Of a stretch of DNA of 35,221 nt, positions 1-35,221 are shown piece by piece. The notes beneath the pieces were generated by a model. That model worked only from the letters and a program-made list of their open reading frames with translations, searched no databases and had not been told where the DNA came from. The translations under genes and the position numbers were made by a program. How positions within the stretch are numbered: the first letter of the stretch is position 1; each line of letters starts with the position of its first letter. Source of the stretch: Candidatus Cacconaster equifaecalis (GTDB lineage: Bacteria; Bacteroidota; Bacteroidia; Bacteroidales; UBA932); assembly GCA_018064445.1 (NCBI GenBank), contig JAGHVE010000004.1, positions 1-35,221 of the forward strand. The letters run 5' to 3'.

Positions 1-2
1 CG

Positions 3-521
3 TTCGGAGTGGAACATTCGGGCATTCTGATATCTCTTTCACAGGTGTCTGAAACGCTGTGCATCCTGCTGATACCCTTCTGCCTGCGCAGGCTGGGAAT
101 CAAGAAGGTGATGCTTATCGCAATGTTCGCCTGGTTCCTGAGATTCGCCTTTTTCGGACTCGGAAATCCCGGTGACAGGGTCTGGCTCTTCGTTCTGTCG
201 ATGATAGTCTACGGCGTTGCCTTTGACTTCTTCAATATCTCAGGCTCCCTTTTCGTCGACCAGAACACGAGTTCCTCAATGCGCTCCAGTGCGCAGGGCC
301 TCTTTATGCTGATGACCAACGGCATAGGTGCGGCGGTGGGAACCCTTGCCGCGCAGGCTGTAATCAACGCCCTTGTCAACGTCCATCCTGCCGAAACTCA
401 GGCTGTTGAAAGGATGGCCGGCTGGCAGGCGAGCTGGTACGTTTTCGCGGCATACGCGCTGATAGTGGCGGTGCTTTTCGCCATACTGTTCAAATACAGG
501 CACAATCCCCAGAACAAATAG
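3..521 (+). CDS. Nucleoside-type MFS permease (NupG/XapB-like), 3' part only
   Basis: This is the C-terminal part of a gene that begins left of the window; the frame is open to the first bases, so the listed ATG at 9 is internal. About 170 residues are visible, with hydrophobic segments near residues 8-25, 33-50, 60-78, 98-120 and 143-162, ending in a short basic cytoplasmic tail. The motif FDFFNISGSLFVD is typical of the nucleoside:H+ symporter branch of the major facilitator superfamily, so import of nucleosides across the inner membrane is the likely role. It lies 20 nt upstream of alaS on the same strand. The family call is fairly safe; the substrate is inferred from the family only. Confidence 0.75.
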   Translation, partial: FGVEHSGILISLSQVSETLCILLIPFCLRRLGIKKVMLIAMFAWFLRFAFFGLGNPGDRVWLFVLSMIVYGVAFDFFNISGSLFVDQNTSSSMRSSAQGLFMLMTNGIGAAVGTLAAQAVINALVNVHPAETQAVERMAGWQASWYVFAAYALIVAVLFAILFKYRHNPQNK

Positions 522-541
522 AATATTAGACAGATACAGAT

Positions 542-3160
542 ATGACATCAAAAGAAATCAGAAAAACCTTCACTGACTTTTTCGCTTCAAAAGGTCACAC
601 GATAGTATGTTCGGCCCCTATGGTGGTCAAGAACGACCCTACCCTGATGTTCACCAACGCAGGTATGAACCAGTTCAAGGATATCTTCCTCGGAAACGCA
701 CCGGCTGTGCACAAGCGTGTGGCCGACAGCCAGAAATGCCTCCGCGTCAGCGGAAAACACAACGACCTGGAGGAGGTTGGACACGACACTTACCATCACA
801 CGATGTTCGAGATGCTCGGAAACTGGAGTTTCGGGGATTATTTCAAGAAAGAGGCCATAGCCTGGGCGTGGGAGCTGCTTACGGAAGTCTACAAATTGCC
901 GAAAGAGAGGCTGTATGCCACCGTTTTCGAAGGTTACGCCCCTGACGGACTGGAGGAGGACACCGAGGCCAGGGAGTTCTGGCTGAACTACCTTCCTGCA
1001 GACCACATCATTCCCGGTGACAAGCACGACAATTTCTGGGAGATGGGAGACACCGGTCCGTGCGGACCCTGCAGCGAAATTCATATCGACCTGCGCTCGG
1101 AGGAAGAGATTGCGAAGGTTCCCGGCACGGAAATGGTCAACAAGGGGCATCATCTCGTCATCGAGATATGGAACCTCGTCTTTATGCAGTTCAACCGCAA
1201 GGCCAACGGCTCCCTGGAACTGCTCCCTGCAAGACACGTCGATACAGGAATGGGCCTTGAGAGGCTCTGTATGGCGCTTCAGGGGAAGAAGAGCAACTAT
1301 GACACCGATGTCTTCACCGGGATGATAGGAAAAATCTCCGAACTCAGCGGAAAGAAGTATGAGCAGGAGACACAGGTTGGCGTGGCGATGAGAGTGATAG
1401 CGGACCACATCCGTGCAATCAGTTTCTCCATCACCGACGGTCAGCTCCCCAGCAACGTCAAGGCCGGATATGTAATCCGACGGATTCTCAGGCGTGCAGT
1501 GCGCTACGGATATACGTTCCTCGGTTTCAAGGAGCCGTTCCTCTGCCGCCTCGTGCCGCAGCTCATCAGTGATATGGGAGAGGCATACCCCGAACTGAAG
1601 GAACAGCAGCAACTCGTGCAGAAGGTCATCAAGGAGGAGGAAGATGCGTTCCTCCGCACTCTTGACAAGGGTATCAAGCTGATGGACAGCATAATGGAGA
1701 AATCCAAAGGCACGAAGGTGATTGCCGGCACGGACGCTTTCACCCTGTACGATACGTTCGGATTCCCCATCGACCTGACGGAACTTATCGCCGGGGAGAA
1801 CGGATATACCGTCGATATGGAGGGGTTCAACGTCGAACTGGGCAAGCAGAAGGAACGTGCCCGCAACGCCACCGCAATCGAGAACGGTGACTGGGTGAAT
1901 GTGCATAACATTGAGAACGTGGAATTTACCGGATATGACGGCACTTCGCTGGAAGGAGCCCTGCTGGCCCGTCACAGGGTTGTCAAGGCAAAAGGCAAGG
2001 AATTCTGCCAGATAGTGTTTGACCGCACACCGTTCTACGGTGAGATGGGAGGCGAGGTAGGAGACAGCGGATATATGGTTTCCGCTTCCGGAGAAAAGAT
2101 ATCCATAGTGAACACAGTCAAGGAGAACAACCTGACAATCCATATAGCGGAGCGCATACCTGCAGACTGCAACGGGACTTTCACCCTTGTGGTCGATGCC
2201 GCCAGAAGGCAGGCGATTTCAAACAACCACAGCTGCACTCACCTTCTGCACCAGGCACTCCGCGAAATTCTCGGCACTCACGTCGAGCAGAAAGGTTCGT
2301 TCGTCTGTGACAAATATTTCCGTTTCGACTTCTCGCATTTCGAGAAGATGTCCGATGAGCAGCTACGACAGGTGGAGAAGAGGGTGAACGGACTGATTCG
2401 ACTGAACAATCCTCTCCAGGAGAACCGCAACGCCACGATGGAGCAGGCCCGCCAGATGGGGGCGATGGCTCTTTTCGGTGAAAAATACGGTGACAGGGTG
2501 AGAGTTGTCCGTTTCGGGGAGAGCGTCGAACTCTGCGGAGGCTGCCATACGGGTGCAACCGGAAATATCGGTCTGTTCAAGGTCGTTTCCGAAAGCGCGG
2601 TGGCGGCGGGAATCAGGAGAATCGAGGCTGTTACCGGAGTTGAGGCTGAAGCGATGGTCGACAATCTTCAGGATACCGTCAGGACAGCCCGTTCCTTCTT
2701 CAACAATGTACCCGACCTTGCCGGAGCCATCAGGAAGATGGTTGAGGAAAACGAGGCATACAAAAAACAGATGGATCAGATTGCAAAGGAGAGGACCCTC
2801 GCCTTCAAGAAGTCCCTCGTGGAGGGAGCCAAAGCCGTGAACGGTCGCAACATAGTGGAACTCAGCGGCACTGACGTAGACTTCGGTATGCTCAGGAACG
2901 CTGCGGTGATGCTCCAGAAAGAGGTTGAGAATCTGGTGATTGCCGCGGCTCTTCTTACGGCGGGCAAACCCCAGCTGCTGCTGATGTACAGCGCTGATCT
3001 GGTCGCCGCGGGGAAGAATGCACAGACCGACATCAAGGATGCCGCCAGACTCATTCAGGGCGGTGGCGGAGGAAATGCCTCCCTCGCCACGGCGGGCGGC
3101 AAGGATGCGGACTCCCTTTCCGCCGCATTGGAGACACTCAAGACCCTCGCTCTCAAATAA
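542..3160 (+). CDS. alaS: Alanyl-tRNA synthetase
   Basis: AlaS charges tRNA-Ala with alanine in the cytoplasm and edits Ser- or Gly-mischarged tRNA. The 872-residue length is normal for bacterial AlaS. The class II catalytic core is N-terminal, with the motif [11 protein letters not shown] near residue 38. The editing domain is shown by the zinc-site histidines in HSCTHLLH near residue 562 and by CGGCH near 665, followed by GNIG and RIEAVTG. The last ~150 residues contain a coiled segment and the glycine-rich [10 protein letters not shown] of the C-Ala domain. The ATG start follows a short 20-nt gap after the permease. The stop TAA is in the same frame as the next gene, 6 nt before its GTG start. 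Confident call. Confidence 0.98.
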
Positions 3161-3166
3161 CAGGTT

Positions 3167-5596
3167 GTGAAGAAACTTGACAGACACCTCATACTCGCGT
3201 TCATAGGACCGTTCTTCGCAGTCCTGCTCGTCGTCACGTTCGCCCTCTCCCTGCAGTTTCTCTGGAGGTACATCGACGAACTGGTCGGCAAGGGGCTGGG
3301 GCTCGGAGTCATCCTGGAATTCCTGGGATGGGGTGCCTGTACGCTGCTTCCCCTGTCAATGCCCCTCGCATCCCTGCTGGCCTCCATAATGACGCTCGGA
3401 GGACTTGGGGAACACAACGAACTGCTGGCGATGAAGGCGGCCGGAATATCTCTCCAGAGAATCCTGATGCCCGTGATAATAGTGTCAGCTGCAATCAGCA
3501 TAGGGGCGTTTTTCGTGGCGAACAATCTGGTGCCGCTCTCCTACAACAAGATATACACCTTGAGGGAGGACATTGCGCGCACGAAGGAGGAAATCAAGAT
3601 ACCCTCCGGAACATTCTACGACGGAATCGACGGATATGTCATGAGAATCGAATCGGTGGATGACAACGGGATGATGCACAATCTCATCGTGTACGACCAC
3701 ACCTCTATCAACGGCGGAAATACCAAGATGACGCTGGCCGATTCCGGTTCCATCCGCATCACTCCCGACAAGAAAAACCTGATATTCGACCTTTACGACG
3801 GATGCTCGTACGAAGAGACGAACACTATGAATTACAGGGACACCACCCTGCAGCTGAGCCGTGCGAAATTCAACCGCCAGAATCTGATAATCCCTCTTGA
3901 AAACTATGGTTTCACCCGTTCCGGAGAAGACCGGTACGGTGACGAGGTGATGTCCAAGGGGCTGAGAACCCTGAGACAGGACAGGGATTCCCTCCAGCGT
4001 GTGTTTGACACCCTCATCACAGCCCAGCACAGGCGTTTTCTGTACAGCTCGGGGCTTACTTTCGCCAACCAGTTTGACAGCGTGAGCGTGGCGAAAAGGC
4101 ATATCAGCGGAAAGATAGATTTGGAGATTCTTTATGAAAAAGATTCTCTCGAACTGAGGAGAAGCGCCGTCCGTTCGGCGGCAGACCGTTCTTCCAACAC
4201 GGACGAGATGCTGGAGACATTCGGACGGGAAGGGGAGAGATACGTCATTCCAACCCGCAGGATAGACATAGAAAGTTTCCGCAAGTTCACCCTTTCCCTC
4301 GCCTGCCTGCTCTTCTTCTTCGTGGGGGCTCCGCTCGGGGCAATCATCCGCAAGGGAGGTCTCGGGACGCCGGTAATCATTTCGATATTCTTCTTCATCG
4401 TATATTACATCATCGACACCATCGGGAAGAGGCTTGCCAACAAGGGGGCGATCACGCCGTTCGAAGGTACGATAGTCTCGACGCTCGTCCTCCTGCCCAT
4501 AGGCATATTTCTTATGAGAAAATCAACTCAGGATTCCGGCCTGTTCAATCTGGATACCTACAGGGACTGGATCAAATATTGGACAAGGAAAGTTGTCAAG
4601 GTCTACCACAGGACTCTCAACCGGTTCAGCGGCAAAGGCGCGAAAATCAGGATTGTCTATATGGGAACCCCGGAATTTGCCGTGGCTCCGCTGGATGCCC
4701 TGATGCACAGTGAATTCGAGGTGGTGGGAGTTGTCACCGTGGCGGACAAGCCGAGCGGAAGGGGGATGCAGGTCAACCAGAGTGCGGTAAAGAAATATGC
4801 GGTTGAGAACAATATTCCGGTCCTGCAGCCGGTGAGCCTTAAAGATCCGGAATTCCTGGCACAACTCGCCTCGTTCAATGCCAACGTGTTTGTGGTGGTG
4901 GCCTTCAGGATGCTGCCAAAGGAGGTCTGGTCGATGCCTGCCCTTGGAACCTTCAACCTCCACGCCTCCCTTCTCCCGCAGTACAGGGGTGCGGCTCCGA
5001 TCAACTGGGCGATAATCAACGGTGAGAAGTTCACCGGAGTGACGACGTTTATGATAGACGAGCAGATAGATACCGGTAAAATCATATATCAGGAGGCCTG
5101 TTCAATCGAGGATTACGATGATGCCGGTTCCCTCCACGACAAACTGATGAAGATGGGTAGCGCACTTGTTCTCAAGACGGTCGATGCAATTGAGAACCGC
5201 TCTGTCAAGCTGCAGGAGCAGGTGATGCCCTTCAACCGTGCGCCGCGTGTCGCTCCCAAACTGACCAGGGAGACAGGAAAGATAGACTGGAGCGCCGGCG
5301 CAAGGGTCGTCAATCTCCTCATAAGGGGTCTCAGCCCATATCCGGTTGCGTACTCGACATTGGTCTTTGAAGATAAAGTCTTGAATGTAAAGATATTCGA
5401 GGCATACGCAGTGAGCGATAACAATTATTCCGTCCCTGAAGGGACCATCCGTACCGACGGGAAGAGTTTCCTCGAAGTCAAGTGCGGCAGCGGTGCCCTG
5501 CGCATTCTGAGCCTGCAGCTTGCAGGGAAGAAACGGATGGATGTGGCGGCATTCCTTGCCGGTTTCAGGGATATTGAAAATTACAGGTTCGTCTGA
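3167..5596 (+). CDS. LptG permease - methionyl-tRNA formyltransferase fusion (LptG-Fmt)
   Basis: One uninterrupted 809-residue ORF joins two usually separate proteins. Residues 1 to about 470 are an LptF/LptG (YjgP/YjgQ) permease, part of the transporter that lifts LPS from the inner membrane. It has membrane segments near 8-30, 48-75, 98-120, 371-391, 396-413 and 426-446, the loop GGLGEHNELLAMKAAGIS, and a periplasmic domain between. Residues about 493-809 are a complete Fmt, which formylates initiator Met-tRNA: YMGTPEFAV at 498, FNLHASLLPQYRGAAPI at 596 with N597 and H599, and the Asp in IDTGK (D635). The GTG start is the first possible start after an in-frame TAA. No in-frame ATG, GTG or TTG lies in the linker from 4541 until the ATG at 4661, which would remove the first Fmt strand. 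The LptG C-terminus is cytoplasmic, so the fusion is topologically sensible. Confidence 0.93.
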   Translation: MKKLDRHLILAFIGPFFAVLLVVTFALSLQFLWRYIDELVGKGLGLGVILEFLGWGACTLLPLSMPLASLLASIMTLGGLGEHNELLAMKAAGISLQRILMPVIIVSAAISIGAFFVANNLVPLSYNKIYTLREDIARTKEEIKIPSGTFYDGIDGYVMRIESVDDNGMMHNLIVYDHTSINGGNTKMTLADSGSIRITPDKKNLIFDLYDGCSYEETNTMNYRDTTLQLSRAKFNRQNLIIPLENYGFTRSGEDRYGDEVMSKGLRTLRQDRDSLQRVFDTLITAQHRRFLYSSGLTFANQFDSVSVAKRHISGKIDLEILYEKDSLELRRSAVRSAADRSSNTDEMLETFGREGERYVIPTRRIDIESFRKFTLSLACLLFFFVGAPLGAIIRKGGLGTPVIISIFFFIVYYIIDTIGKRLANKGAITPFEGTIVSTLVLLPIGIFLMRKSTQDSGLFNLDTYRDWIKYWTRKVVKVYHRTLNRFSGKGAKIRIVYMGTPEFAVAPLDALMHSEFEVVGVVTVADKPSGRGMQVNQSAVKKYAVENNIPVLQPVSLKDPEFLAQLASFNANVFVVVAFRMLPKEVWSMPALGTFNLHASLLPQYRGAAPINWAIINGEKFTGVTTFMIDEQIDTGKIIYQEACSIEDYDDAGSLHDKLMKMGSALVLKTVDAIENRSVKLQEQVMPFNRAPRVAPKLTRETGKIDWSAGARVVNLLIRGLSPYPVAYSTLVFEDKVLNVKIFEAYAVSDNNYSVPEGTIRTDGKSFLEVKCGSGALRILSLQLAGKKRMDVAAFLAGFRDIENYRFV

Positions 5597-6444
5597 TGAT
5601 TGACCTGCCCTTTTCCGAGTTCGGATTCCTTGATTTCGGGGCGGTCGGTGTTCACAGGGCCTCCGAGGTGGAGCAGACCTATCTCCACTGCCTTGAAAAG
5701 GGGTATTTCGCGCAGATGTCATATCTCTCCCGCAATCTTGAAAAGAGATTCGACCCCACTCTTCTGGTGGAGGGTGCGCAGACGGCGCTCTGTTTCCTTG
5801 CCCCATACGGAAAGCCTGCGGGGGGCGTGGCCGGGTTCGCCTGCGGGAGAGACTATCATAAAGTTGTCAGGGACAAGCTGTTTCAGGTCATTTCCTTTCT
5901 CAGGGAACAGTCCCCTGATTTCAAGGGACGTCCGTTTGTTGACAGCGCCCCTCTGCTTGAGCGTTACTGGGCGGCCGGGGCAGGACTCGGGTTCATCGGC
6001 CGGAACAGGTTCCTGATTTCTCCCGTATGGGGTCTGAGGACAATTATCGGGGTGATTCTGTGCAATGTTCCCGCATCTGAATTTCCGATGCACTCTCCTC
6101 TTGAAGTCAGGGATTGCGGCCATTGCGGCCGATGCGTTTCCGCCTGTCCGGGAGGTGCGCTTGACGACCCCTGCGGATTGGATGCCGGAAAGTGCGTGTC
6201 CTACCATACGGTGGAGGCCGCCCCGCAGGAGACTCTGCCTGAGGTGGATTGCCGCGGCTGGGTTTTCGGATGCGAGGAATGTCTCAAAGTTTGTCCGTGG
6301 AACAGGGATATCCCTTCCTGGCCGGAATTCGAAACACACAGGACTCTGCTGGAAAATACCGACTGGAGAGCCCTGTCCGATGAAGAATTTCAGGCTCTTC
6401 TCGGAGATTCGGGACTGATGCGTTCCCGCAGGTTTGGAATATAA
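5596..6444 (+). CDS. queG: Epoxyqueuosine reductase
   Basis: QueG carries out the last step of queuosine biosynthesis, reducing epoxyqueuosine in the tRNA anticodon with a cobalamin cofactor and two [4Fe-4S] clusters. Visible are an N-terminal QueG-type domain, the segment GAGLGFIGRN near residue 130, and the two cluster motifs CGHCGRCVSACP (about 175) and CEECLKVCPW (about 225). At 282 residues it is shorter than the E. coli enzyme because the C-terminal helical-repeat extension is missing, as in many other phyla. The start overlaps the stop of the LptG-Fmt ORF (TGATG), which points to translational coupling. Firm call. Confidence 0.93.
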   Translation: MIDLPFSEFGFLDFGAVGVHRASEVEQTYLHCLEKGYFAQMSYLSRNLEKRFDPTLLVEGAQTALCFLAPYGKPAGGVAGFACGRDYHKVVRDKLFQVISFLREQSPDFKGRPFVDSAPLLERYWAAGAGLGFIGRNRFLISPVWGLRTIIGVILCNVPASEFPMHSPLEVRDCGHCGRCVSACPGGALDDPCGLDAGKCVSYHTVEAAPQETLPEVDCRGWVFGCEECLKVCPWNRDIPSWPEFETHRTLLENTDWRALSDEEFQALLGDSGLMRSRRFGI

Positions 6445-6451
6445 ATTGTAA

Positions 6452-7396
6452 TTGTCTAACTTCGCTTGTTTCAAAGCGTATTGCAAAGTGGACGGAAAAT
6501 GGAAAATAGGGAAAGTTGTAGGCTGGCTGGGAATCATCAGCCTGCTGCTTTTCTGCTCGTTTTTCTATGCCTTTGCGTACGTGTTCGACCTTCATACGCC
6601 CAAATCGATATACCTCGAAAGGGAAAACCGGAAGATAGCCTCAAAGTTGGAACTTCTCGGCCAGCAGGCCGCCAACGAAGACCTTCTCCTGTATGACATC
6701 CAGAGAAGGGACAACATTGTCTACCGCCCGATTTTCGGGATGGACGTGATTTCTGACGAAGTGAGAAATGCCGGCATCGGAGGTGAGGACAGATATGCCG
6801 GATATGAGGGGTTCGACCACAGCGACGTGATGGTGGAGACGGCAAGGAATGTGGATATGCTGGCAAAGAAGGTTTATATCCAGTCCCGTTCCTTCGATGA
6901 CGTTGAACTTCTTGCAAAGAGGGCGGATGATATGGCATCCTGCGTCCCGTCCCTGAATCCCGTCGCCCCCAAGTCGAGGAATTCCATCTCCAGTCCATTC
7001 GGCTACAGGATGCATCCCATAAAAAGGATGATAATATTCCATTCGGGGCTGGATTTCAGGGGAGAGAAGGGCGAACCCGTCTATGCCGCAGGCAGCGGAG
7101 TGGTCGAAAGTGTCCTTCGCGGGTATTACGGATACGGAGAGGTTGTAGTCATCAATCACGGATTCGGCTACAAGACAAGATATGCCCATCTCTCGTCAAT
7201 CCTTGTCAGGGAGGGGGAGAGTGTCACCAAGGGCGACCAGATTGCAACTATGGGAAGAAGCGGGCAGTCGACCGGCGTTCATCTGCACTATGAGGTCATC
7301 TACAGGGGAAGGCATATGAATCCCTACAACTTCATCAACACGAAAATGTCGTTGGAAGAGTACCGTTCGATTGTCAGACCTTCAAAGAGAGGATAG
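6452..7396 (+). CDS. M23 family metallopeptidase with membrane anchor (active-site residues intact)
   Basis: This is a LytM/M23-type zinc peptidase, a family that cuts peptidoglycan peptide cross-links or activates amidases. There is a membrane segment at about residues 28-48, a helical periplasmic stretch, and a C-terminal M23 domain from about 178. Zinc and catalytic motifs are complete: HSGLDF (HxxxD), YAHL, and VHLHYEV (HxH). The domain opens with the usual ISSPFGYRMHP. The start is uncertain: the ORF begins with TTG at 6452, with no clear ribosome site, and an in-frame GTG lies at 6488. It sits 7 nt after queG and 3 nt before a second M23 gene. Confidence 0.9.
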   Translation: MSNFACFKAYCKVDGKWKIGKVVGWLGIISLLLFCSFFYAFAYVFDLHTPKSIYLERENRKIASKLELLGQQAANEDLLLYDIQRRDNIVYRPIFGMDVISDEVRNAGIGGEDRYAGYEGFDHSDVMVETARNVDMLAKKVYIQSRSFDDVELLAKRADDMASCVPSLNPVAPKSRNSISSPFGYRMHPIKRMIIFHSGLDFRGEKGEPVYAAGSGVVESVLRGYYGYGEVVVINHGFGYKTRYAHLSSILVREGESVTKGDQIATMGRSGQSTGVHLHYEVIYRGRHMNPYNFINTKMSLEEYRSIVRPSKRG

Positions 7397-7399
7397 AGG

Positions 7400-8317
7400 A
7401 TGGACAGGGGCAGGATATATGGAATAGTTCGGACGGTTACCAAATATGTCGGACTGGGAATCGGGATAGCGGTTGTCAGTTATGTCAGTGTGGCGCTGAG
7501 CGTCAGCACCGAGAATGAGAAGCGGCTTATGTCCGAGAATCAGGCTCTGAAGGAGGAGTACGAAAATCTGAGGGAGAAGATGGAGTTGGTCGGAAGCGTC
7601 ATATCGGACCTCGAAGTGCGGGACAGAACCATCTACCGCGACGTGTTCAATGCGGACCTGCCTGCCGGGACGGCGGAACCGGACACCTCTGAACTGCAGG
7701 TCGGGAACCTGTTCGACAAGAGCGCCGAAGAACTGGTGTGGGAGACATACGTGAAGGGACGCAAGATTGATTTCACCGTATCCCGGGTTAACGGATGGCT
7801 CGAAAACATTAACGCCAACCTGCTCGAAAGGGGGAAGAAGGCGACGGCACTGCCCTCCATACTGCCCATAGCGGACTTCGAACTTATGCAGACAGGTGCC
7901 TCGACGGGGCAGAAATTCAGCCCTTTCTTCAAGACGTTGAAACAGCACGACGGAATGGACATAATGGCTCCGATAGGTACGGACGTGTTATGTACGGCGG
8001 ACGGGACGGTGACCGGAATATCCAGGTCGGCCAGGGGGCTGGGCAACACCGTGACCGTGACCCACACTGACGGATATAAGACCGTGTATGCCCATCTGGG
8101 CGAGATTTCGGTTCCCTTGGGACGGAGCGTCAGACAGGGGACCCGGCTCGGAAAAGTCGGCATCTCGGGTTCCTGTTTCGCCGCCTGCCTTCATTACGAG
8201 GTCTGGAAAGGAGGGCTGTGCCAGGACCCCGTATTCTATTTCTTCGCAAATCTGGACCCGGTCAGTTTCAGGGACGTGGCGATGACCGCGATGACTACCG
8301 GACAGGCAATGGACTGA
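7400..8317 (+). CDS. M23-like protein with His-to-Cys change in the HxH motif
   Basis: This is a second LytM/M23 protein (305 residues) directly after the first. It has a membrane segment at about residues 15-33, a coiled coil at about 34-75, and a C-terminal M23 fold. The HxxxD zinc motif (QHDGMDI) and the YAHL histidine are present. The final motif reads AACLHYEV where the intact neighbour reads GVHLHYEV, so the first His of HxH is Cys. In LytM that His (His291) is catalytic while the second is a zinc ligand. Zinc binding may persist, but normal hydrolysis is doubtful. The architecture (TM, coiled coil, degenerate LytM) recalls EnvC/NlpD-type amidase activators; that role is inference. Confidence 0.85.
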   Translation: MDRGRIYGIVRTVTKYVGLGIGIAVVSYVSVALSVSTENEKRLMSENQALKEEYENLREKMELVGSVISDLEVRDRTIYRDVFNADLPAGTAEPDTSELQVGNLFDKSAEELVWETYVKGRKIDFTVSRVNGWLENINANLLERGKKATALPSILPIADFELMQTGASTGQKFSPFFKTLKQHDGMDIMAPIGTDVLCTADGTVTGISRSARGLGNTVTVTHTDGYKTVYAHLGEISVPLGRSVRQGTRLGKVGISGSCFAACLHYEVWKGGLCQDPVFYFFANLDPVSFRDVAMTAMTTGQAMD

Positions 8318-8326
8318 AATATTCAA

Positions 8327-8653
8327 ATGTTTATGGAAACAAAACTTTTATACACAATGGGAGAAGTCGCACAGATGCTGGGGCAGGAACCCTCGGCCGT
8401 GCGCTATTGGTCAAACTTTTTTTCAAAATACGTCAAGCCTGAGCGTAATGCCAAGGGAAACAGGCTTTACCATCCTCAGGACGTGGAATGTCTCAAAACC
8501 GTGCAATATCTGCTGAAGGAGAAGGGGATGACTCTCGACGGTGTCGCCAGGCGTCTTGCGTCCGACAAGGCCGGAGTGGACAAGACTATGGCGGTCGTCG
8601 AATCGCTGACAAAAATTAAGGCCCAACTTGAGGAAATATACTCAAGTCTGTAG
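8327..8653 (+). CDS. MerR family transcriptional regulator
   Basis: This is a small DNA-binding protein of 108 residues with an N-terminal MerR winged helix-turn-helix: LYTMGEVAQMLGQEPSAVRYW for the HTH and GNRLYHPQDVECLKTVQYLL for the wing and following helices. A short C-terminal helix suits dimerisation, and no effector domain is visible. Two in-frame ATGs six bases apart (8327 and 8333) could serve as start. MerR proteins of this size next to an M23 peptidase and near alaS are a recurring Bacteroidota arrangement. The regulated genes are unknown. Confidence 0.88.
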   Translation: MFMETKLLYTMGEVAQMLGQEPSAVRYWSNFFSKYVKPERNAKGNRLYHPQDVECLKTVQYLLKEKGMTLDGVARRLASDKAGVDKTMAVVESLTKIKAQLEEIYSSL

Positions 8654-8665
8654 AATCTTTTTTAT

Positions 8666-8673
8666 TAACTTTG
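8666..8673 (+). promoter_or_regulatory. Bacteroidota-type -7 promoter element
   Basis: TAACTTTG matches the TAnnTTTG -7 consensus, 39 nt before the start of the zinc-ribbon gene, in the only real gap (58 nt) between merR and that gene. No convincing -33 TTTG lies at the usual 19-21 nt spacing, so this rests on the -7 box and its position. If real, it starts a transcript that could include dnaB and downstream genes. Confidence 0.5.
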
Positions 8674-8711
8674 CAGGTTGAACTCAAGAAAAATCCAATA
8701 TATCTACAAAT

Positions 8712-9530
8712 ATGGCTACTAACAAGGCAAAAAAAATCGCTACCCCCATCGATGAAAAGGAAACGTTCGTCTCACTTCAGAAAAATATGGTTGAAACGGA
8801 CGCGGTCGCAATGGAGGAGAAACTGCGTACTTTGTACAAAATTCAGCTGACAGACAGCAAAATAGATAAAATCCACCTGCTCAGGGGAGAACTTCCGCTT
8901 GAAGTGCAGGACCTCGAAGATGAAATCGCCGGCCTGCAGACCCGCATAGCGAACGCCGAGGATGAAATCAAGAAATTGGAGAAGGCCAATTCAGAAAACC
9001 GCACGACAATCGGGAATGCAAAGGAGGCTATCGCCAAATACGAGGAGCAGAGGAACAACGTAAAGAACAACCGGGAATATGATTCTCTCACAAAAGAGAT
9101 TGAGTTTCAGGACCTTGACCAGCAGGTTTGCCAGAAACGGATCAAGGAGAACGACATCAGCATCCTTGAGAAGAAGGAGACCGTGGAGAATGCAAGACAA
9201 CTCCTCGAACTGAGGACAAGCGATCTGGAGGAGAAGAAGAAGGAACTTGAGACCATCGTTGAAGAGACGGCCAAGGAGGAGGAGGAACTCCTGAAGGAGA
9301 AAGAGGCTCTCGCTGAAAAAGTTGACCGGAGGATGCTGGTGGCTTATGACCGCGTGCGTTCAAACGCCCACAACCATCTTGCGGTGGTGACGGTGAAGAG
9401 GGATGCCTGCGGCGGCTGTTTCAACAAGATTCCGCCCCAGAAGCAGCTCGACATCAAGGAAAGCAAGAAAATCATAGTTTGCGAATATTGCGGACGAATA
9501 CTTGTAAGTTCAGAGTTCGAGCAGGAGTAG
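8712..9530 (+). CDS. Coiled-coil zinc-ribbon protein (C4-type, CT398-like)
   Basis: This 272-residue protein is dominated by a long, highly charged coiled coil (about residues 30-215). It ends in a C4 zinc ribbon: ACGGCFNKIPPQ, then VCEYCGRIL about 25 residues later, giving the CxxC...CxxC pattern. The family is widespread and often annotated as a possible nucleic-acid-binding protein; the structurally known relative CT398 from Chlamydia has been linked to sigma-54 and secretion components. No enzymatic motif is present. It lies downstream of a candidate -7 element and only 4 nt before dnaB. The exact role is unknown. Confidence 0.85.
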   Translation: MATNKAKKIATPIDEKETFVSLQKNMVETDAVAMEEKLRTLYKIQLTDSKIDKIHLLRGELPLEVQDLEDEIAGLQTRIANAEDEIKKLEKANSENRTTIGNAKEAIAKYEEQRNNVKNNREYDSLTKEIEFQDLDQQVCQKRIKENDISILEKKETVENARQLLELRTSDLEEKKKELETIVEETAKEEEELLKEKEALAEKVDRRMLVAYDRVRSNAHNHLAVVTVKRDACGGCFNKIPPQKQLDIKESKKIIVCEYCGRILVSSEFEQE

Positions 9531-9534
9531 ACGG

Positions 9535-11025
9535 ATGGCCAGGACCGTTGACAAGAAGAAGCCCGAGAAGGTGAATATCGGCGCCATCGGAGAGGAGATG
9601 GGAGGGCTGAAGCCCCCTCAGGCGATTGATATTGAGGAAGCCGTGCTTGGAGCCCTGCTTCTCGAGCCGAATGTCGTTCCCGATGTCCTGGACCAGATTC
9701 AGTCCGATTGCTTCTACAAGGATGCCCACAGGAAGATATTCGAGGCCATCGCGAAGCTGGCCGGAAGGAATGACCCCGTCGACATCTTCTCCGTTGCCGA
9801 CGAGCTGACCAAGTCCGGTCTGCTGGAGGAGGTCGGAGGAATGGCCTACCTGAGCCAGCTCTCCACCAAAATCGGGGCGGCGGCTCACGTCGAGTATCAT
9901 ACCAAGGTCCTTCTTCAGAAGTTCATCCAGAGGGAGCTGATAACAATTTCGTACGATATCCAGAAAAAGGCTTTCGACGACAGCCTGCCAGTGGATGACC
10001 TTGTGGACAGCGCGGAGCAGAGTATCTTCAACCTCGCCGAGCGCAATATGCGCAGCGAGACTGAGACGATCAAGAGCATCATCAACCAGGCGATAGCGGA
10101 GATTGAGGAGAACCAGAAAAGGGAGGACAGCCTGAGCGGCGTACCTTCCGGATATACCGGCATCGACAAGGTGACTTACGGATGGCAGAAAGCCGACCTG
10201 ATCATTCTCGCGGCCCGTCCATCCGTCGGCAAGACGGCGTTCGTCCTGACGATGGCAAGGAATATGGCTGTCGACTACAACGTGCCCGTGGCGTTCTTCT
10301 CTCTCGAAATGCCTGCCACTCACCTTGTCAAGAGATTGATGGTCAGTGAAACGGGCCTTGGCACCGACAAGATAAGGGGCGCGAAAAAAATGACCCCCGA
10401 TGAGTGGACCCAGTTGAACCAGGGACTCAACAATCTTTCCCAGTCACCGCTGTGGATAGATGACACTCCGTCCCTCTCGATTTATGAATTCCGTTCCAAG
10501 GCAAGGCGTCTGGTCGAAAAGAACAACGTAAGACTGATAATCGTCGATTACCTTCAGCTTATGGCCGGTCCTCCCGAGCTGCGCGGGATGCGTGAACAGG
10601 AGGTTGCCTCCATCAGCCGTTCGCTCAAGGCGATAGCCAAAGAGTTGAAAGTCCCCATCATAGCCCTGTCCCAGCTCAGCCGTGCCGTTGAGACCAGGGG
10701 CGGCAACAAGCGTCCCCAGCTGAGCGACCTCCGTGAGTCGGGAGCCATAGAGCAGGATGCGGACATAGTGATGTTCATCCACCGTCCCGAGTATGTGGGT
10801 GTTCAGGATGAGGCATCGTTCCCAGGTGAAACGGACGTGATTATCGCCAAGCACCGAAACGGTGAAGTCTGCGACGTGAAGATGAGATTCCTGGCCTCCG
10901 AAGTCAGGTTTGTCGACGTCAATGACGGAGAATCCTACTACGATGGAGAAGGACAATATACGCTGACCCAATCAGGACTCAATTCCATAGATGATTTCGG
11001 TCCCGGCAATGAATTCGAACCTTAG
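9535..11025 (+). CDS. dnaB: Replicative DNA helicase DnaB
   Basis: DnaB is the hexameric 5'-3' helicase at the replication fork. At 496 residues it is of normal length. The N-terminal primase-interacting domain covers about residues 22-125. The RecA-like ATPase follows, with Walker A in ARPSVGKTAF (about 225-235), FFSLEMP, Walker B in LIIVDYLQLM (about 332-341), LSQLSRAVE, and LRESGAIEQDAD. No intein is inserted at the usual sites. The ATG at 9535 lies 4 nt after the zinc-ribbon gene. Confident call. Confidence 0.97.
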   Translation: MARTVDKKKPEKVNIGAIGEEMGGLKPPQAIDIEEAVLGALLLEPNVVPDVLDQIQSDCFYKDAHRKIFEAIAKLAGRNDPVDIFSVADELTKSGLLEEVGGMAYLSQLSTKIGAAAHVEYHTKVLLQKFIQRELITISYDIQKKAFDDSLPVDDLVDSAEQSIFNLAERNMRSETETIKSIINQAIAEIEENQKREDSLSGVPSGYTGIDKVTYGWQKADLIILAARPSVGKTAFVLTMARNMAVDYNVPVAFFSLEMPATHLVKRLMVSETGLGTDKIRGAKKMTPDEWTQLNQGLNNLSQSPLWIDDTPSLSIYEFRSKARRLVEKNNVRLIIVDYLQLMAGPPELRGMREQEVASISRSLKAIAKELKVPIIALSQLSRAVETRGGNKRPQLSDLRESGAIEQDADIVMFIHRPEYVGVQDEASFPGETDVIIAKHRNGEVCDVKMRFLASEVRFVDVNDGESYYDGEGQYTLTQSGLNSIDDFGPGNEFEP

Positions 11026-11038
11026 AAATTGTTTTGAA

Positions 11039-11905
11039 ATGAAGAAACTATCCCTCTTGACTTTTTTTCTTGCGGCAGTGGCTTTCACTGACCTCGCCCA
11101 TTCTCAGGAACTGCCCTTCACGGGAGGCGAGAGCCTGGAGTATGTCATTACCTACAAGGCCCTCTTCACGGCGGATATGGTGCGCGTGAGTCTTGATCTC
11201 ACATCCGAAAAGGACCCTCAGAGAGGAGATGCATTCCACGCAGTCACCAAGATAACGACTTTCAAGTTCTGGGACTCCTTCTACAAGATGCGGGATACCT
11301 ACGAGACCTGGTTCCGCAGCGATGCATCCATCTCTCCCATCCGCTTCCACAGGGATGCCCACGAGGGAAAGAGTTACAATTCGGAGTCCTGGCTCGACTG
11401 GTCCGAGGATTTGTCGCAGGCCAAGGTGAAGATTGAGAAGGACGGAAAGCCTGTCAAGGACACGGTCTTCAGCGAAGAAGGCGTTCTCAGGGACATAATC
11501 AATGCCCTTTATCTGGCCCGCATTCTGGATTACGACCAGATGCAGAGCAGCGGCAAGCCCTTCGAGGTGACGATGACCCCCTACCGCGACATACTGAAAC
11601 TGCGGGTCCGCTTCGTCGGCAAGGAAGAAGTTTCCGCAGGCAAGGCGGGCAAGTTCAAGGCCCTTAAACTTGCATTGGCAATCACGCCCAAGGATACCGA
11701 CAACAGCGGCAGCGGGTTCAAGATCGGCGCTTCCGAGAACGGTACATACGAAAACGGGGAAAAGATATTCCTCTGGGTCAGTGACGATCAGAACCATATT
11801 CCGGTCTATTTCTCCGCTCCCGCCTCAATCGGCTCCATAAAGGGGAAACTGTCCCAGTACAAGGGTTTGAAATACGAATTGAGCAGCAAGATAGCGAATG
11901 AATAG
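11039..11905 (+). CDS. DUF3108 domain exported protein
   Basis: The track starts this ORF at 10991, but the ATG at 11039 begins a good signal peptide (MKKLSLLTFFLAAVAFTDLAHSQ), so that start is preferred; it gives 288 residues and avoids overlapping dnaB. The mature protein begins ELPFTGGESLEYVITYKALF and continues with a beta-rich DUF3108 pattern, including YETWFRSDASISPIRF and the late IFLWVSDDQNHIPVYF. DUF3108 proteins are periplasmic or envelope proteins without a settled function. The 3' end overlaps rseC by 8 nt, which suggests coexpression with the rseC/rnf genes. Confidence 0.82.
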   Translation: MKKLSLLTFFLAAVAFTDLAHSQELPFTGGESLEYVITYKALFTADMVRVSLDLTSEKDPQRGDAFHAVTKITTFKFWDSFYKMRDTYETWFRSDASISPIRFHRDAHEGKSYNSESWLDWSEDLSQAKVKIEKDGKPVKDTVFSEEGVLRDIINALYLARILDYDQMQSSGKPFEVTMTPYRDILKLRVRFVGKEEVSAGKAGKFKALKLALAITPKDTDNSGSGFKIGASENGTYENGEKIFLWVSDDQNHIPVYFSAPASIGSIKGKLSQYKGLKYELSSKIANE

Positions 11906-12335
11906 GATTGACAGGGTTGAACACGACGGCGTTGTGGCTGAAATCTCCGAATCTTCCATAAGTGTGGAGATAGTCAGCAAGTCCGCCTGCGCTTCCTGTC
12001 ACGCGAAAAGTGTCTGTGCCGTAGGGGACAGCGCCGTCAAGATAATAGAAGTTCCGCTGACCATCGGGACGATGGCCGCCGACTGCAAGGTCGGGGACAG
12101 GGTCAAGGTGATTCTGGACTCTTCTCTCGGAGTAAACGCCGTATGGATAGCCTACGTGGCTCCTCTGGCATTGCTGCTTGCTTCGATACTTGTATTTTCT
12201 TCAATCGGGATGAGAGATTTGTATACCGGCCTTCTCTCAGTCGGGGTGGTGGCTCTGTACTATGTCATACTCTCCTTCTTCAGGAACCGTCTGTCAAGGA
12301 TATTTACTTTTTCAATAGAACCAAACAATCAATAG
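11898..12335 (+). CDS. rseC: RseC/MucC family membrane protein
   Basis: This 145-residue protein has the RseC/MucC layout: a short N-terminal domain with the cysteine motif CASCHAKSVC (about residues 31-40) followed by two membrane segments (about 79-100 and 107-127). In gammaproteobacteria RseC acts in sigma-E control and in reducing SoxR with Rnf proteins. In Bacteroidota a homologue often opens the rnf operon, as here, 3 nt before rnfB. A redox or assembly role for Rnf is likely but inferred. It overlaps the DUF3108 gene by 8 nt. Confidence 0.88.
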   Translation: MNRIDRVEHDGVVAEISESSISVEIVSKSACASCHAKSVCAVGDSAVKIIEVPLTIGTMAADCKVGDRVKVILDSSLGVNAVWIAYVAPLALLLASILVFSSIGMRDLYTGLLSVGVVALYYVILSFFRNRLSRIFTFSIEPNNQ

Positions 12336-12338
12336 AAT

Positions 12339-13193
12339 ATGTTAAAGACGATACTTCTGACCGCTGTCTGCCTGCTTGTGCTGGGACTGTTTTTTGCGGT
12401 GGTGTTGTATTATGTGGCCCGGAAATTCAAGGTTGAGGAGGATCCGCGGATAGATACGGTCGAATCAATTATGCCGGGGGCGAATTGCGGAGGCTGCGGC
12501 TTCGCCGGGTGCCGCTCTTTTGCGGAGAATGTGGTCAAGGCACCGGATATGAAGGGTTTCTTCTGCCCTGTCGGGGGTAATGCCACGATGGAAAAGGTGG
12601 CTGCCGCTCTGGGAAGGGCCGTTGAGGCAGGCACCCCGAAGGTGGCGGTGGTCCGCTGCAACGGAGGATGCGACAACAGGGCCCGGACGAACGTCTATGA
12701 CGGAAGTTCTTCCTGCCGCGTGAGCGCTTCGCTCTATGGCGGGGATACGGACTGCCGTTACGGATGCCTTGGGCTGGGAGACTGTGTCTCCGCCTGCAAG
12801 TTCGACGCAATTCATATCGATCCTCAGACTCACATTGCCCGTGTGGACGATGAGAAGTGCACCTCTTGCGGGGCCTGCGTGAAAGCTTGTCCCAAAGGTG
12901 TGATAGAGTTGAGGGACAAGGGATTCAAGAACAGGAGAGTATATGTTTCCTGTGTCAACAGGGACAAGGGGGCGCTTACGCGAAAAGCTTGCTCGGTAGG
13001 TTGCATCGGCTGCGGTAAATGTACGAAGGTATGCCCGTTCGAGGCGATAACCGTGAAAGACAACGTGGCCTATATCGATTACACTAAGTGCAAACTGTGC
13101 CGCAAATGCTATGATGCGTGCCCCACAAAGGCTATTCAAGCCGTCAATTTCCCCAAACCCGTAATAATCAAGCAAGATGAAGAAAACGTTTAA
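12339..13193 (+). CDS. rnfB: Rnf complex subunit RnfB (polyferredoxin)
   Basis: RnfB takes electrons from reduced ferredoxin into the Rnf complex at the inner membrane. It has one N-terminal membrane segment (about residues 5-25), a Fe4S-domain motif with C50, C53, C58 and C76 (ANCGGCGFAGC...C), and a cysteine-rich ferredoxin region that includes CTSCGACVKACP, CIGCGKCTKVCP and CKLCRKCYDACP. At 284 residues it is long relative to the roughly 190-residue gammaproteobacterial form because of the extra cluster motifs, as in other anaerobes. Its 3' end overlaps rnfC by 17 nt. Confidence 0.95.
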   Translation: MLKTILLTAVCLLVLGLFFAVVLYYVARKFKVEEDPRIDTVESIMPGANCGGCGFAGCRSFAENVVKAPDMKGFFCPVGGNATMEKVAAALGRAVEAGTPKVAVVRCNGGCDNRARTNVYDGSSSCRVSASLYGGDTDCRYGCLGLGDCVSACKFDAIHIDPQTHIARVDDEKCTSCGACVKACPKGVIELRDKGFKNRRVYVSCVNRDKGALTRKACSVGCIGCGKCTKVCPFEAITVKDNVAYIDYTKCKLCRKCYDACPTKAIQAVNFPKPVIIKQDEENV

Positions 13194-14511
13194 AATTGGT
13201 GGTATCCATCCGGATGACAGCAAGATATCCTCTAACGCCGCTGTCGAACAGATGCCTGTCGGTGCGGAGGTTTGCATCTCGATGGCCCAGCATCTTGGGG
13301 CACCTGCAACTCCGGTCGTTTCCGTCGGGGACAAGGTCAAGGTCGGACAGGTGATAGGAGAGCCGGCAGGATTCATTTCAGGTTTCGTGCACGCTTCCGC
13401 AAGCGGGACGGTAAAAGCCGTGGAGCCCAGACCGGACATTCTCGGAAATCCCGTTCCGCACGTGGTGATAACGGTCGAAGGGGATGAGTGGGAAGAAGGC
13501 ATTGTCCTCGCGAATGACCCGGTACCCGTGCCCGAACTTTCAAGGGAAGAGATAATAGACAGAATCCGCAGGGCCGGTGTCGTGGGGCTCGGGGGAGCAT
13601 CTTTCCCCACTCACGTGAAGCTGAATCCCCCCAAGGAGAAAAAGGCGGAGGTCCTGATTCTGAACGGTACCGAATGTGAGCCGTTCATAACTTCCGACGA
13701 CAGGCTGATGCGCGAGAGACCAACAGGAATTCTGACAGGTGCCGCCATCATAATGAAGGCGCTCGGTGTCGATCTCTGCTATGTCGGTATCGAGGAAAAC
13801 AAGCCGGAGGCAATCGCCAGTATGACCGAAGCCGCGAAGAACTGTTCCGGCATCGTGATTGTAAAACTGGCCAAGAAATATCCGCAAGGCGGTGAGAAAC
13901 AGTTGATTGATGCCATAACGGGCAGGCAGGTTCCTTCCGGGGCTCTTCCGATAGATGTCGGGGCCGTGGTGCAGAACGTGGCCACCGCTTACGCGGTATA
14001 TGAGGCTGTATGCAAGAACAAACCTCTGATTTCCAATATCGTGACGATATCCGGCCACAGCCTGGCGTCCCAGCACAATTATGAGGTGAGGATAGGTACC
14101 CCCGTCTCTTCGATTCTGGAATATGCCGGAGTGACACTCGGGGATAACGTCAAGGTGCTCAGCGGAGGTCCGATGATGGGCAGATGCGTTTCCAATCCGG
14201 GCGCGACTACCGTCAAGGCCAACGGAGCCTTCACCATCCTGACTGAAAGCGAGACGAAGCGTGGTGTCGAAAGTGCCTGCATCCGTTGTGCCAAGTGTGC
14301 CGCCGCCTGCCCTATGGGGCTGGAGCCCTGGCTTCTGAGCAGACTGTTCCGCGCAGGGGACAGAAATGATGAACTTGAGAAGGAACGGGTGTTCGACTGC
14401 ATCGAATGCGGATGCTGCCAGTTCACCTGCCCCGCAAACATTCCGCTGCTTGACTCAATACGTCTTGGGAAAGCGGATGTGATGAAGATAATACGTTCAC
14501 GTGCTAAATAA
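13177..14511 (+). CDS. rnfC: Rnf complex subunit RnfC (NADH-binding side)
   Basis: RnfC is the peripheral FMN/Fe-S subunit where NAD+ is reduced (or NADH oxidised). The 444-residue protein begins with GGIHP and a barrel-sandwich-like region (VGDKVKVGQVIGEP), continues with the glycine-rich GLGGASFPTHVKL and NGTECEPF of the Complex I 51-kDa-like fold, a central SLBB-like part, and a C-terminal pair of [4Fe-4S] motifs, CIRCAKCAAACP (about 367) and CIECGCCQFTCP (about 408). It overlaps rnfB by 17 nt and is followed 6 nt later by rnfD. Confident call. Confidence 0.96.
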   Translation: MKKTFKIGGIHPDDSKISSNAAVEQMPVGAEVCISMAQHLGAPATPVVSVGDKVKVGQVIGEPAGFISGFVHASASGTVKAVEPRPDILGNPVPHVVITVEGDEWEEGIVLANDPVPVPELSREEIIDRIRRAGVVGLGGASFPTHVKLNPPKEKKAEVLILNGTECEPFITSDDRLMRERPTGILTGAAIIMKALGVDLCYVGIEENKPEAIASMTEAAKNCSGIVIVKLAKKYPQGGEKQLIDAITGRQVPSGALPIDVGAVVQNVATAYAVYEAVCKNKPLISNIVTISGHSLASQHNYEVRIGTPVSSILEYAGVTLGDNVKVLSGGPMMGRCVSNPGATTVKANGAFTILTESETKRGVESACIRCAKCAAACPMGLEPWLLSRLFRAGDRNDELEKERVFDCIECGCCQFTCPANIPLLDSIRLGKADVMKIIRSRAK

Positions 14512-14517
14512 CAGAAT

Positions 14518-15459
14518 ATGAGTAAATTATTGATATCACCATCTCCTCACGTCCACAGTGTCCATTCGACTCGGTCACTGATGAGGGACGTGCTGATTGC
14601 ACTGTGTCCGGCAGTCATTGTGAGCATTCTGCTCTATGGTCTGCCTTTCGTGCTGATTCTGGCCGTGAGCATCGGAGCCTCCGTTCTGACGGAGTATCTG
14701 ATTGAACGCTATATCCTGGGAAGGGAATCGACCGTATCCGATTTTTCGGCGGCGGTGACAGGATGTCTTCTTGCCCTCAACTTGCCGCCCTGCGCTCCCT
14801 GGTGGATTGCAGTCGTCGGCTCCGTCTTTGCGATAGGGGTCGTCAAGATGACTTTCGGCGGCCTCGGGCAGAACATCTTCAATCCCGCGATAGCGGCCCG
14901 TGTATTCCTGCTGGTATCATTCCCCGTCATTATGACGGACTGGGCCGTTCCTGACGCATTTTCAGGCGCAACTCCTCTCGGTGCAATCGCCGAAGGGGGT
15001 GCGGCACCCGTCCCCGGATTCAAGGAACTGTTCCTCTATAAGGTCGGAGGTTCCGCCGGAGAAGCCTCTGCTCTCGCGCTGCTGGCAGGTTTCGTCTATC
15101 TGCTTGTCCGCAGGGTCATTACGGTGACAATCCCTGTAGCCGTCCTCGGAACGGTGGCGGTCTTCTCGGGAATCCTGCATATAGTAAATCCCGAACTCTA
15201 CACGGGTCCCCTCTTCAATCTGTTCAACGGAGGTCTTCTGCTCGGAGCCATCTTTATGGCCACCGATTACGTGACTTCCCCGATGACGGTGAAGGGCCAG
15301 ATAATATTCGGTGCGGGCATCGGTCTTATCACTATGCTGATACGTTATTTCGGCGCCTATCCCGAGGGAGTTTCGTTCGCCATTCTGATAATGAACTGCA
15401 CGGTTCCTCTTATCAACAAATATTGCAAACCGCGCAGGTTTGGGGAGGTCAGAAAATGA
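14518..15459 (+). CDS. rnfD: Rnf complex subunit RnfD (flavinylated membrane subunit)
   Basis: RnfD is an integral membrane subunit homologous to NqrB and carries covalent FMN. About eight to ten hydrophobic helices are apparent over 313 residues. The flavinylation motif DAFSGATPLG is present, with T152 as the expected FMN acceptor, and FGGLGQNIFNPA (about residues 115-126) and MATDYVTSPMT near 250 are family hallmarks. Covalent attachment needs an ApbE flavin transferase, which is not in this window. The stop overlaps the rnfG start (ATGA). Confidence 0.95.
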   Translation: MSKLLISPSPHVHSVHSTRSLMRDVLIALCPAVIVSILLYGLPFVLILAVSIGASVLTEYLIERYILGRESTVSDFSAAVTGCLLALNLPPCAPWWIAVVGSVFAIGVVKMTFGGLGQNIFNPAIAARVFLLVSFPVIMTDWAVPDAFSGATPLGAIAEGGAAPVPGFKELFLYKVGGSAGEASALALLAGFVYLLVRRVITVTIPVAVLGTVAVFSGILHIVNPELYTGPLFNLFNGGLLLGAIFMATDYVTSPMTVKGQIIFGAGIGLITMLIRYFGAYPEGVSFAILIMNCTVPLINKYCKPRRFGEVRK

Positions 15460-16034
15460 GTATGGAATCGAATTTCAAGAATATGACGGTCGTTCTGGGG
15501 ACGATATGTCTGGTGTGCTCGCTTCTTCTGGGGAGCGTTTATGCCGTGACCAAGGCTCCTATCGACCAGGCCGGGGTCGCTAAGGTGAATGCGGCAATCT
15601 CACAGGTCGTCCCGGCTTTTGACAATGTCCCTTCGCAGGAGATGACCCAAGTGGAGGGAAGTGAAGTTTATGTGGCAAAGCAGGCGGGGCAGACCGTAGG
15701 ATATGCCGTCAAGGTCGCCGCTGCCGGTTTCGGCGGGCAGATACAGATGATGGTCGGATTCCTGCCGGACGGAACAATCTACAACACCTCCGTCATATCT
15801 CACTCCGAGACTCCCGGACTCGGTGCCAAGATTGCCGGCGACGGTCAGCAGGCACCCCCGAGAGCCCAGATAGTGGGGAAAAATCCCGCGACCACCAGGA
15901 TTGCCGTAAAGAAGGATGGCGGTGACATAGACGCCATCACGGCTTCGACAATAACCTCCCGCGCATTTCTCAAAGGCGTGGAGACGGCATACGACGTATT
16001 TCTAAAAATCAGGTCCGATGAGCAGGAACAATAA
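15456..16034 (+). CDS. rnfG: Rnf complex subunit RnfG (FMN-binding)
   Basis: RnfG is a single-pass membrane protein with a periplasmic FMN-binding domain, homologous to NqrC. The track begins at 15423, but the ATG at 15456 overlaps the rnfD stop as ATGA and precedes a clean anchor (about residues 8-28), giving 192 residues. The flavinylation motif is DAITAST, with T165 as the predicted FMN site. SHSETPGLGAKI is the family-typical segment before it. It overlaps rnfE by 17 nt. Confidence 0.94.
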   Translation: MSMESNFKNMTVVLGTICLVCSLLLGSVYAVTKAPIDQAGVAKVNAAISQVVPAFDNVPSQEMTQVEGSEVYVAKQAGQTVGYAVKVAAAGFGGQIQMMVGFLPDGTIYNTSVISHSETPGLGAKIAGDGQQAPPRAQIVGKNPATTRIAVKKDGGDIDAITASTITSRAFLKGVETAYDVFLKIRSDEQEQ

Positions 16035-16614
16035 ATTGCAGATAATACTGGACGGAATCGTGCGGAACAATCCGACGTTCGTCCTCGTCCTCGGAATGTG
16101 CCCCACGCTCGGGACAACCACCTCGGCAATCAACGGAATGAGTATGGGACTTGCCACTATGTGCGTCCTTCTCCTTTCGAACATAGTCATTTCGGCAGTT
16201 TCAAGATTCATTCCCGACAAGGTTAGAATCCCCTGTTACATCGTGGTAATCGCCTCTTTCGTGACAATCGTGCAACTGCTTCTGCAGGCCTTCGTGCCCT
16301 CCGTCTATGAGGCATTGGGAATTTTCCTGCCTCTTATCGTGGTCAACTGCATAATCCTGGGGCGCGCTGAGGCATTTGCCAACAAGAACGGTGTCTGCGA
16401 CTCCGCCTGTGACGGAATAGGGGTGGGGATAGGTTTTACGATAGCCCTCACTGCAATAGGTCTTGTCCGCGAGATGCTTGGAGCGGGCTCGGTGTTCGGG
16501 TTCAAGTTCATTCCCGGTGACGGCGCCCTGGCTTTCATTCTTGCCCCCGGCGCGTTCATAGTGCTTGCATACCTGATGGTCATATTCCGCAAACTCACAT
16601 CTGACAAAGCTTGA
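16018..16614 (+). CDS. rnfE: Rnf complex subunit RnfE
   Basis: RnfE is one of the two small homologous membrane subunits (with RnfA) that form the core of the Rnf ion-translocation path. The 198 residues form about six membrane helices. Family motifs are [16 protein letters not shown] at the N-terminus, [13 protein letters not shown] in the middle, and [12 protein letters not shown] later. The cysteines in the two inverted half-motifs (near C28 and C110) fit the family pattern for an intramembrane [2Fe-2S] cluster shared with RnfA. The gene overlaps both neighbours. Confidence 0.95.
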
Positions 16615-16619
16615 CAGTT

Positions 16620-17225
16620 ATGGAGACAGTAATAATATTCATTTCCGCCATCTTCGTCAACAATATCGTGTTGACGCAGTTTCTGGGCATCTGCCCCTTC
16701 CTCGGGGTTTCCAAGAAAGTTTCCACGGCCATAGGGATGTCCGCCGCCGTTGCATTCGTGATGGCGATTGCCACCCTTTTCACCTGGCTGCTGCAATATT
16801 ATGTCCTGATTCCCTGGAGTATAGAATTCCTGCAGACTGTCAGCTTCATTCTGGTGATAGCCGGCCTGGTCCAGATGGTGGAAATCATCATCAAGAAGAT
16901 TAGCCCCGCTTTGTATCAGGCCCTGGGCATCTTCCTTCCTCTGATCACCACGAACTGTGTGGTTCTCGGAGTTGCAATCCAGGTGGTTTCCAACGAATAC
17001 AACTTCGGCTCCGGACCCCATATGCTGGGGCTGGGACAGTCCGTCGTCTTCGCAGTTGCGACAGCTCTCGGATATGGCCTTGCCCTGACTCTGTTTGCGG
17101 GAATCAGGGAACAGCTGGAACTGAGCAATGTCCCCAAGGCGTTCAAGGGTGTCCCCATCGCCCTTCTGACGGCAGGTCTGATGGCAATGGCATTCATGGG
17201 CTTCAGCGGTCTGGTAAGTTTCTGA
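16620..17225 (+). CDS. rnfA: Rnf complex subunit RnfA
   Basis: RnfA is the partner of RnfE in the membrane core. The track start at 16611 is a TTG overlapping the rnfE stop; the ATG at 16620 gives the expected N-terminus [18 protein letters not shown], so it is preferred (201 residues). Motifs include [13 protein letters not shown] and [10 protein letters not shown] with the conserved cysteines, and six helices are apparent. This completes the order B-C-D-G-E-A. DapB starts only 4 nt downstream. Confidence 0.95.
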
Positions 17226-17229
17226 CAAT

Positions 17230-17928
17230 ATGAATATAGCTCTGATAGGTTACGGCAGGATGGGCCACGAAATAGAGCGCATTGCGCTCTCAAGGGGTCA
17301 CAATGTCATCTGTCGGGTGGATGTCGGGAATCAGGAGGCTTTCGAAAGTCCGGAATTTGCCGCTGCGGACGTGGCGGTGGAGTTTTCGGCTCCCTCTGCG
17401 GCATACGATAACGTGAAGCGTGCATTTGCCGCCGGTGTCAAGGTGGTCAGCGGTACTACTGGCTGGTTCGAGGCTCACAGGCAGGAAATGGAGTCCCTGT
17501 GCGGGGATTCCGTTGGGGAAGGAGGACACACTCTGTTCTGGTCCAGCAATTTCAGCGTGGGTGTTGCCATATTCTCCGCGGTCAACCGCTATCTGGCGGG
17601 AATTATGGACGGATTTGAAGGCTACAACGTGTCAATGGAGGAGACTCACCACGTCCACAAGCTGGATGCCCCGAGCGGTACTGCCATTACGCTTGCCTCC
17701 GCAATCGAAGAGACGATAGGTAGGGTGAAGAAAGTCCCGATCACCTCATACCGTCAGGGTGAAGTCCCGGGAATACATACCGTGAAATATGAAAGCGGTG
17801 CCGATATCATCAGGATTACCCACGAGGCGAAGGACAGAAGCGGATTTGCCCTCGGAGCGGTGCTGGCCGCGGAATATGCCGCCCGGCACACGGGACTCTT
17901 GGGAATGAAGGATTTATTTGGTTTCTGA
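17230..17928 (+). CDS. dapB: 4-hydroxy-tetrahydrodipicolinate reductase
   Basis: DapB reduces the DapA product to tetrahydrodipicolinate with NAD(P)H. Its 232 residues are near the family's usual size. It shows the Rossmann motif GYGRMG at residues 7-12, VSGTTGW near 73, SSNFSVGV near 105, the signature ETHHVHKLDAPSGTA near 137, and SGFALGAVLAAEY near the C-terminus. The very short gap to rnfA and the 1-nt gap to dapA suggest one transcript. Confidence 0.96.
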   Translation: MNIALIGYGRMGHEIERIALSRGHNVICRVDVGNQEAFESPEFAAADVAVEFSAPSAAYDNVKRAFAAGVKVVSGTTGWFEAHRQEMESLCGDSVGEGGHTLFWSSNFSVGVAIFSAVNRYLAGIMDGFEGYNVSMEETHHVHKLDAPSGTAITLASAIEETIGRVKKVPITSYRQGEVPGIHTVKYESGADIIRITHEAKDRSGFALGAVLAAEYAARHTGLLGMKDLFGF

Positions 17929-17929
17929 T

Positions 17930-18799
17930 ATGGATACGAGAATCAAAGGGGCGGGCACAGCGCTTGTCACGCCTTTCACAAAGGACGGAAGCGTCGATTT
18001 GCCCGCGTTGCGCAGGATAGTCCGTCACAATCTGGACGGAGGAATTGATTTTCTGTGCGTTCTCGGCACGACTGCCGAGACCCCGACATTGACCTCCGAC
18101 GAACAGATGGCTGTCAGAAGGGCTGTCCTTGATGAGGTTTCCGGGGCGGTTCCCTTGATTCTGGGATTCGGGGGCAACAATACGGCTTCGATGGTCGAAG
18201 GTTTGAAAGCCGGTGATTTCGAGGGGTTTGACGCACTGCTGGTGGTGACCCCTTTCTACAACAAGCCCAACCAGGAGGGTCTGTATCAGCATTACAGGAC
18301 ACTTGCCGGGGTCAGTCCCAAGCCTATTTTCATATATAACGTGCCGGGCAGGACAGGTGTCAACATCCTTCCGGAAACGGTGGCGAGGCTTGCCGCCGAC
18401 TGCCCCTCGATTGTCGGCATCAAGGAGGCTTCCGGGAAGATTGAGCAGATAAGAAAGGTGATTTCCCTCTGCCCGAAGGATTTCGTGGTCCTTTCCGGGG
18501 ATGATGCCCTGACTTGTGAGATTATGGCATCCGGTGGTCAGGGGGTGATATCCGTGGCTTCGAACATTTTCCCTTCCCAAGTCGCCGCAGTGGTCCACAG
18601 CGAAGGCGAGGAGGCTCTGAAAGCCAATGGGCGGATAGAGAAATATTTCGGTCCCCTGTTTCAGGAAGGCAACCCCGTGGGCATCAAGGCGCTTCTCAGT
18701 GTGAAAGGCTTCTGTGAGAACCGTCTGAGACTTCCTCTGGTGACCGCTTCCGATGCGCTTGTGGAACTTTTCAAGAATGACTGCAATGGGAACGATTAA
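17930..18799 (+). CDS. dapA: 4-hydroxy-tetrahydrodipicolinate synthase
   Basis: DapA condenses pyruvate with aspartate semialdehyde, the committed step toward DAP and lysine. The track starts at a TTG (17918) inside dapB; the ATG at 17930, 1 nt after the dapB stop, gives the expected start MDTRIKGAGTALVTPF and 289 residues. The Schiff-base lysine is in GIKEASGK, the catalytic tyrosine in IYNVPGRTG, and the substrate loop reads LGTTAETPTL, where many phyla have GTTGE. The 3' end overlaps the next start by 14 nt. Confidence 0.95.
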   Translation: MDTRIKGAGTALVTPFTKDGSVDLPALRRIVRHNLDGGIDFLCVLGTTAETPTLTSDEQMAVRRAVLDEVSGAVPLILGFGGNNTASMVEGLKAGDFEGFDALLVVTPFYNKPNQEGLYQHYRTLAGVSPKPIFIYNVPGRTGVNILPETVARLAADCPSIVGIKEASGKIEQIRKVISLCPKDFVVLSGDDALTCEIMASGGQGVISVASNIFPSQVAAVVHSEGEEALKANGRIEKYFGPLFQEGNPVGIKALLSVKGFCENRLRLPLVTASDALVELFKNDCNGND

Positions 18800-19685
18800 A
18801 GTTGCGATAGTGGGGTACGGCAATATCGGCCGGTACGCCCTTGAGGCGGTTGAGGCCGCTTCCGATATGGAGTGTGCAGGTATTGTGCGACGCAGCGGCT
18901 CCGCCGACGGTTTCTCCGAACTGGAAAAATACAAGGTTGTTTCGGACGTGAAGGCCCTTTCCACGGTTGACGTTGCGATTCTCGCCGTCCCCTCGAGGAA
19001 AGTGTGCCAGACGGCCGTGAGTTATCTGGGGCTCGGAATCAATACCGTGGACAGTTTCGACATTCATTCCGATATCCTCTCTCTGAAGGAGTGTCTGGAC
19101 CCTCTTGCAAGGCAGTCCGGCGCTGTGAGCGTGATTTCGGCGGGATGGGACCCGGGCAGCGACTCGATGGTCCGTGCCCTGATGCAGGCTCTCTCCCCCA
19201 AGGGGTTGACCTACACCAATTTCGGTCCCGGCCGTTCAATGGGTCACTCCGTGGTCGCAAAGGCTGTTGAGGGAGTCAGAGATGCCCTGAGCGTCACGAT
19301 TCCTGTCGGGGCGGGGGTTCACAGGCGGATGGTCTATGTAGAGCTTGAGGAGGGCGCCTCTTTCGAAAATGTAAGGGAAAGTATCGTTACGGACCCCTAT
19401 TTTGCCGATGATGAGACGTATGTGATTCAGGTGACCGACATCTCGCAGCTCAATGATGTCGGACACGGGGTGAATATGGTGCGCAAGGGTGTCTCCGGGA
19501 AAACCCACAACCAACAGTTCGAGTTCAATATGAAAATCAACAATCCCGCGCTGACCGCCCAGGTTATGGTGTGTGCGGCGAGAGCCTCCTTCAGGCAGGC
19601 TCCTGGGTGTTACACGATGATAGAGCTGCCGGTAATCGACCTTCTTGAAGGCAATCGGGGCGATTTGATAGCGAAACTGGTATAA
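18786..19685 (+). CDS. ddh: meso-Diaminopimelate dehydrogenase
   Basis: Ddh converts tetrahydrodipicolinate to meso-DAP in a single NADPH- and ammonia-dependent step, bypassing the acylated dapD-dapF route. The ORF opens at 18753, but the ATG at 18786 gives MGTIKVAIVGYGNIG with the Rossmann motif at the correct distance; the protein is then 299 residues. Other family segments are TVDSFDIHSDI, SAGWDPGSDSM and NFGPGRSMGHSV, and a C-terminal KTHNQQFEFNMKINNPALTAQ. It lies between dapA and lysC. Confidence 0.94.
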   Translation: MGTIKVAIVGYGNIGRYALEAVEAASDMECAGIVRRSGSADGFSELEKYKVVSDVKALSTVDVAILAVPSRKVCQTAVSYLGLGINTVDSFDIHSDILSLKECLDPLARQSGAVSVISAGWDPGSDSMVRALMQALSPKGLTYTNFGPGRSMGHSVVAKAVEGVRDALSVTIPVGAGVHRRMVYVELEEGASFENVRESIVTDPYFADDETYVIQVTDISQLNDVGHGVNMVRKGVSGKTHNQQFEFNMKINNPALTAQVMVCAARASFRQAPGCYTMIELPVIDLLEGNRGDLIAKLV

Positions 19686-19691
19686 CGGAAT

Positions 19692-21014
19692 ATGAAGATA
19701 ATGAAATTCGGCGGGACCTCTGTCGGTTCCGCGGCAAGGATAAAAGCTGTTGCAGACCTGATTTGCAAGGAACGCCAGAATCTGGTGGTCCTCTCCGCCA
19801 TGGCCGGAACGACCAACACCCTGGTCGAAATCGGCGGGTATCTCTACAACAGCAACATCGAGAGTGCGAACAGCATAATATCAAGCCTTGAGGGAAAATA
19901 CAGGGTACACATTGACGGGCTGTATTCCACAGAAGAATACCGGAACAAGGCCTGGGAGTACGTCCATACCGTCTTCAGCCAGATGCAGGCGATGACAAGC
20001 CAGCCTTTTGCGCTGCGGGAGGAGAAGATATTGCTTTCCCAGGGGGAATTGATGTCCACCCACATGATGCTCTATTATCTTCAGGAGAAGGGGGTGAACG
20101 CCGCTTTGCTTCCCGCTTTGGACTATATGCTGATTGACATTATGGGTGAGCCCGACCTGAGGTCCATCCGCACCAATCTGACAAAGCTCATCAAGCAGAA
20201 TCCCGATGCGGACCTCTATCTCACACAGGGATTCATCTGTATGAACACCGTCGGGGAGGTGGACAATCTCCAGAGGGGAGGTTCGGATTACACCGCCTCA
20301 CTTGTCGGAGCAGCCGTCGGGGCATCCGAGATACAGATATGGACCGACATAGATGGAATGCACAACAATGATCCCCGCATTGTCGAAGGGACCAAGGCGG
20401 TAAGACATCTCCACTTCGAGGAGGCCGCCGAGCTGGGTTATTTCGGAGCCAAGATACTCCACCCTACCTGCATTCAGCCTGCAAAATTCGCAAACATACC
20501 GGTACGGTTGCTGAACACGATGCAGCCCGATGCTCCGGGCACGCTGATAAACAATGTCCCGGAAGCGGGGACAATCAAGGCTGTGGCCGCGAAGGACGAC
20601 ATCACCGCAATAAGCATCACCTCATCCAGGATGTTGCTGGCCTTCGGCTTCCTGAGGAAAGTGTTCGAGATATTCGAGACATACCGGACCTCCATCGATA
20701 TGGTGTGTACCTCGGAGGTGGGGGTGTCGATGTCCATCGATGACACAAGCCATCTCACCGAGATAATCCAGGACCTCAAGAAATTCGGTACGGTCAAGGT
20801 CGACCGCAATATGTGCATAGTGTGTGTTGTCGGCGATATGGACTGGAACAATGTCGGGTTCGAATCAAGGGCGATGGAAGCGCTTAAGGAAGTGCCGGTG
20901 AGGATGATATCCTTCGGCGGAAGTGACAACAACATCTCTTTCCTCATCCGCCGTGACGATAAGATAGCGGCCTTGAGGGCATTGAGCAAATATCTTTTTT
21001 CGGAGGACAAATAG
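19692..21014 (+). CDS. lysC: Aspartokinase
   Basis: LysC phosphorylates aspartate, the first step of the aspartate-family pathway. The 440-residue monofunctional protein opens with the kinase signature KFGGTSVGSA, has LLSQGELMST and RGGSDYTASLVGAA in the catalytic part, and carries two ACT-like segments after about residue 300 (ITSSRMLLAFGFLRKVFEIF, then MCIVCVVGD), where feedback control by lysine or another end product would act. No homoserine dehydrogenase domain is fused. The gene abuts asd without a gap. Confidence 0.95.
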   Translation: MKIMKFGGTSVGSAARIKAVADLICKERQNLVVLSAMAGTTNTLVEIGGYLYNSNIESANSIISSLEGKYRVHIDGLYSTEEYRNKAWEYVHTVFSQMQAMTSQPFALREEKILLSQGELMSTHMMLYYLQEKGVNAALLPALDYMLIDIMGEPDLRSIRTNLTKLIKQNPDADLYLTQGFICMNTVGEVDNLQRGGSDYTASLVGAAVGASEIQIWTDIDGMHNNDPRIVEGTKAVRHLHFEEAAELGYFGAKILHPTCIQPAKFANIPVRLLNTMQPDAPGTLINNVPEAGTIKAVAAKDDITAISITSSRMLLAFGFLRKVFEIFETYRTSIDMVCTSEVGVSMSIDDTSHLTEIIQDLKKFGTVKVDRNMCIVCVVGDMDWNNVGFESRAMEALKEVPVRMISFGGSDNNISFLIRRDDKIAALRALSKYLFSEDK

Positions 21015-22010
21015 ATGAAAGTGGCAATCGTTGGTGCAAGCGGCGCTGTAGGTCAGGAACTGTTGAAAGTGTTGGAACAGAGGAATTTCCCGGTGGATGA
21101 ACTCTTCCTTTTCGGGTCGTCCCGCAGCGCAGGCAGCACATACCGCTTCAAGGGGAAAGATATTGAAGTCCGTGAATTGAAGCACAATGACGATTTCAAG
21201 GGCATTGACATTGCATTCACTTCGGCAGGTGCAGGCACTTCACGTGAATTCGCTTCGACAATCACTATGCACGGGACCCTGATGATAGACAATTCAAGTG
21301 CCTTCCGTATGGATGAGCAGGTCCCTCTCGTCGTTCCCGAGTGCAATGCGGCGGATGCCCTGAACCATCCGAAAGGGATAATCGCAAACCCCAACTGCAC
21401 TACCATAATGATGGTGGTGGCTCTGGCTCCCATCGAGGCCCTATCCCATATCAGACGCATTCACGTGGCTTCCTACCAGTCCGCCTCCGGTGCCGGTGCA
21501 AGGGCGATGACCGAACTTCAGCAACAGCACAGGGATATCGTGGAAGGAAATCCCGTCAAGGTGGAGAAGTTCGCATATCAGCTTGCCTACAATGCAATCC
21601 CCCAGATTGACGACTTCACGGACAACGGCTATACGAAAGAGGAGATGAAGATGTTCAACGAGACCCGGAAGATTCTTCACTCGGATGTCGCCTGCAGTGC
21701 GATGTGCGTGCGCATCCCGGCTCTCCGGTCACATTCCGAGGCTGTCTGGGTGGAAACCGAAGATCCTCTCTCAGTCGGGCAGGTACGCGACGCAATCGCC
21801 TCAGCGCCCGGTGTCTCCCTTTGTGACGAGCCGGCATCGAAGACCTATCCTATGCCTCTGTTCACTGCCGGGAAGGACGACATTTACGTAGGGAGAATCC
21901 GCAAGGACATAGCGAATCCCAACGGAATGACATTCTGGCTCAGCGGAGACCAGATTCGGAAAGGCGCCGCCCTGAACGCCGTCCAGATAGCCGAATGTAT
22001 CGTTTGCTGA
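21015..22010 (+). CDS. asd: Aspartate-semialdehyde dehydrogenase
   Basis: Asd reduces aspartyl phosphate to the semialdehyde used by DapA and by threonine/methionine synthesis. The ATG follows immediately after the lysC stop. The 331 residues contain the Rossmann motif [12 protein letters not shown], the active-site cysteine in [17 protein letters not shown], and the family-typical [15 protein letters not shown] with the conserved His. It is the last gene of the DAP block; an 88-nt AT-rich gap with its own promoter follows. Confidence 0.97.
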
Positions 22011-22025
22011 ATGCCGCGAAATTTT

Positions 22026-22045
22026 TAAATATTTGCAAATATTTA
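22026..22045. repeat. Perfect 20-bp palindrome upstream of the flotillin-operon promoter
   Basis: TAAATATTTGCAAATATTTA is identical to its reverse complement. It ends at the edge of the candidate -33 element of the next promoter, where an operator would be expected. The local sequence is very AT-rich, so chance palindromes are more likely here than elsewhere. Confidence 0.65.
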
Positions 22046-22092
22046 TTGTTTTACAACAAATATTTATTATATTTGTATAAACAATAAATATT
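22038..22092. repeat. 14-bp perfect inverted repeat nested around the promoter
   Basis: AATATTTATTGTTT at 22038-22051 is the exact reverse complement of AAACAATAAATATT at 22079-22092. Inside it is a shorter inverted repeat, ACAAATAT (22056-22063) and ATATTTGT (22069-22076), which covers the -7 box. Since the arms lie on both sides of the predicted transcription start, a DNA-level operator fits better than a terminator. Confidence 0.6.
22045..22075 (+). promoter_or_regulatory. Bacteroidota promoter of the nfeD-flotillin-XRE operon
   Basis: ATTG at 22045-22048 and TATATTTG at 22068-22075 are separated by 19 nt, matching TTTG-N19-TAnnTTTG except for the first base of the -33 element. The predicted start is close to 22082, with a short leader to the ATG at 22099. 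Confidence 0.72.
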
Positions 22093-22098
22093 GCAGAT

Positions 22099-22698
22099 AT
22101 GATTGAATGGTGGAACACTCTCAACGTCGTGATGAAAATCCTTTGGGGCGTGACATTGGCCTCCTCTCTGGTTTTCATCATCCAAAGCATTATGACCTTT
22201 TTAGGTGCGGATGCTGATATGGACTTCGATGCGGATGCCTCCGGGGCAGACCTTGATTCGGGCGCTGAGCCCGGAACGGGACTCGGACTCCTGACATTCC
22301 GCAATCTCGTGAACTTCTGTCTCGGCTTCGGCTGGACGGCGGTTCTTCTCAAGGAACAGATTGCATCTGTCCCTCTCCTGCTTACGATAGCAATGCTTGT
22401 CGGCATCGGCCTTGTCGCACTTATTATGATGATGTTCAAATGGGTCGGCGGAATGCAGCAGAGCGGCAACATCGATGTCTGGAAACAGGCCTTGGGCTGC
22501 ACAGGCAGGGTATATCTGACAATTCCCGCCAACCGGGAGGGCACGGGCAAGGTGCAGATTAACATCAATAATTCCGTACGGGAGTACGAAGCCGTTACTG
22601 ACGGCTGCAAACTGCCAACCGGGGTACAGATAAAAGTCGTGGAGGTCATCAATGAAAGCACCCTCCTCGTGGAAGAACAGGAATCGATAATCATCTAA
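22099..22698 (+). CDS. NfeD-like membrane protein (flotillin partner)
   Basis: This 199-residue membrane protein has an N-terminal helix (about residues 12-35), an Asp-rich loop (DADMDFDADASGADLDSG), two further helices (about 70-115), and a C-terminal OB-like domain (from about residue 128: GCTGRVYLTIP ... VVEVINESTLLVEEQ). This is the layout of the YqiJ/YuaF-type NfeD proteins, which pair with flotillins in membrane microdomains. It sits 13 nt upstream of a flotillin gene behind its own promoter. The family assignment is by architecture and context, since the sequence is divergent. Confidence 0.78.
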   Translation: MIEWWNTLNVVMKILWGVTLASSLVFIIQSIMTFLGADADMDFDADASGADLDSGAEPGTGLGLLTFRNLVNFCLGFGWTAVLLKEQIASVPLLLTIAMLVGIGLVALIMMMFKWVGGMQQSGNIDVWKQALGCTGRVYLTIPANREGTGKVQININNSVREYEAVTDGCKLPTGVQIKVVEVINESTLLVEEQESIII

Positions 22699-22711
22699 AA
22701 CATATACAGTT

Positions 22712-24124
22712 ATGGGACCTATACTTATGCTCATCATCATTGCGGTCGTATTCATTTCCCTTGCCGCAATACTGTCACGTTACAAAAGATGCCCTTCCGA
22801 CAAGATACTTGTCATTTATGGAAAAACGGGCAAGAACGCATCCGCGAAGTGCATCCACGGCGGCGCCTCGTTCGTATGGCCGGTGTTCCAGAATTACAAA
22901 TTCCTGGACCTGACCCCCATCTCGATAGAATGCAACCTTCAGAACGCCCTTTCAAAACAGAACATCAGGGTTGACGTTCCCTGCCGCTTCACGGTGGGAA
23001 TCAGCACTGAACCGGAGAATATGTCCAATGCCGCGGAAAGGCTTCTCGGGCTGAAGACGGAAGACATACGGAATATCGCGACCGATATCCTTTTCGGCCA
23101 GCTCCGTCTTGTGATTGCCACGATGGACATCGAGGAAATCAACTCCGACCGCGACAAGTTCCTCGCAAACGTGAGCACCAACGTTGAGGCCGAACTCCGC
23201 AAAATCGGTCTCAAACTGATAAACGTCAACGTGACGGATATCAGGGATGAGTCCGGATATATCGAGGCTCTCGGCAAGGAGGCCGCCGCAAAGGCCATCA
23301 ACGATGCGAAGAAGAGCGTCGCCGAGCAGAACCGTTACGGTGAAATCGGTAAGGCCGAGGCTGACAGGGACAAGGACATCCGTATAGCCGAGACAAGCAG
23401 GGACACCCGTATCAACACGGCGGATGCCAATGCAAAGGCCGTCGAGGGAGAGAACAATTCCAAGATAGCGATAGCTCAGTCGGATGCCTTGCGCCGTGAG
23501 AAACAGGCGGAGGCGGAGAGAGTCGCTGTCGCGGCTGAAAAAGTGCAGGCTGCAAAGGCTCTGGAAGAGGCGTACAGAAGTGAGCGCGATGCTGAAATTG
23601 CACGTGCCGAGAGGGAGAAGGCCACCCAGCAGGCAAATATCGTTGTCGCCGCCCAGATAGAAAAGGAGAAGGCGATAATCGAGGCGGAGGCAATCGCCGA
23701 GCAGGTACGCCGCAAGGCAAAAGGTGAGGCTGACGCAATCTATGCCAAGATGGAGGCTCAGGCCCGCGGTACTCTTGAGGTGCTGGCAAAACAGGCTGAA
23801 GGCTTCGGCCAGCTGGTCAGCGCGGCAGGCGGAGACCCTTCACAGGCAATTACGATGCTAATCACCGACAAACTCCCCGAACTTGTCAGGACCCAGGTTG
23901 AGGCAATCAAGGGCATCAACATCGACAAGGTCACCGTCTGGGATTCGGGTAAAGGTGAGAACGGCAAGACGGCCACGGCAAACTTCGTCTCCGGCCTGAT
24001 GGGCAGCGTCCCTCCGTTGGAGGACCTTTTCAAGATGGCGGGAATGACCCTTCCCTCATATTTCAAAGGAACTGCTGAGAACGCTGAAAATCAGGTTCAG
24101 GAGAGTGGGGACGTAGAGCAATGA
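22712..24124 (+). CDS. Flotillin family protein (YqiK/FloT-like)
   Basis: This is a 470-residue SPFH-domain scaffold protein. It has an N-terminal membrane segment (residues 3-21), an SPFH domain (about 30-190), then a long Ala/Glu-rich coiled coil (about 190-355), as expected for flotillins. The conserved end ITDKLPELVRTQVEAIKGINIDKVTVWDSG identifies the bacterial FloT branch. Flotillins organise ordered inner-membrane domains and affect membrane fluidity, envelope stress responses and secretion; the client proteins here are unknown. Its stop overlaps the start of the small XRE gene by 4 nt (ATGA). Confidence 0.93.
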   Translation: MGPILMLIIIAVVFISLAAILSRYKRCPSDKILVIYGKTGKNASAKCIHGGASFVWPVFQNYKFLDLTPISIECNLQNALSKQNIRVDVPCRFTVGISTEPENMSNAAERLLGLKTEDIRNIATDILFGQLRLVIATMDIEEINSDRDKFLANVSTNVEAELRKIGLKLINVNVTDIRDESGYIEALGKEAAAKAINDAKKSVAEQNRYGEIGKAEADRDKDIRIAETSRDTRINTADANAKAVEGENNSKIAIAQSDALRREKQAEAERVAVAAEKVQAAKALEEAYRSERDAEIARAEREKATQQANIVVAAQIEKEKAIIEAEAIAEQVRRKAKGEADAIYAKMEAQARGTLEVLAKQAEGFGQLVSAAGGDPSQAITMLITDKLPELVRTQVEAIKGINIDKVTVWDSGKGENGKTATANFVSGLMGSVPPLEDLFKMAGMTLPSYFKGTAENAENQVQESGDVEQ

Positions 24125-24321
24125 TAATCATTAACATAGACGTGATGCTCGCCAAAAGGAAGATGTCCTGCGGCGAGCTTTCCGAGAAAGTGGGAATAAC
24201 CCCCGCCAATCTGTCAATCCTGAAGAACGGCAGGGCCAAGGCAATCAGATTCTCGACTCTTGAGGCGATATGTGAGGCACTTGACTGTCAGGTGGGGGAT
24301 ATACTGGAATATCAGCCCTGA
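24121..24321 (+). CDS. Small XRE/Cro-type HTH regulator (YozG-like)
   Basis: The 66-residue protein is essentially only a Cro/C1-type helix-turn-helix: MLAKRKMSCGELSEKVGITP, then ANLSILKNGRAKAIRFSTLE with the recognition helix, then the typical CEALDCQVGDILEY. It is translationally coupled to the flotillin gene (ATGA overlap), unusual for a free-standing toxin-antitoxin or phage regulator. A reasonable inference is that it regulates its own operon through the palindromes at 22026-22092. A 17-nt gap separates its stop from the converging phosphatase gene, with no terminator hairpin visible. Confidence 0.88.
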   Translation: MIIINIDVMLAKRKMSCGELSEKVGITPANLSILKNGRAKAIRFSTLEAICEALDCQVGDILEYQP

Positions 24322-24338
24322 ACCTGTCTGAGTCTGCA

Positions 24339-26252
24339 TCATCTGAGGATGATGGTCATTATGGTGATGTCGTCGTTCTGTTCGTTGCCGTCCGTGAACT
24401 GCTTTACAGTGGAATAGAGGTCCTCACAGGCCTTTCCTGAGTCGGAGAATAGGGTACACCTGTTCTCCGACCATTCTATCAGCCGATCTTCACCGAATTG
24501 TGTTTTGTCGGCCTTTTCCGCCTCCGTTACTCCGTCAGTGTAGATTACCAGTCTTGAGCCGTGCTGCAGGGTGCAGGATTCCTCCTCATAAGGGAAATCG
24601 GAGAAGAGGCCGGCGGCAAGATTGGGCTTTGCTTTCATATATTCCGCCTTGCCGTCAGGCGAGATTGTGACAATGGGATTGTGACCGGCATTGCAGTAGT
24701 TGAATTCGCCGGTCTCAAGGTTTATTCTACCGGCAAACAGCGTGACGAACATACCGTTTGCGTTGCTTTCGGCCAAAGCGTTGTTGATCTTCGATACAAC
24801 ATCTTTCATCGGTAGTCCCATTTTGGCGATGAACCGGAACGAGGCTCTGGTGATGGCCATCAGCAAGGAAGCGGGTACACCCTTCCCGGAAACGTCTCCA
24901 ACTGTGAAATAGAGCATTTTGTCATTGTCCAGGAAGAAGTCGTACAGGTCTCCTCCGACCTCTTTTGCCGGACGGACCATCGCGAGAAGTCCCACTCGGT
25001 CCGTAACAGGGAAGTCGTGGGGGAGCATAGCCATCTGTATCTGGTTGGCAATGTTGAGCTCGCTCTGTATCCTCTCCTTTGTGGCGGTCGTTTCCTGCAG
25101 TTCCCCGATGTAGTCCTTGAGAGATTTCTGCATATAATCGAAGGAATCCCTGAGTTTCTTGATTTCATCGTCCTCCTTGATTTGGGGAAGTTCCACATCG
25201 AAGTTGCCCTTTGCTACCTCCAAAGCGGATTCCGTGAAATGGGAGAGAGGGTCGGTCAATTTGTGGATTATCACGTAACTTGCACGAAACAGTATCAGGA
25301 GTCCGATGATGACCAGTGAGAAAAGTATGATGTGAATCCGGGAAGTACGGGACAGAACTTCCGTATAGTTGCAGGAGATGCTGGCCTTCCATCCGTTGTG
25401 GAGAGGGGCGAATACGGCGAATGAGGCTTTCCCGTCCTTGATGTATTTGATTTTCCCTGTTCTCCCCTGGCTGATGGCTTCCGCCAGTGGGAGAACGTTC
25501 CGGTCTTTTCTCGAAGTGTCCGCCAATATGGAGAAGATTGTCTCACCCCTGAGACTTGAGTCGTTGTTCTGGTTGATAAAAGAACCGTTGCGGCTTATCA
25601 ACATCACGCTGGAATTGGGATATGGCTTGATGGAGGACAATATGCCCGATATCCACTCGAGGGAGATGTCCGCCGTGATTACGGCAAACACCTTTCCCTC
25701 CGCGTCTTTGAGGGGATAGCTGTAGGTGGACATCAGACAGTCCGCTCCTCCGTCATCGAAATAGGGCTCTCCCCAGTTCGGTTCACCCAAAAGATATGGT
25801 ATCTGGAACCAGTCCATATAGAAGTAGTTGTACTGCTGCGTGCCAAGTTGCTTCGAATGGATCTCCCCGCTTTCCGTATCGAGGAAGGAGTATGGACTGA
25901 AATAGATCTTGTCCTTGAAATAGTAACTGTCAAAAGCTATCGCACTGCCGATAATGTCCGGATTCTCGCTCACAATCTTTTGTGTGATATGGTACAGGTA
26001 CTCTTCGTTGTCAAGATTCTCACAGATGAGCCAGGCGGAGGAAGACACTGCCATTTCCACTTTCTGAAGGATATTCTCTATCTTGGAGATGGTGGCATCC
26101 CTGAGGTTTTCTGCAGCTTTTGTCGCTTCGTTCGCAACCACGATATGAGAGGCGACATCTGCGACAAGCAACGTCGTTATGAATATCGTTGAGGTGACAA
26201 TCAGTATATTCCGGCTTAGTCTGGCGGAGAATGAAAGATGTCCGTTTTTCAT
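24339..26252 (-). CDS. Membrane sensor SpoIIE/RsbU-type PP2C phosphatase (dCache-HAMP-SpoIIE)
   Basis: This is a 637-residue sensor phosphatase. TM1 spans about residues 11-33. An extracytoplasmic region at 41-303 has the dCache pattern (WFQIPYL...GEPYFDDGG...MSTYSYPL). TM2 is at 306-328, HAMP at about 328-383, a short linker helix follows, and the SpoIIE PP2C domain covers about 415-637. Metal-binding motifs are present: EVGGDLYDF (431-439), VGDVSGKGVPASLLMA (451-466), YTDGVTEA (571-578) and NDDITIM (626-632). Such enzymes dephosphorylate STAS anti-sigma-factor antagonists, releasing a partner-switch. The start overlaps the upstream binding-protein gene by 4 nt (ATGA), suggesting that the two act together. 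Confidence 0.93.
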   Translation of the reverse strand: MKNGHLSFSARLSRNILIVTSTIFITTLLVADVASHIVVANEATKAAENLRDATISKIENILQKVEMAVSSSAWLICENLDNEEYLYHITQKIVSENPDIIGSAIAFDSYYFKDKIYFSPYSFLDTESGEIHSKQLGTQQYNYFYMDWFQIPYLLGEPNWGEPYFDDGGADCLMSTYSYPLKDAEGKVFAVITADISLEWISGILSSIKPYPNSSVMLISRNGSFINQNNDSSLRGETIFSILADTSRKDRNVLPLAEAISQGRTGKIKYIKDGKASFAVFAPLHNGWKASISCNYTEVLSRTSRIHIILFSLVIIGLLILFRASYVIIHKLTDPLSHFTESALEVAKGNFDVELPQIKEDDEIKKLRDSFDYMQKSLKDYIGELQETTATKERIQSELNIANQIQMAMLPHDFPVTDRVGLLAMVRPAKEVGGDLYDFFLDNDKMLYFTVGDVSGKGVPASLLMAITRASFRFIAKMGLPMKDVVSKINNALAESNANGMFVTLFAGRINLETGEFNYCNAGHNPIVTISPDGKAEYMKAKPNLAAGLFSDFPYEEESCTLQHGSRLVIYTDGVTEAEKADKTQFGEDRLIEWSENRCTLFSDSGKACEDLYSTVKQFTDGNEQNDDITIMTIILR

Positions 26253-27193
26253 CTGATGAGATCCTTATATTCGATGTTGTTGACAATATGCCCGGTGTTC
26301 CTGAGGGCTTCCACCATTTTGACGAACACTTCCGGCTTGACTGCGGCATAGTCCGCAACTCCCGTTTCAGGGTTTACCTGCAGGTCAAGGTATTCGTCAA
26401 GCATCCTCCTCTGGTGTTCCCGGTTGGTGGTGATATTATGCTCAAGGATATATTTCCATGTGATATTCAGCGCCTCCTTGCGATTGGCGCGGGTGTAGTC
26501 CCATCCCCGCTTTGAAGCCCGAACAAACTTGTCGACAAGTTCCTTGTTCTTATTGTAATATTCCTCAGTCACATACAATCCGTCCTCGGGGGCTTCATAA
26601 CCGAAATTCGAAAAACGGATGATGTGGTCGTCGGGAATCTTGCCTGCGGCAAGTTCCAGGGCAATCAGTTCATTGTATGAATAAGCGAGTGTTGCGTCCA
26701 CTGCGTTGTGAACATACAGGTTGACAGTATTGAGGAAAGGAATCCAGTTGATATGTATGCCGGTGTATGTCTCAAGGATGTCACAGAAATCGGCATAGCC
26801 CGCTCTCCATCTCCCCACCTTGAGGGAATCGAGTTCTTCGGGGCTGCTGATGGGGTTGTGAGAAACGCAGCACAGCCCGCTTTTCTGGGTGAGCTGCAGG
26901 ACATTGACCAGTCTCATTCCATCGGATCTTGATATCATTGATGACAGCAATTGCGCCCCGACTATGTCCGCATTCCCTTTCATCAGTTCGTAAATTGCTG
27001 TTTCTGATGAGTTGGCGCTCAAGTGCCGTATCTCCACGTCAAGGCCTTCGTCAGAATAGAAACCCTTTTCGTATGCGACATAATACCCGCTGAATTGAGC
27101 CTGCGAGGTCCATTGGGGGGTGAAGGTGATTTTCTGGGCAAGAAGGTTTGAGGCGAGTGACAGTACTGCCAATGTTGCGACAAGTTTCTTCAT
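26249..27193 (-). CDS. NMT1/THI5-like periplasmic substrate-binding protein, orphan
   Basis: This is a 314-residue exported protein with a signal peptide (MKKLVATLAVLSLASNLLAQ) and an NMT1/THI5-like fold: FTPQWTSQAQFSGYYVAYEKG, the GFYSDEGLDVEI segment, and LMKGNADIVGAQLLS, typical of binding proteins for thiamine-pyrimidine-like or sulfonate-type ligands. The CCCFC iron motif of true THI5 enzymes is absent. No ABC permease or ATPase gene is near. It lies between an RsbW-like kinase and the sensor phosphatase and overlaps the latter by 4 nt, so a ligand-presenting sensory role is more likely than uptake. The ligand is unknown. Confidence 0.87.
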   Translation of the reverse strand: MKKLVATLAVLSLASNLLAQKITFTPQWTSQAQFSGYYVAYEKGFYSDEGLDVEIRHLSANSSETAIYELMKGNADIVGAQLLSSMISRSDGMRLVNVLQLTQKSGLCCVSHNPISSPEELDSLKVGRWRAGYADFCDILETYTGIHINWIPFLNTVNLYVHNAVDATLAYSYNELIALELAAGKIPDDHIIRFSNFGYEAPEDGLYVTEEYYNKNKELVDKFVRASKRGWDYTRANRKEALNITWKYILEHNITTNREHQRRMLDEYLDLQVNPETGVADYAAVKPEVFVKMVEALRNTGHIVNNIEYKDLIR

Positions 27194-27203
27194 TCTGTTT
27201 CCG

Positions 27204-27593
27204 TTACAACTTCTTGGTCATTGTGAATAAATTGGATCCGTTTTCGTAGTGGTATGTGACCGAGTCCATCATCTGCTTGCAGATGAATATGCCCAGGCCA
27301 CCTATCTGCCTGCTCTCGAGAGGAGCGTCAATGTCGGGGTCATCCTTTGCCAGAGGGTTGAATTCCACGCCGCCGTCACGGAATCCTATCTCAATTTCAT
27401 TGTTCTTGCGGTTTACCGTGAGTTCCACCCATTTGGATCCGGAGTAGCACAGGATGTTCTCCTCGACCTCTTCCACGCACAGCCTTATCTTGAAAAGTAT
27501 GTCCTCAGGGACATCCGCCATCTCCGGGCAATTCATTACACACTCTATTATTTCTGCATTCCGGCCTTCTACCGGGTCAAATCTTTGTGTCAT
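27204..27593 (-). CDS. RsbW-like serine kinase / ATP-binding anti-sigma-type protein
   Basis: This is a 129-residue GHKL-fold (HATPase_c) protein of RsbW/SpoIIAB size. The N box is CVEEVEENILCYS (residues 39-51, with N46). The G1 box is FRDGGVEFNP (71-80) and the G2 box IGGLGIFICKQMMD (97-110). Such proteins bind a sigma factor or other target and phosphorylate a STAS antagonist. Neither partner is encoded nearby. It is 10 nt upstream of the binding-protein gene and 19 nt after prsW. Whether it has kinase activity is not shown by sequence. Confidence 0.88.
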   Translation of the reverse strand: MTQRFDPVEGRNAEIIECVMNCPEMADVPEDILFKIRLCVEEVEENILCYSGSKWVELTVNRKNNEIEIGFRDGGVEFNPLAKDDPDIDAPLESRQIGGLGIFICKQMMDSVTYHYENGSNLFTMTKKL

Positions 27594-27612
27594 CGTGATA
27601 TGATATTAATAG

Positions 27613-28557
27613 TTAACGGCAAATATACGAAAGAATCCTGAAGCCTGTCTTTCCTATCTGTTTGCGCAGGGCGGCGAGTTCATCCATTTTCTGCCGGAAG
27701 GCCTCGTCATCCTTGCTGTCGGGAGTGAATCCCGCCTGGCTCAGCAGCATACGGCTCTGCTTTTCAATCTTCAATTCCAGATAGAGTTCCTCGTAGGTTA
27801 CTATGTCGAAGAAAACCTCGGGCTGGAACTGATCCTTCATACCAAGCAGATATTTCCCCGCCTTCGTGGCGGCGAAATCCCCCCGCCTTATTGCTGAAAG
27901 TGTCTGGACATCAGTGCTGATACTGTGGTCCATCCAGCTGTAAATCCTCTTTTCGTCAAGGGCGAACATTATCAGGAAAATCACGGCAAAGACCAGAATC
28001 GTGACGGCCAGAAGAACAGGGGCCGGAAGTTGCAGGTTGTTGTGCGCCAGATGAAGCAAGACGGAAGGCAGGAATGCAGGCAGGACAAATGCCGCAAACG
28101 GTCTTCTGTGGGAGAAAAGGTGAAGCAGGCAGGCTGCCAGACCGGTGCATCCGATATGCAGGAATGCGCATCCGAATCCTCTGAAGAATGCGGTTGAAAA
28201 ATTCATATCCGGGTTGGACAGCACATATATTATGTTCTCAAGAAGAGCGAACCCTCCTCCAACGGCCGCTCCGTATATCAGGGCCTCGGAAAGGAACTTG
28301 ATTTTTCTGTCGGCAACCAGCCAGATGACTATGCATCCCTTGGCAAATTCCTCTATCAGCGGGACGGCGGACATTCCCGATATCCCGATGGCCCCCGTGC
28401 CACGGCAGAGCAGCCAGACCGCCAGGCAGCTGATTATTCCGGCGGCGATGCAGACCGCGATGCGCCACATCCTGACAAGTGCAAAGCTGTCGAGAAGTTT
28501 CAGAATAACCAGATAAATGGCTATCGGAAGGACGGATGCGGGAAGAACGGATATCAT
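27613..28557 (-). CDS. PrsW-family intramembrane protease with C-terminal cytoplasmic extension
   Basis: PrsW proteases cleave membrane-anchored regulators; the founding member cuts the anti-sigma factor RsiW. The ATG at 28557 overlaps the upstream AraC stop (ATGA), so it is preferred over the longer track start; this gives 314 residues. Motifs are PLIEEFAKG (E69, E70), GGGFALLENI (E107, N108), FLHIG (H134) and LLHLAHN (H169, H172), with seven or eight membrane helices up to about 200. The last ~110 residues are soluble and charged and I do not recognise them. A role in releasing a membrane regulator is an inference from the family; the substrate is unknown. Confidence 0.86.
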   Translation of the reverse strand: MISVLPASVLPIAIYLVILKLLDSFALVRMWRIAVCIAAGIISCLAVWLLCRGTGAIGISGMSAVPLIEEFAKGCIVIWLVADRKIKFLSEALIYGAAVGGGFALLENIIYVLSNPDMNFSTAFFRGFGCAFLHIGCTGLAACLLHLFSHRRPFAAFVLPAFLPSVLLHLAHNNLQLPAPVLLAVTILVFAVIFLIMFALDEKRIYSWMDHSISTDVQTLSAIRRGDFAATKAGKYLLGMKDQFQPEVFFDIVTYEELYLELKIEKQSRMLLSQAGFTPDSKDDEAFRQKMDELAALRKQIGKTGFRILSYICR

Positions 28558-29552
28558 TTGCCCTTTCTGTTGTCTGCCAGCCACATTTTCGGGGTCATAT
28601 CCATAATCTGGGCGAAATTGCGGTAGAAAGACTGGAGATGCGAATATCCGCTGCGGACGGCTATGTCCTTTATGTTTGTGCCGTCTCTTTCCTCTTTCAT
28701 CAGTTCCAGGGCATACTCTATCCTGCGGTGATTGATGAAATCAGAGAAGTTCTGGCCGTAGCGGCCGTGGATGCTGTTTGAAAGATAGGTCCTGTTTGTA
28801 TTGAGTCTTTCCGCCATTGAAGCAAGGGAGATGGTCGGATCCAGGAACATTTTTTCCTCCAGGATACGGCTGATAATCCCGTTGTCAGGTTCGTTTTCCG
28901 CCTTTTCCTGCCTTGGCTGGGGCTTGGGTACGGCAGGCGTGGGTTTCGGCATCTCCACGGGAATTTCCGGCAGGGTGTCAAGCTTGTACACGTTCCATCC
29001 CAGAAGGCACTGCATTGCGGTCACGAACAGGGAGAGGGACACGGCAACGGGCGGTGTCTTCAAAATCCGGTAGGGCAGGAAAGCCAGCACTTCCAGTACC
29101 ACGATGGTGGCGATGAGGTAGAGGAGAATCTGGGTAAGCCGGTCCGCCGAGTCATTCTCCGTATCGAAGAATTCGGCGACGGCCTTGTTGTAGCGGGATA
29201 CCCCGACCACGGCCCAGATGGAAAAAGTCATCATCTGCAGGCACAGGAATATATTGGTCGCTACCGGGATTTTCAGCGCGGCGAGAGCCAGTGACGGCAG
29301 GAAAATCAGCCAGTCCCACTTGGGGATGTCGCTGCGGAGCGTCACCTCCCTTATTGCGAGGAAAAACAGTGGATAGATGAAAAGAACGGCCATATTCCTG
29401 TCCACTATTGAGAATATTGCCATAACCATCCCCGCCACCATAAGCAGCTGGGATTTCCTGATGCCTTTCTTGAAAAAAATCGCCACGGCCCAGAAAAGGA
29501 TCACAACGGCGGGCAGAATCTGCAGGATGAGGTATAGTGTCTTTGACTCCAT
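28554..29552 (-). CDS. Seven-TM membrane protein with C-terminal AraC-type HTH
   Basis: This is a 332-residue membrane-bound transcription factor. Seven hydrophobic segments occupy about residues 6-205, followed by a Pro-rich linker (KPTPAVPKPQPRQ) and an AraC/XylS DNA-binding domain at about 235-328, with LDPTISLASMAERLNTNRTY for the first HTH and IKDIAVRSGYSHLQSFYRNF for the second. This form occurs repeatedly in Bacteroidota. Its own start lies five bases from a good -7 box. It is the first gene of the minus-strand operon and would be the natural regulator of the divergent promoters, though that is inference. Confidence 0.9.
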   Translation of the reverse strand: MESKTLYLILQILPAVVILFWAVAIFFKKGIRKSQLLMVAGMVMAIFSIVDRNMAVLFIYPLFFLAIREVTLRSDIPKWDWLIFLPSLALAALKIPVATNIFLCLQMMTFSIWAVVGVSRYNKAVAEFFDTENDSADRLTQILLYLIATIVVLEVLAFLPYRILKTPPVAVSLSLFVTAMQCLLGWNVYKLDTLPEIPVEMPKPTPAVPKPQPRQEKAENEPDNGIISRILEEKMFLDPTISLASMAERLNTNRTYLSNSIHGRYGQNFSDFINHRRIEYALELMKEERDGTNIKDIAVRSGYSHLQSFYRNFAQIMDMTPKMWLADNRKGK

Positions 29553-29556
29553 AGCG

Positions 29557-29589
29557 CAAAAATACCTTTTTTATTCTCAAATTCACAAA
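29557..29589 (-). promoter_or_regulatory. Minus-strand promoter of the AraC/PrsW/RsbW operon
   Basis: On the minus strand TTTG (plus-strand CAAA, 29586-29589) and TATTTTTG (29557-29564) are separated by 21 nt, close to the TTTG-N19-TAnnTTTG pattern. The -7 box ends only 4 nt from the ATG at 29552, so the transcript would be leaderless or nearly so, unless translation starts further inside. The -33 element lies at the end of the left direct repeat. Confidence 0.55.
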
Positions 29590-29609
29590 ATCTATTCTCA
29601 AATTCACAA
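29572..29609. repeat. Two 17-bp direct repeats at 21-bp spacing between divergent promoters
   Basis: TATTCTCAAATTCACAA occurs perfectly at 29572-29588 and 29593-29609. The 21-bp period is two helical turns, so both copies face the same side of the DNA, as expected for a paired operator. One copy overlaps the minus-strand -33 element and the other lies just before the plus-strand -33 element. Confidence 0.75.
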
Positions 29610-29613
29610 TCCG

Positions 29614-29646
29614 TTTGGAATTGAGATGAAACCTGTCATATCTTTG
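29614..29646 (+). promoter_or_regulatory. Plus-strand promoter of the paralogue/gluzincin gene set
   Basis: TTTG at 29614-29617 and TATCTTTG at 29639-29646 are 21 nt apart and match the Bacteroidota consensus. The predicted start near 29652 leaves an A-rich leader of about 45 nt before the ATG at 29699. Confidence 0.65.
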
Positions 29647-29698
29647 CGACAGCAAGCGCAAAAAAAGCTGAAAGAAACAGTTTTAAAAGATATTAATT

Positions 29699-30634
29699 AT
29701 GTACGTAAAAAATCAAAACTTCGCAATCTATCTGATTCTCGCAGTGGTCGTGGGATTCGGATTGAGTTTCCTTTTCGGCGGTCTTTCCGTCCGGTCTGAC
29801 CTTTTGGGCGGAGATGTCTCCAAGGCAAACAGGTACTACAATCAGAAGGAGGATCCTTCCTTCACGGTGATAGAGGAAAGGCTCAGGAATGACGGTGAGT
29901 TCCTCGACAGGACAAAAGGAGCGATGGGTTTCCTCCAGAGCCGTATGACGGTCCTGTCCGAACTGACGGAAAAGACAATCGAGGCCTGTGCCGGAATTCC
30001 GGAGTTCCAGCCGCTGATGGCTGAACTTCAGTCGATGAACGCCAAGGCATTCAACACGGCCAAGGCTCTCTCCAACGCCAACGATGGCCTTGACAAGATG
30101 GTGGCAGGCAGGTATGCTCCCGAATACGAACTTTATTCCAATCAGGCATACATCGGCTTCAGCAAGGTCGAGAGCCAGATGGACCTCGGTGAAAAGTTCT
30201 GCAGGATTGCAACCTCCTTCCTTGAAGGCAAGGATGAAGGACAGTATCAGCAGATTGCGCAGCTTCTGTCGGTTTGGGAAGTATATTGCATAGAGAATTC
30301 CCAGATGGTTGCGGATTGGCATAGCCCCGACATAGATTCGAGAGATACCGTACTGCATGAACAGATGCAGGAAGGGAATCGCCATAAAATCAACATCCCG
30401 GGTCCAGGTCCTAGAACGGGGGGAGGATCTGGCAAGCTCAGCAACAGAGTTTTGGATGAATACATCAACGGGATTTCAACCGGCGTCAGGAACAATATCG
30501 ATTGGGCAGGCTTGGGCGGAATCACTCTTGTGGATGCTTTTCCAACTATTAATGTTTACCCGGGTATGACGGGTTTCCCCAATGCAAGTCAGGTTGAAAG
30601 TCAGACTCTCAAAGTAATAATAGAAGACATTTAG
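29699..30634 (+). CDS. Membrane-anchored protein of unknown family, paralogue copy 1
   Basis: I do not recognise this 311-residue protein. Residues 8-28 form one N-terminal membrane segment (AIYLILAVVVGFGLSFLFGG). About 160 helical, charged residues follow on the far side of the membrane (LRNDGEFLDRTKGAMGFLQS, SELTEKTIEACAGIPEFQ, YAPEYELYSNQAYIG). After about 190 the sequence differs from the paralogue at 33675 and includes a Pro/Gly-rich linker (INIPGPGPRTGGGSG). The first 31 residues are identical to copy 2 except in flanks, and the first ~100 bp are about 93% identical. The ATG is 1-2 nt from its stop-coupled neighbour: the next gene starts 1 nt after the stop. Confidence 0.8.
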   Translation: MYVKNQNFAIYLILAVVVGFGLSFLFGGLSVRSDLLGGDVSKANRYYNQKEDPSFTVIEERLRNDGEFLDRTKGAMGFLQSRMTVLSELTEKTIEACAGIPEFQPLMAELQSMNAKAFNTAKALSNANDGLDKMVAGRYAPEYELYSNQAYIGFSKVESQMDLGEKFCRIATSFLEGKDEGQYQQIAQLLSVWEVYCIENSQMVADWHSPDIDSRDTVLHEQMQEGNRHKINIPGPGPRTGGGSGKLSNRVLDEYINGISTGVRNNIDWAGLGGITLVDAFPTINVYPGMTGFPNASQVESQTLKVIIEDI

Positions 30635-30635
30635 G

Positions 30636-33600
30636 ATGAGGGGCATCCTGTCGGAAAGACTGAAAGTTATGATAATCTGTGGGCTGTGCGCGATGTTTGC
30701 GCCGGCCCGCAGTTTCGTCGTTCCCGCCCAGACCGTGTATCAATACAAGACGGATGATGCCACCATCTGTTTCTTCGACAAGAACCAGTCTCAGTACATT
30801 CCTCATCTTATGAGGAAATATGAGTTGGGAAAAGAACTGCACCGTCAGATATGGGACACGATTCCTTCCCAGTCCCCTTTTATGATGCTGACGGACTGGC
30901 AGGATGACGGAAATGCGGGAGTCGGGGTACTGCCGCACACCACAATTCAGGTGAATCTCGCCCCGATGAATATGGCCTATTTCGTATCGCCTTCCAATGA
31001 ACGGTTTGACCATCTCTTCAAGCACGAGTACACCCACGTGGTGATGGCGGACAAGACGAATGACCGGGATATGGGATGGCGGCGATTCACCGGCAACAAG
31101 GTGGTGCCGAATTCAAAATATCCTCTCAGCGCCCTGTGGAGTTACCTTGATGCTCCAAGATGGTATGCCCCCAGATGGTATCACGAGGGCATCGCCTGCT
31201 TTATGGAGACCTGGCTCGGAGACGGGGTGGGGAGGTCTCTCGGAGGCTATGACGAAACCTATTTCCGTACACACATCAAGGAGGGGGAGGAACTTTATTC
31301 GGTGGTCGGCCTGGAAACGGAGGGCACGACGTCCGATTTCCAGCAGGGTGCGACCTCTTACCTTTACGGAACAAGGTTCGTCAACTATCTGGCATACGTC
31401 TATGGCTATGAGAAGTTGATTGATTTCTACAACAGGACGCAGGACAGCCGCACGTTCTATGCAAAACAGTTCGAAAAGGTGTATGGCAAGTCCCTCCGCA
31501 CCGTGTGGAAGGAGTGGGAGGATTTCGAGAAAGAGTATCAGCGGCAGAATCTTGAGAAGCTGGCGGAGTACCCCCTGACGGAGTGCAGGCAGATGGTCGG
31601 GAAGAATCTCGGCGCCACATCACCGATTATCTACGATGAGGAGGCGGGGGAGGCTTTCGCCGCAGTCTACTTCCCTGGAAGCCCCGCGCAGGTTGTCAGA
31701 TTCCCTTTGGACACTGCATCCGGTACTCTGGGCAAGATGAAGAAGCTGGCGGAGATCGACGGTGTCCAGGCCTATCAGACTGCGTACATCGCTTACGACA
31801 GGCGCGGGCGCAGGCTCATCTGGACGGACAGGAATTCAAAGATGCGCGGACTTGTGGTGTATGACCTCAAGCGGGGCAGGGTGGAGAAGAGGCTGAAATA
31901 CCAGCGTGTGTACGACATCTGCTATGACAATGCGGGCGACTGTATGTATGGTATCATCAGCAATCAGGGCATCTGCCACCTCGTCAGATATGATTCCGCA
32001 CTTGAGGAGAGAGAACTCATCTACAGTTTCCCTTTCGGAGTGAGCGTGAGCGACTTGGACGTATCTCACGACGGAGAGAAGATAGTGATGTCCGTCCTTG
32101 GCAAGAAGGGGGAACATTCGCTGATAATGTTCAGGCGGTCTGACATCGAGAACTCCAATTACGAATATCAGACTCTTTATTCTTTGGAAGACTCCAACCT
32201 GAGCCAGTTCCGCTTCAGTCACGATGACAGCAGACTGGTCGGATTCAGTTACTACACCGGTGTCCCCAACATCTGGACGCTTGATCTGGAATCCTGCAAG
32301 TTCGACCTGCTTTCCAACGTCCAGACCGGCCTGTTCGCACCGTATCTTGCCTCGAACGGCAGTGTCTATGCGCTTGAGTATGGTTCTGACGGGATGACTC
32401 CGGTCCGGTTCGAATACAAGGTGCTTGAAGATGCCAACAGTGTGGAATTCCTGGGACAGAAGGCTTTTGAGACCAATCCCGGCCTTGCCGAACTCTCAAC
32501 TCTGAAGAAGCCTGTGGAGGAAATAGGTTTCGGTGAGGTCTATGATTCGGTGAAGGTATATAAACCGTTCAGGGAAATCAGGTTCCAGGGGGCCTATCCG
32601 GATATCAGCGGGTTCACGGACAAGGAGGGGTGGAACAAGATGACACCGGTTCTCGGCTATCATTTCGCGTTCTACGACCCGCTGTCCCTTTTTTCCGTCA
32701 ATCTGTTCGTGGGGGCTTCTCCGTGGAGTCACAACGACTGGAAGAACAAGTTTCACGCGAGCGCCGAGATAAAATACTGGCAGTGGACTCTCAACGCGGC
32801 CTGGAACCCGACCAGTTTCTATGATCTGTTCGGCCCCAGACGCTCCTCCAGGAAAGGCTATCACGTCGCTCTTGGATATGATTCCAAGCACACGATGCAA
32901 TATCCCTTCACCTGGGACTGGGGTGCCTCAATCGCGCATTATGGAGATATGGATGCGTTGCCTCTCTATCAGGAGATTACAACCGACGTTCACTCTTTCC
33001 AGACAGCGGATGTCTATATAAAGGGCGGCAAGGTACGCGGCTCCATCGGGTCGGTTGCGGCCGAAAAGGGATACCGTTTCTCAGCCGAAGGCTATACCTA
33101 TCTGGCGGACGGGAAATTCTTCCCTTCCCTGGAAGTGTCGGGAGATGCCGGATTCCTGCTGCCCGTCGGCAGACATAATTCATTCTGGTTCAAGGGTTCT
33201 GCCGGCCAGTCGTTCGGGGACCGCGGCTCTGCCTTCGGGAACACCTATTTCGGCGGTTTCCGCAACAACTTCGTGGACAACGGTGAGGTGAACAGGTACC
33301 GGACCGTCAATGCAATGCCTGGTGCGAATATCGACCAAATCGGTGCCCACTGCTATCTGAAAGCGACCGGGGAAATCAATTTCTGCCCCATCCGGTTCAA
33401 CAATTTCGGAGCCTTGCAGTGCTATCCCAACTACATTCAGTTCTGTCTGTTCGGACACGACCTGGCAACGGACCTGTGGGGTGACGGCAGGGAATTCAAG
33501 GCAAATTATGTCAGTGCAGGAGCCCAGATGAACATTCAGATGGTCTTCTTCACCCATATGAAGACCACTCTTTCCTTCGGGTATGCCAGAGTCTGGGGCG

Positions 33601-33647
33601 GCGGTCTCAACCAGGGTGATTTTATGTTCTCCCTGAAGTTGCTGTGA
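30636..33647 (+). CDS. Exported gluzincin-motif / beta-propeller / outer-membrane barrel-like protein
   Basis: This is a 1003-residue exported protein. An N-terminal signal region (about residues 10-32) is followed by a metallopeptidase-like part with HEYTH (130-134) and, 50 residues later, WYHEGIACF with E184 as candidate third zinc ligand, the M1-like gluzincin (Peptidase_MA) arrangement. Residues ~325-620 show repeats such as LIWTDRNSKMRGLVVYDL and IVMSVLGKKGEHSLIMF, fitting a TolB-like beta-propeller. From ~650 to the end, alternating aromatic strands (YHFAFYDPLSLFSVNLFVGA, FGNTYFGGFRNNF) suggest an outer-membrane barrel. APRWYAPRWY is a small internal duplication just before the catalytic Glu. 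The substrate is unknown. The domain boundaries come from pattern reading only. Confidence 0.8.
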   Translation: MRGILSERLKVMIICGLCAMFAPARSFVVPAQTVYQYKTDDATICFFDKNQSQYIPHLMRKYELGKELHRQIWDTIPSQSPFMMLTDWQDDGNAGVGVLPHTTIQVNLAPMNMAYFVSPSNERFDHLFKHEYTHVVMADKTNDRDMGWRRFTGNKVVPNSKYPLSALWSYLDAPRWYAPRWYHEGIACFMETWLGDGVGRSLGGYDETYFRTHIKEGEELYSVVGLETEGTTSDFQQGATSYLYGTRFVNYLAYVYGYEKLIDFYNRTQDSRTFYAKQFEKVYGKSLRTVWKEWEDFEKEYQRQNLEKLAEYPLTECRQMVGKNLGATSPIIYDEEAGEAFAAVYFPGSPAQVVRFPLDTASGTLGKMKKLAEIDGVQAYQTAYIAYDRRGRRLIWTDRNSKMRGLVVYDLKRGRVEKRLKYQRVYDICYDNAGDCMYGIISNQGICHLVRYDSALEERELIYSFPFGVSVSDLDVSHDGEKIVMSVLGKKGEHSLIMFRRSDIENSNYEYQTLYSLEDSNLSQFRFSHDDSRLVGFSYYTGVPNIWTLDLESCKFDLLSNVQTGLFAPYLASNGSVYALEYGSDGMTPVRFEYKVLEDANSVEFLGQKAFETNPGLAELSTLKKPVEEIGFGEVYDSVKVYKPFREIRFQGAYPDISGFTDKEGWNKMTPVLGYHFAFYDPLSLFSVNLFVGASPWSHNDWKNKFHASAEIKYWQWTLNAAWNPTSFYDLFGPRRSSRKGYHVALGYDSKHTMQYPFTWDWGASIAHYGDMDALPLYQEITTDVHSFQTADVYIKGGKVRGSIGSVAAEKGYRFSAEGYTYLADGKFFPSLEVSGDAGFLLPVGRHNSFWFKGSAGQSFGDRGSAFGNTYFGGFRNNFVDNGEVNRYRTVNAMPGANIDQIGAHCYLKATGEINFCPIRFNNFGALQCYPNYIQFCLFGHDLATDLWGDGREFKANYVSAGAQMNIQMVFFTHMKTTLSFGYARVWGGGLNQGDFMFSLKLL

Positions 33648-33674
33648 CGGTTTCAATTTTAAAAAATATCGGTT

Positions 33675-34571
33675 ATGTATGTAAAAAATCAAAACTTCGC
33701 AATTTATCTTATTCTCGCAGTGGTAGTGGGATTCGGATTGAGTTTCCTTTTCGGTGGTCTTTCCGTCCAGTCTGATTTTGCCGGCGGAGACATCTCCAAG
33801 GCCTCGCGCTATTCCGCCCAGAAGGAGGATCCCGCACTTAGCGTAATAGAGGACAGGCTCAGGAATGACGAGGAGTTTTTCAACAGCACGAAAGGTGCGA
33901 TGGACCTCCTTCAGAACCGTATGACGGCTCTGTCCGAACTGACGGAAAAGACAATGGAGGTATGTTCCGGAATTCCTGAATTCCAGCCGATGATGACGGA
34001 ACTTAAGTCTATGAATGCCAAGGCGTTCAACACCTCTCTGGCTCTTACCAATGCCAATGCGGGTCTTGAGAGGATGGCGGCGGGAAAACTCGCCCCCGAT
34101 TATGAACTCTATTCCAACCAGGCATATATCGGCTTCAGCAAGGTTGCGAGTCAGATGGACCTCGGCAAGAGAGTGTATGACGTTTCATCCGCATATCTCG
34201 CCGGCAAGAGGGGCGACCAGTACAAACCTCTTGCGGACATTGCCGTGGTATGGTCAGTCTATTGTGCTCAGGATGCCTATATGAACGGCTCCAACAAGGA
34301 CATCGAGTATTGGAAGAACAAATATTCCGAACTTGACGGTGTCGGCGGTTCCGAGATTCGGGCGCAACTTGAAAAGGCGCTTGCCCAGGCCTCCAAGGCA
34401 CAACTGAAGGCCGGAATACAGGACAATTTCGAGAATCTCCTTCAGGACGCGCAGGTCTTGAATAAAGTTATGCTTCTGGGCGGTGGAACTGCGATTATTT
34501 TCAACGGTTCGGTTCTGGAAGCCGCATTCCCGGGATTGACTGACTTGGGAGAAAGGCTTCCCATAGAATAG
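33675..34571 (+). CDS. Membrane-anchored protein of unknown family, paralogue copy 2
   Basis: This 298-residue paralogue of the 29699 gene shares its N-terminal anchor (first 31 residues identical) and the whole region to about residue 190 at high similarity, including ELTEKTMEVCSGIPEFQ, SMNAKAFNT and YELYSNQAYIGFSKV. The C-terminal third is different: a Lys/Ala-rich helical stretch (IRAQLEKALAQASKAQLKAG) followed by a hydrophobic segment (VMLLGGGTAIIFNG), which could be a second membrane contact. It starts 27 nt after the gluzincin gene; no separate promoter is clear, but an ATTTTAAAA leader resembles that of copy 1. The function is unknown. A duplication with C-terminal divergence or replacement is inferred. 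Confidence 0.8.
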   Translation: MYVKNQNFAIYLILAVVVGFGLSFLFGGLSVQSDFAGGDISKASRYSAQKEDPALSVIEDRLRNDEEFFNSTKGAMDLLQNRMTALSELTEKTMEVCSGIPEFQPMMTELKSMNAKAFNTSLALTNANAGLERMAAGKLAPDYELYSNQAYIGFSKVASQMDLGKRVYDVSSAYLAGKRGDQYKPLADIAVVWSVYCAQDAYMNGSNKDIEYWKNKYSELDGVGGSEIRAQLEKALAQASKAQLKAGIQDNFENLLQDAQVLNKVMLLGGGTAIIFNGSVLEAAFPGLTDLGERLPIE

Positions 34572-34579
34572 AATTGTAG

Positions 34580-34745
34580 CAGAGCGACGCGTCAAGGCAA
34601 ACTGATGAAAGTCCGTCAGGGTGATTGGCATCCTGTCACAGTTTCCCGGCGGCCCCTATGCGGACGAAACGTGATTGCTTAAACAGCGAAACGATGTTGG
34701 TTTGGTTCCGTGCGTGAAATGCCGTAATTCGCGCACGGGAATGCC
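34580..34745 (+). other. Structured non-coding segment between converging genes
   Basis: The 292-nt gap 34572-34863 has no credible gene. It contains several good stems: GACGCGTC (self-complementary, near 34585), CAGGGTG/CATCCTG around a 5-nt loop (34617-34635), GTCCG (34611-34615) with CGGAC (about 34661-34665) enclosing it, and TTCCGTGCG/CGCACGGGAA (34706-34741). CTGATGAAAGTC and GAAAC motifs are embedded. Similar GATGAAAGTC loops occur in domain I of group II introns, so a decayed intron end is one option; an independent small RNA is another. The strand is not certain. Also present are the imperfect repeats GGTTCCGTGCGTGAAAT and GGTTCCGTGCATGGAAT. Confidence 0.4.
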
Positions 34746-34863
34746 AAAATTGAAGGTTCCGTGCATGGAATCAGCCTTCTGACGCACGAGAAACACACAT
34801 CGGAATGAAATGATAAAGCGTACGTTCCTGATTAATCCTTCTGCGTGGGTAAGCGGCTCCTCT

Positions 34864-35143
34864 TTACTCACCGAAGACCTTCACACCGTCAACGTAGGTT
34901 GCGACCACCTGGGCGTCCGAAACATTTTCAATCGGGGCATTGAGGAAGTCCACGTCGCAGATTGAAAGATTGGCAATCATTCCGCTCTTGAGCTGGCCCA
35001 GCCGATTCTCCTCTTTGAGCTGCCAGGCGACATTGACCGTCACAGCCTCCGTCGGATTTTGTATACTGGGATCGTCGTCATAAGGTTCAGGAAGCCAGGC
35101 AAAGGAGCGCGGCAGCAAGAACGGATAAAATTGATTTCCTCAT
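34864..35143 (-). pseudogene. Amidohydrolase (YtcJ-like) remnant
   Basis: On the minus strand an ATG at 35143 begins MRKSILSVLAAALLCLAS, a signal peptide, and then meets TGA at 35089-35087. In a different frame, 35118-34864 encodes the C-terminal end of an Amidohydro_3-type enzyme: DDDPSIQNPTEAV, then GQLKSGMIANLSICDVDFL and VVATYVDGVKVFGE. The metal-binding catalytic core of about 400 residues or more is missing, and the usual helix between EAVTV and the T/VNVAWQL segment also looks deleted. The expected lipobox Cys after LCLAS is replaced by the TGA. A broken gene with a large internal deletion plus a frameshift is the simplest reading; assembly error is possible. Confidence 0.6.
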
Positions 35144-35152
35144 TGTCGTCGG

Positions 35153-35221
35153 TTATTTGAACACTTTCTTAAGATCTACGGTATATACATTCGACAGGTC
35201 GTTTCTGAGAGCGAAGATAAG
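35153..35221 (-). CDS. C-terminal end of an unrecognised protein (partial)
   Basis: The minus strand reads LRNDLSNVYTVDLKKVFK followed by TAA at 35155-35153, with an open frame to the window edge. Only 22 residues are visible, too few for a family call. Its stop lies 9 nt upstream of the amidohydrolase remnant's ATG on the same strand, consistent with an operon before the remnant decayed. Confidence 0.4.
   Translation of the reverse strand, partial: LIFALRNDLSNVYTVDLKKVFK

Follow-up and report, generated by a model that had tools for sequence, protein, structure and literature searches.

An LptF-like permease joined in frame to methionyl-tRNA formyltransferase in Candidatus Cacconaster and related Bacteroidales

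In the genome of Candidatus Cacconaster equifaecalis, a lipopolysaccharide (LPS) export permease and methionyl-tRNA formyltransferase (Fmt) are encoded by a single open reading frame (ORF), and the same joined frame is carried by a group of uncultured gut Bacteroidales that comprises many species. Fmt, which readies the first amino acid of each new protein, is described in textbooks as a soluble enzyme that acts in translation initiation. By ORF reading and profile searches of the window, i.e. the whole 35,221-nucleotide stretch of DNA that was analysed, 809 codons were found open in one frame, in which Pfam places LptF_LptG at residues 6-452, Formyl_trans_N at 495-670 and Formyl_trans_C at 698-801, all well above their cut-offs (Table 1). 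These results bear out the original prediction of an in-frame fusion in which the domains of both partners are complete. Furthermore, the same fused ORF was recovered from related genomes, where 66 distinct fused homologues, belonging to Candidatus Cacconaster (GTDB family UBA932) and to further genera of UBA932, could be read without a single stop, their linkers varying in length by whole codons alone. At the sequence level, the recurrence of the joined frame in 66 sequences confirms the fusion as real and beyond chance. We consider it likely that the product is one uncleaved protein, an LptF-like exporter subunit that carries the only Fmt of the cell facing the cytoplasm.

Table 1. Coordinates of the fused gene, its parts and the genes discussed with it (window positions unless another contig is named)
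Feature	Position	Strand	Remarks
LptF-like permease - methionyl-tRNA formyltransferase ORF	3167..5596	+	809 aa, GTG start, TGA stop
LptF/LptG-type permease domain	3182..4522	+	six hydrophobic helices, beta-rich periplasmic domain (PF03739, hydropathy)
Linker, residues 453-494 (~40 residues)	4523..4648	+	net positive, predicted helix 462-488, no ATG/GTG/TTG
Fmt catalytic domain (Formyl_trans_N)	4649..5176	+	N597, H599, D635; R532 in tRNA-contacting loop
Fmt C-terminal domain (Formyl_trans_C)	5258..5569	+	Pfam
alaS, upstream neighbour	542..3160	+	TIGR00344, 869 bits; 6 bases ahead of the fused gene
queG-like gene	5596..6444	+	TIGR00276, 179 bits, cut-off 200; start overlaps the fused-gene stop by one base
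Second Lpt permease, LptG-like	L175:887-1981 (own-genome contig C100)	-	adjoins tgt

The permease half scores 232.5 bits with the LptF/LptG permease domain profile PF03739, the cut-off of which is 27.9 bits. It had originally been labelled LptG, a name that did not hold up: the fused permease scores 145.9 bits with the curated LptF model (TIGR04407, 230 needed) against 109.3 bits with that of LptG (TIGR04408, 240 needed), its top solved structural relatives are LptF chains, and an LptG-like permease is encoded elsewhere in the genome. By these comparisons it is LptF-like rather than LptG, and we name it LptF-like only, because the curated LptF cut-off is not reached. It has been reported that a glutamate of the coupling helix, E84 in LptF and E88 in LptG, is strictly conserved and couples the permeases to LptB (PMC5082905). 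In the fused permease, E85 aligns to position 84 (E84) of the LptF chain 6mit_F, and is invariant in 54 fused homologues.

The formyltransferase half passes the Fmt equivalog model TIGR00460 with 240.7 bits (cut-off 201.5). The catalytic residues N597, H599 and D635 lie exactly where the original prediction had put them, and are invariant in the 54 fused homologues. The GRG motif of the Fmt loop aligns with that of 1fmt, and its R532, the counterpart of E. coli R42, which we take to be the arginine of the tRNA-contacting loop, is likewise invariant in these 54 sequences; the C-terminal domain is also present. A Foldseek comparison of the modelled Fmt half with the E. coli Fmt-tRNA complex 2fmt gave a TM of 0.91.

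In an AlphaFold2 run on the 54-sequence alignment of fused homologues, both halves fold well (mean pLDDT 81.6), and the linker forms a helix (462-488, pLDDT 61-68) that leads to the first strand of Fmt (495-500). The pTM of 0.50 leaves the relative placement of the halves loose, and no reliable contact between the permease and Fmt halves is seen in this model. Hydropathy analysis gives six hydrophobic helices, and the tail behind them is basic, with a net charge of +5 (mean of the set +5.7); because of these two features, the C-terminus, and hence Fmt, would fit on the cytoplasmic side of the membrane, which supports the cytoplasmic location originally proposed. Between fused clades, as in L117, L118 and L128 compared with L132-L138, the linkers differ strongly in sequence and length (26 to 43 residues by alignment), the net charge being always positive.

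An untranslated stretch is expected to show a dN/dS near 1. Across 23 pairs of related species, dN/dS was 0.23 for linker residues 453-492 and 0.26 for residues 470-492, where the permease gave 0.22 and Fmt 0.15; the linker value is approximate, since the pairs were chosen by similarity, a few of them being distant, and the number of linker codons compared was small (898). Because its dN/dS of 0.23 is like that of the permease, the linker is read as translated and under protein-level selection. In addition, synonymous change is not suppressed in the linker (pS 0.45, versus 0.44 in Fmt), and therefore nothing indicates a hidden nucleotide signal.

The source genome is a fragmented metagenome-assembled genome (MAG) of 161 contigs, in which two LptF/LptG permeases were found, i.e. 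the fused one and one of 364 residues beside tgt. The latter scores 184.7 bits as LptG versus 118.9 as LptF, with the curated cut-off unreached. Both Lpt permeases adjoin queuosine-pathway genes, the LptG-like one tgt and the fused one the queG-like gene, whose product has 282 residues and scores below the QueG cut-off. A second Fmt was sought in the source assembly (88.6% complete) and none was found, the sole other formyltransferase domain being that of PurN beside purM; the relatives likewise show the joined gene only. Peptide deformylase is present in the source genome. As the fused gene encodes the only Fmt found and one of just two Lpt permeases, both halves are presumably needed. Elsewhere in the window, a 304-aa ORF at 10991-11905 has no NCBIfam match, and a 1003-aa ORF at 30636-33647 has a weak match to Peptidase_MA_2 only.

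Since the window comes from a 161-contig MAG, one might suspect that two genes were joined by an error of sequencing or assembly, but we give this next to no probability, and for the clade it is ruled out, because the joined frame is carried by 66 distinct homologues, which come from many separate assemblies and have several in-frame linker lengths. It is also unlikely, though much less so, that free Fmt is made from the joined frame in addition to, or even mainly instead of, the fused protein, through initiation within the linker at a rare start codon, or through linker proteolysis. The linker is basic and is the part of the model with the lowest confidence, so that it may be cut, and at least one ATG, GTG or TTG is found somewhere in it in 51 of the 66 fused frames (none in the other 15); an ATG lies at -15 to -6 in 11 of the 66, and one is close to the Fmt start in L130, L135 and L136. 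These codons, however, stand at no conserved position, whereas in 38 of 39 unfused relatives the fmt ATG is found 5-12 codons ahead of the MGTP motif, and the A-rich stretch that lies 11-14 bases 5' of the separate fmt starts in UBA932 is absent from the fused genes. The unsuppressed synonymous change of the linker argues in the same direction. In the window itself, no in-frame ATG, GTG or TTG occurs between the ATG at 4514 (residue 450), which sits in the last membrane helix of the permease, and the ATG at 4661 (M499), in agreement with the start-free interval from 4541 to 4661 described originally. It had also been claimed that a start at 4661 would cut off the first strand of the Fmt fold, and indeed M499 is located inside strand 495-500, so that most of this strand would be lost. 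With start positions that vary, ATG codons that are rare and the A-rich signal gone, a conserved internal Fmt start was ruled out.

One pathway of LPS modification employs a formyltransferase, ArnA, and one could imagine that the formyltransferase half has been repurposed in an ArnA-like manner, as a sugar or lipid A formyltransferase acting on the cargo of the exporter. The two are homologous, but the fused protein scores 159.4 bits of the 777 required by the curated ArnA model, while it passes the Fmt equivalog cut-off and keeps both the GRG motif of the Fmt loop with R532 and the Fmt C-terminal domain; moreover, the genome would then be without Fmt despite its retained deformylase. We regard such a change of function as very improbable.

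We thus favour a single uncleaved permease-Fmt protein. Its N-terminal half would be an LptF-like subunit of the LPS exporter, with six inner-membrane helices and both ends in the cytoplasm, predicted to form LptB2FG with LptB and the LptG-like permease, which has its own gene elsewhere. Its C-terminal half would be the sole Met-tRNA formyltransferase of the cell, hung from the exporter by a basic, probably helical linker, and would formylate initiator Met-tRNA at the membrane surface. From the sequences we infer that the protein escapes cleavage in the cell, that each half is active and that the location is the membrane. The fusion itself is most likely a tolerated, selectively weak result of the tight alaS-lptF-fmt-queG operon, and the fused gene most likely also sets the ratio of Fmt to LptF at 1:1. 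A functional coupling of Fmt and LPS export is possible, and the fusion may have a regulatory role. Adaptive tethering, by which the supply of formylated initiator tRNA would be linked to envelope assembly, or initiation would be placed near the inner membrane, could explain the repeated fixation in one family, and appears to us distinctly unlikely.

The nearest named relatives of the source genome are Candidatus Cacconaster MAGs, a genus that was named from horse faeces and corresponds to GTDB Bact-11 in family UBA932, order Bacteroidales (PMC8957277). Among the 60 relatives searched, the full joined frame is stop-free in 33 of the 36 same-genus genomes, and the remaining three have no match over the fused gene, possibly through assembly gaps. 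Across 200 UBA932 genomes, the fusion was also found in genera g40, g30, g28, g47, g41, g31 and g27 and in one g48 genome, while genera g29, g36, g46, g37, g43 and g39 have two separate genes. Outside UBA932, samples of 393 Bacteroidales and 395 Bacteroidia genomes yielded no fusion under strict E-value limits, which distant independent fusions could escape. Butyricimonas appeared fused by match span and was rejected, since its two genes are out of frame. The original view that the two genes are normally separate and adjacent agrees with what is seen in the unfused relatives.

A tree of the permease and Fmt sequences (59 rows, 778 columns, linker excluded) needs four changes between the fused and unfused states, at least three of them on well-supported branches, a count that by itself fits gain and loss alike. 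A single origin of the three large fused clades was rejected (p-AU 0.0002); holding the first two, clades A and B, together is allowed (p-AU 0.55). Because the outgroups are all unfused, and because the two genes lie in different frames and overlap or abut each other in several of the closest unfused relatives (L157, L161 and L163), the simplest reading is that the fusion was probably gained about three times independently within UBA932, by stop loss or indel. Stop loss, the route suggested originally, thus stays one of the possible routes, but a frame-shifting indel is as likely, given that the overlapping or abutting genes are in different frames, and the fusion arose more than once. In genus g48, the single genome L183 is fused, and L180 and L181 are split out of frame; the fusion may be recent here, or one of these MAGs may contain an indel from sequencing.

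Both parts of the protein belong to known families and their arrangement is the new element; no description of a fusion between LptF or LptG and Fmt was found among open-access papers. If our reading is true, a whole bacterial group makes Fmt only as the tail of an LPS-export membrane protein, which would mean that Fmt can do without being a free cytosolic protein; nature would here have united the initiation of translation and the construction of the outer membrane in a single polypeptide. In addition, the repeated fusion in one family makes its cause, be it operon layout or selection, accessible to comparative testing.

The fused permease resembles the LptF of LptB2FG (PF03739; TIGR04407) in its six hydrophobic helices, its periplasmic domain and the glutamate at the E84 position. 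It differs in exceeding the length of the solved LptF chains by about 90 residues, in falling below the curated LptF cut-off and in bearing a C-terminal Fmt. The Fmt half shares with E. coli Fmt (TIGR00460; 1fmt/2fmt) both domains, the N-H-D residues and the arginine of the tRNA loop, with ~37-39% identity in structural alignment and the close structural match to 2fmt (TM 0.91); however, it has no start of its own, and its N-terminus runs on into a membrane permease. The separate lptF-fmt pairs of other UBA932 genera and of Butyricimonas have the identical gene order, with overlapping or abutting genes, and differ from the fused gene in the stop or frame change between the two genes and in the normal ATG of fmt.

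Follow-up and report, generated by a model that had tools for sequence, protein, structure and literature searches.

The stretch at positions 24339-29552 of the window (the whole 35,221-nucleotide piece of Candidatus Cacconaster equifaecalis DNA that was analysed) consists of two neighbours, an AraC-PrsW unit and part of a partner switch that is conserved in gut Bacteroidales (Table 1). Its three 3′ genes, encoding a HATPase, a periplasmic binding protein (SBP) and a SpoIIE phosphatase, are what the window contains of a larger cluster conserved in Bacteroidales. Its genes encode, in order, a RelA/SpoT synthetase (RelSpo), an HD hydrolase joined to an APH kinase (HD~APH), the HATPase, the SBP where present, the SpoIIE phosphatase and a STAS protein. 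It is quite possible, if somewhat short of probable, that this is a SiaABCD-like switch: the SBP would tune SpoIIE, SpoIIE and the HATPase would set the phosphorylation of STAS, and STAS would control the alarmone synthetase in trans.

Table 1. Features discussed in the text (window positions unless a contig is named).
Feature	Position	Strand	Remarks
AraC-family regulator, N-terminal multi-TM region	28554..29552	-	Pfam HTH_18; separate module, paired with PrsW
PrsW-family intramembrane protease, ~100-aa C-terminal extension	27613..28557	-	Pfam, motif check, start corrected from G030 (L145); separate module
TATATTTG match to Bacteroidales -7 element	27620..27627	-	within the final prsW codons; HATPase start 26 nt further on
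RsbW-like HATPase_c_2 protein, 129 aa	27204..27593	-	Pfam; N/G1/G2 boxes intact
NMT1/THI5-like periplasmic binding protein, 314 aa, signal peptide	26249..27193	-	Pfam; ATGA overlap with SpoIIE gene
dCache-HAMP-coiled coil-SpoIIE (PP2C) phosphatase, 637 aa, SiaA/RsbU-like	24339..26252	-	Pfam, NCBIfam, AlphaFold model
STAS protein	C155:25074-25373 (outside the window)		invariant S54-S55

A sequence-only reading of this DNA had described five minus-strand ORFs packed with ATGA overlaps or gaps of 10-19 nt. All five are present, with the Pfam domains HTH_18, PrsW-protease, HATPase_c_2, NMT1, and MCP-like_PDC_1 with HAMP and SpoIIE, and the tight packing was borne out: the spacings from araC to the SpoIIE gene are -4, 19, 10 and -4 nt with a corrected PrsW start. 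The mechanical ORF call for PrsW (27613-28584) begins with GTG. The ATG at 28557, which gives an ATGA overlap with araC, is a better start because the relative in G030 (L145) begins MISF..., matching MISV... in the window.

The same reading took the AraC factor, PrsW, HATPase, binding protein and phosphatase to act together as one envelope-signalling operon. Conservation of the gene order had been named beforehand as part of the refuting test, and the five-gene order was found in the window genome only, one of the 101 searched. The AraC-PrsW pair stands alone in G030, intact and with the -4 overlap, and in G002 (L146), where PrsW accompanies an internally deleted araC. In the 90%-identical sister species (G020), a 5.9-kb deletion takes AraC and PrsW and leaves only the last 24 PrsW codons, which precede the HATPase gene; the other three genes stay, under purifying selection. 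Those codons indicate that both species formerly shared the order, which, like the tight spacing, speaks for one operon. Nevertheless, the five-gene operon as a unit is rejected on gene order and largely refuted, and I regard it as scarcely credible. Since AraC-PrsW is alone in two relatives and deleted from the sister, it is a unit separate from the partner switch.

The PrsW-family protein scores 69 bits against PrsW-protease (cut-off 23.5), and a motif check found EExxK, E116, H143 and H178/H181 retained. It shares this domain, with EExxK and His residues, with the glutamic intramembrane protease PrsW of B. subtilis, but differs in its membrane AraC partner, its C-terminal extension and a score below the NCBIfam PrsW equivalog cut-off (NF033739; 26 vs 225 bits). 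Action of PrsW on the membrane AraC factor is plausible since the pair recurs, whereas the suggested link to the other three genes fell away. The pair may be an independent module that lies beside the switch by chance, perhaps releasing the AraC domain by proteolysis. The TATATTTG element is a candidate separate promoter for the HATPase gene. It overlaps coding sequence and is identical in the sister, which otherwise lacks prsW; a scan of the window for TANNTTTG showed no enrichment of the motif (8 found vs 9.7 expected).

The SpoIIE protein has SiaA as its best NCBIfam match (5e-20), at 71.5 bits against an equivalog cut-off of 700 and thus outside that equivalog. Its AlphaFold model matched SiaA-PP2C (6k4e, TMt 0.83) and chemoreceptor dCache domains in the PDB; the dCache label assigned earlier is right in fold by this structure search, PF02743 itself scoring below its cut-off. 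On visual inspection, the window protein has Met in place of the Arg that stands two residues ahead of the conserved Trp in the amino-acid dCache motif, so this motif is not claimed. A ligand might also bind to the dCache domain itself directly, which would count against the model. The metal-binding Asp columns typical of PP2C phosphatases in partner-switching systems (D435, D453, D573, D627/D628) are invariant in 31 homologues, and in the tree the window protein clusters with SpoIIE of intact clusters (G002, L195, L196; SH-aLRT 97).

In the window genome, which is 88.6% complete, no protein other than the binding protein matches NMT1. Its structure model (pLDDT 92) is nearest to ThiY (3ix1, E 1.2e-20) and a thiamin-bound SBP (4nmy) among solved folds. 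It has the fold and sequence family of ThiY and NMT1/THI5 binding proteins, but differs from them in an identity of 20% or less and in having no ABC transporter genes beside it. No ABC permease or ATPase gene adjoins it in the window, although a permease gene may exist elsewhere in the genome. A ThiXYZ-type locus has the cognate permease and ATPase adjacent; in relatives of the window SBP it is SpoIIE that comes next. The SBP gene lies immediately upstream of the SpoIIE gene at 28 of 35 places, and at three further places the SBP is fused to a HisKA histidine kinase. Receptors that depend on an SBP include LuxP-LuxQ, NspS-MbaA and TorT-TorS. The likeness is that an SBP gene adjoins that of a membrane receptor and a transporter is absent; the window receptor differs from them in being a Ser/Thr phosphatase. 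Transmembrane receptors activated by SBPs are widespread, and the classes listed are chemoreceptors, sensor kinases, c-di-GMP enzymes and Ser/Thr kinases, phosphatases being absent from that list (PMC9602780).

The chain that had been proposed from the window, in which the binding protein signals through SpoIIE to a partner switch, is very likely, because other families of the order also have the SBP-SpoIIE pair and HATPase and STAS partners are conserved along with it. The partner set proposed was incomplete, as STAS, the RelA/SpoT synthetase and HD~APH sit on other contigs, beyond the view of that reading. Linkage of all or most of the cluster is seen in 22 sampled genomes and in two horse-faeces MAGs (L195, L196). 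In the window species it lies in three loci, with RelSpo-STAS and HD~APH on other contigs, and the sister repeats this split layout. Over 40 genus genomes, STAS and SpoIIE orthologues occur both in 22, neither in 14 and one only in 4 (Fisher 4e-7, uncorrected for kinship). Some SBP-SpoIIE pairs have no HATPase or STAS nearby (L045, L050-L053), and the switch does not require the SBP, which some full clusters lack (L132-L138).

The window HATPase is the only PF13581 match of its genome, with the residues of the kinase boxes conserved (E41-E42, N46, D73, G75, G98-G101), and S54-S55 of the STAS protein would supply the conserved phospho-acceptor serine. With the PP2C phosphatase, these parts resemble RsbU-RsbV-RsbW-SigB and the Chlamydia Rsb system. 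The window system differs in its SBP-coupled sensor, in the alarmone enzymes of the cluster and in the SigB-type sigma factor: a Sigma70_r3 search of the window genome, ECF sigmas not being counted, found one factor and no second that could be a SigB/SigF-type target, and a SigB-type output was discarded. Counted in the same way, 22 of 25 genus genomes have one, two have none and G008 has two; because almost all carry one, a SigB-type target seems unlikely. The RsbW-like identity given to the HATPase stood, while the lack of a second Sigma70_r3 factor weakened its anti-sigma reading.

The HATPase might instead sequester the primary or an ECF sigma factor, the input and switch being the same and the alarmone enzymes merely co-regulated neighbours. 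Similar HATPase_c_2 proteins are anti-sigma factors elsewhere, chlamydial RsbW is cited in PMC8256260 as targeting the primary sigma factor, and the single r3-bearing sigma shares a contig with RelSpo-STAS (C155:7474), though ~16 kb off. However, the genes for the synthetase and the hydrolase vary least among the neighbours, STAS remains with RelSpo rather than with the HATPase when the cluster breaks up, and 16 relatives have a HATPase fused to a YegS-type lipid kinase. I consider sigma sequestration unlikely.

RelSpo (PF04607, 67 bits; best PDB match YjbM, 5f2v) resembles YjbM/RelQ-type synthetases, and its small alarmone synthetase core is intact, the core residues being invariant in 17 sequences. 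On C155 of the window genome, its gene is followed by the STAS gene after 1 nt. HD~APH is encoded at C52:24445-25848 (58% identical) and matches HD_4 (PF13328) at 63 bits as a putative small alarmone hydrolase; the G002 orthologue has matches among solved hydrolase domains, both SAH and Rel. The genome also has a RelA/SpoT-type long RSH, a 751-aa HD-containing ORF at C110. All six proteins are under purifying selection against the sister (dN/dS 0.06-0.21).

Some toxSAS modules have HD-type antitoxins, and the RelSpo and HD~APH genes overlap in relatives. The two could therefore form a toxSAS-type toxin-antitoxin or phage-defence pair with an incidental partner switch beside it, as toxSAS synthetases occur in toxin-antitoxin modules (PMC11782079). 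However, in both the window species and the sister the two enzymes are encoded on different contigs and are kept at 95-98% identity between the species. Many genus genomes have one fixed order, which looks vertical, and the tie to STAS is constant. This makes such a pair very improbable.

The neighbourhood varies outside the full cluster. Related SBP-SpoIIE-HATPase-STAS modules have amino-acid ABC genes in place of RelSpo (L048, L049) or amino-acid ABC genes and a lipid kinase (L046); L058 has neither. Across the phylum, 14 of 393 genomes match RelSpo; no linkage of RelSpo to the switch was seen outside the family, the six inspected of 13 relatives with matches (L184-L189) having no SpoIIE, HATPase or STAS gene beside it. 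That RelSpo is not an obligate neighbour of the switch counts against the alarmone model, as do this lack of linkage beyond the family and the lipid kinase fusion, which could be the real output in those 16 relatives. The HATPase and STAS might act on another, lineage-specific enzyme or transporter (lipid kinase, APH kinase, amino-acid ABC ATPase, MATE or xanthine permease), the window version having lost its effector or using another. The DAGK/YegS~HATPase_c_2 fusions fit this, as do the varying transporters that adjoin STAS and the C-terminal extensions resembling a HATPase on the ABC ATPase of L046 and, with very weak similarity, on the MATE pumps of L056. Yet the extensions score weakly and have no Pfam support, only that of L046 being persuasive, and the YegS relatives in the window genome are all distant, whereas RelSpo-STAS persists. 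I hold another effector to be rather improbable.

STAS-controlled synthetases of nucleotide second messengers are known, namely SiaC-SiaD, HsbA-HsbD and BgrV-BgrR (PMC8457831). In SiaABCD of Pseudomonas aeruginosa, a sensor-HAMP-PP2C phosphatase, a HATPase-type kinase and a small STAS-like protein likewise occur together, and the output is such a synthetase, to which the STAS-like protein binds directly (PMC8457831, PMC7647112). Here, a RelA/SpoT synthetase is encoded beside the switch in relatives and beside STAS in the window genome, so that the messenger differs; SiaC is DUF1987 and SiaD a diguanylate cyclase, in contrast to a PF01740 STAS protein and a RelA/SpoT-type synthetase. The Sia operon is not known to encode a binding protein or a hydrolase. 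In HsbA-HsbD and BgrV-BgrR, a partner-switch STAS protein also controls a second-messenger synthetase, but for c-di-GMP rather than an alarmone and with different sensors (PMC8457831).

In the SiaABCD-like mechanism that I infer, 24339-27593 would encode the input side of a partner-switching system that has been split. The domains, the catalytic residues, the gene linkage with its break-up and the lack of a SigB-type sigma factor are observed, whereas the interactions, the ligand and the direction of each effect belong to the model. The NMT1/THI5-like protein would bind a small periplasmic ligand, probably a pyrimidine- or thiamin-precursor-like heterocycle, and, loaded or empty, dock on the SpoIIE dCache domain, the signal passing via HAMP and the helical linker to PP2C. 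The phosphatase and the HATPase, as kinase, would set Ser phosphorylation of the C155 STAS protein. STAS may bind and control the synthetase encoded beside it, a step modelled on SiaD, HsbD and BgrR, diguanylate cyclases that are under the control of STAS or STAS-like proteins. With HD~APH as the opposing hydrolase, the envelope signal would set (p)ppGpp.

Known partner switches act on sigma factors or c-di-GMP enzymes. The literature search found no description of this gene combination, nor of a partner switch tied to alarmone enzymes; as subscription papers lay outside its scope, the novelty is provisional. More tentatively, gut Bacteroidales may possess a switch in which an SBP activates a Ser/Thr phosphatase and a (p)ppGpp synthetase/hydrolase pair is under the direct control of STAS, so that an extracellular metabolite, perhaps a pyrimidine/thiamin precursor, sets the stringent response. 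That the operon can split into three loci with only the synthetase-STAS pair still adjacent is a natural hint that these two proteins touch. If this is true, uncultured gut Bacteroidales would have, besides the long RSH, a switch that leads directly from a metabolite in the periplasm to the stringent response.

As read on the window, the five ORFs (araC, prsW, HATPase, SBP and SpoIIE) are genuine and closely packed, and all five have the domains assigned in the sequence-only reading. The start codon of prsW was corrected to the ATG at 28557, which produces an ATGA overlap with araC, because the PrsW of the relative G030 (region L145) starts with MISF and matches the window ATG there. The host genome is a 1.71-Mb Bacteroidales MAG in 161 contigs, with 88.6% completeness, and its nearest relative among those sampled is the sister species G020.

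Do the five genes form one envelope-signalling operon, as had been claimed? The relatives were searched with each of the five proteins separately, and the claim of a single system did not survive. In G030, the AraC-PrsW pair stands on its own with an identical 4-nt overlap, and the HATPase gene is on a different contig. In G002, prsW adjoins an internally deleted araC, about 40 kb away from the HATPase-SBP-SpoIIE cluster of that genome. Other PrsW homologues are solitary; several adjoin a 209-aa gene (L150) whose sequence resembles uracil phosphoribosyltransferase. In one region (L147), a member of a second PrsW family has a membrane AraC gene immediately after it, and comparable proximity was found in G001, G004, G026, and G032.

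The G020 sequence aligns with window 21789-27686 at 90% DNA identity, ends 74 nt within the 3′ end of prsW, and resumes as a 53-bp exact match. araC and nearly all of prsW have been lost from G020 by a 5.9-kb deletion that kept HATPase, SBP, and SpoIIE. The dN/dS values of these three genes between the two species (0.09, 0.16, and 0.17, respectively) indicate purifying selection. The genomes otherwise differ by about 10%, yet the 53-bp stretch is 100% identical. The 74 nt of prsW retained by G020 include TATATTTG, which lies 26 nt upstream of the HATPase ATG and matches the -7 element of Bacteroidales. Its retention suggests that HATPase-SBP-SpoIIE may have their own promoter, separate from araC-prsW.

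Homology was used to map the gene neighbourhoods in about 80 regions. A cluster that begins with a RelA/SpoT synthetase-like gene (RelSpo, about 365 aa) contains HATPase, SpoIIE or STAS genes in 22 genomes of the family. Most of these clusters also have an HD_4 hydrolase that is fused to or adjoins an APH-type kinase (HD~APH); a few of the 22 are cut short by a contig end or have one of their parts at another place. The commonest order is RelSpo, HD~APH, HATPase, SBP, SpoIIE, STAS, and then a transporter. Two horse-faeces MAGs (L195 and L196) have a compact version, in which neighbouring genes overlap or are set apart by a few nt to 26 nt. A YegS/DAGK lipid kinase carries the HATPase as its C-terminal domain in 16 genomes. 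Among 40 genus genomes, 22 have both STAS and SpoIIE orthologues, 14 have neither, and 3 and 1 have a single one (Fisher 4e-7, uncorrected for relatedness). A phylum search for RelSpo with one genome per species (393 drawn) gave 14 matches, 13 of them outside the window genome; in the six of these 13 whose regions were examined, RelSpo had no SpoIIE, HATPase or STAS gene next to it.

STAS, RelSpo, and HD~APH are absent from this locus in the window and G020 but present elsewhere in each genome. RelSpo and STAS lie 1 nt apart (contig C155 in the window genome and C28 in G020), and HD~APH adjoins a lysA-like gene (C52 and C47). When 46 SpoIIE proteins were placed in a maximum-likelihood tree, the window SpoIIE grouped with those of the intact clusters L033, L195, and L196 (SH-aLRT 97), so that the window layout is most simply read as an older cluster broken up; this split layout is known from two related MAGs, whose contigs may be incomplete or misassembled.

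What would the switch sense? Of 35 places with an NMT1 homologue, 28 have it immediately before a SpoIIE phosphatase gene, in most cases with the two genes overlapping at ATGA, and in three further genomes it is fused to a HisKA-HATPase kinase, which marks this as a sensor clade. A well-supported group of six in the SpoIIE tree and one other row (L138) have RelSpo clusters without an SBP gene; thus, SBP is an accessory input. The AlphaFold model of SBP (pLDDT 92) has ThiY (3ix1) and an SBP with bound thiamin (4nmy) as its nearest structures, and a pyrimidine-like ligand may be guessed from this. In the SpoIIE model (pLDDT 86), two TM helices enclose a dCache domain, and a HAMP domain and an extended helical linker are also present. 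The model matches dCache domains of chemoreceptors and the phosphatase domains of SiaA and RssB; its pTM of 0.51 makes the relative placement of the domains unsure. Activation of the phosphatase through the linker is established for RsbU (PMC12143880).

Features in the window and in regions from relatives (L numbers)
Region	Position (strand)	Feature	Remark
L030	1-2337 (-)	NMT1~histidine kinase fusion	Of the three fusions, one has PAS and one a receiver domain
L031	106-2157 (-)	NMT1~histidine kinase fusion	
L064	6172-8118 (-)	NMT1~histidine kinase fusion	
L039	5310-6614	YegS/DAGK lipid kinase~RsbW-type HATPase_c_2, in partner-switch cluster	Also in 15 other genomes
L046	5114-6220	Amino-acid ABC ATPase, in partner-switch cluster	C-terminal extension faintly HATPase-like (18.7 bits)
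L056	5380-7155	MATE pump, in partner-switch cluster	C-terminal extension faintly HATPase-like (4.5 bits)
L147	4800-7000	Second PrsW family with membrane AraC	Order reversed
Window; L032	33596-33648; 865-917	53 bp, 3′ end of 1003-aa gene	Edge of araC-prsW deletion
Window	3167-5596 (+)	809-aa frame: LptF/LptG permease (residues 6-452) and complete methionyl-tRNA formyltransferase (495-801)	Either gene fusion or lost stop
Window	29699-30634 (+), 33675-34571 (+)	Paralogous membrane-anchored proteins	69% identity over 203 aa; C-termini wholly divergent; no Pfam match; 1003-aa protein with weak peptidase MA match between them

An SBP-coupled SpoIIE with HATPase and STAS very probably constitutes a partner switch. 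A SigB-type target of the HATPase is argued against because just one region-3 sigma factor was found in the window genome, and a search of 25 genus genomes gave the same result in 22; primary or ECF sigma factors are possible targets. The core of a synthetase is intact in RelSpo, whose best matches are small alarmone synthetases of the YjbM type, and the best matches of HD~APH are small alarmone hydrolases. In three cases, diguanylate cyclases are controlled by STAS or STAS-like switch partners (PMC8457831). Since the RelSpo-STAS pair persists after the cluster break-up, direct contact of STAS with RelSpo is my preferred hypothesis, on circumstantial grounds. The whole chain, in which SBP would act through SpoIIE and STAS on alarmone synthesis, is likewise circumstantial and is proposed tentatively, at somewhat less than even chances.
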